A DNA stretch of 64,000 nt from Desulfonauticus submarinus (GTDB lineage Bacteria; Desulfobacterota; Desulfovibrionia; Desulfovibrionales; Desulfonatronovibrionaceae), in assembly GCF_900104045.1 (NCBI RefSeq), contig NZ_FNIN01000002.1, forward strand, positions 186,001 through 250,000. The letters are read 5' to 3'. Position 1 is the first letter of the stretch, and the number at the start of each line of letters is the position of its first letter. Below the pieces are notes generated by a model. That model did not search any database. It was given only the letters and a program-made list of their open reading frames with translations, and was not told where the DNA came from. Positions 1-64,000 of the stretch are shown here, in pieces. A program made the translations under genes and the position numbers.

Positions 1-504
1 AACTGTAACTAAATCACTTTTGGCCAAAGCTTTAAGACGTTTTTCTATTGTCTCCCAGGGCACAAGCAAATCACTTAAACTAATACAAGCAAAATCTAGC
101 ATCAAAGGTGCTCCCACCCTGGCGGCTAAAAATTGACCTGCACTTACTCCAGGTACAATTTCCAAATCAAATTTTAAATTATCTCTATCCATAACTTCTA
201 AAACAAGTCCAGCCATACCATAAATACCCGCATCTCCAGATGAGATTAAGGCAACAACCTTACCTTCTAAAACTCTCTTACATGCTTGCTCTACTCTCCA
301 TATTTCCTTCTTCATTCCTGAAGAAATAACCTCTTTGTCTTTAACATGATCTTTTATCAACTCAATATACTTTTCATATCCCACTAAAACATCAACTCGA
401 TTTAAAATTTTCTCTGCTCTCAAAGTACGATATTCTCTACTCCCAGGACCTATTCCAAGCACATACAACTTTCCTTTGCCAACGCAACGCTCACACCTTT
501 CCAT
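1..504 (-). CDS. cobJ: Precorrin-3B/cobalt-precorrin-3 C17-methyltransferase (CobJ/CbiH), 3' end outside window
   Basis: SAM-dependent tetrapyrrole methylase that methylates C17 and drives ring contraction in corrin synthesis. About 168 residues are visible, with the family N-terminal motif YVLGIGPGS, then SSGDAGIYGMAG and EIVPGVSA. The C-terminal part lies beyond position 1. I place the start at the ATG at 502-504, which has a GGAG about nine bases upstream and gives a 13-residue leader with two cysteines (MERCERC). A TTG at 468 or GTG at 462 would start right at the conserved core, so the leader is uncertain. The gene overlaps the end of cbiG by 55 bases. It is the last visible gene of the riboswitch-led cobalamin run. 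Confidence 0.9.
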   Translation of the reverse strand, partial: MERCERCVGKGKLYVLGIGPGSREYRTLRAEKILNRVDVLVGYEKYIELIKDHVKDKEVISSGMKKEIWRVEQACKRVLEGKVVALISSGDAGIYGMAGLVLEVMDRDNLKFDLEIVPGVSAGQFLAARVGAPLMLDFACISLSDLLVPWETIEKRLKALAKSDLVTV

Positions 505-1226
505 GTTGTCTTCTCCAAAATAAGTTTGGGACAATGTCCACTCATTAAACAGGCGGGCTCTGCTACTCCAAAAACTCCTATTTTTTCTTTTACAAAAGTA
601 GATGGAGTGTAATCAAACTTGCATTGTTGAAAAAAAAACTTAGGCAAAAATAAGATAGGGATATTAAATTCTTTTCCCAAAGCTAGCAAGCCTGGCTCTG
701 TTTTTTTCAATTCTATACTAGCAATATGTCGTACCTTAGCCAAAGGCTCTCCTACTTGTTCTAAAGCCAAAAATAGTGCTTCTTTTAAAATTTCTAGTTT
801 AATGCCCTTTCTGCAACCCATACCAACTAAAATATTTTTTCTAGCCTCAGAGCTAGTAGTGATAATAGGCACACAACCTAATATATTTGCCACGTCATAT
901 GCTAATTTATTAGCCCCCCCTTCATGTCCAGAAAGCAAACTAATTACCCACCTTGTACCAATGTCTATTACTACTACAGCAGGGTCACTGTACTTACTCT
1001 TTAGTAAAGAAGAAATACTTCGAATAACAAGCCCTGAAGGTGCAATAAAAATAAGTTGAGAAAACTCTTCCCAGATAAAAGGTAAAATATCCCTTATTTT
1101 TGAAAACACATTAGAAGTACTAACTTCAACTTTTTTATGAACAAATATATCTGCTTTTTGTTGTTTAGACAAAATTTTAGCTACACAATAACCTTGTTTT
1201 GAAAAGGTAATAATTGCCGTTTTCAT
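450..1226 (-). CDS. cbiG: Cobalt-precorrin-5A hydrolase CbiG, compact form
   Basis: CbiG opens the ring lactone and releases acetaldehyde (the C20 carbon) in the anaerobic, cobalt-early B12 pathway. The N-terminal domain is recognisable (residues about 45-115, with DPAVVVID followed by SLLSGHEGGANKLA), as is the C-terminal domain (from about 133, GMGCRKGI). At 258 residues it is much shorter than the usual roughly 350. The two domains are nearly contiguous, so the middle domain found in many CbiG proteins appears to be missing. The start ATG overlaps the cbiE stop as ATGA, which points to translational coupling. Confidence 0.9.
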   Translation of the reverse strand: MKTAIITFSKQGYCVAKILSKQQKADIFVHKKVEVSTSNVFSKIRDILPFIWEEFSQLIFIAPSGLVIRSISSLLKSKYSDPAVVVIDIGTRWVISLLSGHEGGANKLAYDVANILGCVPIITTSSEARKNILVGMGCRKGIKLEILKEALFLALEQVGEPLAKVRHIASIELKKTEPGLLALGKEFNIPILFLPKFFFQQCKFDYTPSTFVKEKIGVFGVAEPACLMSGHCPKLILEKTTWKGVSVALAKESCMCLE

Positions 1227-1843
1227 AAAGGTTCTCTTATGCCAATAAGCAAGGAAGGATTTAATATTTGAGGCAGTTTATCTTCTTTTATTTTCAATAT
1301 TCTTTCTGAGGGCAAGGTTAAATTTTCTAAAAAAAACCAAGTAAAATTAGAAACGCTAAATACATTTACCTCTTCCAACCAATCCCAGTCCTTACCTAAA
1401 AAAATAACTACAACTTCCCAGTTGTTTAAGCTATCAAAGCCAAAATCTGGCCTTCGACCATGTACACTAAAATAATGTACTCTTTTCCCAACCAAGCCTA
1501 ATTTGGCTAGTCCAATATCTGCAGCACTGATTCCAGGAATAATCTCACAGGCCTCTTGACCAAATTTATTTACAATTAAACTAGCCAAACTAAAATATAA
1601 AGGGCTCCCACTAATTAATACTCCACAAAGTCTATGCATTCTTGCTTTATCTAAAAAATAAAGTGTTTCTTTTATAGATACACTTTCGTATTTCTCGCCT
1701 TTAAATTCAGGAAATAAATTAAGCAAGCGTTTACTTCCTACTATCACCTCTAATGAAAACAACTTTTGTCTTACCACAGGCAAGACATATTCAGGGCTAC
1801 CTGGCCCACATCCCAAAATAACTATTTTATTCTCTAATTTCAT
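1223..1843 (-). CDS. cbiE: Cobalt-precorrin-7 C5-methyltransferase CbiE
   Basis: Tetrapyrrole methylase that methylates C5 late in corrin ring synthesis. The N-terminal signature GCGPGSPEYV (residues about 11-20) and a VGSKRLL motif match CbiE. A decarboxylating CbiT domain is absent: the protein ends at 206 residues, and no cbiT is seen in the window, so CbiT must be encoded elsewhere or beyond position 1. The stop overlaps the cbiG start by four bases. Upstream lies a 158-base AT-rich gap to cbiD, so a secondary promoter there is possible. The ribosome binding site is weak. Confidence 0.88.
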   Translation of the reverse strand: MKLENKIVILGCGPGSPEYVLPVVRQKLFSLEVIVGSKRLLNLFPEFKGEKYESVSIKETLYFLDKARMHRLCGVLISGSPLYFSLASLIVNKFGQEACEIIPGISAADIGLAKLGLVGKRVHYFSVHGRRPDFGFDSLNNWEVVVIFLGKDWDWLEEVNVFSVSNFTWFFLENLTLPSERILKIKEDKLPQILNPSLLIGIREPL

Positions 1844-2001
1844 ATATAAAATAATCTCAAAATATAATCCAAATTTTTGGAAATATCAAAACTATCTGAT
1901 TTGCAAAACCAAGATACGGCATATAATTAAAGTGTTTTACTTTTTATTCAATCAACTTTTTAGAAAAAATTGTTGCATGGTTATAAACATTGGATATTTT
2001 T

Positions 2002-3009
2002 TTAAAAATTTAATACATTACTTTTATAGTCAATAAGATAAACACATACTTCACTTTGAAGACAAAAAGTAGTTTTTATTTTTATTTTTAACAAATTAGC
2101 TAAAAAAGTTGCACACTTTCTTTTCTGAGAATTATTTAAAATTTTAAACCCTTGTTCCACTGTATTCAACTTTACTTTCAATTCAAATAACTCAAATAAA
2201 TACTTCTCTAAAATAGGCACTGCAGATTTAGAACGTTTGCTGTGGGTATCAAAGTCATTCTGTAAAAATTTTAACAACTTGCCAGGATGACCAACAATAA
2301 TAATCTGTTTTAAATCTTTCTTTTGCAAATAATCAAATGCTGTTTGCCACTCATTACTAACTTCAACAATATTATTAAACCCAAGTTTTTGAGCTGCCTT
2401 TTCTCCTATTCGACCAGGCACTAATACTATTGTTTTTATTTCTTGTTGTAAAAGACTATTTAAATGAAGACGAATAGTTTCTTGAATTGCTTTTAAAGAA
2501 AAAGGCCTCACTCTACCGCTTGTTCCTAAAATAGAAATTCCCCCTTTAATACCAAGCCTAGGATTAAAAGTCTTTGCAGCTATCTCTTCTCCTTTAGGAA
2601 TAATAAAAGTCAAATTAACTCCACCTAAAAATACTTGTCTGATAGCCTTTTTAATCATATTTCTAGGCACAGGATTTATAGCAACCTCTCCAATAGGTAA
2701 AGCAAGCCCTGGTTTAGTTATAATTCCAAGACCTTTGCCTTTATTAAATCTAATCTTAGAATCTTTTCTAAGCTCCAATCTACATTGTAATTCTAAACCA
2801 TGAGTTATATCAGGATCATCGCCAGCATCTTTAACAGTAGAAACCAAAACCCCTTTCCCAATTTTAGAAGTTTTAACAGGAATCTGTACCCACATACCTT
2901 CAGGCAAGAGTATCCATACCTTTGGAACAAAAATTTTCTTCACTAAAGCAAGCGTACCTGCCTTAGCTAAGGCTGCAGCATAAGTGCCTGTACTAAGTCC
3001 AAAGCGCAT
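2002..3009 (-). CDS. cbiD: Cobalt-precorrin-5B C1-methyltransferase CbiD
   Basis: CbiD methylates C1 of cobalt-precorrin-5B and is diagnostic of the anaerobic B12 route. The N terminus begins with the family motif GLSTGTYAAALAKA. GTSGRVRPFS lies at about residue 162, and a glycine-rich VLVPGRIGE segment is also present. The length of 335 residues is slightly short for the family. The gene starts seven bases after the cobI stop, so the two are almost certainly co-transcribed. Downstream, 1844-2001 is non-coding and very AT-rich, and I see no clear terminator there. Confidence 0.92.
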   Translation of the reverse strand: MRFGLSTGTYAAALAKAGTLALVKKIFVPKVWILLPEGMWVQIPVKTSKIGKGVLVSTVKDAGDDPDITHGLELQCRLELRKDSKIRFNKGKGLGIITKPGLALPIGEVAINPVPRNMIKKAIRQVFLGGVNLTFIIPKGEEIAAKTFNPRLGIKGGISILGTSGRVRPFSLKAIQETIRLHLNSLLQQEIKTIVLVPGRIGEKAAQKLGFNNIVEVSNEWQTAFDYLQKKDLKQIIIVGHPGKLLKFLQNDFDTHSKRSKSAVPILEKYLFELFELKVKLNTVEQGFKILNNSQKRKCATFLANLLKIKIKTTFCLQSEVCVYLIDYKSNVLNF

Positions 3010-3016
3010 AATCTAA

Positions 3017-3742
3017 TTATTTTTTATAATTCCAACTTTTATGCCCTGTTTGAATGATTAAAGTGACAAGGTAACCCGGCAGGGTCAAATCTTTTTTAAG
3101 ATTAGAAATTAAATATTCTCCTTCTTGTTCTACGTATGCTGCTAAGTAACTAGAAGGGAACAAGTTGTATTTATCTAATAAAAACAGAACTTCTTTTAAA
3201 ACTTTACCTACTTTATATAACACCAAAGTCTCGCACCAAGAAATAGCCTGTTCTATTCTTTGTAAATCAGATGCTGGCATAACCATAAAGCTATCTTCTT
3301 GCCAAACAAAGGGCAAACCAAACTTCGCTCCTGTCGCTTGAAAAGCTGTAATACCAGGAACAACATGAATATGGCTTTTAGGAAAAATTTTTTCTAATGA
3401 AGTTAATAAATAACAACTAGTACTATAAAATAAAGGATCTCCTAATGTAATCTGGGCAATAATTTTTCCTTGTTCACAACCTTTCTTTACTCTCTTGGCC
3501 ACATGCTCCCACAAATTCCAAGTACCGCCAACATCTTTGCGCATTGGATATTTAACAAGTTCTATTTTCTGTTTCTTTATCCAAGGCTTAATAATATTTA
3601 AAGCCAAACTTTCATTTTTTTTAGCTGAAGCAGGACAAATTAACACATCTGCTTTAGAAATTATATCTACTGCTCTTAAGGTAAGTAAGTCAGGACTACC
3701 TGGCCCTACTCCAACAGCATAAAAATGTCCTCTATTAGTCAT
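3017..3742 (-). CDS. cobI: Precorrin-2/cobalt-factor II C20-methyltransferase (CobI/CbiL)
   Basis: SAM-dependent methylase that adds the C20 methyl group to cobalt-factor II, directly after cobalt insertion. It shows the tetrapyrrole-methylase N-terminal loop YAVGVGPGSPDLLTLRA, then ITLGDPLFYST and HVVPGITAFQA. At 241 residues it has the family length. It follows cbiK in the same run, so the order chelatase then C20 methylase matches the order of the reactions. The 132-base gap to cbiK contains an 11-bp inverted repeat (3787-3844). Confidence 0.92.
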   Translation of the reverse strand: MTNRGHFYAVGVGPGSPDLLTLRAVDIISKADVLICPASAKKNESLALNIIKPWIKKQKIELVKYPMRKDVGGTWNLWEHVAKRVKKGCEQGKIIAQITLGDPLFYSTSCYLLTSLEKIFPKSHIHVVPGITAFQATGAKFGLPFVWQEDSFMVMPASDLQRIEQAISWCETLVLYKVGKVLKEVLFLLDKYNLFPSSYLAAYVEQEGEYLISNLKKDLTLPGYLVTLIIQTGHKSWNYKK

Positions 3743-3786
3743 TAAAAAAACTCTCTTTCTTTATTTGAGATACCACATTTTTAAAG

Positions 3787-3844
3787 AAAGAGCAGGCCTT
3801 TAAATAAACTTTATAACTCCAAACAAGTACCAAGCCTGCTCTTT
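3787..3844 (-). repeat. Inverted repeat between cbiK and cobI
   Basis: The arms AAAGAGCAGGC and GCCTGCTCTTT (3787-3797 and 3834-3844) are a perfect 11-bp inverted repeat with a 36-base loop. In the leftward transcript the stem is followed by CTTTAAAAA rather than a clean run of U. It may act as an attenuator, an RNA-processing site or a stabiliser of the cbiK message. A complete terminator is less likely because cobI follows directly. Confidence 0.5.
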
Positions 3845-3874
3845 ACAATTAACTTTATTCTAAGCAACAAATTA

Positions 3875-4756
3875 TTACTTTAAACCCAACTTAGCATAAG
3901 CGTGTTTTAAATGCTCAATCCAAATTTCTACAATTTCCTTCATTTCTCCTGTACCTTTAAGGATAGGATGACATTTGAATCCAGCCTTACTTAAAATCCC
4001 CTTCCAAGAATCTGACTCATCTCCTGCCAAATCATTATGAGCATGGTCTCCAGCTACTGACATAAATGGCATCAAATAAACATCTTTTATTTTATGTTGC
4101 TTTAACTCTTGCTTAACCTCTCTAATCGTAGGCCAGCCTTCTACTGTACCCAAAAATACTTTCTTGTTTTTTAACCAAAGCGCATATTGCAAAGCTGCAT
4201 AATAACTATTTGCTCTATGTTCTGTACCATGCCCCATTAAGGCAATACCCCAGCCCTTCTTTAAACTAGGTAAATTTTTTAATAAAGCATCTGCTACCTT
4301 AGGAATATCGTGAACAGAATAAAGAAGAGGTGTCCCTAAAACAATCTTAGTAAACCCCTTTGGCATTACAGAAAACCCTTCTACTACCTGTTCCAGATAT
4401 TCATATTCTTCTCCTGGTATAGTATGTAGAGATTGGACTGCTACATGAGTAAACCCATCGCTCATCATCTGAGCCAAAGCTTTTACAGGAGAAGGAATAT
4501 TTTTCCCCTCTTTAGCTAATTTATGGCGAATAATAGAAGAAGTATAGGCCCATCTTACCTCAATACCAGGAAATGCCTTTTTAACCTCTTTTTCAAAAAA
4601 AGAATAAGCCCTTTTACCATCAGGATAAGATGTACCAAAAGCAACAAGCAAAATTCCTGGTTTAGGAGAATGTTTGTGTTTTGAAGCAAAACAAATACTA
4701 CTAACGCCTACAAATAAACATAGCCCCAAAACCAATACTAAACATTTTTTTAACAT
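3875..4756 (-). CDS. cbiK: Sirohydrochlorin cobaltochelatase CbiK, exported (CbiKP-type)
   Basis: Type II chelatase that inserts cobalt into sirohydrochlorin. Likely metal-site histidines are His111 in SLHTIPGEEYE, His176/His180 in MGHGTEH and the GDHAHND segment around 237-242. Residues 1-24 form a clear signal peptide (positive KK, hydrophobic core, CFA before Ser25), so the protein should be periplasmic. A periplasmic CbiK paralogue that binds haem is known in Desulfovibrio vulgaris; whether this one does is unknown. The start has GGAGGG at 4763-4768, six bases upstream. It is the first gene of the cobalamin run, directly under the riboswitch. Confidence 0.93.
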   Translation of the reverse strand: MLKKCLVLVLGLCLFVGVSSICFASKHKHSPKPGILLVAFGTSYPDGKRAYSFFEKEVKKAFPGIEVRWAYTSSIIRHKLAKEGKNIPSPVKALAQMMSDGFTHVAVQSLHTIPGEEYEYLEQVVEGFSVMPKGFTKIVLGTPLLYSVHDIPKVADALLKNLPSLKKGWGIALMGHGTEHRANSYYAALQYALWLKNKKVFLGTVEGWPTIREVKQELKQHKIKDVYLMPFMSVAGDHAHNDLAGDESDSWKGILSKAGFKCHPILKGTGEMKEIVEIWIEHLKHAYAKLGLK

Positions 4757-4810
4757 AAAATACCCTCCATATAAATTTTAGGGGCTTTTTAAAAAGATTA
4801 AAATACAGCG

Positions 4811-4842
4811 CCTCCTAGATAAAGCCCCCGTTATCTAGGAGG
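4811..4842 (-). promoter_or_regulatory. 12-bp perfect hairpin, likely expression platform of the cobalamin riboswitch
   Basis: The arms CCTCCTAGATAA and TTATCTAGGAGG enclose an eight-base loop. In the RNA the loop plus two stem bases (GGGGCUUU) is complementary to AAAGCCCC at 4781-4788, just upstream of the cbiK Shine-Dalgarno sequence. The 5' arm CCUCC is complementary to the GGAGG of that site. No run of U follows the stem, so control of translation start fits better than intrinsic termination. The pairing scheme is inferred by eye. Confidence 0.6.
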
Positions 4843-4847
4843 AAAGA

Positions 4848-5015
4848 CTTCTTCTGGCAGGTCTTCCGGCTCGTTCCCCTTAAACTCGGCCTTCCCATTC
4901 TTAAAAAAGAACAGTGGCACTCTTGGAGTTTAAGGTTATTGGAACTCACGGCGGCGGGACCGCTCCCGAATTGCACGGGATTCCCTATTAAGCCTTGCGG
5001 CACCAGAAGAAAAAT
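4848..5015 (-). ncRNA. Cobalamin riboswitch
   Basis: Reading leftwards, the sequence has the conserved cobalamin aptamer blocks in order: GGTGCCGCAAGGC, AGGGAATCCCGTGCAA, a GC-rich GGTCCCGCCGCCGTGA segment, the B12-box core GCCACTG, GGGAAGGCCGAG, and GAGCCGGAAGACCTGCC. The closing stem P1 is visible as TCTTCTGG pairing with CCAGAAGA at the two ends. It lies between a promoter (5033-5061) and cbiK, so it should repress the cobalamin genes when B12 is plentiful. Confidence 0.96.
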
Positions 5016-5032
5016 TATCTTCAGAAAATAGA

Positions 5033-5061
5033 ATTTTACGGGAATTAATCTAAAAAAACAA
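5033..5061 (-). promoter_or_regulatory. Sigma-70-type promoter for the riboswitch/cobalamin operon
   Basis: On the minus strand, TTGTTT (5056-5061) and TAAAAT (5033-5038) are separated by exactly 17 bases. Transcription would start about 10 bases upstream of the riboswitch P1 stem, where it is expected. The porin-like gene of the neighbouring operon ends at 5104, leaving room for this promoter only. Confidence 0.6.
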
Positions 5062-5103
5062 TCCCTTTTATTTAGAGAATAAAATTTATAAACATTCCTT
5101 GCA

Positions 5104-6570
5104 TTAAAAAGGATAAATTAACTCTGTAAAAATCCTATCGTTTTTTCGCCATCTCCCATAATAACTATGTTTACCTCCATTAAAAAACTCCACTCCTGCT
5201 TTCCATTTAAGACCAGATTTAAACTTATACTCGGAAATCAATCTATTTATTCTTCCTCCTTTGGAAAGCTCAAAATTGGAAGTATACTCCAAATTCCAAT
5301 TATCTGTAATTTCTAAACGCACAAAAGAAAATATATCATTTCTACCAGGACGCATCTCTTGTGAACTTTTAATATATCCTTTGGCGCTCTGTTTTTGAGT
5401 AACAAACTCACCCCCATATTCAATAGTTATAATCATCTTTTTTAATTTTAAACTTTGTAATAAATCATCTATTGTATAAGTTAACCCCAAAACATAACTT
5501 ACATAATTATCATCTTTAGAATTATAACTATGATTATATAATGCTTCTCCGTGAAATTCCCACTTTTTATAAGTAGTTGAAAAACCTCCTGCATATTCCC
5601 CTATAAAGACATTTTTCTTTATATAATAAATTTTTCCATTTCTATGTTCCTCTTTTAACACATAATAGGGATTTAACCCTTGATAAGTAGAGAAAAATAA
5701 ATCCCATCCTGCCCTTGTACCTTTAACTTTAGCAAAATATGCTATATTCTCTAAATCTACATCAGGATATTCATTTTCTATTCTAGTATTATTTTTATCT
5801 ACATCCAACGTATAAAAATCTGAATCAACTTGTTTATCATCTTCTACTACTGATCCAGTCCATCTTGAATATTCACTAGGAGATTTACTAGTCTGAAAAA
5901 CAGGAAGAATAGCAAAGGTAATGGAATCATTCTCTACATAATAATCTAACTTTAATTGCCACAAGCCATAATCTTGTGTATCCATAGGATCATTTCCATC
6001 TTTAGGCGAATGTCTATCTACGGGAGAATAAAGAGTAGAGATCCCATTTTTAAATATTTTTTTCCCAACAGTTAAATCATAATCTGATGCAGAATAGGTT
6101 AAATAAATTTCATTTAATTCAGCATAACGTCGCCTTCTATCTCTATCTTGAAAATATTCACTAACTCCAGCATAAGTATCTTTTTGATTTCCTCCTTCTA
6201 ACCATCCAGAAAAATCAAACCTAAAGTTATTTAGTACATAATACGAAGCAAAATTAAGTAATAATGAACCAATATCTGACTGTCTATCAATCCCTTTTCT
6301 TTTGTCAGGCTTTCTCCAAAAATGCTCTAACCTTATCCTAAAATCTCCACTTAAATTTTTTGCTAAAACTTTAAATATACATTCTTTATCTTTTTCTTTT
6401 TTTTGATCTAAATCTAATTCATTCAATAAATTTTCATCTTTATTAATATTTTCTTCTTGCAGTTCTGTATCTAAGCTATTTAGTAAATCTAAATCATCTT
6501 CTGCGTATATTTTATTCACATATAATCCCAAAATAAAAAAACACAAAAAAAACAAAATAATTTTTTTCAT
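5104..6570 (-). CDS. Outer-membrane beta-barrel protein of the RND/LolA-like operon
   Basis: 488-residue exported protein. Residues 1-23 are a signal peptide (MKKIILFFLCFF core, cleavage near IYA-E). Residues about 25-60 are acidic and low-complexity. The rest has the alternating polar/aromatic pattern of a beta-barrel and ends in the C-terminal Phe (ELIYPF) typical of outer-membrane proteins. I do not recognise a precise family; it may be a DUF1302-like barrel, which elsewhere is found beside RND/MMPL proteins. Its start overlaps the transporter stop by four bases (ATGA), so the two are probably partners in moving material to or across the outer membrane. Confidence 0.75.
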   Translation of the reverse strand: MKKIILFFLCFFILGLYVNKIYAEDDLDLLNSLDTELQEENINKDENLLNELDLDQKKEKDKECIFKVLAKNLSGDFRIRLEHFWRKPDKRKGIDRQSDIGSLLLNFASYYVLNNFRFDFSGWLEGGNQKDTYAGVSEYFQDRDRRRRYAELNEIYLTYSASDYDLTVGKKIFKNGISTLYSPVDRHSPKDGNDPMDTQDYGLWQLKLDYYVENDSITFAILPVFQTSKSPSEYSRWTGSVVEDDKQVDSDFYTLDVDKNNTRIENEYPDVDLENIAYFAKVKGTRAGWDLFFSTYQGLNPYYVLKEEHRNGKIYYIKKNVFIGEYAGGFSTTYKKWEFHGEALYNHSYNSKDDNYVSYVLGLTYTIDDLLQSLKLKKMIITIEYGGEFVTQKQSAKGYIKSSQEMRPGRNDIFSFVRLEITDNWNLEYTSNFELSKGGRINRLISEYKFKSGLKWKAGVEFFNGGKHSYYGRWRKNDRIFTELIYPF

Positions 6571-9287
6571 ATGTTATCCTCCACCATTCTACGATCCATA
6601 TCCTTTAAACGAACTCCTAAAACTTTTGCTAAATTTAAATATACTTTTGCAGCTAGCCTTGGAGAAACTAACTGTATTCTCTTAAAAGATTTCAAATTTA
6701 ATTCTAACACCTTGGCCTCTGTGCTAGCAATGACATCAGCAGAACGTGGGCCAGGATTTACTAAGGCCATTTCTCCAAAAATATCACCTTCCTTTAATTT
6801 AGCCAACAAAACCCTCTTGTTTTGCCCCTTTGTCCAAACCTCTGCTTCTCCTTGAAGCAAAATAAACATAGAATCTCCATAATCTTCTTGTTTTATAATA
6901 GGTTCTCTAGGCAAAAATTCTAACAATCTTCCCAATAAAATAAGTCTTTTTACCTGCCATTTTTTCAACCCCATGAACAAAGGACAACGCCTTAAGACTT
7001 CGCCAGAAACTTGTTGCTTAATAAGATCCCAAAGAGTAATTAACTGAGTAGAAGTTAATACAGAAGGAGTTAATAAAAGATCACTGGCAACAGCAAAAAA
7101 CATAACTAAGGCAGAAAGTAAACCAAAATACACCACTGGTAAAAAATTAGAAAAACCTAAGATAGCAAAGCCTAATGCCAGCGCAACAGAAGTAGCAATT
7201 ACTGGACGAATCTCACTTTGTAGACACAAATCTATAGCTAATGCCTGATCCTGCACATTTCTAAGTTCTTTGTTATAACGCGACATTAAATGAATTGTAT
7301 CGTCTATCGCAATACCAATAGAAATTGCCGCAATCATAGTCGTACCCACATTTAAAGGAATATCAAACATGCCCATAAATCCAAAAATCCATACTATGGG
7401 TACAATATTAGGAACCAACGAAATTATACCGGCCTTAAAATTAACAAAAAGTAAACTCATCAGCAAAAATACCACAACTAAAATAAAAGAAATAGACTGA
7501 ACTTGTCCTTTTGCCATAGAATCAGCTGCTTTATTAATTAAAATACCCTCTCCTGTAATTTTAAAATGAAGATGTGGATCTAAGACCTCTTCAATCTTTT
7601 TCTTTAATATATTTAACTCTCTATTTAAAATATACGACGAGGAAATATTATGCCTGACAACTATATTAACTTCACTAAAGTCAGAAGTAACATAGCGCGA
7701 AATATCATCTCTATGCAAAAGTAAAATATATTGAGAAACCAGATTATCTTTATCTGGCAATTTAAAAAATTCTTTTTTCCCATTGTTCATTTCTCTATTA
7801 ATAAATTTTAAATAATCAACAAACGACAGTACATTATCAAAAGCCTTCATATCTTTTAATATCTTTTCTACAACATCTACTTGTTTTAAAAACTTAACTT
7901 TCTTAAAAGTTCCTTTTTCTCCAGAAGTAATACGTAAAAAAAATACTTGTGCCCCAGAAAGATCTCTGTGTAGTATCTTGCTCCTCTTCACAATATCGGA
8001 ATTAGATTTAAAATAACCAAGTAAATCATTATTTACTTTTATTTTAGGAATAAAGAGAAAAAATAAAGTACTTAAACCAACAGCTCCCCAAAGTATAGCT
8101 TTCTTATTATTTAAAACAAAATGAATTAATTTTTTTTCTATAATTTTAAAGACACTCTCCTTTTTTTGTCTTCTCGCCAATTTAGGAGGAAAATAATAAA
8201 GATATATTGGGGCCAAAATACAAGTAATTAAAGGGTTTACAAATAAGCCAAAAGATGAAACCCATCCAAACTGTTTTAATAAAGTTATCTTATTTAAAGT
8301 TATGGAAAAAAAACCTAAAAATGTAGTAATAGAAGTCAGTAATATAGCTACTCCAATTTTATTAGCCAAAACAGAAATCGCTTTATTTTTATTATTGAGC
8401 TTATTATTTTCATCCATAAACTCTGAAATAATATGAATATCCTCCGTTGATCCAATAACAATAATCAAAGATGGAACAATCACTGTAAGAATATTTAAAG
8501 GAATACCAAAATATCCCATAAATCCTGCGGTCCATAAAACACTGGTGCCAGCTGTTAACATCGGTAAAACAGCTCCACCTGGAGATCTAATATTCAACAT
8601 AAGGGTAAGTAATAAAATTATAACAGAAAGAGGAACCAACTCTATTTGATCAGTAATGATATTTTCACTAATTTTACGTTGGGTATAAGATAAGCCAAAT
8701 TGAAAAATTTTATCAAAATCAGAATGATACTTAGCTAAAATTTTATCAATATTTTCTGATATTTTTATTTGAGAATCTTTATCTTCTCTGCTACTTTCTA
8801 ATAATAAATTTAATGCAAGACTCTTCCCATCAGCAGCAACTAAATCCTTTACTACAATAGGATTATTTAAGGCATTATGTAAAATTTCATCTGCCTCTTT
8901 TTTAGTCTCTGGCAACCAGTCTACTAAAGGACCTGTCTCTAAACCCTCAGGAGAAGCTTTAAAATTATTAACAGAAAAGATACTGTCTACTCTCTTAACA
9001 CCTGGTAGATCTTCCAACTCGTAGGCTAAATCTTGCAAGCGCTTCAATTTTGCAGGTGAAAACAGTTTTTTATCTCTCACATAAATTACACTTATATTAT
9101 CTGTTCCAAAACGCCTTAAAGTTTCTTCATAAAAAGATAGATCTTTGTCTCCTTCTTCCATCATACCTCTGGTAGAGACATCTAGCCTCACTTTTAAGGC
9201 ATAAGGGATAGCAATAGATGAAATAACAATAATTATTAAAAGAGATAAGACTCTATGTTTTAGAGCAAAAAGCATTAGTTTATGCAA
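6567..9287 (-). CDS. RND/MMPL-family transporter with C-terminal cyclic-nucleotide-binding domain
   Basis: 906-residue inner-membrane protein. Residues about 1-750 carry two RND repeats, each with one leading membrane helix, a large periplasmic loop and a five-helix bundle. Charged motifs in the bundles include STEDIH and IAIDDTIHLMSRY. This is the HpnN/MmpL lipid-transporter type. Residues about 765-906 are a CRP-like cyclic-nucleotide-binding domain with the phosphate-cassette motif FGEMAL...PRSA (about 837-850). The domain should face the cytoplasm, so transport may respond to a nucleotide. The gene lies between a LolA-like protein and an outer-membrane barrel, suggesting a lipid or envelope-component exporter. 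Confidence 0.85.
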   Translation of the reverse strand: MHKLMLFALKHRVLSLLIIIVISSIAIPYALKVRLDVSTRGMMEEGDKDLSFYEETLRRFGTDNISVIYVRDKKLFSPAKLKRLQDLAYELEDLPGVKRVDSIFSVNNFKASPEGLETGPLVDWLPETKKEADEILHNALNNPIVVKDLVAADGKSLALNLLLESSREDKDSQIKISENIDKILAKYHSDFDKIFQFGLSYTQRKISENIITDQIELVPLSVIILLLTLMLNIRSPGGAVLPMLTAGTSVLWTAGFMGYFGIPLNILTVIVPSLIIVIGSTEDIHIISEFMDENNKLNNKNKAISVLANKIGVAILLTSITTFLGFFSITLNKITLLKQFGWVSSFGLFVNPLITCILAPIYLYYFPPKLARRQKKESVFKIIEKKLIHFVLNNKKAILWGAVGLSTLFFLFIPKIKVNNDLLGYFKSNSDIVKRSKILHRDLSGAQVFFLRITSGEKGTFKKVKFLKQVDVVEKILKDMKAFDNVLSFVDYLKFINREMNNGKKEFFKLPDKDNLVSQYILLLHRDDISRYVTSDFSEVNIVVRHNISSSYILNRELNILKKKIEEVLDPHLHFKITGEGILINKAADSMAKGQVQSISFILVVVFLLMSLLFVNFKAGIISLVPNIVPIVWIFGFMGMFDIPLNVGTTMIAAISIGIAIDDTIHLMSRYNKELRNVQDQALAIDLCLQSEIRPVIATSVALALGFAILGFSNFLPVVYFGLLSALVMFFAVASDLLLTPSVLTSTQLITLWDLIKQQVSGEVLRRCPLFMGLKKWQVKRLILLGRLLEFLPREPIIKQEDYGDSMFILLQGEAEVWTKGQNKRVLLAKLKEGDIFGEMALVNPGPRSADVIASTEAKVLELNLKSFKRIQLVSPRLAAKVYLNLAKVLGVRLKDMDRRMVEDNI

Positions 9288-9361
9288 TGTTGACCCCTTT
9301 TATCATGAACTAATAATTTTTATACATTACTAGAAAAAGAATAAATTCAGTTTAAAAAATT

Positions 9362-10162
9362 TTATTGTAGATATCTCCCAGTAAGGATATACCTTTCTGT
9401 AAAAACAGAATTATCTAATTCAACATTAACAGATCTTGTCTTAGTACCTGTAAGAGTTTTATGTTTACGTTCTATATTGTTCATTAAAGTTTTAGTTGGT
9501 CTAAATACACCAGATTGGACTTCTTTAAAACCATGATTGGTTTGTACCTTTATTAGCTTTCCTCTCTTATTATAAAACTCAATTTTTAAGGTTAAAAGAT
9601 CATTCTTAGTAATCCACATAATTCTCTTTCCATAACTACTTTCTCTCTTTTTCTGCTTAGTTGCTGGAACCGCCTCAATAACATAACAAGGCCAATCTTT
9701 TTTATCTTGGGTCAAAGTCTCTTCCCTTAAAATTGTATAATTATAGTTGTCTATATCTTCTGGCTCCATATCTTCATAAGTAAAATCTGTTCCCATAAAA
9801 TAATTTTTCTTACTTCCTTTAGCAATTCTTTGCATTTTTTTAATAGCAGGCATATATAACCATTGATCATTTGCTCTATCTTTATTTTCCCAAGTGAGTA
9901 AAGCCGTGCCTTTGATATCTGCAGGTGCAGTAAAAACTATAAGATAACGATGTATATCTGGCTCGACTTCTTTGGCATATCGCTTTACCAAGCGCTTCTC
10001 TTTACTACCATCACTATCTACCAAAAGCATTATTTCTGTTGCCACTTCGCTCTTTACTTTATGTTTCTGTTTTTGTTTCTCAATAACCTCTTTTCCAGTA
10101 ATTGCCCATCCTATACTTGCCCATATGAAAAAACACACAACAAAACATACAGACTTTTTCAT
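9362..10162 (-). CDS. Outer-membrane lipoprotein-sorting protein family (LolA-like), periplasmic
   Basis: 266 residues from the chosen start. A signal peptide covers residues 1-20 (MKKSVCFVVCFFIWASIGWA). The body matches the LolA-like fold found in conserved clusters with RND/MMPL transporters, including the segments NDQWLYMPAIKKMQRI and FMGTDFTYEDME. I chose the ATG at 10160-10162 because GAGGAGG precedes it at good spacing. An in-frame ATG 42 bases upstream would add a charged stretch before the signal peptide. It is the first gene of the operon and probably carries a hydrophobic ligand between the transporter and the barrel protein. The ligand is unknown. Confidence 0.82.
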   Translation of the reverse strand: MKKSVCFVVCFFIWASIGWAITGKEVIEKQKQKHKVKSEVATEIMLLVDSDGSKEKRLVKRYAKEVEPDIHRYLIVFTAPADIKGTALLTWENKDRANDQWLYMPAIKKMQRIAKGSKKNYFMGTDFTYEDMEPEDIDNYNYTILREETLTQDKKDWPCYVIEAVPATKQKKRESSYGKRIMWITKNDLLTLKIEFYNKRGKLIKVQTNHGFKEVQSGVFRPTKTLMNNIERKHKTLTGTKTRSVNVELDNSVFTERYILTGRYLQ

Positions 10163-10254
10163 CTTCAGCCTCCTCTCAAATTTAACTTTAAATTTAACAA
10201 CCATACGCTAACTAAAAAAACGCCATTACGGCAACTATTTTTATCCGATAACAA

Positions 10255-11922
10255 TTATCGACATTCCCGCAAATAATCCTTAGCTTTGGGGTCAATATGA
10301 ACAAAAGGCTTAAAACATTCTTTAGCGTTTTTCTTATCTCCACAATTTAAATAACTAACACCCAAACACATCTTTAAATGTTTACTTTTAGGAAAATATT
10401 TTAATCCTTTTTGTAAAATACTAATAGAACTTTTATAATCCCCTCTTTTCTGAGCCAAAATACCCAGACCTAAAAACGCTCTCTCTGTGATAGAAAATTT
10501 TAAAGATCTTACAAAAAGTTCCCAAGCAACTTCTTCTTGATTTTTTAAATATTTATTTTGGGCAAAGTCTCCATGACTAAAAGTCATGGCTAGTCTAGAA
10601 AGAAAATCTGCATGGTGAAGATAAAATTCTTTATCTGAACTAAGCTCCATATCTAAAACATATCTAGGCAAGTTAGAATAAAAATAATTTCTTAATTTTT
10701 TGCCAAACCGTAAAATATCTGTTTTTGTCAAGTTAGGATCTAGTTCAAAATAAAGAATATCTTCTGGATTTTTATTTAATGATTCTTGTTTTATAAGATT
10801 TTTTGTTCTAAATTCATCATATAACTTTGTACCTGGAAAAAGATGTAAAATATAAAAAATAGAATTAATGGGTTTTATCTTTTCAATTAAGTTTAGAGTT
10901 TCCTCAATTGTTTGTTCATTTTCCCCAGGAGATCCATAGATAAAATATGCTCTGGGCAATATGCTATATTTTTTACATAAATAAAAAGATTTAACAGCAT
11001 CCTCTTCTTTAATATGTTTATTAAAAATATTCCGAATTTTTAAAGAGCCGCTCTCCAAACCAAAACTAATTTGAATACACCCAGCCTTTCGCATTGCCTT
11101 TACTATTTCTTCATCTAAGGCATCTACCCTAGAGATAGCAAACCAATTTATAGGCAACTTTTCCTTACATATTCTTTCGCATACCTCTAACACATACTCC
11201 TTTTTAAAAGTAAAAGTGTCATCTGAAACATAAAAAAAATTTACTCCCTTAGAGTATAACAGTTTTAATTGTTCTACAAAATATGCAGGCGAGTGAAAGC
11301 GACACCTTCTTTGCCAAAAACGAGGAGAAGCACAAAAAGAACAGTTATAAGGACATCCTCTACTTAATAGGACATGATTATAAGTAAAATATTTAGCAGG
11401 GTTGGGTAAGGAATCTAAATCAGAAATAAACCCTCTTGAAGGGGTAAAAATGACCTCATCCTTTTGTCTAAAAGCCAAACCTTTTATTTGTTCTATATTT
11501 CTATCTTTACTTTGAAGACAATTTACCAGTTCCAATAAAGTTATTTCTCCCTCCCCACAAACCACATAGTCCAATTCTTTACAATATGTTAAGAAATCTT
11601 CTGCCATAAAGGTAGCAGCTACCCCGCCAAAAATTGTAATAATTTGTCTATTAATATGTTTAATCCATTTAACCCCTTTTAAGGCATTAACCCTATTAGC
11701 ATTAAATACAGAAAAGCCAACTACATCAGGTTTCTCCTCTTGAATTAATTGGCAAAAATATTCTTTGGAATAAGAGACATTATGTCCATTAATTAAAGAT
11801 ACTTTATGTCCATTTTCCAATAAATAAGACGCAATATAATATAGGCCAATTGGCATTATAGTATGGTCTTCATCTCCTGGCCTATCATAAAAACAAGGGG
11901 GGTAAATTAAAATTACTCTCAT
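10255..11922 (-). CDS. B12-binding-type radical SAM protein with C-terminal TPR repeats
   Basis: Radical SAM enzyme. An N-terminal Rossmann-like, B12-binding-type domain occupies residues about 1-140 (DVVGFSVFN, FGGVAATF, VVCGEGE). The iron-sulfur motif is RGCPYNCSFC (Cys190, 194, 197), followed by the radical SAM barrel. Residues about 460-550 form TPR-like helices (LGLGILAQKRGDYKSSISIL, LGVSYLNCGDKKNAKECF). The typical cobalamin-ligand DxHxxG motif is not evident, so actual B12 binding is uncertain. The substrate is unknown. The start overlaps the alr stop by four bases, so it is co-transcribed with alanine racemase. Confidence 0.85.
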   Translation of the reverse strand: MRVILIYPPCFYDRPGDEDHTIMPIGLYYIASYLLENGHKVSLINGHNVSYSKEYFCQLIQEEKPDVVGFSVFNANRVNALKGVKWIKHINRQIITIFGGVAATFMAEDFLTYCKELDYVVCGEGEITLLELVNCLQSKDRNIEQIKGLAFRQKDEVIFTPSRGFISDLDSLPNPAKYFTYNHVLLSRGCPYNCSFCASPRFWQRRCRFHSPAYFVEQLKLLYSKGVNFFYVSDDTFTFKKEYVLEVCERICKEKLPINWFAISRVDALDEEIVKAMRKAGCIQISFGLESGSLKIRNIFNKHIKEEDAVKSFYLCKKYSILPRAYFIYGSPGENEQTIEETLNLIEKIKPINSIFYILHLFPGTKLYDEFRTKNLIKQESLNKNPEDILYFELDPNLTKTDILRFGKKLRNYFYSNLPRYVLDMELSSDKEFYLHHADFLSRLAMTFSHGDFAQNKYLKNQEEVAWELFVRSLKFSITERAFLGLGILAQKRGDYKSSISILQKGLKYFPKSKHLKMCLGVSYLNCGDKKNAKECFKPFVHIDPKAKDYLRECR

Positions 11923-13019
11923 ACATAAATTCTATTGTTTTGTCCCAAAACACAAAAAACTTCATAAGAAATAGTATTCCACCACTCTGCCAGTTCTTCT
12001 GGCAAAATGCTAACATTTCTCCCACCCAATAAATATGCCATATCGCCTCTCTCTATAGATTGAATTCCTGTTATGTCCACAGCCATCATCTGCATGCATA
12101 CCCTACCAATTATCGGACATCTTTTATCCTTTATTACTACCCATCCTTTATTTGAAAGAGACCTAGAATAATTATCTGCATATCCCACTGCGACTATGCC
12201 TACTTTCATATCACTAGGCGCTCTAAAAGTTCGACCATAACTAATGGTTTCACCCTTGGATAAAGAGCGGACATTAACAAGAGGAGCTCTTACTTTCATA
12301 GCTGGTCTAAGGGAAACTCCTTTTTCTTGCCAATTAGTGCCCCAAAAAGGATTTCCTCCATATAACGCAATACCAGGCCTTGCAAAATCATAATAAGTTT
12401 CAGGCCATGCCAAAATGCCAGCAGAATTAGCCAAACTTTTTTTGAATTTAAAGCCTGCCTGAGTTAACATTTGGCAAATATTATTAAAACGTTTCACCTG
12501 TTCTAAAACAAAATCATTTTCCACGCTATCAGCCAGAGCTAAATGAGAAGCCACTATTTTCAACTCAAGATTTGAGTAAAAGCGTAATTTATCTATTATG
12601 CGGGGAATATCCTTTTCAGTAAAACCTAACCTAGCCATACCTGTATCAAATTTTAAGGCTACAGGGCATTGTCTTTTTGCAATTTCCCCCAAATTTTCAA
12701 TTTGTTCAAAATGATACACAAAAGGAATTATATTATACTCACAAATTAATTTAAAATCTCGTTGTTCAACAGGTCCCAAAAGAGAAATAATATCTCCTTC
12801 AAAAGGCATAAGCCTTAAGGCCACTCCTTCTTCTACACTACCAACTGCAAAGGCCTTTGCCCCAGCATGGGTAAGAGCTCTAGCAACAGGAATAAGTCCA
12901 TGCCCATAAGCATCTGCCTTAATAACAGGGACGAGAGAAGAACAACTTTCTTGTAAAAACAAAAAATTTTTGACTATATTTTCTAAATGAATTTCTACGT
13001 CAACAAAACTATACCACAT
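11919..13019 (-). CDS. alr: Alanine racemase
   Basis: PLP enzyme converting L- to D-alanine for peptidoglycan. PVIKADAYGHG holds the PLP lysine (Lys34 from my start). ISYGRTF and GRVCMQMMAVDI carry family active-site residues, including the catalytic tyrosine region near the C-terminal barrel. I start at the ATG at 13017-13019, giving 366 residues and the usual N terminus. An in-frame TTG at 13076 would add 19 basic residues and looks less likely. AGGAG lies about 13 bases upstream, rather far. It heads a two-gene operon with the radical SAM protein. Confidence 0.92.
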   Translation of the reverse strand: MWYSFVDVEIHLENIVKNFLFLQESCSSLVPVIKADAYGHGLIPVARALTHAGAKAFAVGSVEEGVALRLMPFEGDIISLLGPVEQRDFKLICEYNIIPFVYHFEQIENLGEIAKRQCPVALKFDTGMARLGFTEKDIPRIIDKLRFYSNLELKIVASHLALADSVENDFVLEQVKRFNNICQMLTQAGFKFKKSLANSAGILAWPETYYDFARPGIALYGGNPFWGTNWQEKGVSLRPAMKVRAPLVNVRSLSKGETISYGRTFRAPSDMKVGIVAVGYADNYSRSLSNKGWVVIKDKRCPIIGRVCMQMMAVDITGIQSIERGDMAYLLGGRNVSILPEELAEWWNTISYEVFCVLGQNNRIYV

Positions 13020-13142
13020 AGGCCAGTCATTTCTCCTAAATTTTCTAAAATTAAATTTAAATTTTAAACTCAACAAGTTAAAAAGTAAACCAAATATTCT
13101 AATCTAACCTCTATTTAACTTATCAATTATTCAACTATTCAC

Positions 13143-13230
13143 CTTTCTGACTTCGCTAATTAGAAAACACCTTTTCTGATATGCATTACAGATGATTTAG
13201 GTAACACATCTTAGCGAAGCTTTCAGAAAA
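13143..13230 (+). repeat. Imperfect inverted repeat upstream of alr
   Basis: TTTCTGACTTCGCTAA near 13143-13158 is mirrored by TTAGCGAAGCTTTCAGAAA near 13211-13229. The arms pair apart from a three-base insertion in the second. The loop is about 50 bases. It could fold as a hairpin in either transcript or mark the edge of a lost small element. Confidence 0.4.
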
Positions 13231-13255
13231 GCTATAGGTATACAATATATAAAAT

Positions 13256-13384
13256 ATGTTAAAGAACAAAAGCAAACATCGTCTATCTGAACCAGTGTAT
13301 GCACAACCCGAAAGCAAATTTAGATATGTCCAAGTCTTTAGACAGCAAGGGAAAAATGTACTTTCAAGCAATTTTGAAAGTTAA
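13256..13384 (+). CDS. Possible small protein, 42 residues
   Basis: ATG at 13256-13258 to TAA at 13382-13384. The product is hydrophilic and has a natural-looking composition: a basic N terminus (KNKSKHR), then PVYAQPES and KFRYVQVFRQQG. An ATAGGTATACAATATATA stretch lies just upstream, resembling a promoter more than a ribosome binding site, so translation is doubtful. An opposite-strand 61-codon frame covers the same bases but encodes a Cys/Leu/Phe-rich string that looks non-coding. Not recognised. Confidence 0.25.
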   Translation: MLKNKSKHRLSEPVYAQPESKFRYVQVFRQQGKNVLSSNFES

Positions 13385-13471
13385 GTTAATTATTTTAAAT
13401 TGAATTTTTACTTTGCCAAAAAAAGGAAAAAGTTATAAAATTTATGAACCAAATTTTTAAGGAGTTAGTTT

Positions 13472-13720
13472 ATGAACCAAAAAATATTCGAGTTAGGCCT
13501 TAGTGTAGACGCCACTTCTCTTTATCTAATTTTAGAAGCCCTAATTAGTGAAAATCAAGCCTTAAATATGGAAAATATTGTTCCTCGTTGGTTAGCTGGT
13601 GAAAAAAAATTAAGTCAAAGTATACAAGAGTTAAAGGCCCATAAAATTATTGACGAATTAGAAAGTCACTTACTCTTAAGGCCCTCAACAGAATGGGTTT
13701 GCGCAGCACAAGGACAATAA
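13472..13720 (+). CDS. Conserved-looking small protein, unknown function
   Basis: 82-residue soluble protein with no signal peptide or membrane segment. It is predicted to be helical (ELGLSVDATSLYLILEALISEN, then SIQELKAHKIIDELESHLLL). AAGGAG sits nine bases upstream of the ATG. The sequence LGLSVDATSLYLILEALI and a Trp-containing PRWLAGEKK are the most distinctive parts. It precedes the GATE-domain transporter by 76 bases on the same strand. I cannot assign a function; a small regulatory or adaptor protein is possible. Confidence 0.7.
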   Translation: MNQKIFELGLSVDATSLYLILEALISENQALNMENIVPRWLAGEKKLSQSIQELKAHKIIDELESHLLLRPSTEWVCAAQGQ

Positions 13721-13796
13721 TACATTAAGCAAGCCGATAAAATATCTGCAAATATAATTCTACAATACTTTCAAAACCATATAAAGTTTATTTAAT

Positions 13797-14735
13797 ATGG
13801 AGCATATTCTTGCACACTATTTTTATCCTCTTTTGCGTCTAGTATTTTTTATTGCTTTAGGAATATTTATAGGCAACCTAATTGAAGCTTTAAATTGGAC
13901 AAAATTTTTAGCCAAATTATCTTACCCTCTAATAAAGTTTGGACGGCTAAAGGATATTTCTGGTGCCAGCTTTTCCATTGCTTTTTTTTCTGGAATAAGT
14001 GCTAATACCATATTAGCAGAAGCTTATGATCAGGGGAAATTAAACAAAAAAGAATTAATTCTATCCAATCTATTTAATTCTCTCCCCACTTATTTTTTAC
14101 ATCTTCCAACTACCTTTTTCATTGTAGCTCCATTTATTAAAGAAGCTACGTGGCCATACTTTGCTTTAACTATTAGTGCAGCTTTCTTAAGAACAATATT
14201 TACAGTCTTCTTAGCGCACTTTATTTTACCTAAAACAAATATCTCCTCTACCTTCCATCCAACAGATCAAAATAAATCAGAATCTATCTTAAAAAAAACT
14301 CTAATCAGATTTCAAAAAAGATTTAAAAAAATCATCCTTTTTACAATTCCCATTTATGTAGGATTTAAAATTTTAGCCAAATATGGATTTTTCCATTGGC
14401 TCGAAGGGAAACTTGCTGGAATTATTATCTATTTTCCATGGCTACCTGCTAAATCTCTTGGCATTATTATCATGCAAATGGCAGCAGAATTTAGTGCAGG
14501 TTTAGCTGCAGCAGGAGCTCTATTAGAAGCACATGTTTTAGATATAAAACAAATTGTCTTAGCTTTAACCATAGGCAATATTTTATCTTCACCTATTAGG
14601 GCAATCCGACATCAATTCCCATATTATGCAGGGATTTATCCGCCGCGGCTAGCTCTAATTCTTATTATTTTCAATCAAAGTTTGCGTATTATTAGCCTTG
14701 CTCTTGCTTTATTTGTATATTACAATTGGTTTTAG
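13797..14735 (+). CDS. Nucleoside-recognition (GATE) domain membrane protein
   Basis: 312-residue integral membrane protein with about eight hydrophobic segments. The FFSGISANTILAEAYDQGKLNKKE segment (residues about 62-86) and IMQMAAEFSAGLAAAGALLEA near residue 222-242 are the paired gate-type motifs of the SpmA/SpmB/nucleoside-recognition family. Substrates for most members are unknown. No ribosome binding site better than a weak AT-rich leader is seen before the ATG. It is followed 28 bases later by a lipoprotein gene, so the two are probably co-transcribed. Confidence 0.75.
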   Translation: MEHILAHYFYPLLRLVFFIALGIFIGNLIEALNWTKFLAKLSYPLIKFGRLKDISGASFSIAFFSGISANTILAEAYDQGKLNKKELILSNLFNSLPTYFLHLPTTFFIVAPFIKEATWPYFALTISAAFLRTIFTVFLAHFILPKTNISSTFHPTDQNKSESILKKTLIRFQKRFKKIILFTIPIYVGFKILAKYGFFHWLEGKLAGIIIYFPWLPAKSLGIIIMQMAAEFSAGLAAAGALLEAHVLDIKQIVLALTIGNILSSPIRAIRHQFPYYAGIYPPRLALILIIFNQSLRIISLALALFVYYNWF

Positions 14736-14763
14736 TTAAATTTAAAAACCAAGGAGAAAAATT

Positions 14764-15495
14764 ATGAATATAAAAAATTTTTTATTGTCTTTTTGTATAA
14801 TATTTTTAAGCGCTTGTATGGCAACCCATCCTTTACCGCAACCAAGAAAAGTAGTAAATCCATCCTCAGTACAAGGCAGTATTATAAGCCCTCAGTGGGA
14901 TATTGCTGCACTTAAATATCAATACGAGGGGCAGGGGTTAAACTATGCTAAAGCAGGACTGCTTCCTGTTTTCCTAGTTTTTAAAAATAAAACAAATAAA
15001 GCACCTTATGTCCTTTTAGAAGAAATACATGGTATTTCTCCTACTCAGGGAGAATATCTCCCTTATACACCTGAAGAAGCTGCAAGAATTGTATTTGCTT
15101 CAGAATCTTTTAAACAAACAACCAAAAATGCTTTGCGATCAGGAACATTAGGAGCAGTAATTGGAGCCGGATTAGGGGCACTCTTTGCAGCTCTAGGAGG
15201 AGATAATATTGCTGCAGGAGCAGCCATAGGAGGAGCAATTGGGGGTACAGCGTTAGGAGTCAGTTCTGTACCAGAGGCAGAACAAAAATTAGAACGAATA
15301 GTCAAAAAAGAAATAACGACTTATGCCTGGAAAGAAGCACCAATCCCTCCAATGATGACCAAAATGGGGTACGTATATTTTCCTGGCAAAAAAAATATTA
15401 CGAGCATTTTGCTTACTGTTCGTACAATAGAAGGAGAGTTAATTACATATAGACTCCCAATATTAAATCCACCAAGCAAAAAGAATAAACCCTAG
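14764..15495 (+). CDS. Lipoprotein with glycine-zipper segment
   Basis: 243-residue exported lipoprotein with the lipobox LSAC at residues 15-18. A Gly/Ala-rich hydrophobic segment at about 128-165 (GAVIGAGLGALFAALGG, then AAIGGAIGGTALG) is a glycine-zipper motif that can insert into or assemble on membranes. AAGGAG lies upstream at good spacing. It ends nine bases before the end of the convergent RND pump gene. The exact role is unknown. Confidence 0.75.
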   Translation: MNIKNFLLSFCIIFLSACMATHPLPQPRKVVNPSSVQGSIISPQWDIAALKYQYEGQGLNYAKAGLLPVFLVFKNKTNKAPYVLLEEIHGISPTQGEYLPYTPEEAARIVFASESFKQTTKNALRSGTLGAVIGAGLGALFAALGGDNIAAGAAIGGAIGGTALGVSSVPEAEQKLERIVKKEITTYAWKEAPIPPMMTKMGYVYFPGKKNITSILLTVRTIEGELITYRLPILNPPSKKNKP

Positions 15496-15504
15496 GGGTA
15501 AGTT

Positions 15505-18500
15505 TTAATTACTTTTCCTATAAATCCAAACAAACACTATGGGGATAAATACAAGAGTAAGAAAGGTACCTATCATAAGTCCACCAATAGCTACTGCCCC
15601 AAGGGGAGCAAGTCTTTCTAATCCTATTGCCCAACCCAAAGCAACAGGTAACATGCCTGCTGTGGTAGCAAACGCTGTCATCAAAACAGGCCGTGTCCTT
15701 ATTTTAATACTTTCTAACATAGCTTCTTTTGCATTAAGTCCTTTTTTCATACCCAATAAAGCAAATTCTATTAGCAAAATAGCATTATTGACAATTATAC
15801 CACTTAACAAAATAAAACCCATCATTGCAGGCATAGAAGTATGATACCCTAAAGCAAGAAGAGTCCAACTCGCACCCACTAATGTCAAAGGTATAGAAAA
15901 AATTATGAGTAAAGGTGCTCTTAAAGAATTAAACATAGGTATAAGAGTTAAAAAAATAAGACACACCCCCCATAAAACAGCTTTGGCCATTCTTTTAGCA
16001 GAATCTTTAAACTGAGCAATATCTCCTGTTTGGACTATATTTACATCTATGGGTAACCTATAGTTTTTAAAAACTTCATCAAAATTTTTCATTATATGAG
16101 AAATTGCATCTTTTTCTCTAAACCCATAGACATCAACTGTATACTCTAAACCTTCTCTTGTAATAAGAGATGGCTCTTTTTGTTTTTCTAAATGTACAAT
16201 AGTGGATAAAGGAATCTTTCCTTTTGGGGTATCTATCAACAAGCTACTTAAATAATTAAACAAACGATTATCATTTTTACTCCATACTCTAACAGTCATA
16301 TCCTTTGAATTTTGAATAGATTTTTTTGCTACACCAGCCCCCTTTAAAATAAGTCCTATTTGTCTTGCAATCTCATTTGAAGAGATATTATAAGAAAATG
16401 CTTTCTGTTCATCGATAATTAACTTATAAACAACCTTATCCAAGTCCCATGTTTTGGCCACATTAACTAATCCTCTAGTATTAGATAATATTTTATAAAT
16501 AATATCAGAGGCCGTTGACAGTGTTTTAAAATCGTCACTAGACAACATAACATCTATATTTCCTCTTATACTTGAAAGAGCAGTTGCTCCATAATCAAAC
16601 ACAGTAAAATATTTTATATCTGGAATCTGTTGTATTCTTTTCCTTAAGTTTCTCTCTATATCCCAAATAGATTTTTTTCTTGCAAATCTATTAACATAGG
16701 CAGCAGTAATAGAAATATGATCAATTCCACTGCCACTGCCAATGCTAAGAACTCCAGGTTCACTACCTATAGCAGCAGAAACTCTTAAAACTCTACCACT
16801 TTTATAAATAGCTTTATTTATTTTCTTTAATACTGTTTCACTATTTTCAATAGAAAGATTTGGATCAATTGTAACATTTATCTTAACAATTCCTGTATCC
16901 ATTGCTGGCATAAGTTCTTGGCCAACTACAGGCAATACCATCTTTATACTAATAAAAAAAAGGCTAAATAGAATCACAAAATAAAAAATAGTTAAAGATT
17001 TATTCTCCATTGCAGACTGGGCAAGACTAGCAAAAAATTTTCTTGCAAATTTATTAAAATTATCAGAGATCGCCATAAAAATGTCTTCTGCCTTTAAAAT
17101 CCATTTTGCTCTCAGAGCTAAAAATCTTATACTCAAAAGAGGAACAGTTGTAATTGAGATTACATAAGAGGCTAAAAGAGCAATTAAAAGAGTAGCAACC
17201 AATGGTCTAAAAATAGTCTGAGGATAATCTCCAACAAACATAATAGGAAAAAGAGCTGCCATTGTAGTAACTGTTCCAGAAAAATCTGCAAACATAATTT
17301 CTTTTGTTCCATCAATAACAGCCTGTTTTATTGGTTTACATAATTCTTTATAATGACGTTCAATATTTTCCATTACTACTACAGCGTCATCAAGTAATAA
17401 GCCTAAAGCAAGAATTATTGCTGTGAGAGTTACTACACTAAAATCTATGTCAAAAATATACATCATGGCTATTGTAGATGCATACACAAGAGGAATAGTA
17501 AAAAGAACTACTAAAACCTGCCTAAACGAGGCTAGGAAAAAAAAAGCTACAATTGTTGACATAATTATAGCATCTCTCAAAGACTCAAACATATTTGATA
17601 TACTTTGGTTTATAGTATCTTTCTGGGTGTCTGTTATGACAATTTTCAGTTTTGGATAGGCAATCTTTAATTTATTAATCTCTTTCTCAACATTTTCAAT
17701 AGTCCTAAGCACATCAGCATCAATAGATCTCTGCACTGCTAAAGCAATAGCAGGATGTCCATTAGCATAATAAAGGGCACTATTATCGTAGTGCCCATAT
17801 CTAACTGTAGCAATATCTCCAATTCTCACATTCTCTGTAATAGGAAGCTGTCTTATTTGGGCAATAGTGTCTCTCTTTCCTTTAGATTTCAACAAAAACC
17901 TGCCTTGAGGAAGATCAAAAAAACCAATAGCATAGTCCCTATCATTGGTAGAGAGAGCATCTAAAATCTTAGAAATACTCAAACCAAGCGAGTCTATCAC
18001 ATCCTTGTTTACTTGGACTAGTATCTCTTTTTTATAACCTCCAAAAACATCTACATTCGCTACTCCCTTTACCTTTAGCAAGTCTTTTTTTATAGTATTA
18101 TCGGCTAATTCTCTTATATCTTCTAAAGATAATCTATCTGAGGAAATGCCTATCACCAATATAGGAGGAGTAGCAGAAGTAATTTTGAAAATCTGAGGTT
18201 CTCTTATATCTGAAGGCAAAAAAGATCTTATTTTTGAAAGAGCATTGGCTACATCTATTGCTGCACTATTAATATCTTTCTGATATTCAAATTCAGCTCT
18301 TATTACAGTTACTTCATCAATAGTAGTAGAATAGACTCTTCTAACCTTATCTAAAGTGTAAAGTTCTTTTTCAACAGGAACAGCAACATTAGAAGCTATA
18401 TCTTTTGCTCCTGCAGCTGGCCAACTGATTACAACAGCAATTTCTGGTCGATTTGAGTCAGGAAATAACTTTCTATCTATAGCATTATATCCTGCTATAC

Positions 18501-18579
18501 CTAAAAAAACAAAAAAACCAAGCAAAGAAATAATATAATATGGTTTTCTTAAAATGACGTTTAACCAATTGCTATTCAT
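15505..18579 (-). CDS. AcrB-type RND efflux pump, inner-membrane subunit
   Basis: 1024-residue proton-driven antiporter of the hydrophobe/amphiphile efflux (HAE) family. It has twelve membrane helices in two repeats with large periplasmic loops. The proton-relay pair is visible in GLLLDDAVVVMENIERH (residues about 394-410), and the N-terminal FPDSNRPEIAVVISWPAAGA is typical. It overlaps the membrane fusion protein gene by eight bases. With that protein and the TolC-like protein it completes a tripartite exporter for small toxic molecules. The substrate cannot be told from sequence. The operon is read leftwards from about 21000. Confidence 0.93.
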   Translation of the reverse strand: MNSNWLNVILRKPYYIISLLGFFVFLGIAGYNAIDRKLFPDSNRPEIAVVISWPAAGAKDIASNVAVPVEKELYTLDKVRRVYSTTIDEVTVIRAEFEYQKDINSAAIDVANALSKIRSFLPSDIREPQIFKITSATPPILVIGISSDRLSLEDIRELADNTIKKDLLKVKGVANVDVFGGYKKEILVQVNKDVIDSLGLSISKILDALSTNDRDYAIGFFDLPQGRFLLKSKGKRDTIAQIRQLPITENVRIGDIATVRYGHYDNSALYYANGHPAIALAVQRSIDADVLRTIENVEKEINKLKIAYPKLKIVITDTQKDTINQSISNMFESLRDAIIMSTIVAFFFLASFRQVLVVLFTIPLVYASTIAMMYIFDIDFSVVTLTAIILALGLLLDDAVVVMENIERHYKELCKPIKQAVIDGTKEIMFADFSGTVTTMAALFPIMFVGDYPQTIFRPLVATLLIALLASYVISITTVPLLSIRFLALRAKWILKAEDIFMAISDNFNKFARKFFASLAQSAMENKSLTIFYFVILFSLFFISIKMVLPVVGQELMPAMDTGIVKINVTIDPNLSIENSETVLKKINKAIYKSGRVLRVSAAIGSEPGVLSIGSGSGIDHISITAAYVNRFARKKSIWDIERNLRKRIQQIPDIKYFTVFDYGATALSSIRGNIDVMLSSDDFKTLSTASDIIYKILSNTRGLVNVAKTWDLDKVVYKLIIDEQKAFSYNISSNEIARQIGLILKGAGVAKKSIQNSKDMTVRVWSKNDNRLFNYLSSLLIDTPKGKIPLSTIVHLEKQKEPSLITREGLEYTVDVYGFREKDAISHIMKNFDEVFKNYRLPIDVNIVQTGDIAQFKDSAKRMAKAVLWGVCLIFLTLIPMFNSLRAPLLIIFSIPLTLVGASWTLLALGYHTSMPAMMGFILLSGIIVNNAILLIEFALLGMKKGLNAKEAMLESIKIRTRPVLMTAFATTAGMLPVALGWAIGLERLAPLGAVAIGGLMIGTFLTLVFIPIVFVWIYRKSN

Positions 18580-19729
18580 TCTCTACAACCTGAATATCTC
18601 TAGCTACAAAAAGCTTAGCCAATTTATCATTACTTCCAATTGCTACTGGGTTTTGGATTTTTTTAGAAACAACAGCAAATTGATCATCTTGAGCTAAAAT
18701 TTCTACTGCTATGGGGAAAAACCGTTTTTTTCTATAAACAAAAATATATTTTCTCCCATCAGCTGATTCGTAAATAGCAGATAATGGAACAGACATCCCC
18801 CTCGATTTTTTTAAAACCACTTTTACTAATATATTCGTATTCTCTGATAAAAATAAATTGCCTTTAAAATCTTTAAAATCAATATAGCCAACCACAAGAT
18901 TTTTAAAAGCAAGAGGAGTTATTTTAGTTATTTTAAATTTTTTATTTTTAATATAAGCAATAGAACCTACTGTAATTAAACTTTGTTTTTTTGGAGGAAA
19001 ATAAAATTCTATCCTCTTCCTTAGTCCTACCATCTGCAAAATAGGCTTTGCAGGATTCACAAAATCTCCCCTTCTTAAGAATATTTTTGTTATCACTCCA
19101 TCAATTGGAGCAACAATATTGGTGTATTGCAATAAACTTTTTTTAGCATTAAGATTAGCAATTACTGCCTTTAACTCCTCTTGTTTTGCTTCAATTGCCT
19201 CCTTCATACTATTTAATTTAGCTAATTTTAACTCCATTATAACCTTAGAATAAGAGAATTTCTCTTTAGACAATGCTCCTGCATTATATAATTCTATATT
19301 TCTATTATAAATACTTTTTGCATATAAATAATCACTTTTTAAAGATTTTAAATTAACTTTTAATGAGTCTAAAGATTTTTTTAAGGCCTGCACAGAAAAC
19401 TTATAAGAAGCAATACTTTTTCTAAGTTCTTTATCTTCTATTTTGACAATTGGATTTCCTTTTCTTACAACCTCTCCTTCTTGAACAAAAACATCTTCAA
19501 TAAGTCCACTTACTTTTGAACTAATAAACGGATGATTAATAGAGTAATACTTACCTAGAAAATTCTGCACTTGCTCTACTGTTCTTAACTTGGGTTTTAC
19601 TATTCTAACGCTTATTATTTTTGTGACAGGATATGGAGAAGATTTAATTTCTTGTATCCTTTTTTTAATTAAAAATACTGCAGAAAATACTATTATTATA
19701 ATTATAAGCCAGACTACTTTCTTTTTCAT
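18572..19729 (-). CDS. Efflux RND periplasmic adaptor (membrane fusion protein)
   Basis: 385 residues: an N-terminal membrane anchor (residues about 4-22), split biotinyl-lipoyl halves (ISSKVSGLIEDVFVQEGEVVRKGNPIVKIED, and IVAPIDGVITKIFLRRGDFV), and a long coiled coil between them (about residues 115-195). A C-terminal beta domain ends the protein. There is no lipobox cysteine, so it is anchored by the uncleaved N-terminal helix. It bridges the pump and the outer-membrane channel. The start overlaps the tolC-like stop by four bases. Confidence 0.92.
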   Translation of the reverse strand: MKKKVVWLIIIIIVFSAVFLIKKRIQEIKSSPYPVTKIISVRIVKPKLRTVEQVQNFLGKYYSINHPFISSKVSGLIEDVFVQEGEVVRKGNPIVKIEDKELRKSIASYKFSVQALKKSLDSLKVNLKSLKSDYLYAKSIYNRNIELYNAGALSKEKFSYSKVIMELKLAKLNSMKEAIEAKQEELKAVIANLNAKKSLLQYTNIVAPIDGVITKIFLRRGDFVNPAKPILQMVGLRKRIEFYFPPKKQSLITVGSIAYIKNKKFKITKITPLAFKNLVVGYIDFKDFKGNLFLSENTNILVKVVLKKSRGMSVPLSAIYESADGRKYIFVYRKKRFFPIAVEILAQDDQFAVVSKKIQNPVAIGSNDKLAKLFVARDIQVVENE

Positions 19730-20973
19730 TTTGCACCTTTTACAATATATTCTAGATATGCTTGATGTATATTTAAATTATACTTAGCTTCAACCAAACT
19801 ATTCTGAGCCTGTTTTTCTTTAGCAATAGATAACAATAAATCATACATATTTGATACGCCATTTTTATACTTTATTTCCTCTACCTTCCGTACTTTCTGC
19901 AAAAAAACAAGTTGGCTTTTTAAAGATCTTATTCTTTCTCTTTCTGTTTTTATTTTATTTTGAATATCTACAATTAAATTTTTAATTTCCATAGCAGTTT
20001 TTTCCAAACGCAGCAAAGCACTCATTTTTAAACTATTTGCCTTAGCAATTTCTGCTTCTCTGGCACCAAAATCAAATAAAAGCCAATCACAAGTCAAACC
20101 AACTTGCCATAATTCTTTTTTTTCTTCCCTCGCATAATTATTCCCATAATAAACAGAAAAATTAATTCTAGGAAGATAAAGAGTCTTTGATTTCAGTACA
20201 TTTTGATTTGCTTTATATAACTCAGCTTTAGCTAATTTATATTTATATGTATCTTTAATTTTAAAATTAAAATCCATATCCTGTTTTATATCTACATCTT
20301 CTACTTTCTTCACCCTATCAACACCAATTGTAAAAGCAAGAGCGCTTTTTAAAGAATTAATAGAATTTTTAATATTTACAATATTAAAATCAACTTCTTC
20401 AAGATCTGATTTAATTTTTAAAAGGTCTATACTTGCTTTTCTTCCAACACGAACTTCTAGTTGAGTATTATTATATAAAACATTCAAAGCATTACGATAT
20501 GTCTCTAAAGTACGAAGCTGATCTTTCAAAGACAAGATCTTATAAAATAAAGACTTTATGTTAAAAATAAGTTGAGCCTTAGTAAGATTGTATTTAATCT
20601 GAGCAATATTTTTTTCTAAACTGGAAATATTTATAGCTATAACATCTTGAAAGCCTTTAAAAAGAGGAAGGCTGTATTTTAATCCAAGGCTATAAATACC
20701 TTTACTTGTTACTATGTCAGGCTTAATGGGAGGAGTAATAGGGGCGAGAGTTCTAGGTAAATTATAATAAGTATAACTCCCAACCGCACTTATCTTCCCA
20801 TAGCTGGTAGCTATTTTAGCCCTTTTCTGCTCTTTTGCTTCTACTTCTTTATGTCTCTGAATTAAAACATCAGGACTTTGTTTTAAGGCTACTTCTATTG
20901 CCTGCTGTAAGGTTAAAGCAAAGCCATTCGAAGTTACTAGTAAAAGTATAAACAATAATATAATCTTTCTCAT
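19726..20973 (-). CDS. TolC-family outer-membrane efflux protein
   Basis: 415-residue outer-membrane channel. The signal peptide covers residues 1-19 (cleavage near NGFA-L), followed by TLQQAIEVALKQSPDV, the usual TolC N-terminal helix motif. Two homologous halves are rich in long helices, with KNGVSNMYDLLLSIAKEKQAQ near the C terminus matching the family. It is the promoter-proximal gene of the efflux operon, with a 24-bp palindrome about 60 bases upstream. Confidence 0.9.
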   Translation of the reverse strand: MRKIILLFILLLVTSNGFALTLQQAIEVALKQSPDVLIQRHKEVEAKEQKRAKIATSYGKISAVGSYTYYNLPRTLAPITPPIKPDIVTSKGIYSLGLKYSLPLFKGFQDVIAINISSLEKNIAQIKYNLTKAQLIFNIKSLFYKILSLKDQLRTLETYRNALNVLYNNTQLEVRVGRKASIDLLKIKSDLEEVDFNIVNIKNSINSLKSALAFTIGVDRVKKVEDVDIKQDMDFNFKIKDTYKYKLAKAELYKANQNVLKSKTLYLPRINFSVYYGNNYAREEKKELWQVGLTCDWLLFDFGAREAEIAKANSLKMSALLRLEKTAMEIKNLIVDIQNKIKTERERIRSLKSQLVFLQKVRKVEEIKYKNGVSNMYDLLLSIAKEKQAQNSLVEAKYNLNIHQAYLEYIVKGAK

Positions 20974-21282
20974 AGTTGACTTGGTTAATTTTGAATCAAA
21001 TAATCTTTAAATAAGTATCTAAAAACCTACCTAAAAAAATTGACTTAAGTCAATTTTTATTCATACATCGCTTTTAAATATAAAATTATAACTTACCTTG
21101 ATTTTCTACGATGGGAAAAATTAGAAGTAAAAAAGGTAAAAAATTAGAAGTAGGGCCGAAATAAACTATTTAGTGTGATTCAACAACAAAATTATCTATT
21201 TTTTTATTTAGTTTTTTATTTATATTAGCCTTTTCTCTTTTCTAAAGTTTCTAAAGTAATTTTTAATTTCTATTTAATCTTT
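20974..21282. other. Intergenic region upstream of the efflux operon
   Basis: About 310 bases of very AT-rich sequence. It holds the promoter region of the leftward efflux operon and the end of the leftward PP-loop gene. Apart from the palindrome at 21035-21058, AAAAATTAGAAGTA occurs twice at 21116-21129 and 21139-21152, a 23-base period that places both on the same face of the helix. No gene or convincing terminator was found. Confidence 0.6.
21035..21058. promoter_or_regulatory. 24-bp perfect palindrome, candidate repressor operator
   Basis: The core TTGACTTAAGTCAA is flanked by A5 and T5, making a perfect 24-base palindrome 62 bases upstream of the tolC-like start. Symmetric sites of this size are typical of TetR, MarR or similar dimeric repressors that control efflux operons. 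No regulator gene is adjacent. The core also contains a TTGACT that could serve as a -35 element, so binding would block the promoter. Confidence 0.55.
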
Positions 21283-22638
21283 TTAATTCCCATTTCTTAT
21301 CTTATTTAAAAGAAATTCATACATCTTTGGAGGCTCAAAAAAACCAAGTTCTTTAAATTGTTCTAGCGCTTCCTCTCTAGAGAGATGTCCAAAAACAACT
21401 GCAGCACTTAATTCTACCATTGCCTGGGGGAAGAATACAGATTCCATATTTTTAAATCTTAAGAATTGGGTATAATCTTTAACCTGCTCAATCATACAAC
21501 TAGTATGTAATTGATTTTTTTGGTTCTTAGGCATTTCCCATCCAATTTCTTTCTCTAGCAAATCAATTAAACTTTGCCATGTTCCATACGATTCTTTTGT
21601 CCTTAATCTTTTTATAATTGGGATTTCCATTTCTTTATCTTTTTCTGCTTCTTCTAAAATTTTTTGCAACGGGGCATAAAGTGGTTCAAAAATTTTCTGC
21701 AATGACGCATGATAATTATGCACTTCAGACCTCCACGTAACAGGCTCAAGTAAATCATTAGGCATTGCTCTAGCTTTTAAAACCTGAATTGTTTGCTCCC
21801 TCTCACTGGTACACTTTTTAGATGGAACAGGAAAAATATATTCTATAACAGAAGCCTGGACATCTTCCATTCCCCACATCACATAGGGAATATTGTACAT
21901 CTTCGCAATAGGATAAAAAAGAGGATAAGCAGGGGCAGGACAAAGGCAAAATAATCCTAGTGTTTCATATTGTTTTTTTATAGCTTCTTCAAACATCCTT
22001 ACAGGAAGAGTCCATTGAATAAGTTCAACTTCTGGCAAAGATTCCAATAATTTTTTAGTATTTCTCCTAGAGCTGTCATTAGTAAATGGCATATCCCAAC
22101 AAGCAGCCAAAACACGCAATTTAAGATTCTTACTCAAATGCCAAACAAGGTAACTCGAGTCCTTACCACCTGTAAAAAACACCATCACATCAAAACGCGA
22201 AGCATGGCGTCTCTTTTTTATATTCTCTACCAGTTCATCTTCATCTATAGTTAAAAGAGAAGTAGTGCGATCAGGTTTTTCATTTTCATAACACTGACAA
22301 AATGCACACACACCGTCTTCATTAAATTCAAGACCAGGTATAACATAATCATTTGCTATGCACTTCGTACACATCTGATAATTATCTCGCGTACTGTCAG
22401 GTCTAAATTCGGAGTGAGGAACAATTATTTTTTCAGCAATAAACTTATCAAGGATTGTTTTTTCTTCCACACTTAGCTCTGTTGGTTTATCAAGTCGTTT
22501 TATAAGTTCTACTTCTTCAGAGTTCAAAGGAATAAGTTGTCTCTTATTTTTAGGCCAATTCCTTAGTCCATAATAAACTAATTTTGATTCATCTCCAACT
22601 TTTCTGATTTTCCATCTGTTTTGCAGTATGTATCTCAT
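21283..22638 (-). CDS. PP-loop ATPase related to N-acetyl sugar amidotransferases
   Basis: 451 residues from the ATG at 22636-22638 (AAGGAG 12 bases upstream; an in-frame TTG at 22662 is less likely). A Zn-type cysteine cluster at Cys90, 93, 111, 114 (CTKC...CAFC) precedes the adenylating PP-loop TGGKDSS at 156-162. This layout is that of WbpG/PseA-like amidotransferases, which use ammonia from a partner. The first 80 residues are a separate domain (LIPLNSEEVELIKRL) that I cannot place; its pattern recalls the small winged-helix domains of peptide-modifying enzymes. There are no sugar-pathway neighbours, so substrate and role are unknown. Confidence 0.75.
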   Translation of the reverse strand: MRYILQNRWKIRKVGDESKLVYYGLRNWPKNKRQLIPLNSEEVELIKRLDKPTELSVEEKTILDKFIAEKIIVPHSEFRPDSTRDNYQMCTKCIANDYVIPGLEFNEDGVCAFCQCYENEKPDRTTSLLTIDEDELVENIKKRRHASRFDVMVFFTGGKDSSYLVWHLSKNLKLRVLAACWDMPFTNDSSRRNTKKLLESLPEVELIQWTLPVRMFEEAIKKQYETLGLFCLCPAPAYPLFYPIAKMYNIPYVMWGMEDVQASVIEYIFPVPSKKCTSEREQTIQVLKARAMPNDLLEPVTWRSEVHNYHASLQKIFEPLYAPLQKILEEAEKDKEMEIPIIKRLRTKESYGTWQSLIDLLEKEIGWEMPKNQKNQLHTSCMIEQVKDYTQFLRFKNMESVFFPQAMVELSAAVVFGHLSREEALEQFKELGFFEPPKMYEFLLNKIRNGN

Positions 22639-23062
22639 CTGATTAAAATACTCCTTTTGCAAATGAAGTAGTCCAAAACTCTAAGTTTAATCAACAAGAC
22701 GCACTATTTACACAATAAAAAATACTTAAATTAAACTTTTTAAAAAACTATATTAAAACCTGATTAAGTTAATGCCTCAGCTCACATGACGCTATGGGAG
22801 CGTATAAACAATTAAATAAGATAGCTGTCAGAGGAGAGACATTATAAAAAATAAATTTAACTTCACCTTCTTTGTATATAAGAATAAGCTCATATTTTTA
22901 ATAGTGTCAATAGATTTACCAAAAAGATTAATGTTTATACTTAGTAAGGCTAAGGTTTACTTTTTAAAAAAACTCTTTTAAGCCTCAATCCACACTATTC
23001 TTAAATTAGTCAACAAAATGTGTACCTAGAGTTAAAAACTGGCAAATACTGAGGAGGATAAA
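22639..23062. other. Divergent intergenic region upstream of gltX
   Basis: About 420 bases carrying the promoters of the PP-loop gene (leftward) and gltX (rightward). A short hairpin ACGCT-ATGG-GAGCGT is seen near 22790-22804. A weak, imperfect hairpin lies at about 22951-22990 (GGCTAAGGTTT ... AAACTCTTTTAAGCC). I see no T-box, tRNA or convincing reading frame. Confidence 0.5.
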
Positions 23063-24457
23063 ATGAATGTTATAACAAGATTCGCTCCAAGTCCAACTGG
23101 ATATTTACATATTGGAGGAGCTCGTACAGCCTTGTTTAGTTGGCTTTGGGCAAGAAAGAATAAAGGAAAATTTATCTTACGTATTGAAGATACAGATAAA
23201 GAACGATCAACCCAAGAAATGACTAATGCTATCCTAGAAGCAATGGATTGGCTTGGACTAGACTATGATTTAGGACCTTATTTCCAAAGTCAAAGAGAAA
23301 AAATATATCAAGAGTATATTGAAAAGCTCTTAGAAAAGGGAGCAGCCTATTATTGTGAGTGCAGCCCAGAAGAAGTAGAAAAAATGCGTGAAGAAGCACG
23401 AGCAAAAGGACTTAAACCAAAATACAACGGAAAATGTCGCAATAAAAATCTTGGCCCAGGCAAAAATAGAGTTGTACGTCTAAAAGTACCTTTAGAAGGC
23501 TCTACTTCTTTCTATGACCTAGTTAAAGGCGAAATTAGTGTTAATAATCAAGAGTTAGATGACTTTATACTGCGCCGCTCTGACGGGACACCAACATACA
23601 ATTTGGCAGTAGTAGTAGATGATTTAACAATGGGTATAACCCATGTTATTCGAGGTGATGACCATATCAACAACACACCTAAACAAATTTTAATTTACAA
23701 AGCACTAGAGGCACCTATTCCTGAATTTGCTCATGTACCTATGATTTTAGGTCCAGATAAAAAAAAGTTATCTAAGCGACATGGAGCTCTATCTGTCATG
23801 GTATATAAGGAACAGGGTTTTCTTCCTGAAGCCATCATTAACTATTTAGCAAGATTAGGTTGGGCTTATGGAGACCAAGAAATATTTTCGAGAGAAGAAT
23901 TAATAGAAAAATTTTCTCTAAAAAATTTAAATAAATCTGCCAGTGTATTTGATATAGAAAAACTTCTTTGGCTAAACAGCCACTATATAAAAAACACTCC
24001 TATTGAAAAATTAGTACCCCTAGTCAAAGAGTTTGTTTATAACCTAGGTTATAAACCAGAAGATAGATATCTAGCTAAAATTATCCCTCTCTATCAACCA
24101 AGAGCAAAAACCCTCAAAGAAATGGCAGAAAATCTGCAATTTTTCCTTATAGAGGACAACAAGTTAGAGTATGATTTAAAAGCTGTAAAAAAATTCTTAA
24201 CTGCTGACACTAAAAAACACCTAAACGCTCTTTTAAATAAAATGAAAAGCATTAAGGATTTTAATCAAAAAGAATTAGAAAATTTATTTCAAGACTATTT
24301 GCAGGAAACAGGTATAAAATTTAAACTTATTGCCCAGCCTCTTCGTGTTTCTATTACAGGACAAACTTTTAGTCCTGGTCTATTTGAAACAATGGAAGTG
24401 TTAGGAAAAGAAAGGGTTTTAACTAGATTAGAAAAAGCTTTAAATCTAAACGTATGA
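23063..24457 (+). CDS. gltX: Glutamyl-tRNA synthetase
   Basis: Class I aminoacyl-tRNA synthetase that charges tRNA with glutamate. It has FAPSPTGYLHIGGART (HIGH-type motif, residues 16-19) and KKLSKRHG (KMSKS-type loop, about 234-238). At 464 residues it has the bacterial length. The start has GAGGAGG with good spacing. Whether it is discriminating, or also charges tRNA-Gln, cannot be read by eye. The stop overlaps the queA ATG (ATGA). Confidence 0.96.
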   Translation: MNVITRFAPSPTGYLHIGGARTALFSWLWARKNKGKFILRIEDTDKERSTQEMTNAILEAMDWLGLDYDLGPYFQSQREKIYQEYIEKLLEKGAAYYCECSPEEVEKMREEARAKGLKPKYNGKCRNKNLGPGKNRVVRLKVPLEGSTSFYDLVKGEISVNNQELDDFILRRSDGTPTYNLAVVVDDLTMGITHVIRGDDHINNTPKQILIYKALEAPIPEFAHVPMILGPDKKKLSKRHGALSVMVYKEQGFLPEAIINYLARLGWAYGDQEIFSREELIEKFSLKNLNKSASVFDIEKLLWLNSHYIKNTPIEKLVPLVKEFVYNLGYKPEDRYLAKIIPLYQPRAKTLKEMAENLQFFLIEDNKLEYDLKAVKKFLTADTKKHLNALLNKMKSIKDFNQKELENLFQDYLQETGIKFKLIAQPLRVSITGQTFSPGLFETMEVLGKERVLTRLEKALNLNV

Positions 24458-25542
24458 AAAAAATAACTTCCATTTTCAACTTAGAAACTTATGATTTTAA
24501 ATTGCCTGAAGAACTAATAGCCCAGCAACCTATATCTAAACGTTCCCATTCTAGGTTGTTAGTTCTAAATAAAAACACAGGTCAAATTCAACTAGCTTCT
24601 TTTTCTGAATTAAAACACTTTTTGCCCTCTGGAAGTTTGCTAGTAGGAAATAATACCAAAGTCCTTCCTGCAAGAATCTTAGGTCATAAAGAAACAGGAG
24701 GTAAAGTAGAATTCTTACTTCTTACGCCCTTCCCTCTTTTAAAACCTAAAAAAATTTCCTCTAACCAATACGTAGTGGAAGCAGAAGGACTATTAAAGGC
24801 ATCTAAAAGACCAAAAAAAGACCAAAAAATTATTTTTAAAGAAGATTTTTATTTAATTGTAAAAGAAAATAAAGAATTTGGCCAAGCAAAGGTTCAGATT
24901 TTTTTCCAAGGGAACTTAAAAGATAAATTTATTGCTTACGGTCATATTCCTCTTCCACCTTATATCAGACGAGAAGATACCCAAGAAGACAAAGCACGTT
25001 ATCAAACTGTTTATGCATCAGAAGACAAAATAGGAGCAGTAGCAGCCCCAACAGCAGGTCTGCATTTTACTAAACACCTAAAACAAGAATTACTAGCCAT
25101 TGGCTTTGATTTCACCTATATTACTCTTTATGTAGGGTATGGCACATTTTCCCCAGTAAGAACAAAAGACATTCGGAATCACCAGATGCATGCAGAATAT
25201 TTTGAAATTTCTAAAAAAAGTGCTAAAGTCATTTCTCAAGCAAAGCGAGCTAAACGACCAATTATTGCAATTGGTACTACTACAGTAAGAACTCTAGAAG
25301 GAGCATTTGCTCTTATGGGAGAAATACGACCGTTTAGCGGATTTACAGATATATTTATCTATCCTGGTTTTAAATTTAAAGTAATTGATCATTTAATTAC
25401 AAACTTTCATTTACCAAAGTCTTCGCTAATAATGCTAGTATCGGCTTTAGCAGGGATAGAAAACATAAAAAAAGCCTATCAAGTGGCTATTGAAAATAAA
25501 ATGCGTTTTTTTTCTTATGGCGATGCTATGCTAATTCTATAA
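24454..25542 (+). CDS. queA: S-adenosylmethionine:tRNA ribosyltransferase-isomerase (QueA)
   Basis: QueA transfers and isomerises the ribose of SAM onto preQ1 in tRNA during queuosine synthesis. It shows LPEELIAQQP at the N terminus, VGNNTKVLPARI, GAVAAPTAGLHFT and the C-terminal FHLPKSSLIMLVSALAG, all QueA signatures. The length of 362 residues is normal. It overlaps gltX by four bases and is probably translated from the same transcript. After it comes a small hairpin (25550-25573). Confidence 0.95.
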   Translation: MKKITSIFNLETYDFKLPEELIAQQPISKRSHSRLLVLNKNTGQIQLASFSELKHFLPSGSLLVGNNTKVLPARILGHKETGGKVEFLLLTPFPLLKPKKISSNQYVVEAEGLLKASKRPKKDQKIIFKEDFYLIVKENKEFGQAKVQIFFQGNLKDKFIAYGHIPLPPYIRREDTQEDKARYQTVYASEDKIGAVAAPTAGLHFTKHLKQELLAIGFDFTYITLYVGYGTFSPVRTKDIRNHQMHAEYFEISKKSAKVISQAKRAKRPIIAIGTTTVRTLEGAFALMGEIRPFSGFTDIFIYPGFKFKVIDHLITNFHLPKSSLIMLVSALAGIENIKKAYQVAIENKMRFFSYGDAMLIL

Positions 25543-25549
25543 TTTAAAA

Positions 25550-25573
25550 GGGATTATTACCTAGTAATATCCC
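25550..25573 (+). repeat. Hairpin between queA and the oxidoreductase genes
   Basis: GGGATTATTAC and GTAATATCCC pair with one bulged T around a three-base loop. No U-run follows, so it is not a convincing terminator. It may be a weak pause or stabilising structure between the two operons. Confidence 0.35.
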
Positions 25574-25593
25574 CTAGAAAACAGGAGGTTAGA

Positions 25594-25827
25594 ATGGCGC
25601 GGGTAATTTTTTTAGAGGATTTGTGCAAAGGATGTCTTCTTTGCACTCAGGCCTGTTCTAAAAATATTATAGAACAATCAGATAAATTTAATAAACAGGG
25701 TTATAAGGTGGTGGAAATAAAGAAAGAAAACCTAGATAAATGTATAGGTTGCGGATTTTGTAGCCTTATATGTCCTGATAGTGCTATTATTGTATATAAA
25801 ACAATTAAGGAGACAGAAAATGTCTAA
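25594..25827 (+). CDS. 2-oxoacid:ferredoxin oxidoreductase, ferredoxin (delta) subunit
   Basis: 77-residue two-[4Fe-4S] ferredoxin. Cys11, 14, 17, 21 and Cys50, 53, 56, 60 form two clusters (CKGCLLCTQAC and CIGCGFCSLIC, each continuing to the usual fourth cysteine/proline). It passes electrons from the thiamine-containing core to free ferredoxin. An AGGAGG site precedes the ATG. It overlaps the alpha-subunit start by eight bases and is the first gene of a four-gene set. Confidence 0.93.
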   Translation: MARVIFLEDLCKGCLLCTQACSKNIIEQSDKFNKQGYKVVEIKKENLDKCIGCGFCSLICPDSAIIVYKTIKETENV

Positions 25828-26872
25828 GCGGATGTTTGTAAAAGGAAATGAAGCAGTCGCCTTAGGGGCTTTAGCTGCTAAATGCCAATGTTATTTTGGT
25901 TATCCCATTACTCCCCAAAATGATATCCCTGAGTTTATGTCCAGAGAATTACCTAAAAGAGGAGGCGAGTTTGTCCAAGCTGAAAGTGAAATAGCGGCAG
26001 CTAATATGCTTTTAGGGGCTGCAGCAGCAGGAATTAGAGCTATGACATCTTCCTCTAGTCCTGGTATCTCTCTAAAACAAGAAGCTATTTCTTATATGGC
26101 AGGGAGTGAACTTCCTGGAGTAATTGTAAATATGAACAGAGGCGGACCAGGGTTAGGAGATATTGGACCATCTCAAGGAGATTACTTTCAAGCAACAAAA
26201 GGAGGAGGGCATGGAGACTATAGGCTTTTAGTCTTAGCCCCTGGCACTGTTCAAGAGGCCTATGATCTTACTATCCAATCCTTTGATTTAGCATTTAAAT
26301 ACAGAAATCCTGTAATGATCTTAGGTGATGCGATTCTGGGACAAATGAAAGAACCAATAACCCCCTGGGAACCCCAAATAGAGCCTGAGGCAGGTAAAAA
26401 CTGGCATCTTGACGGAGCAAATCAAAGGGAACCACGTATTATAAAATCTCTTTATCTGGAAGACGGAGCTCTAGCTACCCACAACTTAAAACTAGCCAAA
26501 AAATACGAACAAATGAAAAAAGAAATTCGTTTTGAAGAATTTCTTACTGAAGATGCCTCTTTAATTATTGTTGCCTATGGTTCTATTGGAAGAATAGTAA
26601 AATCAACTATTAGAAAATTACGGACTTTAGGACATAAAGTGGGACTTATACGACCTATCACTTTATATCCCTTTCCAAGTGAAGTTCTATTCTCCTTGGC
26701 AAAGCAAGGTAAAAAATTTCTAACCATTGAACACAACTTAGGACAAATGGTAGAAGATGTTCAACTAGCTATCTGCCAAGTTGCTAAAACAGAATTTTAT
26801 GGACACTTGCCTGGGAATTTACCCACTCCCAATGATTTTGAACAACCCATATTAAACGCTTTGGAGAAATAG
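25820..26872 (+). CDS. vorB: 2-oxoacid:ferredoxin oxidoreductase alpha subunit (VorB-type)
   Basis: Pyrimidine-binding (alpha) subunit of the thiamine-dependent oxidoreductase, 350 residues. It shows KGNEAVALGAL, CQCYFGYPITPQNDIPE, MTSSSSPGISLKQE and FQATKGGGHGDYR, a close match to the VorB family. The physiological substrate may be 2-oxoisovalerate or 2-oxoglutarate; sequence alone does not decide. I start at the ATG at 25820, which has AAGGAG seven bases upstream. An upstream frame beginning at 25781 is an artefact inside the ferredoxin gene. Confidence 0.93.
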   Translation: MSKRMFVKGNEAVALGALAAKCQCYFGYPITPQNDIPEFMSRELPKRGGEFVQAESEIAAANMLLGAAAAGIRAMTSSSSPGISLKQEAISYMAGSELPGVIVNMNRGGPGLGDIGPSQGDYFQATKGGGHGDYRLLVLAPGTVQEAYDLTIQSFDLAFKYRNPVMILGDAILGQMKEPITPWEPQIEPEAGKNWHLDGANQREPRIIKSLYLEDGALATHNLKLAKKYEQMKKEIRFEEFLTEDASLIIVAYGSIGRIVKSTIRKLRTLGHKVGLIRPITLYPFPSEVLFSLAKQGKKFLTIEHNLGQMVEDVQLAICQVAKTEFYGHLPGNLPTPNDFEQPILNALEK

Positions 26873-26874
26873 CT

Positions 26875-27630
26875 ATGAGTGAAAAAATAATATTTCCAAA
26901 ACCTAAGGTCTTAACAGATAGACCTACTCATTATTGCCCAGGCTGTCATCACGGAACAGCCCATAAACTTGTAGCTCAAGTGTTAGAAGAGCTTAATCTA
27001 GTACCCAATACTATTTGTATTGGCTCTATTGGATGTTCTGTTTTTATCTATAACTATATCGCTGTAGATACTGTAGAAGCACCTCATGGTAGAGCTCCTG
27101 CAGTTGCTACTGGAGTAAAAAGAGCTAGACCAGATAAAATAGTATTTACTTACCAAGGAGATGGAGATCTAGCATCTATTGGACTTGCTGAGATTATGCA
27201 CTGTGCTAACAGAGGAGAGAAAGTCACGGTAATTTTTGTAAATAATACTGTATATGGAATGACAGGAGGTCAGATGGCCCCTACTACTATGGTGGGTCAA
27301 AAAACCACAACATGTCCAGGAGGACGATGTAAAGAACGAGAGGGAGAACCTATAAAAATGGCAGAAATTATAGCCTCTCTTGGTGGAACAGCCTACTGTG
27401 CGCGAGTGGCTGTAAACAACATAAAAAATCTAAAAAAAGCTCAAAAAGCTATTTACAATGCTTTTAAAGTGCAAATAGATGGACTTGGCTTTGGGTTTGT
27501 AGAAATATTAGCAGCTTGTCCTACTAATTGGAAAATGAATCCTCTTCAAGCCAATGAAAGAGTGGAAAAAGAAATGATACCATATTTTCCTCTAGGAGAA
27601 TTTAAAAACTGCCTGGGAGAAAACAAATGA
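26875..27630 (+). CDS. 2-oxoacid:ferredoxin oxidoreductase beta subunit (thiamine-binding)
   Basis: 251-residue thiamine-pyrophosphate-binding subunit. HYCPGCHHGTAHKLV near residue 20 and the GDGDLASIGLAEI ... VNNTVYGMTGGQMAPTT pair (about 98-140) form the TPP/Mg site. A Cys-rich TTCPGGRC follows. It starts two bases after the alpha-subunit stop, so the subunits are made in fixed ratio. It oxidatively decarboxylates a 2-oxoacid to acyl-CoA, with electrons to ferredoxin. Confidence 0.94.
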   Translation: MSEKIIFPKPKVLTDRPTHYCPGCHHGTAHKLVAQVLEELNLVPNTICIGSIGCSVFIYNYIAVDTVEAPHGRAPAVATGVKRARPDKIVFTYQGDGDLASIGLAEIMHCANRGEKVTVIFVNNTVYGMTGGQMAPTTMVGQKTTTCPGGRCKEREGEPIKMAEIIASLGGTAYCARVAVNNIKNLKKAQKAIYNAFKVQIDGLGFGFVEILAACPTNWKMNPLQANERVEKEMIPYFPLGEFKNCLGENK

Positions 27631-28187
27631 GCAAATATCAGGATGTAATTATAGCTGGTTTTGGTGGCCAAGGAGTTATGCTAATAGGCAACTTATTGGC
27701 CTATGCAGCCATGGAAGAAAATTTAAATGTAACCTATATCCCTGTATATGGGCCTGAAATGAGGGGAGGAACTGCTAACTGTACAGTAGTTATCTCAGAA
27801 GAAGATATTGGGTCTCCTATTATTTTTAATCCTATCAGTCTTATTGTAATGAATAGACCCTCTCTTGATAAGTTCCAACCAAGACTCCAAGACAATGGAA
27901 TATTAATTCTTAATTCTTCTTTAATAGAAACAGAACTAGCAGATAAAGACCGCCTAAAAGCCTACCCTGTTCCAGCAAATGAAATTGCAGATAAACTAGG
28001 AAACATTAAGATGGCCAATATGGTTGCCTTAGGAGCTTATATCCAAGCTACTCAAATTTTGCCACTTAGCGCTGTTCAAAATGCTTTAGAAAGTGTTATC
28101 TCTAGCCACTATGCACATTTAATACCCCATAACGCAAAAGCATTAGAAGCAGGCGCTAAACATGTTCAAGAAACAGGGAATTTATAG
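27627..28187 (+). CDS. 2-oxoacid:ferredoxin oxidoreductase gamma subunit
   Basis: 186-residue gamma subunit with the family's N-terminal GFGGQGVMLIGNLLA and the EMRGGTANCTVVIS segment. It overlaps the beta-subunit stop by four bases. It completes the delta-alpha-beta-gamma set in the order usual for VorB/KorA-type enzymes. The operon ends three bases later at a strong terminator. Confidence 0.94.
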   Translation: MSKYQDVIIAGFGGQGVMLIGNLLAYAAMEENLNVTYIPVYGPEMRGGTANCTVVISEEDIGSPIIFNPISLIVMNRPSLDKFQPRLQDNGILILNSSLIETELADKDRLKAYPVPANEIADKLGNIKMANMVALGAYIQATQILPLSAVQNALESVISSHYAHLIPHNAKALEAGAKHVQETGNL

Positions 28188-28190
28188 TTT

Positions 28191-28225
28191 AGCAGGGTAA
28201 TAATGTATTACCCTGCTTATTTTTA
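28191..28225 (+). terminator. Rho-independent terminator of the oxidoreductase operon
   Basis: AGCAGGGTAATA (28191-28202) pairs perfectly with TATTACCCTGCT (28206-28217) around a three-base loop and is followed by TATTTTT. aroE starts only a few bases downstream, so its promoter must overlap this structure or it depends on read-through. Confidence 0.88.
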
Positions 28226-28230
28226 GAAAA

Positions 28231-29043
28231 ATGCAGCTTTATGGTGTTATAGGACATCCTATTTCTCACTCGTTAAGCCCAGTACTACACAACTGGGCGT
28301 TTAAAAAATTTGGATATAAAGACAAAGTTTATATTGCCTGGGATATTACTCCCAAAAATTTAGAAAAATTTTTACATAATTTAGACATATTTCAAGTAAA
28401 AGGACTTAGTGTTACTATCCCACATAAACAAAACATTCTCTCTTTTGCCCAAAAAATAAGTCCTTTAGCTCAAAAAATACAAGCAGCAAATACTCTAGTA
28501 TACCATAAAGGCATATGGCTGGCAGAAAATACAGATGTTTATGGTTTTATTCAACCTTTACAACAATTAAATATAAAATTGCAAAAAGCTTTGATCTTAG
28601 GTGCAGGTGGAGCAAGTTTAGCTGTAATTTATGGATTAAAAAAACTAAAAATAGAGGAAATTTATATCAGCAATAGGACGATATCCAAAGCTAGACAGTT
28701 AGCTAAAAACTTAGGATTAAAAGAAATATCATGGGAAGACAAAGAAAAATTACGTCCCGACATTTTAATTAACACTACTCCTTTAGGTATGTCTGGAAAA
28801 TGGCAAAATAAAACCCCCTGGAACGCGGATTTAAAAGGAATTAAAGTAGTGTATGATATTATCTATAATCCAAACCCTACTTTACTTTTAAAACAAGCTA
28901 AAAAATTTAATTGTACTACTATTTCAGGCTTAGAAATGTTTATTTACCAAGCCCAACAACAATTTAAACTGTTTACAGGACAAACATTCTCTTTTTATGA
29001 AGCATTTAACTACCTTAATATCAATACTTTCACAAGGCAGTAA
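28231..29043 (+). CDS. aroE: Shikimate dehydrogenase
   Basis: NADPH-dependent enzyme reducing 3-dehydroshikimate to shikimate for aromatic amino acids. It has YGVIGHPISHSLSP (residues 4-17, substrate loop), SVTIPHKQNI with the catalytic lysine, ENTDVYGF, and the nucleotide-binding GAGGAS near residue 128. 270 residues is normal. No Shine-Dalgarno sequence is visible: the 13 bases before the ATG are the terminator tail. Translation may be leaderless, or the start may be used by read-through transcripts. Confidence 0.94.
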   Translation: MQLYGVIGHPISHSLSPVLHNWAFKKFGYKDKVYIAWDITPKNLEKFLHNLDIFQVKGLSVTIPHKQNILSFAQKISPLAQKIQAANTLVYHKGIWLAENTDVYGFIQPLQQLNIKLQKALILGAGGASLAVIYGLKKLKIEEIYISNRTISKARQLAKNLGLKEISWEDKEKLRPDILINTTPLGMSGKWQNKTPWNADLKGIKVVYDIIYNPNPTLLLKQAKKFNCTTISGLEMFIYQAQQQFKLFTGQTFSFYEAFNYLNINTFTRQ

Positions 29044-29046
29044 TAT

Positions 29047-30183
29047 ATGCCATCTAACTATCTTACTATAGGAATCATTGTAGATGAAAGCGAGACAAGA
29101 GAATTTAATACCTTACTTCAAAAAATCATCAGACACCTTCAAAAACAACTAAAAAAGAACTTTCCTCAATTTAAATGGGTTTTTTCTTTTTTAAAAAGAA
29201 AAGACTTTCCTACATCTATTCCCCTTGATCCCTTAGAACTTTTAGAATTTGGAGCATCTCTTAAATTAGAATATAATCTTGACTTCGCTCTTGTATTTAC
29301 AAGCTTGCCTCTTAAGTCTCGCTTTAACCAAATAGTAAATGCTGTGCCATCTAATATGTTAGAGACTGCTGTAATTAGTATGGCAAGCATCATAGAGGAA
29401 GATACAAACAAACAAGTACATGGTCTTTTGGCTTTATGTAAGCATGTATTAGGACATTTATGGGGCTTAGAACATAACTCAAATTCAGTTATGCAGCCTC
29501 ATCATATATGGACAAAAGCACACAAACTATCTTGGAACAAAGAAGAGAAAAAGCACATCCTAAGTTATCTTAAAGATATTGCAGATCCTCGATTAGAAGA
29601 AACATCAAAAGGCCTGAAATTAAGCACATTCCTCTTTTATTTGCATGTTCTTAAAAGAGAAGGAATATCTATTTTAAGAGATATTTTGCTTTTCCGTTCC
29701 TGGCTTATGATGCTCCGTCTAGGCAAGTTTACTGTTGCCACAGCTGTATCAATAATTTTTTTATTTTTAAGTGCAGAAGCTTGGGAAATGGGGGCAGCCA
29801 TATGTCCATTTTGGCTAAATATTGGAATAGGTATAATACTTTTAGCAGCAACCCTTTCTCTATACTTTGGACAAAACTTACACAAAGTAGCTAAGTCTGA
29901 GAGGATAAAAGAACAGGCTGTTCGTTCAAAACTGGTACTATTTGGAACACTATTTATGGGGATTACAATTTTTTGGCTTAATCTTTTTCTTATATCAACG
30001 ACTATTATTTATCTCTTACCCCAAAAAATACTTATTGGTTGGGCTGGAATAAAAAACAATTTGCCTATTTTTCATTTTGGCAAAATAATGGCAACCTTTG
30101 GGATACTTGCTTCTGCTCTTGGTGGGAATTTAGAAGAAGCTCAAGACATCAAAGCAGTACTTTTTTATACAGAAGAAACTTAA
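29047..30183 (+). CDS. Metzincin-like membrane protein with degenerate zinc motif
   Basis: 378 residues. The N-terminal soluble domain (about 1-160) contains HVLGHLWGLEHNSNSVM (His133, His137, His143, Met149), which matches the zinc-binding and Met-turn layout of archaemetzincin-like peptidases. The catalytic Glu after the first His is replaced by Val. Residues about 225-355 hold four hydrophobic segments, so the domain is membrane-tethered. It could bind zinc without proteolysis or use another base. It follows aroE by three bases and is likely co-transcribed. The specific family is not recognised. Confidence 0.7.
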   Translation: MPSNYLTIGIIVDESETREFNTLLQKIIRHLQKQLKKNFPQFKWVFSFLKRKDFPTSIPLDPLELLEFGASLKLEYNLDFALVFTSLPLKSRFNQIVNAVPSNMLETAVISMASIIEEDTNKQVHGLLALCKHVLGHLWGLEHNSNSVMQPHHIWTKAHKLSWNKEEKKHILSYLKDIADPRLEETSKGLKLSTFLFYLHVLKREGISILRDILLFRSWLMMLRLGKFTVATAVSIIFLFLSAEAWEMGAAICPFWLNIGIGIILLAATLSLYFGQNLHKVAKSERIKEQAVRSKLVLFGTLFMGITIFWLNLFLISTTIIYLLPQKILIGWAGIKNNLPIFHFGKIMATFGILASALGGNLEEAQDIKAVLFYTEET

Positions 30184-30195
30184 TATTTTTAAAAA

Positions 30196-31818
30196 CTAAG
30201 GCACATAAATTTTCAAAGTTTTGCCTGGCCTTAAAATTTGATCAGCACCCAAATCATTCCACTTTAAAATTTGTTTTAAACTTACTCCAAATCTTTTGGC
30301 AATAATCCACAAATTATCTCCTCTTCTCACTCTATACCATACCAACTGGCCTTGAAAAAATTCCTTGGCCGATTTTTTCACTAACCTAGTTTTTTTAATC
30401 CCCATATCAGGGATATATAACTTTTGCCCTATTTGAAGTTTTGAGCTTACCAAACCATTTGCTTTTTTAAGTGTTTTTACACTAATTCCAAATCTTCTAG
30501 CAATTGTCCACAGACTATCACCTTGTTGCACAATATAGTTTGCTCTTTTTAAAGCTTCTTTTCTTACTATCGTATATCTAGAAAAATATTCTTTCTGGCC
30601 ACTCTTAGGAATAATTATAATTTTACCCGGTCTCAATATATTAGAATAAGTTCCATTCACCTTTTTTAAAACAGAAATAGGTACTCCATATCTTCTAGAA
30701 ATACGCCACCATGAATCTCCTATTCTCACTTTATATCTTAAAATTCCCGCATATATCTTTTTACACTCTTTTATAAACTTCTGGGCCAAATCTACTTTAT
30801 CTTTTGGTAAATATACCTTTATTCTTCTATCAGGAGGAGCAACCATTCTCCTAATAGCTGGATTTAATTGTCTAAAATCATGCCAACTTAAGCCTAAATA
30901 ATTACTTAACGCTAACAAATCCATCCTTGGAGTAACTTCTATTTGAGCTAAAACAGGATCTTCCTCAAATTTTAAGCGAGGAAAGCCAAGTTCTTCTAAA
31001 TTTTGCACAATCTTTAAGATTGCTAAAAATTTTGGAACATAGTGCCGTGTCTCTCTCCTTAAATAACGCCTATTTTTTTTACATATAGCAAAAAAGTCAT
31101 CCTGCTTACTTCTTCTAATGGCTTTACAAATTTTCCCAGGACCAGCATTATAAGCAGCTAAAGCAAGATACCAGTCCCCAAATCGTTTATAAAGATCTTT
31201 TAACATCTTAGCTGCTGCATAAGTGGATTTAAAAGGATCTCTTCTTTCATCTATCCACCAATCAACTCTAAGTCCATATTTACGAGCAGTTTTTGGCATA
31301 AACTGCCACATTCCTGCTGCTCCAGCTCTAGAATAAGCCCACGGATTATATCCACTTTCTGCAAAAGGCAAAAAGATTAAATCCTCTGGCAATCCTTGCT
31401 CTTTAAAAACCTTACGCACAAAAGGAAGATACTTTTGGCCTCGTTCAAGCCATCTAATAAAAGTTTTCCTATGGGTAGTTGTGTAGTATTTAAAATAAAG
31501 CTTTAATTCCTTGGTCTCATAAATATCTAATTGGAAATTCAATGCATCTGGTTTTTTTAGTAATTCTTCTTCTTTAGGAGACAACTTAGTATCTTCAGGA
31601 TATTCTTTTATCTCCGTATCTTCTACTATTTCAGCACCTTCTGGCAAGGTTTCTTCGACACTCTGCTTTAACTCTGTAGCATTATTGCTTTTCTCAATGT
31701 TATCAACAGAACAAGATTTCATCTCCACAGGAATATTATTCTGTGTTTTAAGATGCAGCTTAGAACAAGCACTTATAAAAATTAAAAAAAACATTAGTAT
31801 CCAAAAACAAAAACGCAT
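30196..31818 (-). CDS. mltD: Membrane-bound lytic transglycosylase D-like lipoprotein with LysM repeats
   Basis: Peptidoglycan-cleaving lipoprotein, 540 residues. It has the lipobox ISAC (Cys18). The lytic-transglycosylase domain at about 130-270 shows the catalytic glutamate in PFAESGYNP (Glu154) and GAAGMWQFMPKTARKYGL. Three LysM peptidoglycan-binding repeats follow from about residue 355 to the end (YKVRIGDSWWRISRRYGV, YIVQQGDSLWTIARRFGI, YRVRRGDNLWIIAKRFGV). It stands alone, convergent with the metzincin-like gene. It likely acts in cell-wall turnover at the outer membrane. Confidence 0.93.
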   Translation of the reverse strand: MRFCFWILMFFLIFISACSKLHLKTQNNIPVEMKSCSVDNIEKSNNATELKQSVEETLPEGAEIVEDTEIKEYPEDTKLSPKEEELLKKPDALNFQLDIYETKELKLYFKYYTTTHRKTFIRWLERGQKYLPFVRKVFKEQGLPEDLIFLPFAESGYNPWAYSRAGAAGMWQFMPKTARKYGLRVDWWIDERRDPFKSTYAAAKMLKDLYKRFGDWYLALAAYNAGPGKICKAIRRSKQDDFFAICKKNRRYLRRETRHYVPKFLAILKIVQNLEELGFPRLKFEEDPVLAQIEVTPRMDLLALSNYLGLSWHDFRQLNPAIRRMVAPPDRRIKVYLPKDKVDLAQKFIKECKKIYAGILRYKVRIGDSWWRISRRYGVPISVLKKVNGTYSNILRPGKIIIIPKSGQKEYFSRYTIVRKEALKRANYIVQQGDSLWTIARRFGISVKTLKKANGLVSSKLQIGQKLYIPDMGIKKTRLVKKSAKEFFQGQLVWYRVRRGDNLWIIAKRFGVSLKQILKWNDLGADQILRPGKTLKIYVP

Positions 31819-31955
31819 GTAAACTCCTTTGAACCTAAATTTACCTTAGGCTCTACTTTAACTCGCTAATCCTTGCCTCTAGCTAGTAAAAACAAAAGCC
31901 CTTGGCAAGTGGATGTTTTTCGGATATTTTGGGTCTATTAAAAATAGAGGTCAAA

Positions 31956-32684
31956 ATGTCATCTTTACTTGTAGGGCAAAAACCTGTCTTTGAAGAACTT
32001 CAAAAACAATCTCCCCAAATTGATAGGGTTTACTTAGCTAAAAATAAGAAACATATAGGGAAAATCTTAACTCTATGTAAAAAAAAGAATATTCCTTATA
32101 AGTTTATAACCCAAGAAGATTTAAATAAATTTTTTCCTGGCAATCATCAGGGTATTATTGCAAGACTAAACTTAGTAAATTTTTTATCTGTAGAAAACAT
32201 ATTTAACTTTACCTTAAACAGTAAATTCCCTCTTATTTTAGCTTTAGATTGCGTTCAAGACCCTCAAAATGTTGGAAGTATAATAAGAACCTTAGTGGCC
32301 TTAGGAGGTGGGGGAATAATCCTTCCTAAAGATAGAAGTGCTTTTTTGGGAACAGGAGTGGAAAAAAGCTCTGCAGGAGCAGTATTCAAAGCCAAGATCG
32401 CTAAAGTCACCAATTTGGCCCGCACCTTAGAGCTTGGGAAACAATATGGATACCATGTATATGCAACTGTGCCTCGCAAAGGAGAAAATCCCTTTGTTTT
32501 AAATTTAAATTTCCCAGCTATTTTAGTCTTGGGTAATGAAGAAAAAGGAATTAGACCTGGAGTATTAAAACGATGTGACACAAAACTTACTATTCCTATG
32601 CTTGGAAAATTTGAGTCTCTTAATGTATCTCAAGCAGGTGCGATTTTAATGGGCGAATTTTTAAGACAAAACTCATTTATTTAA
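31956..32684 (+). CDS. rlmB: 23S rRNA (guanosine-2'-O)-methyltransferase RlmB (TrmH family)
   Basis: SPOUT-fold methyltransferase. It has an N-terminal substrate-binding domain (residues about 1-75) and the three knotted-domain motifs: DPQNVGSIIRT, LVLGNEEKGI and IPMLGKFESLNVSQAG. I take the ATG at 31956 (AGAGG five bases upstream), giving 242 residues. A TTG at 31902 would add 18 residues with no family match. The RlmB assignment, rather than another TrmH-family site, rests on overall architecture. It converges on fliQ with a six-base gap. Confidence 0.85.
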   Translation: MSSLLVGQKPVFEELQKQSPQIDRVYLAKNKKHIGKILTLCKKKNIPYKFITQEDLNKFFPGNHQGIIARLNLVNFLSVENIFNFTLNSKFPLILALDCVQDPQNVGSIIRTLVALGGGGIILPKDRSAFLGTGVEKSSAGAVFKAKIAKVTNLARTLELGKQYGYHVYATVPRKGENPFVLNLNFPAILVLGNEEKGIRPGVLKRCDTKLTIPMLGKFESLNVSQAGAILMGEFLRQNSFI

Positions 32685-32690
32685 TCAAAA

Positions 32691-32960
32691 TTAATGAATA
32701 TAATTTGGAAGATTTAAAAGTAAATCTCTAGTAAATGTTATCATTTTATCCATTATCCAAGGAAAGCTAACCAACAAAACCAAAAAAATTGAAATAATTT
32801 TAGGTATAATCGACAAGGTCATCTCTTGAAGTTGAGTAGCAGCCTGAATTACAGAAACAAACACACCAACAATAAGCCCTACTCCTAACATAGGCAAAGA
32901 GATAAAAAGCGTAAGCTCTATAGACTGTCTGGCAAAACCTACAATAAATTCTGGAGTCAT
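32691..32960 (-). CDS. fliQ: Flagellar export apparatus protein FliQ
   Basis: 89-residue membrane protein of the flagellar type III export gate, with two hydrophobic helices and the signature TPEFIVGFARQSIELTL at the N terminus. It is the last gene of the leftward flagellar run that begins at motA. It lies 19 bases after fliP and has a GGAG-type site. Confidence 0.95.
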   Translation of the reverse strand: MTPEFIVGFARQSIELTLFISLPMLGVGLIVGVFVSVIQAATQLQEMTLSIIPKIISIFLVLLVSFPWIMDKMITFTRDLLLNLPNYIH

Positions 32961-32979
32961 TTTTTTCTCCTTTAGACAT

Positions 32980-33768
32980 TTAATAAAAACTATTAACCAA
33001 AGATCCCACTAGCAAATTCCAGCCATCAACCATTACAAAAAGAAGAATCTTAAAAGGCAAAGAAATCATAATAGGTGGCAACATCATCATACCCATGGAA
33101 AGTAAAATACTTGCCACAACCATATCTAAAATAAGAAAAGGAATATAAATAAGAAATCCTATTTCAAATCCAGTCTTTAACTCGCTTATCATATAGGCAG
33201 GCAAAAGAAGAAGTGTTGGCACATCTTCTTTAGTTTCAGGTCGCTTCAGGCCTGTAATTGCATAAAAAATGGAGAGATCTTTTTCTCTTGTATGTTTAAA
33301 TAAAAAAGCACGTAAAGGTTGCTCTGCTCTTTTTAAAGCCTCTTTATAGCCTATTTCTTCATGAAGATAGGGTTGAAGCGCACTCTCATTTATTTGTTTG
33401 CCTACAGGAGCCATAATGGCAGCTGTCATAAAAATAGCCAAAGCGATTAAAACTTGATTGGGAGGCATTTGTTGTGTTCCAAGAGCATGTCTTAAAAAAG
33501 AAAATACTACAATAATGCGAGTAAAAGAAGTTAAAGTCAAAATAATGGCAGGAGCTAAGGACAAAACTGTCAAAAGAAACAGTATTTCTAGCAAGACAGA
33601 AACCTTTTCAGGTTCTGTTTGGCCTGCTGCTAATTTTAAAGTGATAGTTGGTAATGTTGGTCCTTCTGCTGCCCAAAGAACTGTGGGAAGAAAAATAAAG
33701 AAAAATAAATTAAGAACAAGAATTTTGTTCTTGTTCCAATACCTTACCAAAGTCCTCATCTTTATCAT
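32980..33768 (-). CDS. fliP: Flagellar export apparatus protein FliP
   Basis: 262-residue export-gate protein. An N-terminal cleaved signal sequence (to about LWA-AE, residue 34) is followed by the FliP core: TSFTRIIVVFSFLRHALGTQQMPPNQVL and GMMMLPPIMISLPFKILLFVMVDGW. The start is one of two nearby ATGs (33768 or 33759) preceded by GAGG. The gene begins inside the end of fliO, a 59-base overlap, which is unusually long. Confidence 0.95.
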   Translation of the reverse strand: MIKMRTLVRYWNKNKILVLNLFFFIFLPTVLWAAEGPTLPTITLKLAAGQTEPEKVSVLLEILFLLTVLSLAPAIILTLTSFTRIIVVFSFLRHALGTQQMPPNQVLIALAIFMTAAIMAPVGKQINESALQPYLHEEIGYKEALKRAEQPLRAFLFKHTREKDLSIFYAITGLKRPETKEDVPTLLLLPAYMISELKTGFEIGFLIYIPFLILDMVVASILLSMGMMMLPPIMISLPFKILLFVMVDGWNLLVGSLVNSFY

Positions 33769-34060
33769 GATCCACTTCTACCTCACTTAAAAAAGTCATG
33801 GTGTTTTCACTAACACCAATCAAAACCTTTTTATTCAAGAAGCGGACCATTAAAAGAGATTTTTTAGGATTTACTGGAATAGAACAAAGTACTTCTAATT
33901 CTCCATGACTTTGAGATTTAAAAATAGACTTGGGACCAAAACGACGTAAAAGATAATATAAAAGTAAAATAAAAGCTAAAAGAAAAAATAATGCGCCTGC
34001 CATCTTTAAAGTGGCCACACCTAAACTCATTTGGGGAGAAGCAAAAGTTGCATTAGACAT
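33710..34060 (-). CDS. fliO: Flagellar biosynthetic protein FliO
   Basis: 116-residue protein with one membrane helix (residues about 14-40, MAGALFFLLAFILLLYYLLRR) and a short cytoplasmic beta domain (LEVLCSIPVNPKKSLLMVRFLNKKVLIGV) typical of FliO. It helps assemble FliP in the export gate. The C-terminal acidic tail (DHDKDEDF) is encoded in the region overlapping fliP. Confidence 0.9.
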   Translation of the reverse strand: MSNATFASPQMSLGVATLKMAGALFFLLAFILLLYYLLRRFGPKSIFKSQSHGELEVLCSIPVNPKKSLLMVRFLNKKVLIGVSENTMTFLSEVEVDHDKDEDFGKVLEQEQNSCS

Positions 34061-34093
34061 AGTAGTTACTAGGTATATTTTTTAATAGGTTGT

Positions 34094-34678
34094 CTAACCA
34101 AGCTGTTTAATCCTCTCAATTGGGCTAATTATATCTGTCAACCTAACTCCAAACTTTTCATTAATAACAACAGCCTCTCCTCGTGCTACCAATTTCCCAT
34201 TTACTAAAATTTCCAACGGCTCTCCTGCTAGTTTATTTAATTCTATTACCGATCCCTGCCCTAATTGTAAAAGCTCATTAATAAGCAATTGGGTACTACC
34301 CAGTTGGGCAGTTACTGTAAGCGGAATATCTAAAATAAATTCTAACTCTCTCTTGGTTCCTGGTGGGGCTTTTTTAGCCTCCTCTGTCAAATCTTTGAAT
34401 TGAGCAGTCTTACTCTGTGCGGCTAATGTTTTTTGTTTTTTTTCTTCTTCTACTTTATTAGCCTCTTCTGCTGCCAAAGCTTTTGCCCACTCATCGGCTA
34501 AAGCCTCTTCATCTTTAGGCTCTGCCTCTTTGTTTTCTTCCTGTTGAGTATTTTCTTTAGCTTCTGTAGGTGCAGCTTGGTTAGACTCCTCAGCAGAAGA
34601 TTCTTCAAGTAAATCTTCTCCCCCATCTTCTAAGGCTTTTGCCCATTCTTCTGCTAATTTTTCTTGATCATCAGTCAT
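34094..34678 (-). CDS. fliN: Flagellar motor switch protein FliN with acidic N-terminal extension
   Basis: 194 residues. The C-terminal surface-presentation domain (about 110-194: LELILDIPLTVTAQLGSTQLLI, GSVIELNKLAGEPLEILVNGKLVARGEAVVI) forms part of the C-ring. The first 105 residues are a low-complexity Glu/Ala/Lys region containing LAEEWAKAL (8-16) and LADEWAKAL (60-68), a near-exact repeat with a 52-residue period. Longer FliN N termini with one such helix occur in relatives; two copies suggest a duplicated partner-binding segment. It follows fliM by 11 bases. Confidence 0.95.
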   Translation of the reverse strand: MTDDQEKLAEEWAKALEDGGEDLLEESSAEESNQAAPTEAKENTQQEENKEAEPKDEEALADEWAKALAAEEANKVEEEKKQKTLAAQSKTAQFKDLTEEAKKAPPGTKRELEFILDIPLTVTAQLGSTQLLINELLQLGQGSVIELNKLAGEPLEILVNGKLVARGEAVVINEKFGVRLTDIISPIERIKQLG

Positions 34679-34689
34679 ATTTATATCTC

Positions 34690-35667
34690 CTAAAAGTGAG
34701 GTTCTTCTTCTTTTATTACCTGATAAGCTTTATTCCCCTTAACATAGCCAGGAAGCCCATGAAACTTTAAAACTCCTTGAACATAACCAGGTAATAAATC
34801 GCCTTCATCTGTATCCAAAAGTAACACGTCTCCTACCTCTAAATTCAGCAACTGTCTGCCAGTTATTTGGGTTTTTCCTAGCGTAACCTTAAACTCTACA
34901 GGGACTTCCATCAGTCTTTCTTTAAACCTAGAAATCCAAGCATGGTCAACTTCTAGCCTCTCAGACTGATAAGCTGCATATAGTTTAGAGCGAATTGGTT
35001 CAATAGTAGCATACGGCAAACAAACGATTAAGGAACCAATGGCATTATCCAATTCCACTTCAAAACTTATTACCACTACAACATCACTAGGCGGGACAAT
35101 AGCAGCAAATTGTGGATTTATTTCTGAACGAACATATTCAATTTTAACTTCATGCACTGGTTGCCAAGAGGATTCCATGTTAGCCAATAAAATTTTTACC
35201 ACCTTTTTAATAATTGCTTGTTCTATTGGGGTAAAATCTCTGCCCTCCACTTTTGGTTGACTTCCAGAGCCTCCAAAAAAACTTTCTACTAAAGCAAAAA
35301 CTAACCTTGTATCCACAACTAAAATAGCATTTCCCCGAAGAGGTTCTATTTTAAAAATATTAATACTTGTCGGTACAGGTAGAGAGCGCATAAAATCACC
35401 AAATTTACTCATATCTATAGAAACAGGATTTACATCCACTCTTTTGCGCATCGCATTGGCCAAAGCATTACTAGATAAACGAGCAAATCTATCATTTATA
35501 ATTTCTAAAACAGGCATTCGTCCCCGAATAATTCTATCTTGATTAGAAAGATCAAAAGGCACTACTCCTGAATCATCTTCAGGGACATCTGTTTCTGCTT
35601 CTATCTCTCCACCAGTAAGGCCTCTTAACAAGGCATCTACTTCATCCTGACTTAATATCTTGTTCAT
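34690..35667 (-). CDS. fliM: Flagellar motor switch protein FliM
   Basis: 325-residue C-ring protein that receives the CheY signal. It starts with LSQDEVDALLRGL (CheY-P-binding segment, residues 4-16). The middle CheC-like domain (VLEIINDRFARLSSNALANAMRKR ... VDTRLVFALVESFFGGSG) and the FliN-like C-terminal domain follow. It begins immediately after the fliL stop (stop ends at 35668, start at 35667). Confidence 0.97.
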   Translation of the reverse strand: MNKILSQDEVDALLRGLTGGEIEAETDVPEDDSGVVPFDLSNQDRIIRGRMPVLEIINDRFARLSSNALANAMRKRVDVNPVSIDMSKFGDFMRSLPVPTSINIFKIEPLRGNAILVVDTRLVFALVESFFGGSGSQPKVEGRDFTPIEQAIIKKVVKILLANMESSWQPVHEVKIEYVRSEINPQFAAIVPPSDVVVVISFEVELDNAIGSLIVCLPYATIEPIRSKLYAAYQSERLEVDHAWISRFKERLMEVPVEFKVTLGKTQITGRQLLNLEVGDVLLLDTDEGDLLPGYVQGVLKFHGLPGYVKGNKAYQVIKEEEPHF

Positions 35668-36188
35668 TTATTGGACCACCAATTCTGTAAAATAAACCCT
35701 TAAGACTTTACCTTGACCCAATATTTGAGTCATCCTTGAAACTATCTCGTTTTTTAGTTCTAACTTCCCCTTTACTGTACTAATATCTGCAAAAGTTTTA
35801 CTCGATAAAAGAAGAATAATGGCATCTTTTATTTGAGGCAATTTTTTTTCCATTTCCTCCACAACTTTTTTATTTTTTAATTCTACATCCATACTTAACT
35901 TTAAATACCTTCTGCCTAAAGGGTCTGCCAAATTCACAATAAAAGAAGGCAACGTATATATCTCTGTGGGCCCCTCTTCCTGTTTTGCTTCTTCTTGTTT
36001 CTCTTCCTGTTTAGTTCCATTTTGAACTTGCTCTTTATTCTCCTTTGGACTTAAAAAATACTTATAAGCAAAAAACCCCCCCCTCCAAGCAAAGCCAAAA
36101 CCACCACTCCAATTATAATCCACTTCAACTTTCCACCTTTTTTTTCTATTTTTTCTTCTTTTTCTTCTGTTTTTTTCTTTTTAGCCAT
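35668..36188 (-). CDS. fliL: Flagellar basal-body protein FliL, reading frame interrupted at a G8 tract
   Basis: FliL is a single-pass membrane protein next to the stator. An ATG at 36186-36188 opens a normal FliL N terminus: a Lys/Glu-rich tail, then WIIIGVVVLALLGGGG. At the run of eight G (36076-36083) that frame goes to a stop after FLLISIF. The rest of FliL (FFAYKYFLSPKE onward, 35668 to about 36075) is one frame away. Nine or six G would restore a 173-residue protein. It could be sequencing error, a recent mutation, or phase variation by slippage. A GTG at 36123 could start the second part, but without the anchor. Confidence 0.85.
36076..36083 (-). repeat. Homopolymeric G8 tract in fliL
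   Basis: Eight consecutive G on the coding (minus) strand lie exactly at the junction between the two fliL frames, followed by six T. Such runs are slippage-prone. The background is very AT-rich, so the tract stands out. Confidence 0.85.
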
Positions 36189-36202
36189 TTAACCATCCCC
36201 TA

Positions 36203-36934
36203 TTATAAATAGTGATATCCATTAATCTTTAATAAAATCTCTACACGCCTATTCCTTTTTCTTCCTTCTGGAGTTTTATTATCTGCAATAGGAAAATTTG
36301 GACCGTACGCTGAAACAGAAAACCGCTCTGGAGCAATATGTTGCTCTCTTAAAAACTCTAACACAGCAAGAGCACGTAAAGAAGAAAGAGTATAATTGTC
36401 CATTTTTCTGCTTTTTAAATTATCTGTATAACCAGCTATATTTACAGGTGCAGGCCAAATGGAAATTAAAATTGCTATCTGCTTTAAAAGCTCTTTAGCA
36501 GCTGGCAACAATTGATACGCACCTGGCTTAAACAATATACCGTCATGCAAAACTAGGGCCACTCCTTCTGGCCTTTTCAAAATTTCTAAATTTTTTTGCA
36601 AAGTACTTTTAGTTATCTCAGGAGGCAACACCTCATCAGGGAACAACAAATCAATAATCCTTTGCTGTTTATCTAAAATCTCCCATGGTTTTTGCAAAAT
36701 ATCTTTTAAAAGCTTAAATCTATCTTCTATTTTAACATTCGAAGAAGCACCCAAAAAACCTGTACTCTGAGTAAATACAGATACAACATCTTTTACTACA
36801 CTATTATCTAAACTAGACATGGATAAAAGCAAAACAAAAAAAGTTAAAAGCAAAGTGACTAAATCTGAAAAAGTCACCAACCACCCATCTTTTGGTGGTC
36901 CCCCTCCTCCTTTGCTTTTTTTTCGTTTGCCCAT
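36203..36934 (-). CDS. motB: MotB-family stator protein (second copy)
   Basis: 243-residue stator component. A short cytoplasmic basic tail (KRKKSKGGGGPPKDG) and a membrane helix with the proton-channel aspartate Asp24 (TFSDLVTLLLTFFVLLLSMSS) come first. A C-terminal OmpA-like peptidoglycan-binding domain follows (about 125-240; NIAGYTDNLKS, LSSLRALAVLEFL, GRKRNRRVEI). It abuts the preceding motB with a one-base overlap. Two MotB-like genes with one MotA occur in related sulfate reducers; they may form mixed or alternative stators. Confidence 0.93.
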   Translation of the reverse strand: MGKRKKSKGGGGPPKDGWLVTFSDLVTLLLTFFVLLLSMSSLDNSVVKDVVSVFTQSTGFLGASSNVKIEDRFKLLKDILQKPWEILDKQQRIIDLLFPDEVLPPEITKSTLQKNLEILKRPEGVALVLHDGILFKPGAYQLLPAAKELLKQIAILISIWPAPVNIAGYTDNLKSRKMDNYTLSSLRALAVLEFLREQHIAPERFSVSAYGPNFPIADNKTPEGRKRNRRVEILLKINGYHYL

Positions 36935-37758
36935 TATTCCTTCGGACCATTAAGATCAAAAATAAAATCTTTATAAATAAATTTATCTTTTTTTACTTTA
37001 CCTTTTAACTTATATCTAGCAAGTTCTTCACTTGCCCAGGACTTTATCCTTTTATCTAAAACAAGTTCTACCCTTCTATTTTGCTTTCTTCCTTGAGCTG
37101 TCATATTAGAATAACGGGGTCTAAAACGCCCAAAAGCTTCTATCCTTAATTTTTTAGGATCAATACCAGAACTTAAAAAATATTTATACACAGCTAAGGT
37201 ACGCGCTAAAGACAACTTCCAAGACAAATCCAGTTTAGATTTTGCCTGCATTTTAAGATACTCAGGGCCAAATTCATCTCTTAAACTTCCAACATGACCT
37301 CTTAATTCAATAGGATATTCTATATTTTTTAAAATCTTTATAATTTTATTTAGTAATTGTTTTCCCTCTGCTGTCAACTCAGCGCTCCCAGGGGAAAATA
37401 ATATATCCGTTCCAAGTTCTAAAACCTGTAGAAATCTATTAGACATTAAGTTTAAATCTCTATTCTTCTCATCCCACAATAATGGTTTAATCGCCTGAAA
37501 ATCCTTAATTCCCTCAAACGGCCCTGGCTCTGCAGCACTTTTACCCTTATCTTTATTTAATGGAACAATGCCTGTAGGTCCTAAACCAAAAGAGCCAGCT
37601 AAAGCCCCTAATGCTCTTTTCACTTTTCTCTCGTCTTTTAATGACGCCATAGAAAGCAATAAGACAAAAAAAGTGAGCAACAAGGTCATCATATCTGAAA
37701 AGGTAACTAACCATGCAGGCATGCCTTCTTCTTTAGTTTCTTTTTCTTTTTTACTCAT
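36934..37758 (-). CDS. motB: MotB-family stator protein (first copy)
   Basis: 274-residue stator protein with the membrane helix and channel aspartate Asp22 (VTFSDMMTLLLTFFVLLLSMAS). A longer linker and an OmpA-like domain follow (about 115-245; FSPGSAELTAEGKQLLNKI, ELRGHVGSL, GRKQNRRVELVLD). It differs enough from the next copy to be an old duplication. It overlaps the motA stop by one base. Confidence 0.93.
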   Translation of the reverse strand: MSKKEKETKEEGMPAWLVTFSDMMTLLLTFFVLLLSMASLKDERKVKRALGALAGSFGLGPTGIVPLNKDKGKSAAEPGPFEGIKDFQAIKPLLWDEKNRDLNLMSNRFLQVLELGTDILFSPGSAELTAEGKQLLNKIIKILKNIEYPIELRGHVGSLRDEFGPEYLKMQAKSKLDLSWKLSLARTLAVYKYFLSSGIDPKKLRIEAFGRFRPRYSNMTAQGRKQNRRVELVLDKRIKSWASEELARYKLKGKVKKDKFIYKDFIFDLNGPKE

Positions 37759-38519
37759 TATTCTGATTGCTTACGCATTTTTGGAGGAATAAAACTATTT
37801 AATTTATCTTCTACAATTCTAGGATTCTCTCCTTTAGAAATTGACAATATGCCCTCTAATATCATTTCCTTAATAAGTCGTTCTTCTTTACTTCTAGTTT
37901 TAAGTTTACCTGCCATTGGATTAAATACCAAATTAGCCAAGATAGCGCCGTAAAAAGTAGTGATCAAAGCTACAGCCATAGATGGACCAATACTGCTTGG
38001 ATCATTCATATTTTGAAGCATCTGCACAAGACCAATAACTGTACCTATCATTCCCATGGCCGGAGCAAATGCTCCCATTATGCTTAATATCTCTGAACCA
38101 AGTTCATGTCTCTCTTCCATATAAGATATTTCAGTCTCTAAAATCTCTTGAATTGTCTGTGGTTCCAACCCATCCACTGTAAGTTGTAAGCCTTTTTGCA
38201 AAAAAGGATCCTGTACCTCTTTAATTAAAGGCTCTAAAGCTAAAATGCCTTCTCTTCTTGCTCTATTGGCATAATCAATAAAACGTTCTATAACTTGGGT
38301 AGGATTATCTCCTTTTGCAAAAAAAGTATTTTTAATAACCCCCATAACCCCTAACACATGACCTAGAGGATAATTTACTAAAGTAGCCCCAATCGTCCCA
38401 CCTATAACAATTAACATAGACGGAACATTAACAAATATCATTGGGCTACCACCTGTAACAATAGCCCCAGCCACTAAACCGAAAGATAATACTATACCAA
38501 CAATAGTTGCTAAATCCAT
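37758..38519 (-). CDS. motA: Flagellar motor stator protein MotA
   Basis: 253-residue membrane protein with four helices: GIVLSFGLVAGAIVTGG, PSMLIVIGGTIGATLVN, MGAFAPAMGMIGTVIGLVQML and the SMAVALITTFYGAILANLVFNP segment with the conserved proline. The cytoplasmic loop between helices 2 and 3 contacts the C-ring. The ion (proton or sodium) cannot be assigned safely. It is the first of the motor/switch/export genes, 49 bases after yggS. Confidence 0.95.
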   Translation of the reverse strand: MDLATIVGIVLSFGLVAGAIVTGGSPMIFVNVPSMLIVIGGTIGATLVNYPLGHVLGVMGVIKNTFFAKGDNPTQVIERFIDYANRARREGILALEPLIKEVQDPFLQKGLQLTVDGLEPQTIQEILETEISYMEERHELGSEILSIMGAFAPAMGMIGTVIGLVQMLQNMNDPSSIGPSMAVALITTFYGAILANLVFNPMAGKLKTRSKEERLIKEMILEGILSISKGENPRIVEDKLNSFIPPKMRKQSE

Positions 38520-38567
38520 AACGTATTGATCCCCTTATCTTTTCTTCGGATTTTTCAATTATTAACT

Positions 38568-39269
38568 TTATGGTCTGGGACCAAAAATTCTAGTTCCTAC
38601 TCTAATTAAAGTAGCGCCTTCATAAATCGCTTCTTTAAAATCTAAAGTCATGCCCATAGAAAGATGGGGAAATTGTTTTCCAAAAGCTTGTTCCATCTTT
38701 TCCTTCCATTTTCTAAGCATAGAAAAATAATTTCTCATCTTATTCCTATCTTGGGTATAGGGTGGAAGAGTCATAAACCCTTTTAAGCAAATACTTGGTA
38801 ATTTTAAAATATTTTCTACTAATGCTTCTAAATCCTCAGGTAATACTCCTGCTTTTTGAGGTTCTTTCCCTATATTTACCTGAACTAAAACATCTTGCAC
38901 TATTTTTTTATCTAAGGCTTTTTTATTTAGTGCCTGAGCCAACTTCAATCTATCTATACTATGAATTAAAGAAAAATTACCTACCACAAATTTAGCTTTA
39001 TTAGTCTGTAATGCTCCTATAAAATGCCAGTCTAAAGAAAGTTTAGATAATTCTTTCTGTTTAGCAAGTGCCTCTTGAACATAGTTTTCTCCAAAAGACT
39101 TTTGCCCTAATTGAGCTAAAAATTTAATATCTTCAGCTAAATGTTTTTTAGAAACTGCGATTAATTGCACCTCTTCGGGAGAACGATGACAATCTATACA
39201 TGCCTCTTGAATTTCTTCTATTAATTTTAAAAAGTTATCTTTTAATACTTGTTTACGAGCTTGTTCCAC
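38568..39269 (-). CDS. YggS/PROSC-family pyridoxal-phosphate homeostasis protein
   Basis: 233-residue PLP-binding TIM-barrel protein that buffers PLP; it has no known catalysis. The PLP lysine is in LIAVSKKHL, and GENYVQE, WHFIGALQTNK and LSMGMTLDFKEAIYEGATLIRVGTRIFG are the family motifs. The start is GTG with GAGGTG six bases upstream. It is in the era-to-motA run, 21 bases after era. Confidence 0.95.
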   Translation of the reverse strand: MEQARKQVLKDNFLKLIEEIQEACIDCHRSPEEVQLIAVSKKHLAEDIKFLAQLGQKSFGENYVQEALAKQKELSKLSLDWHFIGALQTNKAKFVVGNFSLIHSIDRLKLAQALNKKALDKKIVQDVLVQVNIGKEPQKAGVLPEDLEALVENILKLPSICLKGFMTLPPYTQDRNKMRNYFSMLRKWKEKMEQAFGKQFPHLSMGMTLDFKEAIYEGATLIRVGTRIFGPRP

Positions 39270-39290
39270 CGCTACACCTCTACAAAGAAT

Positions 39291-40226
39291 TTAAAAATTG
39301 TCTTGTCCTAATCCCAAAGACATTAAAAAACCTGTATTTTCTGTCCATTTGGGTTTTACTTTAACCCAAAGATCTAAGAACACCTTTTTAGAAAGCATGT
39401 CTTCTAACTCTTGCCTTGCCTCTGTACCAACCTTTTTTAACATTCTCCCCTTATTACCTATTACAATAGGTTTATGAGATTCTCTGCTAACATAAATAGT
39501 AGCTAAAATACGAACTAAATCTTCATCTTCTTGCCAATCATCTATGTTAACAGCGACAGAATAAGGAAGTTCTTTTTGTAAATATAAAAACAATTTTTCT
39601 CTAATTAACTCAGCAGCCAAAAAACGAAGCGGAGCCGTGGAAATTTGATCTTCTGGATATAACATTGGTCCATAGGGAAGCAATTCTACTATCTTTTTAA
39701 TTACTTCAATACACCCATCTCCTGTTAATGCAGAAACATAAAAAATATCTTTACCTGGCAAAAATTTTAAAACCTCTTCAGTTAAAGGAAGAAGTAAATT
39801 TTTATTCTTTATTTTGTCTATTTTATTTATCACCACTAAAATTGGCTTATCAATTTTACTAAGTCTTTCTACAATAAAACTTACTTCTTTTTTAATAAGA
39901 TACTCTTTTTTTACATATAAGTGGCCGTCTAACATTAAAACCACTACATCTGATGCATCTAAGCCAGCAAATGCTGATTTTAATAAAAAGTTATTTAACT
40001 TTCCTTTATGTTGATGGATACCTGGAGTATCAATAAACACTATTTGAAAGTTTTCTTTTGTAAAAATACCTGTAATTTGATTCCGCGTAGTTTGAGGTTT
40101 GGGACTTACAATTGCAATCTTTTCCCCTATGATTGAGTTTAAAAAAGTTGATTTTCCCGCATTAGGAGGACCTATTAAAGCAACTATCCCAGATTTAAAA
40201 TCTTCATTATTATACTTATCTTCCAT
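39291..40226 (-). CDS. era: GTPase Era
   Basis: Ribosome-assembly GTPase that binds the 3' end of 16S rRNA. It has the P-loop GPPNAGKST (19-27), the switch region PQTTRNQI, DTPG (66-69), an NKID motif near residue 130 and a C-terminal KH domain with the GxxG-like VIGNKGRMLKKVGTEAR. 311 residues is a normal length. It starts three bases after the upstream radical SAM gene ends. Confidence 0.97.
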   Translation of the reverse strand: MEDKYNNEDFKSGIVALIGPPNAGKSTFLNSIIGEKIAIVSPKPQTTRNQITGIFTKENFQIVFIDTPGIHQHKGKLNNFLLKSAFAGLDASDVVVLMLDGHLYVKKEYLIKKEVSFIVERLSKIDKPILVVINKIDKIKNKNLLLPLTEEVLKFLPGKDIFYVSALTGDGCIEVIKKIVELLPYGPMLYPEDQISTAPLRFLAAELIREKLFLYLQKELPYSVAVNIDDWQEDEDLVRILATIYVSRESHKPIVIGNKGRMLKKVGTEARQELEDMLSKKVFLDLWVKVKPKWTENTGFLMSLGLGQDNF

Positions 40227-40229
40227 TAC

Positions 40230-42707
40230 TTACTCCTTAAAATACTGTTTTAACTTTAAAATTTTTACATCTTGGATATTACCTAAAATCTTATCAAAAA
40301 TAAACAACGGACTCAAATAAAACGCTTCCCAATTTAAGAGAATTTTTAATTTATTTCTCTCCAACTTTATACTTTTCACTACTTTCTTAAGATTATATTC
40401 TTGAATCCTTTTTTTTCCTCTTTTTTGAATTAAAAAGACATCTGCCTTTTTAAAAGTTTGCAATTTTTTTTCTACCATAACTCTGTTTTTATCTTCTAAT
40501 TGCACCTCAAAGTCCTCTGCAATAGATAAAGGTATTTTTGTTTTTAAAGGAATAGGCTCTATTTTAAAAAACTGAAGACCATTTGGCAAAAAAGAGTTAA
40601 TCTTTTCTAATGAAAAAATTTCTATTTTTTTAAATAAATAAAGCTGAAAACATTCTTCTAAACTCTCTATACCTACAGGCAGCGCCCTACCAAAAGACAT
40701 TAATGGAGCAGGATGAAACCCTTGGGAAAAGCTAAGAGGTATATCTAATCTCCTAAATATTCTTTCAAATAAACGCTGCAATTCCAGCTGACTCAAATAA
40801 GCAGACTCTTTGGTCTTAGTAAACCAAATTCTCCACTGAATACATTTACTTTTTTTAGACGGGGAAACAACGTTTAAAATAGGAACGCTCTTTTCTTGCT
40901 CATTTAAAATAGGTAAAACGGTTTTATTCTTAAAATCACAAACTCCACATCCAGTACAGTTCTCAAACCTACAATCTAGAGTAGTTTTTGCTTTTAATGC
41001 CTTTTGGTATTCCTTGCTTAAAAATTTTTTACTAACACCACAAGTTAGGTGGTCCCAAGGTAAAGTTTCGGACAAATCCCTATCTCTCAAATATTCAGAA
41101 ATTTCTATACCACAATCCTTAAAAATTTCTTCCCAATTAGAAAAACATAGAAAATCATCCCAATTAGAAAAAACTTCCCCTTTAAAGTAAGCTTTAACTA
41201 AAACCTCAGCTAACTCCCGCCCTCCTCTAGAAAAAACTCCTTCTAAAATACTCATATAAGGATTATGCCATTTTAGTTGCATTCGGCGGTTTTGTTTAAA
41301 TAAAGAACGTAAAAAATTAACCCGCTCTTGTAATTCTAAAAGACTAAGCTGTCTACACCATTGGAAAGGAGTATGGGCTTTAGGTACAAACAAGGACACA
41401 GAGGCAGTTAATCTTACTCTTTTGCTTGAAGCTGTCTGTAGAATTTTTACACACAAATCATAAATTCCTTTCAAGTCTTCTTTAGTCTCTGTGGGTAATC
41501 CCAACATAAAATAAAGCTTTACTTGCTGCCAACCTAAAGAAAAAATTTTTTCTGTATAATTTAAAATTTCCTCTTCTGTAATATTTTTATTAATCACATC
41601 CCGCAAACGCTGTGTACCTGCTTCTGGGGCTAAAGTTATACCTGTCCTTCGAATTCTTGACATCATTTCCATTAATTTTTCAGCTACAGATCCTACCCTA
41701 AGAGAAGGCAAAGAAATTGCCACTTGGTTATCAAGCAAAAACTTGATACTTTTACAAAATAATGAAGGTAACTTAGAAAAATCTCCAGTACTTAAGGATA
41801 AAAAAGAAAGCTCTTCATAGCCTGTATCTCTAAGCCCTTTGTATAACGCATTTAAAATTCCATCTACAGTTCGTTCTCTCACAGGACGATAAATAAAACC
41901 AGCATGACAAAATCTACATCCTCTAGTACACCCTCTTGCAATTTCCAATGTCAATCGGTCATGCACAGGCTTGCCAAATGGTAAAATAGGTTTAGTAGGT
42001 ATTTCAATTTGATTTAAGTCTGGGAAGATATACTTATTAACTTGAGTATAATCTTTATACACAGGAGAAATAGTATATCCCCTATACTTTTTATTTATCT
42101 TAAAAAAACTCGGGATATAAATGCCTTGTTTACCTTTTAAAGAAAATAAAAACTCCTCTTTACTAAGACCTTGTTCCTTAGCCAATCTAAATAAGTTTAA
42201 AAAATCTAAAATTAATCCCTCTCCGTCACCCAAAAACATAATGTCAAAAAAAGGTGCTACAGGTTCAGCATTAAAAGTTACTCCCCCACCAGCAACAACA
42301 AGAGGATAATCATCGTCCCTTTTTGAGGACCAAAAAGGAATATTAGCTAAGTCAAGAATATATAAACAAGTAGTATATGCTAGTTCATTAGTGAGACTAA
42401 AACCAAGAACATCTAATTGAGTAAGAGGGGTATCTGATTCTAAAGTACAAAGAGGAGTGTTATATTTTCTTAAAATATCTGCTACCTCAAAACTAGGGGC
42501 AAAAACTCTTTCTGCATAAAACTCTTTTCTTGAATTGATCTCTTGATACAAAATCTTATGTCCATAATAAGACATTCCCACTTCATAGAGATCAGGAAAT
42601 GCTAAGCCCACATGGACTTTTACTTGCTCTAAATCCTTATGATAAGAATTAGGTTCTGTACCTAAATAATGTGTAGGTCTTTTAAAAAATTTAAGATATT
42701 GCTTCAC
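40230..42707 (-). CDS. Radical SAM protein fused to a DUF2344-type C-terminal domain (TIGR03960/TIGR03936 type)
   Basis: 825 residues. Residues about 1-220 form a B12-binding-like N-terminal domain. The radical SAM core has RGCTRGCRFCHAGF (about 256-270). A small Cys-rich motif DCRFENCTGCGVC lies near residue 590, perhaps for a second cluster. From about residue 625 to the end, WRIWFTKTKESAYLSQLELQR and QGFHPAPLMSFGRALPVG mark the DUF2344 domain. In several bacteria the two halves are separate genes. The reaction is unknown. It heads the run leading into era and the flagellar genes. Confidence 0.9.
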   Translation of the reverse strand: MKQYLKFFKRPTHYLGTEPNSYHKDLEQVKVHVGLAFPDLYEVGMSYYGHKILYQEINSRKEFYAERVFAPSFEVADILRKYNTPLCTLESDTPLTQLDVLGFSLTNELAYTTCLYILDLANIPFWSSKRDDDYPLVVAGGGVTFNAEPVAPFFDIMFLGDGEGLILDFLNLFRLAKEQGLSKEEFLFSLKGKQGIYIPSFFKINKKYRGYTISPVYKDYTQVNKYIFPDLNQIEIPTKPILPFGKPVHDRLTLEIARGCTRGCRFCHAGFIYRPVRERTVDGILNALYKGLRDTGYEELSFLSLSTGDFSKLPSLFCKSIKFLLDNQVAISLPSLRVGSVAEKLMEMMSRIRRTGITLAPEAGTQRLRDVINKNITEEEILNYTEKIFSLGWQQVKLYFMLGLPTETKEDLKGIYDLCVKILQTASSKRVRLTASVSLFVPKAHTPFQWCRQLSLLELQERVNFLRSLFKQNRRMQLKWHNPYMSILEGVFSRGGRELAEVLVKAYFKGEVFSNWDDFLCFSNWEEIFKDCGIEISEYLRDRDLSETLPWDHLTCGVSKKFLSKEYQKALKAKTTLDCRFENCTGCGVCDFKNKTVLPILNEQEKSVPILNVVSPSKKSKCIQWRIWFTKTKESAYLSQLELQRLFERIFRRLDIPLSFSQGFHPAPLMSFGRALPVGIESLEECFQLYLFKKIEIFSLEKINSFLPNGLQFFKIEPIPLKTKIPLSIAEDFEVQLEDKNRVMVEKKLQTFKKADVFLIQKRGKKRIQEYNLKKVVKSIKLERNKLKILLNWEAFYLSPLFIFDKILGNIQDVKILKLKQYFKE

Positions 42708-42719
42708 AATCTTTCTCTA

Positions 42720-42761
42720 AAAAGCAAAAAAGGCAGACCTGGGCCTGCCTTTTTTGCTTTT
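42720..42761 (-). terminator. Strong intrinsic terminator, symmetric
   Basis: AAAAGCAAAAAAGGCAG and CTGCCTTTTTTGCTTTT form a perfect 17-bp stem with an eight-base loop. Because it ends in T on both strands it could stop transcription either way. It lies just after the leftward 42780-43136 gene and just before the radical SAM gene, so it isolates that small gene. Confidence 0.92.
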
Positions 42762-42779
42762 CCCAAGTTTAATTAGTAT

Positions 42780-43136
42780 TTATTTCTTTAAAAAACCAGA
42801 TAAATCTGTAATCTTCCCTCCAGGCCCAGCCAAATTAGATAAATCTTTTAAATCTGAAGGAGTAGATAATGTCAAATTACTAGAAGCCTCTAAATACTTT
42901 GTTTTTAACTCTTCTGGAACACTTTTATATTCATATAAAATATGCTTTCCATCTATCTCACCTGTTAACTCAGAGTCAAAAGGATACCCAAAAGGTAAAA
43001 GCATCATTTGAACTCCTGTTTGAGTTGGAACCATTTGCAAAGTAGCAGGGTCTTTGAGTTGTTTTTTCTCTTCATCCCATTTTGCTAAAACCATATCTCC
43101 ATTTATAAGCTTTACTAACTTAACCTCATACGCCAT
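42780..43136 (-). CDS. Small protein with Sm-like N-terminal segment, unknown function
   Basis: 118 residues. VKLINGDMVLAKWDEEKKQL ... LLPFGYPFDS looks like an Sm-type small beta-barrel, often RNA-binding. The C-terminal third is Ser/Leu/Gly-rich (LSTPSDLKDLSNLAGPGGKITDLSGF), possibly disordered. The ATG at 43134-43136 has AAGGAG close upstream; an ATG 42 bases further upstream adds a lysine-rich stretch that overlaps a hairpin. It is transcribed alone between a divergent promoter region and the 42720 terminator. Confidence 0.75.
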   Translation of the reverse strand: MAYEVKLVKLINGDMVLAKWDEEKKQLKDPATLQMVPTQTGVQMMLLPFGYPFDSELTGEIDGKHILYEYKSVPEELKTKYLEASSNLTLSTPSDLKDLSNLAGPGGKITDLSGFLKK

Positions 43137-43158
43137 TTTAAACTCCTTAATAAATATT

Positions 43159-43182
43159 TTTTTTGAGCTACATCTCAAAAAA
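43159..43182. repeat. Hairpin in the divergent region upstream of cvpA
   Basis: TTTTTTGAG and CTCAAAAAA pair around a six-base loop. It lies between the leftward small gene and rightward cvpA. It could be an operator or a short terminator; I cannot choose. Confidence 0.4.
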
Positions 43183-43291
43183 TAATTTATTGAAGTTAAT
43201 TAGGCTTTAAGGTAGTGTCAAGAAACTTAATGGAGTAAAAAAACAAAAATCTTGTAAAAATTATCACAGAAAAAATAGGGGAGGAAACACA

Positions 43292-43840
43292 ATGAACTTT
43301 TTAGACATAGTTTTTATAATAATAATCACTTTTTTTCTATTAAGAGGTATTTATAGAGGACTTGTGCAAGAAGTCTCTTCCCTTGTTGCTTTGTTCTTAG
43401 GATTTTTTCTTGCCAATAAATACTGGCAAGATGTCTTGCCTTATGTAGAAAAGATATTACCTCCTTCTTCTTGGACCAATGTAATTAGTTATTTTGTTGT
43501 TCTTTTAGGAGTAATGCTTGGCGTATATATCATCTCCACCATTTTAAAACATATCCTTAAAATGGCCTTTTTAGGTTGGTTTGATAGAATTGCTGGGGGG
43601 AGCTTAGGATTATTAAAAGCCATTATTCTCTGTTCTATTATGTTAATGATAATGACCTCTTTTTTGCCTACCAACGCTCCAGTACTTAAAGAATCAAAAT
43701 TAGCCCCTTACATTCACCAAGCTAGCACCTCTTTAAGTGAACTTTTACCTGAAGAACTAAAAAATAATTTTGAACGAAAGAAACTTTTTTGGGAAAGAAA
43801 ATGGAGGAAAACACTCCTTCCAAAATTGGAGAATAATTAA
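43292..43840 (+). CDS. cvpA: CvpA-family membrane protein
   Basis: 182-residue protein with four hydrophobic segments and the family N terminus LDIVFIIIITFFLLRGIYRGLVQEVSSLVALFLGFFLA. CvpA is named for colicin V production, but its role is envelope-related and unclear. GGGGAGG lies eight bases before the ATG. The stop shares its last A with the mazG ATG, so the two are coupled. Confidence 0.9.
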   Translation: MNFLDIVFIIIITFFLLRGIYRGLVQEVSSLVALFLGFFLANKYWQDVLPYVEKILPPSSWTNVISYFVVLLGVMLGVYIISTILKHILKMAFLGWFDRIAGGSLGLLKAIILCSIMLMIMTSFLPTNAPVLKESKLAPYIHQASTSLSELLPEELKNNFERKKLFWERKWRKTLLPKLENN

Positions 43841-44616
43841 TGAGCACAGCAGGTTTACATAAAATAAAAGAAGTAATCTCTACTCTCCTAGGACCTAATG
43901 GGTGCCCATGGGACAAAGAACAGACTCCTCAAAGCCTATGTGACTATCTCATAGAGGAATGTTTTGAATTAGTAGAGGCAATCCAAGAAAATAAAATAGA
44001 AGACGTAAAAGAAGAACTAGGAGACGTATTTTTTCTTCTTTTATTTATTATTCAGTTATATCAAGATAAGCTGAGTTTAGATGAAGTCTTAAATCTCTCT
44101 GCAGCTAAAATGATCGGCAGACACCCCCATGTCTTTGGAAACAAAAAAATTAAAGACATAAACGAATTACTTTCCATGTGGGAAAAAATCAAAAAACAAG
44201 AATTAGATAAAAAGAAACAATCTCGATCTATTTTTGACTCCATTCCCAAAAATCTTCCTCCTCTTTTAAAAGCATACCGTATTAATTCCAAAGCAGCACG
44301 CATTGGTTTTACTTGGCCAGACAATAAAAGCCAAGAACAAAAACTTGAAGAAGAATGGAAGGAGTGGTTAAAGGCTAAAAACGAACAAGCTCTATCTAAA
44401 ATGGAAGAAGAGTTCGGGGATTATCTTTTTACGTTAACTGAATACGCTAGAAGACACAATATAAAACCAAATACAGCGTTACATCGAGCAAATCAAAAAT
44501 TTCTTCTTAGATATAAAAAAATGGAAGAGCTTGCTAAACAATACAACCTAAATTTAGACTCTTTGTCTACAGAGGAACTAAATCAACTCTGGGAAAAGGC
44601 TAAAAAAGAAGTATAA
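43840..44616 (+). CDS. mazG: Nucleoside triphosphate pyrophosphohydrolase MazG
   Basis: House-cleaning NTP pyrophosphatase with two MazG domains (258 residues). The first has LRKIKEVI-like helix, GCPWDKEQTP, CDYLIEECFELVEAIQ and VKEELGDVFFLLL. The second, more divergent, has KAARIGFTWPD and MEEEFGDYLFTLTEYARRH. It is translationally coupled to cvpA and converges on cmk. Confidence 0.95.
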   Translation: MSTAGLHKIKEVISTLLGPNGCPWDKEQTPQSLCDYLIEECFELVEAIQENKIEDVKEELGDVFFLLLFIIQLYQDKLSLDEVLNLSAAKMIGRHPHVFGNKKIKDINELLSMWEKIKKQELDKKKQSRSIFDSIPKNLPPLLKAYRINSKAARIGFTWPDNKSQEQKLEEEWKEWLKAKNEQALSKMEEEFGDYLFTLTEYARRHNIKPNTALHRANQKFLLRYKKMEELAKQYNLNLDSLSTEELNQLWEKAKKEV

Positions 44617-44627
44617 AATTTATGTTT

Positions 44628-45308
44628 TTAAACCAAACCAAAATCAGATAAATGCTTTTTTAAGGCATTAAAAACATCTTCAAGGCTCAAATCCGTTGTA
44701 TCTATAATAATTGCATCTTGCGCTGGACATAATGGAGCTATTTTTCTGGTTCTATCCTGCCTATCTCTAGCAATTATCTGTTCAAGTATTTTCTTATAAT
44801 CTACCTCTATACCCTGCATTTTTAATTGTGCTAATCTTCTCCTTGCTCTTTCCTCAGGAGTAGCATCTAGAAAAAACTTCAGAGAAGCATCTTTAAAAAC
44901 CACAGTTCCCATATCTCTTCCTTCAGCTACTAACGAAAATCTTTTACCTATCTCTCTTTGAGCTTGTTTTAAAAATTCTCGCACAACTCCTTTAGTAGCC
45001 AAAGCTGAAGCTAACATGCCAACTTCTTCTGTTCTAATTTCTGGTCCTAATTTTCTATTATTTAAACTTAAAACAAATTTATTGTCCTTGGAGTCTTTCT
45101 TTAAATCAAATTTAAATTCTAAAAGTTTTGTCTGTAAAGTTGTATCTGAATAATGCAAAGCTTCTTGCCCAAGCAAATAAGCTATCCCCCTAAACATTGC
45201 TCCTGTATCCAAATAGGCTATCTTTAGATAATCAGCTAATTTTCTAGCCATAGTAGTCTTACCAACTCCTGCTGGTCCATCTAAAGTGAGAATTATATGT
45301 TTAGACAT
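44628..45308 (-). CDS. cmk: Cytidylate kinase
   Basis: 226-residue kinase phosphorylating (d)CMP. It has the P-loop GPAGVGKTT (11-19), AYLDTGAMFRGIAYLL, VAEGRDMGTVVF and RRLAQLKMQGIEVDYKKIL in the LID region. It overlaps the hisC stop by eight bases. It often sits near aminotransferase or aro genes, and here follows hisC. Confidence 0.96.
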   Translation of the reverse strand: MSKHIILTLDGPAGVGKTTMARKLADYLKIAYLDTGAMFRGIAYLLGQEALHYSDTTLQTKLLEFKFDLKKDSKDNKFVLSLNNRKLGPEIRTEEVGMLASALATKGVVREFLKQAQREIGKRFSLVAEGRDMGTVVFKDASLKFFLDATPEERARRRLAQLKMQGIEVDYKKILEQIIARDRQDRTRKIAPLCPAQDAIIIDTTDLSLEDVFNALKKHLSDFGLV

Positions 45309-46398
45309 TTAAAATCTCCTTCAAAACTTGAAGAAAAAAATTATTTTCATCTTCAGTGCCTACACTAACTCTAAGAAAATCATTTAAACCATAGGAACTG
45401 AGAGTTCTTATAATAATGCCTCTCTGTAACAAAAGGTTAAAAAGCTCATTCGCCTCATAAGGTGGTTTAAAAAGAATAAAATTAGCCTGCGAAGGAAATA
45501 CTTCACATCCCATTTTTTTAAGAGCTGAGCTTAAATATTCTCTACCCTGCAAAACAACTTCTCTGGTCTTAGAATAAAAAAAACTGTCTTTGAGTGCTGC
45601 AATCCCTGCCTTTTCAGCTAAAATATTTACACTAAAAGGCAACCGAACTCTCCAAAAATAATCTGCAATATCTTCATTAGCTACAGCATACCCTAACCTT
45701 AAACCAGCTAAGCCAAATAATTTAGAAAAAGTTCTTAAAAAAATAACCTGAGGATAAAGCAAAAATTCATTTATAAAAGAATAATCCTCTAAAGGGTCCG
45801 CAAAGTCAATATAAGCTTCATCTAAGACTAAAAAACACCCTTGGGGAAGATTCTCTATAAATTCTTTTAAAATATCTTTTTTTACTGCATATCCTGAAGG
45901 ATTATCTGGATTAGTAATAAATATTAGCTTAGTATTAGAAGTAATGCTTTGGCTTAGTTTATCAAAATTAAAACTAAAATCCTCGTTCAAAGATACCTGC
46001 TTTATACGAATTTTTTGCAATTTGGCCTGAGTTTTATAAATACTAAAACACGGTTTAAAAGTTAAGATCTCATCTTTTTCTGGATCTACCAATAAACGGA
46101 TTAATATATCTATAATTTCATCAGAACCATTACCAACTATAATATTCTTTTCAGGAACTTTTAAAAAATTAGCTAATTCTTTTCTTAGCGACAAATTGCC
46201 ACTTTGAGGATAGCGAAAACTATAGGCACTATATTTGTTTAAAACTTGTAAAACACAAGGAGAAACTCCTAAAGGATTTTCATTGCTTGCCATCTTGATA
46301 ATCTTTCCAAGACCATATTTTCCCTTTATTTCCGATATACTCAATCCAGGTTCATAGGCCTTAAAATCCAGAAGATGTTTTTGAATGAACTGCTGCAT
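45301..46398 (-). CDS. hisC: Histidinol-phosphate aminotransferase
   Basis: 365-residue PLP aminotransferase for histidine (and possibly aromatic amino acid) synthesis. It has NENPLGVSP, VGNGSDEIIDIL, TNPDNPSGY, LDEAYIDF and the PLP lysine in RTFSKLFGLAGLRLGY. GAGGAGG lies seven bases upstream. A terminator for the pil operon separates it from pilQ, so it has its own promoter or uses read-through. Confidence 0.94.
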   Translation of the reverse strand: MQQFIQKHLLDFKAYEPGLSISEIKGKYGLGKIIKMASNENPLGVSPCVLQVLNKYSAYSFRYPQSGNLSLRKELANFLKVPEKNIIVGNGSDEIIDILIRLLVDPEKDEILTFKPCFSIYKTQAKLQKIRIKQVSLNEDFSFNFDKLSQSITSNTKLIFITNPDNPSGYAVKKDILKEFIENLPQGCFLVLDEAYIDFADPLEDYSFINEFLLYPQVIFLRTFSKLFGLAGLRLGYAVANEDIADYFWRVRLPFSVNILAEKAGIAALKDSFFYSKTREVVLQGREYLSSALKKMGCEVFPSQANFILFKPPYEANELFNLLLQRGIIIRTLSSYGLNDFLRVSVGTEDENNFFLQVLKEILNV

Positions 46399-46422
46399 AA
46401 ATAACTCCTCCTCATTATAAAA

Positions 46423-46454
46423 AAAGCTCCCTTAAAACATTTTAAGGGAGCTTT
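46423..46454 (-). terminator. Intrinsic terminator downstream of pilQ
   Basis: AAAGCTCCCTTAAAA and TTTTAAGGGAGCTTT form a 14-bp stem with a tiny loop. On the minus strand seven T follow. It closes the leftward pilMNOPQ transcript before hisC. Confidence 0.9.
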
Positions 46455-46486
46455 AAAAAACTTATTAAAAGCTAGCAAGAAAATAA

Positions 46487-48604
46487 TTACTCTAAAATCT
46501 TTGGTCTTATAAAAATTAAAAGCTCTTGTTTAGTCACAGCCTTATAATCATTTTTAAATAACCACCCCAATAAAGGAATTTTATGCAATCCAGGAACTCT
46601 ATCTTGGGCTTCTGTAGTAGAAATCTTTCTAACTCCACCAATCACAATAGTTTCTCCATCATTCACTATTAACTTAGTTTTTGCCGTTTTTGTCTCTATA
46701 TCTCCCCCTCCGCCAGGTACTGGAGTGTCATCAGATATATCCAAAGATAACACGATTTTATTGTCTGGTGTAATTTGAGGAGTGACACTTAATTTTAGAA
46801 TTGCATCTTTATATTCAACTGTTGTCCCACCACTTTCTGATTCTGCAGTTACGGCAATTTTTGTTCCTTGAGTAATCTCTGCAGCTTGATTATTTAAGGT
46901 TACAATACGAGGAGAAGAAATAGTTTTGGCTAAATTCTGTGTTTCAGCCAGTTTTAATTCAGCATCCAATGTAAAAAGATCCTTACCTGCAATTTTAGCT
47001 AATTCTCCTGTAAATGTAATAGTAGAAGCAGGGGCATTTGCAGGATAATTCAATGTTGTAACACCATATTGTTTATAGTAAGCATTATTTTGACCAAAAT
47101 TTTCTCCAGGATTTTGAGCTCCCCACTTTACTCCAAGAGCTCTTTTAAATTCATCCGTGGCATATACTATCCTTGCCTCTATAAGTACCTGTTTTTCGGG
47201 TCTATCTAATTTTTCTATTACTGCTTTAATTTGCTGAATATTAGATGCTGTATCTTCTATAATAAGTTGATTAGTTCTTGAATCAGAAGTTACCTTACCT
47301 CGCTCTGAGAGAAATGACTTAATTTTTGGTTCTATTTCCGCAGCTGTAGTATAATTTATTTGAATATACTCTCTAACTAGAGGCTCTAATTTTTTCATAC
47401 TCTCTTTTGCCTTTTGAGCCTCTTCCCTTGCACGTCGTAAAGCTTCCCTTTCTGCCTGCAACTTTTCTTGGGTAGCAATCCGCATTATATTTCCACGAAC
47501 AACCATTCCCAAATTTTTTTGCAACAACACTAAATCCAAAGCCTGATCCCAAGGAATATTAAATAATCTTAAAGAAATTTTCCCTGTAACGTCATCATCA
47601 ATAATTAAATTATAATCTGTAACTGAAGTAATTAATCTTAATACATGCTCTATATCAGCGTCTTGTAAATCAATAGAAATCTTCTTCCCTGTATACTTTT
47701 TCTTCATGCCTGGTAAAATGGTATTTAACTCAGGCAAATCATTTTGAGCCTCAAAGTCGTTTTTCAATTTTTCTTTTTCTTCTGCAGTCTGTTCCCGCTT
47801 AAAATTATCAGAAGTAAGGAAAACCAAAGAAGATTTGCCTTCTATCATATCTAAATTAAACGGGACCCTCTCTGCCGTTGACAACATAATATTTAAATCA
47901 CTTCCCTTATTTTGAAAGAATACGCTTTTAATTGGGGTATTAAACTTGTCCAACCGAAACACTTTTTCATAATTTGAAACAACATTTACCCCTAGTACCC
48001 TAATAAACATCTTATTCTTTTCACTTTTTAAGGGCAGCAAATTTAAAGGAACTTGAGTATCAAAACAGATAATAAGATTTCCTTTTCTATTTTTTAAAAA
48101 ATCTATCTTTTGAATCTTATTTACTGCTGAACTTTGTTTATTAACTGTCTGTGCTACCTGAGAAGGTACAAAAGTAACCTCCAAAACCCCCTTCACTCTA
48201 TCTCTAGATAACAAAAATTGACAAGGCTGCTTTAACTCTACCCGCAAAGATGTAGCCTTATCTCCATCTGAAGGATTATAAAAAATACCTTTTATAACTC
48301 CAGAAGGGTTGGGTAATGGAACCTTCTTATACTCTGGCAAAAACTTTAGCTCAAAGGTACTTCCATCCATTGCAGTTGTAATATTAATATTTAAAAGACC
48401 TGGAATATGAAGTGTCGTACGTTTATCCTTTATACTTATTTTAAATCTATCAACAGATTTTTCTTTTGTCTTAATCTCTGTTTTTAAAGGAGATGTTTCT
48501 AAATTATTAACATCTACCTTTTTAGGGGTATTCTTTTTAGAGGCACACCCCATACCCAAAACAAAAAGCACTACCAATAAATAAACAAAAATTCTCTTAC
48601 CCAT
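46487..48604 (-). CDS. pilQ: Type IV pilus secretin PilQ, lipoprotein form
   Basis: 705-residue outer-membrane secretin through which the pilus is extruded. A lipobox (LGMGC, Cys20) starts the mature protein. AMIN-type domains lie at about 55-265. An STN/N0 domain lies at about 315-385 (ISIDLQDADIEHVLRLI) and an N1 domain at about 410-475. The secretin core (SSPRIVTLNNQAAEITQGTKIAV and VNDGETIVIGGVRKISTTEAQDRVPGLHKIPLLGWLFK) runs to the end. It is last in the pil operon and overlaps pilP by one base. Confidence 0.96.
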   Translation of the reverse strand: MGKRIFVYLLVVLFVLGMGCASKKNTPKKVDVNNLETSPLKTEIKTKEKSVDRFKISIKDKRTTLHIPGLLNINITTAMDGSTFELKFLPEYKKVPLPNPSGVIKGIFYNPSDGDKATSLRVELKQPCQFLLSRDRVKGVLEVTFVPSQVAQTVNKQSSAVNKIQKIDFLKNRKGNLIICFDTQVPLNLLPLKSEKNKMFIRVLGVNVVSNYEKVFRLDKFNTPIKSVFFQNKGSDLNIMLSTAERVPFNLDMIEGKSSLVFLTSDNFKREQTAEEKEKLKNDFEAQNDLPELNTILPGMKKKYTGKKISIDLQDADIEHVLRLITSVTDYNLIIDDDVTGKISLRLFNIPWDQALDLVLLQKNLGMVVRGNIMRIATQEKLQAEREALRRAREEAQKAKESMKKLEPLVREYIQINYTTAAEIEPKIKSFLSERGKVTSDSRTNQLIIEDTASNIQQIKAVIEKLDRPEKQVLIEARIVYATDEFKRALGVKWGAQNPGENFGQNNAYYKQYGVTTLNYPANAPASTITFTGELAKIAGKDLFTLDAELKLAETQNLAKTISSPRIVTLNNQAAEITQGTKIAVTAESESGGTTVEYKDAILKLSVTPQITPDNKIVLSLDISDDTPVPGGGGDIETKTAKTKLIVNDGETIVIGGVRKISTTEAQDRVPGLHKIPLLGWLFKNDYKAVTKQELLIFIRPKILE

Positions 48605-49134
48605 TATTCTTCCCCCTTTTTCGGGTGAAGTTTTAAAACAACTTGTTTCTTTTTTAGTTCACCAAAAATATCTACCACTTCTTCCTCCACAATAACATTA
48701 TCTGGGGTAATTTTAACCACCTTACCATCATTTCTACCTACCACAAGACCAGGTTTTAAAATAAAACCTTTTCCATCTGGCAATTCAACCATTGCCCGTG
48801 CCCTATCTGGATGATCTGGATCCCACAGAATACCAACAACTCTTAATTGAGTCACCTCTATTTTTTCCAAAGGAGTTAAGCCAGCCTTTTTTCGTTTCTT
48901 AGAAGTAGAAACAACCTTATTAATAAAAGGTACAAAAGGATCTGGTTTTCCCTTTGTAGTATATCTATAATCAGAAGGTCTTAGCCACTTTGGCAAACTA
49001 GATAAAGTTTTGATAAACTTCTCCCCTTCTTCTTCCAATTGCTTTTCCACCTTGGGAGTTGTTTTAGTAAACCCTACATTACTCCACAATAAATTCATTA
49101 TTATAATTCCAAAGAAAAAAATCTTTGTATTCAT
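48604..49134 (-). CDS. pilP: Type IV pilus assembly protein PilP
   Basis: 176-residue periplasmic protein linking the PilNO pair to PilQ. The C-terminal domain (about 90-165: LTPLEKIEVTQLRVVGILW, GKGFILKPGLVVGRNDGKVVKI) is the PilP beta fold. Unlike the classical PilP lipoprotein it has no cysteine in the first 50 residues, only a cleavable or anchoring signal (IFFFGIIIMNLLWSNVGF). It lies between pilO and pilQ. Confidence 0.92.
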   Translation of the reverse strand: MNTKIFFFGIIIMNLLWSNVGFTKTTPKVEKQLEEEGEKFIKTLSSLPKWLRPSDYRYTTKGKPDPFVPFINKVVSTSKKRKKAGLTPLEKIEVTQLRVVGILWDPDHPDRARAMVELPDGKGFILKPGLVVGRNDGKVVKITPDNVIVEEEVVDIFGELKKKQVVLKLHPKKGEE

Positions 49135-49148
49135 CTTTTATTCTTACC

Positions 49149-49778
49149 TTATCTTCTTCTTTTCTTTTTCTTAGCCTGTTGTTGAGCCAAAATCTCTTCC
49201 TCTGTCAAAGCCCTATATACTCTTAAATTACAATCTACTAAAAGATTACTTACATTTGTTTGTTTTCCCCGTGGAGCAAACTTTATATTTTCGATACTAA
49301 CTAGTCTATTTAATCTAGTTAATTCGTCTAAATAACTCACAATATCATGAAAACTTCCAACTATCCGAATATTCACCCGTCTGGCAGCATAAAAGTCAAA
49401 TTTAACTTCATTAAGAGGACGAAAATAAACAAATTCTATCCCCTTTTCTCGTCCTTTCATCTCAAAAGAGGCCAAAAGCTTTTCCAAGGCCTTTGCTCCC
49501 TCTGGCAATAAGGTTTTTGCTAAAACAAACTGTCTTTCATAAAATTTTAAATCCTTTCTCACTGCTTTCAATCTTGAAGCAATAACTCTATAGCGAGCAA
49601 TCTCTGTATCTAATCTTTTCAAATTACTGGAGAGTCTATTCTGTTCCTCTAAATTAGCCCAAATACCAAAGTAACCCCATACTGCTATAATTAAAACAAT
49701 AATCACTCCATAAACAATAAATCTCTTCTTTTCAGGAAGAGCAAAAAAATCCTGGATAGCTTTTTTTATCTTTTCCAT
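49149..49778 (-). CDS. pilO: Type IV pilus assembly protein PilO
   Basis: 209-residue inner-membrane alignment protein: one membrane helix (residues about 19-36, RFIVYGVIIVLIIAVWGYFGIW), a coiled coil and a ferredoxin-like periplasmic domain (VRRVNIRIVGSFHDIVSYLDELTRLNRLVSIENI, read from residue about 125). It begins one base after pilN ends. The basic Lys/Arg tail (KKKKRRR) is unusual but may only be a charged terminus. Confidence 0.93.
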   Translation of the reverse strand: MEKIKKAIQDFFALPEKKRFIVYGVIIVLIIAVWGYFGIWANLEEQNRLSSNLKRLDTEIARYRVIASRLKAVRKDLKFYERQFVLAKTLLPEGAKALEKLLASFEMKGREKGIEFVYFRPLNEVKFDFYAARRVNIRIVGSFHDIVSYLDELTRLNRLVSIENIKFAPRGKQTNVSNLLVDCNLRVYRALTEEEILAQQQAKKKKRRR

Positions 49779-50327
49779 TTACGACGTCTTCCCCATTACA
49801 AGATGGCATTTAAAATCTACTAATTCATATGGCCCAACTTTTTTCCTATTGGTCAACAAAATTTCTACTTGTTTGACATAAGGCGAACGCTTAAGTCTCT
49901 CAATATAAAAGGCTAGAACCTGATTATCTAAAGCCACTCCTTGAACCATTATATCTCCACTACTTGAAAGACTAAAACTTTCATACCATAATTTATTTTC
50001 TGGAATTGCCTTTATTGCTTCATCTATATAAATTACTGGTAGATTCTGTCTTTCTCTAATCTTTCTTATAGCATCTATTTTTTGTTGTAATCCTTCTACA
50101 TTTTTTTTAAGTTTTTTTACTTTTGCTATAGTAAGCTGCAGTTGTCTTTTTTGACTCAACTTCTCTTTCTCTAAAGCTTTTAAAGCATCTACCTTTACTC
50201 CCAACCACCAACTTGCCCCCCCACATATACCAACAACCAACACTAAAACAACTAAAAAAACCCAAAAGTCTCCCTTTATTGGAAGGCGTTTCTTTTTTTC
50301 TTTTACAAGTAAATTTATTTTAAGCAC
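49779..50327 (-). CDS. pilN: Type IV pilus assembly protein PilN
   Basis: 182 residues: a cytoplasmic MLKINLL start that binds PilM, one membrane helix (about 22-45), a coiled coil (about 47-85) and a small periplasmic fold. It starts on the last base of the pilM stop. With PilO it forms the inner-membrane alignment complex. Confidence 0.93.
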   Translation of the reverse strand: MLKINLLVKEKKKRLPIKGDFWVFLVVLVLVVGICGGASWWLGVKVDALKALEKEKLSQKRQLQLTIAKVKKLKKNVEGLQQKIDAIRKIRERQNLPVIYIDEAIKAIPENKLWYESFSLSSSGDIMVQGVALDNQVLAFYIERLKRSPYVKQVEILLTNRKKVGPYELVDFKCHLVMGKTS

Positions 50328-51361
50328 TATAAAACACCCCTTAAAGCAAGTCCTGTAGCGGTCACCATTTGGTATTTTATTTCATCTAAATACTTTGCAT
50401 CAAAAAATTTGGCATTCCGTTCTATCTTTCTCCAAGGATCTAGAAAATCTACAGGGATTTCAAACTCTTCAGACAACTTTCTATCTATCCCCACAATAGA
50501 AGTACATCCTCCGGACAAAAAGATTTTTTCTGCTTCTCCAGATTGAGGATATGTAGTCTTATAAAAATTTACTACTTTCCGCAACTCTGCAAGCCAATTT
50601 TCTATTTCTTCTTCTAATCTTTTAAAAACTTCTTTTCTTTGTTGTTTATCTAGCTCAATACCCCCATTTAACTTAACTCTCTCAGCATCTTCTACACTCA
50701 CACCCAAGTAAGAAGCAATTCTATTTGTTAAATTAAATCCTCCAAAGCCCATTTCTCTAAACAACACTAGTTCTCCTTGAGAATAAACAGAAAAAATACT
50801 CTGACGTTCTCCTATATCAAACAAAAAAACTGTTTTAGCCTTTTCTTCTGGATAATTAAATTCAAAGACATTTGAGATAGCAAAAGCATCAATATCTATA
50901 CACTCTACCTTTATTTTTGCTTTTGACAACCAGTTTATTTGATTATTAATAAACTCTTTCTTACAGGCTACTAAATATACTTCATACGCACTTTCCTGCT
51001 TATCTACCTTCAACACCTGATAATCTAAAACCACCTCATTCATATCAAAAGGAATGTATTGTTTAGCCTCTTTTAGTATAACTTCTTCTAAATCCTCTTC
51101 ATCTTTTGCTTTAAAAATAACTTTTTTAACAATTGAGGCCTGCCCACTTACAGAAGTTGTTACTCGCACACCCTTTAATTTTAAACTCTGAAAAAATAAT
51201 TTTAATTTATCCCCAAACTCTTCCTTACCTCGTTCTTCCATAGGGACAATAAAACGACCTGTTCTTAATAAAGAAAGTTTCTTACCTTTCTTTTCCAATG
51301 CCACAAGCTTAATCCATCTTGCGCCTAAATCTAAACCTACACCTGTCTTTTGCCCAAACAC
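50327..51361 (-). CDS. pilM: Type IV pilus assembly protein PilM
   Basis: 344-residue cytoplasmic actin-like ATPase-fold protein (GVGLDLGARWIKLVAL, VFLFDIGERQSIFSVYSQGELVLFREMGFGG, IFLSGGCTSIVGID). The start is GTG with AAGGAG about 12 bases upstream. It heads pilMNOPQ, 22 bases after the UspA gene, so the universal-stress gene may be read into the same transcript. Confidence 0.94.
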   Translation of the reverse strand: MFGQKTGVGLDLGARWIKLVALEKKGKKLSLLRTGRFIVPMEERGKEEFGDKLKLFFQSLKLKGVRVTTSVSGQASIVKKVIFKAKDEEDLEEVILKEAKQYIPFDMNEVVLDYQVLKVDKQESAYEVYLVACKKEFINNQINWLSKAKIKVECIDIDAFAISNVFEFNYPEEKAKTVFLFDIGERQSIFSVYSQGELVLFREMGFGGFNLTNRIASYLGVSVEDAERVKLNGGIELDKQQRKEVFKRLEEEIENWLAELRKVVNFYKTTYPQSGEAEKIFLSGGCTSIVGIDRKLSEEFEIPVDFLDPWRKIERNAKFFDAKYLDEIKYQMVTATGLALRGVL

Positions 51362-51382
51362 TTTTTAATCTCACTCCTTTTA

Positions 51383-51820
51383 TTAAGGACGCACAGTTAA
51401 CACTGGTTTGTCTGAACTTTTAACCACCTTTTCTGCTACAGAACCAAACAAAATCCTATCAATTCCTTTACGTCCATGAGTCCCCATTACTATCAGATCT
51501 ACATCTTCTGTCTTAGCTAAATCCAAAATTTCTTCAGCAGCATATCCTGTACGCACAATACCAGTCGCCTTCATATCCTCAAAATTCTCTTGAATAAAGA
51601 CTTCCATTGTTTTTTCTGCACCAGAAACTATCTCTCCCACAAAAGTTTCTATAGAAGCAGGAGGAACATGAAAACCAACATACTGAGAAAGAGACGGTGC
51701 TACATATAAAACAACAATTTCTCCTTTTAAAGCCTCTGCTAAAGTCTTAGCGTATTCTGCAACTTTTTTACTCATATCAGAAAAATCAATTGCACATAAA
51801 ATTTTCTTAATATTCACCAT
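51383..51820 (-). CDS. Universal stress protein (UspA family)
   Basis: 145-residue cytoplasmic protein with the family's KILCAIDFSD start and the nucleotide-binding MGTHGRKGIDRILFGSVAEKVVKSSDKPVLTV (G-2x-G-9x-G-S/T). The ATG at 51818-51820 has AAGGAGG seven bases upstream; an in-frame ATG at 51844 is less likely. It lies between EF-G and pilM. ATP-binding type by motif. Confidence 0.92.
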   Translation of the reverse strand: MVNIKKILCAIDFSDMSKKVAEYAKTLAEALKGEIVVLYVAPSLSQYVGFHVPPASIETFVGEIVSGAEKTMEVFIQENFEDMKATGIVRTGYAAEEILDLAKTEDVDLIVMGTHGRKGIDRILFGSVAEKVVKSSDKPVLTVRP

Positions 51821-51898
51821 AACCGCCTCCTTTTCAAAAATCAACCACTCTTTTATAAATTTACTTATCCTAAAATTAAAATTATAACAACCTTTTTT

Positions 51899-53938
51899 CT
51901 AACTTTTATTTAAAATATCAAAACTATGAAATTTCATCATTACACTAGCTCGTCCTTGAGTAACAGAACGCAGGTCAGTAGAGAATCCAAACATCCTTTC
52001 TAAAGCAGCAAGACATTGTATTATTCGCTGTCCTCCTCGTTCATACATATTTTCTATTCTCCCACCCTTACTACCTATTAAACTCACACATTCTCCTACA
52101 AATTCTTCAGGCGTATATATCTCTACCCACACAATAGGCTCTAGCAAAATTGGCGAAGCCTTTTCTAAAGCATTTTTCACAGCTTTAACTGCAGCCATTC
52201 TAAATCCTACTGGGCTTCCTCCTGATTGAAGCTGTAATTCTTTTACTCTTACCAAAATATCTTGAACAGGATATCCTTTGATAGAACCTGATTGTAAGGC
52301 ATCTTCCACTCCCTGAAGGACACTTTCTATTATATCACTACTATATTCATTTTGATCTATTTCACAAACTATCTTTACTCCTGATTTTCTTTCTCTAGGT
52401 TCAATTATAACCTTCACCCAACCATAGTGAAATTCTTCTCCTAATTCTTTTGCAAATTCTCCCACAGCCTCAGCCTTTTTAGTAATAGTTTCTAAATATA
52501 CTACCTGAGGTCTTCCAGATCGAAATTCTACTCCATACTCCCGTCTAATTCTATCCATTACTACGTCTAAATGTAGCTCCCCCATCCCAGAAAGAATAAT
52601 TTGATCAGTATTTTCATCTCGTTCCACTTTTAAAGTAGGATCTTCCTGCAAAAGCTTTTGCAGGACTTCTTCTAATTTTTCTTCATGTTCTGAGTTTTTA
52701 GGTTCCAAGGCTATAGAAATAACTGGTTTATATTCGCCAATTTTTTCTAACAAAATAGGTTCTTCTGCTAAAGCCAAAGTATCGCCTGTCCTAGCCAACT
52801 TAAGTCCTGCTAAAGCTACTATCTCTCCAGCCTTTGCCCTTTCTAATTTTTCTTTATGATTTGCATGTAGCCTAAAAATGCGGGCAACCCTTTCTTGTTT
52901 TTTTTGAGTAACATTATAGATATTTTGACCTGGCTTCAGTTCTCCTGAATACAACCTAGTTAATACTAACTTTCTTCCCGTCTCCATACTTACCTTAAAA
53001 ACAAGAGCAGACAACGGAGCTTTTGCAGAAATAGGAAAACTCTTTTTTTCTTTAGTCTTTGGGTCTATCCCTTCTAGTTGCGGTACGTCTAAAGGTGATG
53101 GCAAGAAATCTACTATGGCGTCTAAAACAGGCTGTATTCCTATATTCTTAAGAGCAGAGCCAGCGAGCACAGGAACAACTTTTCCTTTTAAAGTAAATTT
53201 ACGTAAAGCATTCTTAATCTCGGCTAATTCAATATCTTCCCCTTCCACATATTTAATCATAATAGAATCATCTAAATCAGCCAATTTTTCCAAAAGATCA
53301 TTTCTATATCTATCAACATATTCTTTTTCTTCTGAATTTAATTCCAGATATTCAAAGCTTCTACCCTGATCTTGGACATTAAAAACAACTTTCTTTTGTT
53401 GCAAAACATCAAAGACTCCTTTGAACTCCTCCCCACTTCCCCAAGGGGCTTGAATAACTACATAATTTGCATTCAATTTATCACGCATAGACTCTAAAAC
53501 AAAATCAAAATTGGCTCCCAACCTGTCCATTTTATTAATAAAAGCAATCTTGGGAATATTATAAGTCTCAGATTGATGCCAAACTGTCTCGCTTTGAGGT
53601 TCCACTCCCCCCACGCCACAAAAAACAGCAACAACCCCATCTAATACTCTAAGCGCTCTCTCTACTTCTATAGTAAAATCTACATGGCCTGGAGTATCAA
53701 TTAAATTAATAATTTTCTTTTTCCACTCTAAGGTTGTGCAAGCAGAAACAATAGTAATACCTCTTTCTTGCTCTTGAGGAAGATAGTCCATAGTAGCCGT
53801 GCCCTCATGCACTTCTCCCATTCTATGAATTTTTTGAGTATAAAACAGAATTCTTTCGCTTAAAGTAGTTTTACCAGCATCTATATGGGCAATAATTCCT
53901 ATATTTCGAATTTGTTCCAGATACTTCTCTTTTTTCAT
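51899..53938 (-). CDS. fusA: Translation elongation factor G (probably a second, EF-G2-type copy)
   Basis: 679-residue translational GTPase. G1 is AHIDAGKTT (17-25), switch I ends in QEQERGITIVS, then DTPGHVDFT and NKMD near 134, and domains II-V follow (GELHLDVVMDRIRREYGVEF, YPVQDILVRV). It lies far from any str-operon ribosomal gene and is shorter than the usual 690-700 residues. I therefore infer a paralogue rather than the main EF-G, but cannot exclude that it is the only one. The gene is one base after the unknown gene 53940-54737. Confidence 0.93.
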   Translation of the reverse strand: MKKEKYLEQIRNIGIIAHIDAGKTTLSERILFYTQKIHRMGEVHEGTATMDYLPQEQERGITIVSACTTLEWKKKIINLIDTPGHVDFTIEVERALRVLDGVVAVFCGVGGVEPQSETVWHQSETYNIPKIAFINKMDRLGANFDFVLESMRDKLNANYVVIQAPWGSGEEFKGVFDVLQQKKVVFNVQDQGRSFEYLELNSEEKEYVDRYRNDLLEKLADLDDSIMIKYVEGEDIELAEIKNALRKFTLKGKVVPVLAGSALKNIGIQPVLDAIVDFLPSPLDVPQLEGIDPKTKEKKSFPISAKAPLSALVFKVSMETGRKLVLTRLYSGELKPGQNIYNVTQKKQERVARIFRLHANHKEKLERAKAGEIVALAGLKLARTGDTLALAEEPILLEKIGEYKPVISIALEPKNSEHEEKLEEVLQKLLQEDPTLKVERDENTDQIILSGMGELHLDVVMDRIRREYGVEFRSGRPQVVYLETITKKAEAVGEFAKELGEEFHYGWVKVIIEPRERKSGVKIVCEIDQNEYSSDIIESVLQGVEDALQSGSIKGYPVQDILVRVKELQLQSGGSPVGFRMAAVKAVKNALEKASPILLEPIVWVEIYTPEEFVGECVSLIGSKGGRIENMYERGGQRIIQCLAALERMFGFSTDLRSVTQGRASVMMKFHSFDILNKS

Positions 53939-53939
53939 A

Positions 53940-54737
53940 CTAGTCTTCCCCCTTGATTAACATCACTTTATGCTGTTTAGGGATGTATCTTTCAATATCT
54001 GGCCAAATCCAACTTGTTTCCTTTCCTTTTCCTAAGACTAAAGGACTTTCAAATAAGTTTCTTTCTCCTATAGTAAGAAAAAATTTTCTTGTTTCTAATT
54101 CTTTTTCTGAAATTTTTTCAACCCAATTATTAGAAAAATAAAGAGCTTTAAATTGAATATGAGGATGCGCCCACAATAATATATTTAAATCTAATTCTTT
54201 TTCTTGCATTACTATAACCCCTGTTTCAACTTGGGGCACTCTCCAAAGTATTCCTTCAAAAGGAATTTTTTCTTTTTTAAAACCAAACCAAAACACTCCT
54301 TGTATGTCTTCTTGTTCCCAAAAAGTATAAATACTTTTCCTAGAAGCACATGCTATATTATTAATCCCTGCAAGTTCTAAAGCAGTTAAAAAATAAAATC
54401 TTTGAGAAAAATTAATTTTACCTATAAACACAATTCCAATTTGTTCTATTCCGCTTGCAATAAGGGGCAATACAACAGCCAATACCTGATTAATAGCCAA
54501 AAACTTAGGTTCTATAATACATAAAACCTTTCTAAAAGGTTTCGTTTGTTTTTTGTAAGTGCATATAGAAAAATACTTTTCTTCCCTCTTTTGAGAAGGT
54601 TGATTAAATGGATAAATATAACTTAAATCAGCAATTTGCTGTTTAAAGAAACTTCGTTGTCTTGCTGTAGTTTTTTGATATGCTTTGTCTAAAATGCTAT
54701 CTTTTAAACCATATTTTTCAAAAAAATCATTCCACAT
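53940..54737 (-). CDS. Unknown protein, co-transcribed with EF-G
   Basis: 265-residue soluble protein without signal or membrane segment. The region VLCIIEPKFLAINQVLAVVLPLIASGIEQIGIVFIG (residues about 70-106) and FYFLTALELAGINNIACASR (about 113-133) resemble a Rossmann-like substrate domain; a weak resemblance to histidinol dehydrogenase or aldehyde dehydrogenase folds cannot be ruled in or out. It ends one base before EF-G starts and begins after the bamD terminator. The start ATG has AAGG upstream. Not recognised. Confidence 0.7.
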   Translation of the reverse strand: MWNDFFEKYGLKDSILDKAYQKTTARQRSFFKQQIADLSYIYPFNQPSQKREEKYFSICTYKKQTKPFRKVLCIIEPKFLAINQVLAVVLPLIASGIEQIGIVFIGKINFSQRFYFLTALELAGINNIACASRKSIYTFWEQEDIQGVFWFGFKKEKIPFEGILWRVPQVETGVIVMQEKELDLNILLWAHPHIQFKALYFSNNWVEKISEKELETRKFFLTIGERNLFESPLVLGKGKETSWIWPDIERYIPKQHKVMLIKGED

Positions 54738-54754
54738 TTTTACGCCTTAATAAA

Positions 54755-54777
54755 AAAAGCGGCTTTAAGCCGCTTTT
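54755..54777 (-). terminator. Intrinsic terminator downstream of bamD
   Basis: AAAAGCGGCTT and AAGCCGCTTTT form an 11-bp inverted repeat with a one-base centre (about nine pairs in practice), followed on the minus strand by TTTTTTT. It separates the bamD/trx genes from the unknown gene and EF-G. Confidence 0.85.
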
Positions 54778-54779
54778 AT

Positions 54780-55511
54780 TTATAACCAATCAAACCACTC
54801 TTTCCAACTTCCCTGTTCCCTCTCCCGGGCCTTTTCTCCTTTTTCCTTTTGATATTCTAGATAAGCTAAGGATTTTCTTTCCCTTGCATACTCTAAAACT
54901 TCTGGCAAATCTGAATAATTTTTTTCCACATAAGAATATCTTTTCCAAGCAGCTAAATATCTACCTGTTCTCCAATAAAAATCAGCTACAAACAACTCAT
55001 GCTCTGCCATTAAATAACGACATTTACGGATATATAATTTAGCTTCCTTAGCATATTTACTTGTTGGATAACTTTCCACTACTCTCGTAAAATAAGATAA
55101 AGCCTCAGCCACATTTGTATAGGGCTTGTCCACAGACTCAAACTGTTTATAATTGGCTAATCCAATTTTAAAAAGCACATAGCTTATGGCCTCATGTCTA
55201 GGATGTAAGGCTTCAAACTCTTTATACACATCCACTGCTGCCTGATAATCTCCATTTAAAAAATAAGCATCCCCCAAACTAATCTCAGCTTGAGGAGTAT
55301 ATGGAGAAAAAGGATAACGATCCTTTAATTTAGAAAAATACTCTATCGCCCTAGAATAATCTTTATTTTGTAATGCGTCATAACCTGCCTGAGCTAGTTC
55401 TTGGGCTGTGTCCTCAGGCGGCGATAAAAAAAGGTAATCAACGACTCCACATCCACTAAGGCTCCAACAAAGAAGAAAAAGAAGAAAAATAGGTCTAATT
55501 CTACTCATCAT
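54780..55511 (-). CDS. bamD: Outer-membrane assembly lipoprotein BamD (TPR)
   Basis: 243-residue lipoprotein (lipobox LSGC, Cys21) with TPR repeats: AQAGYDALQNKDYSRAIEYFSKLKDRYPFSPY, ISLGDAYFLNGDYQAAVDVYKEFEALHPRH and ALSYFTRVVESYPTSKYAKEA. It is part of the machine that inserts beta-barrels into the outer membrane. It overlaps the end of trxB by 11 bases and ends at a terminator. Confidence 0.94.
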   Translation of the reverse strand: MMSRIRPIFLLFLLCWSLSGCGVVDYLFLSPPEDTAQELAQAGYDALQNKDYSRAIEYFSKLKDRYPFSPYTPQAEISLGDAYFLNGDYQAAVDVYKEFEALHPRHEAISYVLFKIGLANYKQFESVDKPYTNVAEALSYFTRVVESYPTSKYAKEAKLYIRKCRYLMAEHELFVADFYWRTGRYLAAWKRYSYVEKNYSDLPEVLEYARERKSLAYLEYQKEKGEKAREREQGSWKEWFDWL

Positions 55512-56427
55512 TTAACTGTTCCAAATACGAAGAAGCATTAAATCCAGCACAAGCCCCATCTCCTACAGCAGTAGATACTTGTCTACACAATTTAGCTCGA
55601 ATATCTCCTGCGGCAAAAATCCCAGGAATATTGGTTCTCATTTCTGAGTCTGTAAATACAAAACCTCTCTCATCTTTTTTAATCTCTGAAGGCAAAAAGT
55701 CCGTATTTGGTTCAACCCCAATAAACACAAAAGCTCCATTGACATTTAATACTTTATTCTCTCCAGTTTTTACATTTTTCAGACCAACAGCTTGCAATTC
55801 TTTTTCACCCTTAAATTCTGTAACCACTGTATCCCATAATACTTCAATTTTAGGATTGGCTAATACCTTTTCTTGATAAATTTTTGTGCCGCGAAATTTA
55901 TCTCTCCTATGAATAAGATAAATCTTTTTTACTATTTTTGAAAGATATAATGACTCTTCCAAGGCTGTATCACCGCCCCCAATACAAGCTACAACTTGAT
56001 CTCTAAAAAAATTACCATCACATACAGCACAATAAGATACACCTTTCCCTGCAAATTCTTGTTCCCCTGGAACACCTAATTTTCTCCATCTAGCACCACT
56101 GGCGATCACAATAGCCTTTGCTTTTATTTCTTCCTCTTCTAGCTCAACAGTATGAAAATTGTCTCCTATTTTAAGTGACTTTACTTCTCCAAAAATCTTT
56201 TCAGGATTATAGAGATCTACCTGTTTCGCAAAGGCATCTGCTAGTTCAAAACCTGCAATTCCATTAGGAAAACCTGGATAATTTTCTATTTTTTCTGTTA
56301 ATAAAACCTGGCCACCCGGGCTTAATTTCTCAATTAAAACAATCTTTCTTCTTGCCCGTAAAAGATAAAGGGCGGCCGTTAATCCTGCAGGACCGCCCCC
56401 AATTACGGCTACTTCAAATTCTTTCAT
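55501..56427 (-). CDS. trxB: Thioredoxin reductase
   Basis: 308-residue FAD/NADPH flavoenzyme that reduces thioredoxin. It has FAD-binding VIGGGPAGLTAALYLLRA (8-25), the redox pair CAVC (Cys133/Cys136), NADPH motif IGGGDTALEESLYLS and C-terminal GIFAAGDIRAKLCRQVSTAVGDG. It directly follows trxA, and the pair forms a complete thiol-reducing system. Confidence 0.96.
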   Translation of the reverse strand: MKEFEVAVIGGGPAGLTAALYLLRARRKIVLIEKLSPGGQVLLTEKIENYPGFPNGIAGFELADAFAKQVDLYNPEKIFGEVKSLKIGDNFHTVELEEEEIKAKAIVIASGARWRKLGVPGEQEFAGKGVSYCAVCDGNFFRDQVVACIGGGDTALEESLYLSKIVKKIYLIHRRDKFRGTKIYQEKVLANPKIEVLWDTVVTEFKGEKELQAVGLKNVKTGENKVLNVNGAFVFIGVEPNTDFLPSEIKKDERGFVFTDSEMRTNIPGIFAAGDIRAKLCRQVSTAVGDGACAGFNASSYLEQLNDE

Positions 56428-56428
56428 T

Positions 56429-56749
56429 TTAAAGAGCCTTTTCAGAAATCATTTGTTTTAAACTAGATTTAGAAACTGCACCTGTTATTTGTTCTACTAC
56501 CTGGCCACTTTTGAATAAAATAAGAGTAGGAATAGCTCTAATCCCGTATTTACTAGGCGTAGATGGGTTCTCATCAACATTCATTTTAACTATTTTTACC
56601 TGCCCTGCATACTCCTGAGCTAGTTCTTCAATAATCGGTGCAATAGCCCTACATGGACCACACCATGGCGCCCAAAAATCTACTAATACGGGCTGCTCAC
56701 AATTCAATACTTCTGCCTCAAAGTTACTGTCTGTAACCTGACCTGCCAT
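56429..56749 (-). CDS. trxA: Thioredoxin
   Basis: 106-residue redox protein with the WAPWCGPC active site (Cys30/Cys33), the cis-proline segment IRAIPTLILFKSGQ and GAVSKSSLKQMI at the C terminus. GGAG lies upstream of the ATG. trxB begins two bases after its stop, so both are made together. Confidence 0.97.
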   Translation of the reverse strand: MAGQVTDSNFEAEVLNCEQPVLVDFWAPWCGPCRAIAPIIEELAQEYAGQVKIVKMNVDENPSTPSKYGIRAIPTLILFKSGQVVEQITGAVSKSSLKQMISEKAL

Positions 56750-56799
56750 GATTCTCTCCTTTTAAGTTTTATACGTATATTCTAATTTTAAACTAGAAT

Positions 56800-58053
56800 T
56801 TAGTTACCTATTTTAGACCTGTCAAGAAAATAAAGATTTTTAACTTCTATTTCTTGCCAAATTTCTTCCCACGAAACGTCTTTTAAAAAAAGTTCTTTTT
56901 CTTGTTCTTCTCTTTCTATCTTCTTTATCTCCCAAAAAGAATTCCATTTATCTAATAATATCTCCACTAATAATGGATCAAAATGATGTCCTTTTTCTTC
57001 TAAAAGTATCATTTCTACTTCTCTTTCAGAAAAAGGAGGCTTATAAACTCTCTTAGAGCTTAAAGCATCAAACACATCTACTATAGCAGCAATTCTTCCT
57101 ATTAAGGGAATGTCTTCACCCTTCAATCCTCTAGGATATCCTCGTCCATCATAACGTTCATGATGAGTTAAGGCAACCACTTGGGCTTGTTTTAAAAGAG
57201 AAGATTTTGCATTTCTTAGAATATAGCCTCCAATAAGAGTATGTTTCTCCATAATTTTCCGTTCCTCTGAGGTAAGAGGGCCAGGTTTTTGTAAAATTAC
57301 GTCAGGAATGCCTAACTTGCCAACATCATGCATAGCCACTGCCCAGTATAGCTCTGTTTCATCCATCCAACCCAATTCCTTACCTAACAATACAGCCATC
57401 TTTCCTACTCTTCTAATATGAGATGCTGTTTCTTTATCTCTATATTCTGCAGCCACACCTAACCTAAAAAGTGTATCTAAATGAGCCTCCTCTATTTCTT
57501 GATAAAGCTTTGCATTAACAAGAGCTACAGCAGCCTGTGCCGCGAAATAACGCATTGGCTCTAAAAATTCTTTTTTAAAGGGAATTATTTGCTCTCCTTG
57601 TTTTGCATTAATAAGCTGCAAAACACCAACAACTTCATTTCTCGGAGTCTTCAGAGGAAGTACTAACATAGACTTTGAATAATAGCCATTTGCCCTGTCC
57701 CATTCTCTATAAGAACAAAAATCATATTCCTCATTTTTATACAAATCATCTATTATTAAACTCTTGCCTGTCAAAGCTACATACCCTGCTACACTCTTCT
57801 TATTCATAGGAAGAGAAAAGTGTTCAAATAAATTTTTTACTTTTTCTTTACCAAACCGCTTCTCCAAGGTATCATTTTGACTAGTTAAAAACACCAAATG
57901 ATTACCATCTACAGAATAAATAGTTCCCGCATCAGCATTTGTTAGCTCTCTAGCCTTAAATAAAATAAGTTCTAATAATTCATTAAGGTCTATTACGCTA
58001 CTTAGGGCAATGCCAACAGATATAAGTTTAGCACTCAGATCTGAAATGACCAT
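56800..58053 (-). CDS. GAF/HD-GYP domain protein, probable cyclic-di-GMP phosphodiesterase
   Basis: 417 residues. The GAF sensor domain covers about 20-180 (ADAGTIYSVDGNHLVFLTSQND, VLQLINAKQGE). The HD-GYP domain covers about 195-365, with MHDVGKLGIPD (about 238-248), EKHTLIGGYIL, THHERYDGRGYPRGL and IVDVFDALSSKRVYK; all metal ligands look intact. It should degrade cyclic-di-GMP in response to a small ligand or redox signal. It starts one base before tsaD ends. Confidence 0.94.
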   Translation of the reverse strand: MVISDLSAKLISVGIALSSVIDLNELLELILFKARELTNADAGTIYSVDGNHLVFLTSQNDTLEKRFGKEKVKNLFEHFSLPMNKKSVAGYVALTGKSLIIDDLYKNEEYDFCSYREWDRANGYYSKSMLVLPLKTPRNEVVGVLQLINAKQGEQIIPFKKEFLEPMRYFAAQAAVALVNAKLYQEIEEAHLDTLFRLGVAAEYRDKETASHIRRVGKMAVLLGKELGWMDETELYWAVAMHDVGKLGIPDVILQKPGPLTSEERKIMEKHTLIGGYILRNAKSSLLKQAQVVALTHHERYDGRGYPRGLKGEDIPLIGRIAAIVDVFDALSSKRVYKPPFSEREVEMILLEEKGHHFDPLLVEILLDKWNSFWEIKKIEREEQEKELFLKDVSWEEIWQEIEVKNLYFLDRSKIGN

Positions 58054-59115
58054 TTACATACTTTCCTTAAAATCCCACGGTATGGTTCTTCCTCTTGGAA
58101 TTGCATCTAAAGACAAATCATGTTTAAAACCAGCCTTAGCAAAAATTTCTCCTAAATAGGCTATCATTATCCCATTATCTGTACACAGCTTAGGCGAAGG
58201 GATCCAACATTTAAGATTGTTTTCCTCACATAAAATTCTCAGTTCCTGTCTTAAAACACTATTGCAGGCTACTCCTCCTGCCACTACCAATCCCTTTACT
58301 TTAGCCAATCTAAGGGCCCTACGGATCTTTATCTTTAAAGATTCAACTAAGGCATAAATTAAAGATGCACACATATCTTTAACGTCTTGGTTAGCTAACA
58401 AGATAGCATTTTCTTCTGCTTTAGGGAAAATCACCTCTGGATGCATAGCTAAATAATTTGCAACAGCTGTTTTTATGCCGCTAAAGCTAAAATCCAAATT
58501 AGTATTATCTATATAAGGACGAGGAAACATTTTTTTATCTACTTTCCCTTCTCTAGCCAATTTATCAATAAAAACTCCCCCAGGATAGGGTAAATTCAAC
58601 ATTTTTGCTACTTTATCAAAGGCTTCTCCTATGGCATCGTCTAAAGTTTTACCCAACAACTTGAATTCAAAAAACGACTTGATAAGATAAAGGTGAGTAT
58701 GCCCTCCTGAAACCAATAATCCCAAACAAGGAAATTCTAAATTTTGTTCCAAATCCGTAACTAATAAATGAGCAAGAAGGTGATCTATACCTATTAAATT
58801 CTTCCCAAGACTAAGAGCAAGTCCCTTTGCAAAACCAAGACCAATAAGTAAACTTGCCAACAGACCTGGCCCTCTTGTTACAGCTATTACTTCTATATCT
58901 TTAGGAGAGCACTTACTTCTTTCTAATAGAATTTCAAATAGCTGGGGCAAAACTTTTAAATGTTCTCTTGATGCCAACTCAGGGACCACCCCACCAAATA
59001 CAGAATGAATTTCTACCTGACTGGCCAAGGTTTCAGCAATTACCTGTCCATTATCTACCAAGCTTAGACCTGTTTCATCACAAGAAGTTTCTATCCCTAA
59101 GGTTAACACATTCAC
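58054..59115 (-). CDS. tsaD: tRNA N6-adenosine threonylcarbamoyltransferase TsaD
   Basis: 353-residue ASKHA-fold enzyme that makes t6A37 in tRNAs reading ANN codons. It has IETSCDETGLS, VVPELASREHLK, the metal-binding HLLAHLL pair, VSGGHTHLYLI and VVAGGVACNSVLR. The length is normal. It lies six bases after fbp and one base before the HD-GYP gene. Confidence 0.97.
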   Translation of the reverse strand: MNVLTLGIETSCDETGLSLVDNGQVIAETLASQVEIHSVFGGVVPELASREHLKVLPQLFEILLERSKCSPKDIEVIAVTRGPGLLASLLIGLGFAKGLALSLGKNLIGIDHLLAHLLVTDLEQNLEFPCLGLLVSGGHTHLYLIKSFFEFKLLGKTLDDAIGEAFDKVAKMLNLPYPGGVFIDKLAREGKVDKKMFPRPYIDNTNLDFSFSGIKTAVANYLAMHPEVIFPKAEENAILLANQDVKDMCASLIYALVESLKIKIRRALRLAKVKGLVVAGGVACNSVLRQELRILCEENNLKCWIPSPKLCTDNGIMIAYLGEIFAKAGFKHDLSLDAIPRGRTIPWDFKESM

Positions 59116-59121
59116 TCCTAC

Positions 59122-60120
59122 TTAACTCTTATAAATATCAAGCACTTTTTTTACCTCAGTAGCAGAACCAATAAATAATGGAACTCTCTGATGAAGTTCT
59201 TCTGGTAAAATATCTAAAATCCTCTGCTCTCCATCTACAGCCATTCCACCAGCTTGTTCTACTAAGAAAGCCATAGGATTCGCTTCATATAACAGTCTCA
59301 ATTTGCCCCTAGGTTTTTTAGGATCTCTGCAATCTTTTGGATACATAAAAATTCCTCCATATAAAAGAGTGCGATGAAAATCAGCCACCAACGATCCTAT
59401 ATAACGCAGACTATATGTGGACTTCCCAGCAGAAACATCTTTAAATGAAGCTATTACTTGCTTTGTTTTATCATCCCAAAATGGAAAATATCCTTCATTA
59501 ACAGAATATATTTTACCTTTTTTAGGAATCATTATATTAGGATGAGAAAGCAAAAATTCACCGACACTAGGATCTAAAGTAAATCCATGCACACCTTGTC
59601 CTGTACTGTATACCAGCATGGTAGAAGAGCCGTATAAAAAATATCCTGCAGCCACTTGTTGAGAGCCTTTTTGAAGCAATTCGCCTAATGTAGGATAATC
59701 TGTATCCTTCTCCTGCTTATAAATAGAAAAAATAGTACCTATACTTACATTGGCGTCAATATTAGAAGAACCATCTAAAGGATCAAACACTAAAAAATAT
59801 TTTCCTTTTGAATATTTCTCAGGTATTTCTATAATATCTGCATTTTCTTCTGAAGCCATAGCACAAAGGACTCCTGAGCGTTGCAACCGATGAATAATCA
59901 CTCTATTCGCAAACTCATCTAATTTCTGAACCTGTTCCCCTTGAACATTAATCTCGCCTGTTTCTCCTAACACATCCATCAAGCCTGCCTTATTAACTGC
60001 TCTAGAAATTATCTTAGCTGCTAAAATAAGCTCTGTTAAAAGCCTTGTAAAATTTCCTGTTGCTAATGGGTTTTCTTTTTGATGTAAAAGCAAATGCTCA
60101 ATAACAGTAATCTGACGCAT
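59122..60120 (-). CDS. fbp: Fructose-1,6-bisphosphatase, class I
   Basis: 332-residue gluconeogenic phosphatase. The metal and substrate motifs are in [22 protein letters not shown], and GGIFMYPKD and [20 protein letters not shown] are the class I signatures. The start ATG has AGGAGG upstream. It is 33 bases after the lipoprotein gene and six bases before tsaD. Confidence 0.96.
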
Positions 60121-60153
60121 ACCTACCTCCTTATCCTTACGCCTTCTAAACTT

Positions 60154-60870
60154 TTACACTGTTCCACATAGATACGCATATATTAACCATTTCTCTCCAA
60201 CTTTACGAGCTAACCATAACCACTTTTCCCCATTTATTGCAAGAACTCCATTGGTTCTATGTCTTAACATCTCTGACCAATTTATACCCCTTAATTTATT
60301 ATTCTCAGGCCACAAACAACTATCTTCAGTATATATCTCCACAAATGATGAATCTTGGGACTTACAAAATAGGCTTCTTAAGTCAAAATAAACAACCAAT
60401 AATAAATCTATTTTTGTTGAAGTAATAAATTTTTTATAAAGCACAAATTCTGGGCCAAAGTCTGTATTTATTACTTGAAAAGATAACTTATAATCTTTTA
60501 GCCTAGAAAATTTAGGCACAATATCTTTAACCACTTGTTCCTTAGGATACTGAAAAACAACTTCTTCTTTATTATCTAAAACTTTTATACCGTTTAACCA
60601 CTTATAGTCTGATATTAAAGACTTTGCCCAATTCTCATCAGGTAAAGATTCTTGAACATCTAATTTTTCAATTAAGGACTGAAGTTTACCATCCACCTCT
60701 GTTAAATAATTAGCAAAATGCTCTTTACAAGGCGGAACATCTTCCTTTTTTTCTAAGTCAACCTTGCTTACAGGATATACATATTCTTTATATAATGTCT
60801 TTGTCTCTTTCCAGACAGAACATCCGCAAATAATTAAAAGTAAAAAGATCCATCCCCAATTTTTACTCAT
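60154..60870 (-). CDS. Lipoprotein of unknown function
   Basis: 238 residues with a lipobox-like ICGC (Cys17). After a short linker, residues about 60-235 (GIKVLDNKEEVVFQYPKE, VLYKKFITSTKIDLLLVVYFDLRSLF, WSEMLRHRTNGVLAINGEKWLW) read like a single sensory Cache/PDC-type domain. Sequence alone cannot prove this. It heads the leftward run towards fbp, with GGGGGAGA upstream. Confidence 0.7.
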   Translation of the reverse strand: MSKNWGWIFLLLIICGCSVWKETKTLYKEYVYPVSKVDLEKKEDVPPCKEHFANYLTEVDGKLQSLIEKLDVQESLPDENWAKSLISDYKWLNGIKVLDNKEEVVFQYPKEQVVKDIVPKFSRLKDYKLSFQVINTDFGPEFVLYKKFITSTKIDLLLVVYFDLRSLFCKSQDSSFVEIYTEDSCLWPENNKLRGINWSEMLRHRTNGVLAINGEKWLWLARKVGEKWLIYAYLCGTV

Positions 60871-60942
60871 CTCCCCCTTTTCCTCCTCAAAAATTAAAAT
60901 TTATAATTGAATTTTTTAGTTATAGGCAATATAAGCCAAACT

Positions 60943-61386
60943 ATGGAACTTGCAGCTTATCTCTTTTCCCTTTTAGTCATTGCTATTATTGATAGTATCA
61001 TTATCTCCCACATTAACTCTCGGGCAGAGAAAAAATTGCTTCAACTCAATAAAGAAAAATATTCTATTCAAACAAAATATGAACAATTAAAGAAAGAAAT
61101 TAAAGAAATCCAGCAAAAAATCAAAGAACAAGAAGCCAAACTCAACATACAAAAACAATTAAAACAAACTCAACAAAAAAAAGTTCTAGAAGAAGAAAAT
61201 CATATCAAAGACCCTATCCTCTATATACGTAAACACAACATAGTTCCTGATAAAGAAATAAAAAGAGCTGAAGCCTATGTAAAAAAAACAGCCACCAATC
61301 TTTCTGTATTCGATGCCTTACTTCTCTTAGGAGTACTTGACGAAAAGACAGCTAATTCTATCAAAAAAAGAATAGGAAGGGAATAA
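60943..61386 (+). CDS. Membrane-anchored coiled-coil protein, unknown function
   Basis: 147 residues from the ATG at 60943: one membrane helix (about 3-23), a long Lys/Glu/Gln-rich coiled coil (about 30-95) and a small C-terminal globular part (DKEIKRAEAYVKKTATNLSVFDALLLLGVLDEKTANSIKK). A TTG at 60907 would add 12 residues. No clear Shine-Dalgarno sequence is seen for either. It is coupled to the next gene (TAATG). Not recognised. Confidence 0.65.
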   Translation: MELAAYLFSLLVIAIIDSIIISHINSRAEKKLLQLNKEKYSIQTKYEQLKKEIKEIQQKIKEQEAKLNIQKQLKQTQQKKVLEEENHIKDPILYIRKHNIVPDKEIKRAEAYVKKTATNLSVFDALLLLGVLDEKTANSIKKRIGRE

Positions 61387-61622
61387 TGAATTTTATTCTA
61401 TATTTTATACTTTTATTAGCTATTATCTCTTTTTGGGTTATAGGTTTTATTTATATAAAAAAACAAAATCAAATTTTAGCTAAAGAAAATGAGCTTGCAA
61501 TTTTAAAAGCCAAAACTCGCTATAAAACTCAAACTCTTGAACAACAAAAAAAACAACTTCAAGCAAAACTAAAAGATATTCAAAAAAAATTAAAACAAAT
61601 AAATAGTGAGCAACCTTCCTAA
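61386..61622 (+). CDS. Small membrane-anchored coiled-coil protein
   Basis: 78 residues: one membrane helix (about 3-22) and a Lys/Gln-rich coiled coil to the end (KTRYKTQTLEQQKKQLQAKLKDIQKKLKQ). Its ATG shares a base with the previous stop. Being similar in layout but not in sequence to its neighbour, the two could pair through their coiled coils. It ends one base before the convergent TPR gene. Not recognised. Confidence 0.65.
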   Translation: MNFILYFILLLAIISFWVIGFIYIKKQNQILAKENELAILKAKTRYKTQTLEQQKKQLQAKLKDIQKKLKQINSEQPS

Positions 61623-62417
61623 TTATTCTGCTCTTTTCTCTAAAGAAGAGGCTAACTCTTCTAAAAAATCTACCATATCTTCAGAATTATCTTCCACAAC
61701 CTCTTCTTCTGCACCTTGAGACTCTTCTCTCGCTTCAACTTCTTCCTTAGTATTTATTTGTTCTTCTGTAGAAACTTCTTCCACCTCTTTTTGTTTCTCA
61801 TTATTTCTAATAAGCGCATTTACCTCTGAAATTTTATCTTGCCATTTATTTTTTTCTTCTAAAGATTCTGATCGCTCTTTTAGCTTCTCATAAACATCTA
61901 ATGCTTTTTCATATTCGCCTTGCGAGATTAAAACTTCTCCTAAAGAAGGAGTTATGACCTGTTGATCAAAATCTAAATGCTCTACAATCTCTTCATAATG
62001 TATATCTTCGGAAACATTTTTCCCTAAAATACTCTCTAATCCTTTAAAAATAATATTATCCCAAGAAATAAATTCCCCTTTACAAGCCAGCATTAACAAC
62101 TTAAGAGGAATTACAAAACCTTTTTCCTCTATATTTTCAGCAAGCAATCTCCAAAAAATAGTATTCTTTTTTAAACGACTAAAAACAGCATTAACTAATT
62201 CTATTGCTTTATCTCCTTTATTGAGTTCACTGTAAATAGAAATTAAAGAAAGTATTGTATCTAACGAATCTGGATAAAACTCTAAGCCATGTTCCAATAC
62301 TTCCTGTGCTTTATCATACTCCTTATCTTCAATATAAAGTCGAGCTAAAGACAAATAAATTTTAGAGCTAGGATCTAACTTTAAAGCCTCTTCTAAAATC
62401 CTTTTTTCTTCTCCCAT
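61623..62417 (-). CDS. TPR-repeat protein
   Basis: 264 residues: TPR helices at about 1-75 (KIYLSLARLYIEDKEYDKAQEVLEHGLEFYPDS) and about 150-190 (LGEVLISQGEYEKALDVYEKLKERSE), then a Glu-rich tail. No signal peptide, so cytoplasmic. It is the last gene of the leftward run from pilT and could be a scaffold for it, though this is only inferred from position. Confidence 0.8.
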   Translation of the reverse strand: MGEEKRILEEALKLDPSSKIYLSLARLYIEDKEYDKAQEVLEHGLEFYPDSLDTILSLISIYSELNKGDKAIELVNAVFSRLKKNTIFWRLLAENIEEKGFVIPLKLLMLACKGEFISWDNIIFKGLESILGKNVSEDIHYEEIVEHLDFDQQVITPSLGEVLISQGEYEKALDVYEKLKERSESLEEKNKWQDKISEVNALIRNNEKQKEVEEVSTEEQINTKEEVEAREESQGAEEEVVEDNSEDMVDFLEELASSLEKRAE

Positions 62418-62434
62418 AATAATCTCCTTTTTTG

Positions 62435-62704
62435 CTACTGTACCAAATATAATATTTCATCTTTTTTTATATAATTTAATTCTTTTCTAAGAATAAATTT
62501 CTTATACGTTGGATTATTTCTTAACATTAATATTTCTGCAGAAATCAATCTATTTTTATTCTTTAATTTATCTACTTTTTCCTGCAAAAAAACCATCTTG
62601 TCCTTTAAAATAAAATATTTACGGATATTATTTTCAGAAAAAATAATTTGATATATCAAGGTTATATTTATAACAGCTAACAGAATAATGACAACTTTTT
62701 TCAT
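62435..62704 (-). CDS. FtsB/DivIC-family septum-formation-initiator-like protein
   Basis: 89-residue bitopic protein: a short basic cytoplasmic end, one membrane helix (about 3-22), then a leucine-zipper-like coiled coil (KDKMVFLQEKVDKLKNKNRLISAEILMLRNNPTYKKFILRKELNYIKKDEILYLV). The NNPTYKKFI...REL-like end is typical of FtsB/DivIC. It likely joins the divisome, but its operon with pilT is unusual. It overlaps the previous gene by four bases. Confidence 0.8.
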   Translation of the reverse strand: MKKVVIILLAVINITLIYQIIFSENNIRKYFILKDKMVFLQEKVDKLKNKNRLISAEILMLRNNPTYKKFILRKELNYIKKDEILYLVQ

Positions 62705-62964
62705 TGAATATCTCTTTTGGGTTTAATCTTTTGCTGAACTAAATCTTTTATTTCTAACAAAAATCTACTTGTACTCTCCTCAATTCTTATAAGCTCACTA
62801 TCTTCAAGTTCAATATCATCTAATTTAGATAAAAAATCTTTAATATAATCCATTTCACTATTTAGTTTTAAATCAAAATCACAATTAAATCTTCCTAAAG
62901 CATCTTCAAATTCTAAAATTGTTTCTAAGCAATTTCTTAATTTAGACTTAAGTTCCTTTTTCAT
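62701..62964 (-). CDS. Small helical protein, unknown function
   Basis: 87 residues, acidic and probably all helical (LRNCLETILEFEDALGRF, EMDYIKDFLSKLDDIELEDSELIRIEESTSRFLLEIKDLV), with no signal or membrane segment. Its start lies inside the end of the zinc-ribbon gene (17-base overlap) and its end overlaps the FtsB-like gene by four bases, so it is translationally coupled on both sides. Not recognised. Confidence 0.65.
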   Translation of the reverse strand: MKKELKSKLRNCLETILEFEDALGRFNCDFDLKLNSEMDYIKDFLSKLDDIELEDSELIRIEESTSRFLLEIKDLVQQKIKPKRDIQ

Positions 62965-63556
62965 TACTCTTCCAGCAAGTTAAGTAACTTTCATACTCAT
63001 CTAAACATTGCTCTATTTTCAATAACAATTCACCACTTTTTTTATTAATATAAAAATTAGCTCCTTTTAAAAAAGCAAGCTTCTGATCAAAATCTCTCCC
63101 TGTCTCGCCTAATAGAATAACGTTTGTTTCCCGTCTTCTTAAAAGTGGCCATTTATTTATCTCTGCCAATAATCTGTCGGTATCTTTGCTTTCCTCTAAA
63201 AACATCAACGTATAGTTATTTAGAGCAAAACGGGCAAGAGCTTCTTCTATTTTTTGAACATTCCGAATAAAATATCCCTGATTTTGCAAAAAATCTTCTA
63301 TTTCTGTAGATAATCTGGGATCAAAAACAAACAAAAAAGCAGATTTTTTACCCAAAGGAACATTATCTGGCTCATAATCTAAATTCACTTTAGAAGAAGG
63401 AGCTCTCTCAGTCTCTGGGTTAGCATCTACTTTGGTTTTATCTACTAAAATTCTTGAACCACATTTAGGACATTTTACAACAAATTTTGAAACTCCTTTT
63501 ATTTTTTCATCTGGAATTGTGATTTTTTTATCACAATTATTGCATCTTACTATCAT
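62948..63556 (-). CDS. Zinc-ribbon (MJ0042-type) protein with receiver-like domain
   Basis: 202 residues. The N-terminal zinc ribbon has Cys5, Cys8, Cys29, Cys32 (CNNC...CPKC), typical of MJ0042 modules. After a linker, residues about 70-190 (KKSAFLFVFDPRLSTEIEDFLQNQGYFIRNVQKIEEALARF ... VILLGETGRDFDQKLAFLKGANFYINK) have a response-regulator-like fold. The phospho-acceptor aspartate pattern is not clear, so a pseudo-receiver is likely. It follows pilT with a four-base overlap. Confidence 0.75.
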   Translation of the reverse strand: MIVRCNNCDKKITIPDEKIKGVSKFVVKCPKCGSRILVDKTKVDANPETERAPSSKVNLDYEPDNVPLGKKSAFLFVFDPRLSTEIEDFLQNQGYFIRNVQKIEEALARFALNNYTLMFLEESKDTDRLLAEINKWPLLRRRETNVILLGETGRDFDQKLAFLKGANFYINKKSGELLLKIEQCLDEYESYLTCWKSNEKGT

Positions 63557-64000
63557 AATCTCCCCATCTTATTTTCTTCATCATAACTTAAATCTAATTC
63601 TAATCCATCTATCTCAGATAATTTTTCACCTCTCTTAGCCTTAATCTTATCTAAAAGCATTTTCAAACGAGATCTATCTGAACAAAATTGCATTGCGATC
63701 TCTTCTGTAATTAATCCTTGTTCATAATAAGAAGCCAAGCATTGATCAAAAGTAAACATTCCATAGGCTTCACTTTGAGATATAACATCATAAAAAGTTC
63801 TATCTTCTCTTTCTCCATTTACGATCAAATCTCTTATCCTCAAATTTTTGGTCATAACTTCAAAAGCAACGATCCTACCTCCCCCTACTTTAGGCATAAT
63901 ACGTTGAGAAACAACATACTTTAAACTCTCAGAGAGTCTGGAGCGGACAAGTCTCTCCTCTTCTAAGTCAAACAACCCTGTAATACGATGAATAGTTTGC
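63553..64000 (-). CDS. pilT: Type IV pilus retraction ATPase PilT (or paralogue), 5' end outside window
   Basis: The visible 148 residues are the C-terminal end. They include IHRITGLFDLEEERLVRSRLSESL, VVSQRIMPKVGGGRIVAFEVM and SEAYGMFTFDQCLASYYEQGLIT, matching PilT/PilU C-terminal helices. The frame is open to the window edge, so the TTG at 63973-63975 is not the true start. The protein powers pilus retraction. As the window's right end also leads into pil-related genes, a second pilus locus may continue beyond it. PilU or another PilT-like ATPase cannot be excluded. Confidence 0.88.
   Translation of the reverse strand, partial: QTIHRITGLFDLEEERLVRSRLSESLKYVVSQRIMPKVGGGRIVAFEVMTKNLRIRDLIVNGEREDRTFYDVISQSEAYGMFTFDQCLASYYEQGLITEEIAMQFCSDRSRLKMLLDKIKAKRGEKLSEIDGLELDLSYDEENKMGRL

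Follow-up and report, generated by a model that had tools for sequence, protein, structure and literature searches.

A one-base frameshift at a G8/T6 junction divides fliL in Desulfonauticus submarinus

Results and Discussion

The fliL locus and its flagellar operon

We analysed a 64,000-nucleotide stretch of the Desulfonauticus submarinus genome (assembly GCF_900104045.1, contig NZ_FNIN01000002.1, positions 186,001 to 250,000; hereafter "the window"). It carries a flagellar operon of the order motA-motB-motB-fliL-fliM-fliN-fliO-fliP-fliQ, the same order as in the congeners, in which fliL occupies its expected place but is present as two pieces in different reading frames (Table 1). The second piece is a strong match to the periplasmic FliL domain (PF03748, E 3.8e-26, 92.1 bits against a Pfam cut-off of 24.6). 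The fliL stop codon and the fliM ATG adjoin each other, and translation of fliM may be coupled to that of fliL. Between motA and fliL lies a tandem pair of different motB-like genes, both with MotB_plug and OmpA domains (window 36203-37758, minus strand), and this pair is also conserved in the congeners.

Table 1. Positions in the window of fliL and its neighbours.
Feature	Position	Strand	Remarks
fliN, fliO, fliP, fliQ	32691..34678	-	all intact
fliM	34690..35667	-	intact; ATG abuts fliL stop codon
FliL remainder, shifted frame	35668..36069	-	AYKYFLSP... linker and periplasmic FliL domain PF03748; TAA 35670-35668
GGGGGGGGTTTTTT	36070..36083	-	one base missing relative to relatives; in-frame slippery heptamers G GGT TTT and T TTT TTG
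FliL N-terminal piece, 45 aa	36054..36188	-	basic cytoplasmic tail and transmembrane helix, ends ...LLGGGGFLLISIF; matches congener N termini
second motB-like gene (MotB_plug, OmpA)	36203..36934	-	intact; directly upstream of fliL
motB-like gene	36934..37758	-	intact
motA	37758..38519	-	intact

The genus is described as having a monopolar (single polar) flagellum (PMC8860800). FlhA, FliF and three flagellins are encoded intact elsewhere in the genome, and loss of the entire flagellar system was rejected on these grounds. The genome also possesses a second, divergent fliL (G000:C2:44013-44714; locus L042, 514-1215), which is intact, encodes 233 aa (PF03748, 7.4e-12) and lies beside a cheY-like gene. 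The congeners likewise have a second FliL, and in D. submarinus this protein might partly replace the product of the broken gene. Comparison with congener contigs over about 32.7-44.6 kb showed no other split gene, by a method that also passed over the fliL break unnoticed. A scan of coding potential through the window, meant to reveal further frameshifts, was likewise insensitive: fliL was missed, since upstream the other frame is open. Elsewhere in the window, a cobalamin riboswitch (RF00174, 105.4 bits, 4839-5022, minus strand) lies upstream of the cobalt chelatase gene cbiK (3878-4774), and further cobalamin-synthesis genes, including cbiG (471-1253), are also downstream of it.

The site of the frameshift

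Read on the minus strand of the sequence as given, fliL opens with an ATG at 36188 and runs into eight G (36083-36076) followed immediately by six T (36075-36070); it is within this stretch, GGGGGGGGTTTTTT (36083-36070), one base short in comparison with relatives, that FliL goes out of frame. The initial frame reads GGA GGG GGG GGT TTT TTG CTT ATA AGT ATT TTT and then meets a TAA (36053-36051). One added base yields a single FliL of 173 residues, and the restored protein is identical whether that base extends the G run to nine (GGG TTT TTT) or the T run to seven (GGT TTT TTT). Both congeners translate LLGGGGFFAY at this site, from the codons GGG GGA GGT GGT TTT TTT GCC TAC in one and GGA GGT GGT GGT TTT TTT GCC TAC in the other. 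The eight G of D. submarinus, read in frame as GGA GGG GGG GGT, encode four glycines as in both congeners, and the T run is seven bases long in the congeners and six here. In the ORFs of the window a glycine codon standing before a T is GGT 73 times and GGG 31 times, and given this preference, loss of a T is no less likely than loss of a G. Judged from the bases themselves, the lesion is best placed at the G8/T6 junction and not demonstrably inside the G run, and the missing base could equally be a T or a G.

An earlier sequence-only reading of this DNA had proposed that a one-base frameshift splits fliL, which is borne out by the 45-aa initial frame and the PF03748 remainder in another frame. 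It had also held that one extra G restores 173 residues; this is so, and a seventh T does likewise. Its placement of the break exactly at G8 needs amendment: the frame is lost at the junction of the two runs, and the congeners' T7 makes a missing T possible. A second, compensating lesion in fliL was rejected, since the fit to the congeners holds at the N terminus and at the C terminus, as was separate translation of the C-terminal piece from a GTG at 36123, the product of which would be cytoplasmic and would lack the membrane helix.

In about 30 FliL loci of relatives (a count that omits three of the fetched loci, L033, L034 and L037), the N-terminal tail and helix share one frame with the domain; in D. 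submarinus that single frame is lost at 36083-36070. When the C-terminal piece was compared with the two congeners, which are two genomes of other species, pN was 0.13 and 0.16 and pS was 0.89 and 0.80. Because pN is far below pS, fliL has been under strong constraint through nearly all of this divergence. In a simulation, the chance that the 399-nt remainder would contain no stop had fallen to 5% after about 40 neutral substitutions. From the constraint and the stop-free remainder together, it follows that the break is recent, is bypassed or is not real.

Origin of the G run and homopolymer tracts elsewhere in the genome

The FliL membrane helix ends in a conserved run of glycines, and we attribute the G8 in fliL to codon choice at this Gly-rich helix end. 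The second fliL of the same genome carries an in-frame G8 at the same motif (ATA GGG GGG GGA TAT), as does FliL in two other genera of the order (L047, L012); in the congeners G runs at the site reach at most five, and G8 is not conserved there. The run had been thought striking in an AT-rich genome, but it is not especially so, as the window holds one G8 against 0.47 expected in shuffles, and 28 of 100 shuffles contain at least one. Genome-wide, six G/C runs of at least 8 were found against about 1.9 from a simple iid estimate, and 18 of at least 7 against an iid estimate of 11.5; long G/C runs are thus in mild excess.

All 18 tracts of G>=7 in the genome were read in context, and 17 of them are in frame within genes, the fliL site being the only one out of frame. 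The in-frame tracts include C9 and G8T7 in dnaB, G8 in ftsK, lepA and the second fliL, and one at the argH start. The frames of those in dnaB, argH, a gene with CxxCH heme-binding motifs (L064) and a near-C-terminus tract (L063) were judged by reading three frames, because gene boundaries confused the automatic test in these cases. Thus errors at such runs are not a general feature of the assembly, a draft of 23 contigs. At the very start of dnaB, a stretch of 45 bases (G000:C1:17898-17942; locus L070) contains both C9 and G8T7, each in frame, and makes a good internal control for homopolymer counting. The window's ORFs of 200 aa or longer contain 91 A/T tracts of at least 7, a count biased by the choice of intact ORFs. 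In this genome-wide survey of the 18 G>=7 tracts, no group of genes that might switch by means of out-of-frame G tracts is visible. MutS (an open frame of 879 aa) and MutL (589 aa) are both present and have no stops. Mismatch repair lowers the mutability of short runs.

Competing explanations of the break

We consider it most likely that a recent one-base loss in an otherwise functional fliL occurred in the sequenced cells, probably by ordinary replication slippage and not as part of an evolved switch; this reading commands about half of our confidence. It is supported by the match of both termini to the congeners on the two sides of a single missing base. Next in rank, and to be regarded as a tenable but rather doubtful alternative, is a miscount during sequencing or assembly, in which case the true site would be GGGGGGGGTTTTTTT (T7) or would have nine G, and FliL would be intact. 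A G8 immediately before a T6 is a difficult sequence context, the assembly is a multi-contig draft, and the strong constraint on the rest of fliL and the otherwise intact operon are what an undamaged gene would show. On the other hand, the seventeen other long G tracts (the dnaB pair, ftsK, lepA and the second fliL among them) are counted in frame, as are the A/T tracts of the window within the selection bias given above; homopolymer miscounting is therefore no general fault here, and we infer that the loss is biological. The sequence-only reading was right to list mutation and sequencing error as equal alternatives. The frameshift is real in the sequence, and its reading as a switch is without positive support.

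A break that is tolerated, or even used, through recoding is unlikely. Full-length FliL would then come from ribosomes that shift frame by -1 on G GGT TTT (alternatively on T TTT TTG) or from transcript slippage on G8/T6. Heptamers of the form X XXZ ZZN do stand in the right frame ahead of the 0-frame stop, and a ribosome slipping by -1 at G GGT TTT would make exactly GGGGFFAYK, i.e. wild-type FliL. G_GGU_UUU is among the shiftiest heptamers on mammalian ribosomes (PMC5009743), in E. coli R_RR.U_UU.Y stands out as a shifty class of motif (PMC4066793), and a chance heptamer in E. coli rpoB suppresses a frameshift at 5% (PMC7022156). However, such a heptamer arises automatically once GGT TTT TTT loses one T or G, and by chance G GGT TTT and T TTT TTG occur in frame elsewhere 2 and 13 times, respectively, among 52 ORFs of 200 aa or longer. 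Neither congener has a frameshift at the site and the orthologues all read in a single frame, so recoding is not conserved; the 80 nt of RNA downstream fold little better than shuffles (-9.2 kcal/mol, z -1.08, in folding without pseudoknots) and gave no stimulatory structure; and slippage in bacteria typically takes place on runs of nine A or T (PMC1088944), whereas the T run here is six. It is nevertheless plausible that some full-length FliL would be made by bypass.

We rank phase variation last and think it distinctly improbable. It would have the G (or T) run change length reversibly and so switch FliL, with a motor-blocking stub as the off state. The homopolymer does lie within the first quarter of a motility gene, a one-base change does toggle the fliL frame, and the stub belongs to a class of alleles that stops motility (PMC10127578). 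Yet the proposal that G8 is an on/off switch for FliL finds no positive support: the conserved Gly motif accounts for the tract, the genome has no other G tract of at least 7 out of frame, MutS and MutL are present, and six or seven T, or eight or nine G, would be short for a switch in a repair-proficient cell. The sequence-only reading had itself named a degenerate, non-G tract with an intact frame in related strains as evidence against a switch, and this is what both congeners have (GGG GGA GGT GGT and GGA GGT GGT GGT), their G runs being broken up. Still more improbable is that FliL acts as a reversible motility switch with a non-null off state, in which the stub would stop the motor while slippage of DNA, transcript or ribosome at G8T6 would provide full-length FliL in some of the cells or molecules.

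Predicted consequences of a recent base loss

If a recent base loss is the correct explanation, the GGGGGGGGTTTTTT(T) stretch would have gone from T7 to T6 or from G9 to G8, ordinary slippage in replication being the probable cause, and a peptide of 45 residues comprising the N-terminal tail and helix would be produced in place of FliL. In several bacteria, motility is lost with fliL alleles that keep the N terminus and helix but not the periplasmic domain, and is retained with alleles that lack the N-terminal region (PMC10127578); because of this difference the predicted phenotype would be motor restraint and not a simple null, and by analogy with those alleles the stub would block or slow motility. 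Termination would come about 380 nt ahead of the fliM start, and the lost coupling may lower expression of fliM and the genes downstream of it. Some full-length FliL may persist through a -1 slip of the ribosome on G GGT TTT. A motor-blocking allele in a wild-type culture would fit uncomfortably with a flagellated genus, the published description covering flagellation and not this genome.

Should the mutation prove genuine, the culture that was sequenced may derive from a flagellated species but be defective in motility, and it would constitute a natural test of the idea that the N-terminal part of FliL restrains the motor. The locus also cautions against taking a homopolymer frameshift in a motility gene, on its own, for a switch, and against assuming that the eye-catching run, here G8, is the run that lost a base. 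The finding is ordinary in kind; what is added is that the lesion is now placed at the G8T6 junction, that long G tracts across the genome serve as a control, and that the stub is predicted to block the motor.

Comparison with known systems

The site resembles the poly-G/poly-C contingency genes of Campylobacter (PMC8355987, PMC6321876) in having a homopolymer in the coding sequence of a motility gene, where one base toggles the frame; it differs from them in that the fliL tract is not conserved in congeners, belongs to no set of such genes, occurs alongside mismatch-repair genes and is known from one assembly. With frameshift suppression on a chance heptamer in E. coli rpoB (PMC7022156), and with -1 programmed frameshifting, it shares a frameshifted gene and a shifty heptamer at which a slip restores the protein; in contrast to these, the fliL site is not conserved, no stimulatory structure was found, and the case is known from sequence alone. 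The remaining comparison is with fliL mutants, namely the stator-gene variants of Bdellovibrio (PMC11323537) and alleles of the delta-fliL3 type (PMC10127578). The break in D. submarinus is seen in a single assembly, and slippage at G8T6 is its probable cause; it shares with those mutants a mutated fliL in an otherwise intact flagellar system, and, as in the delta-fliL3 alleles, the N-terminal tail and helix are kept here and the periplasmic domain is lost.
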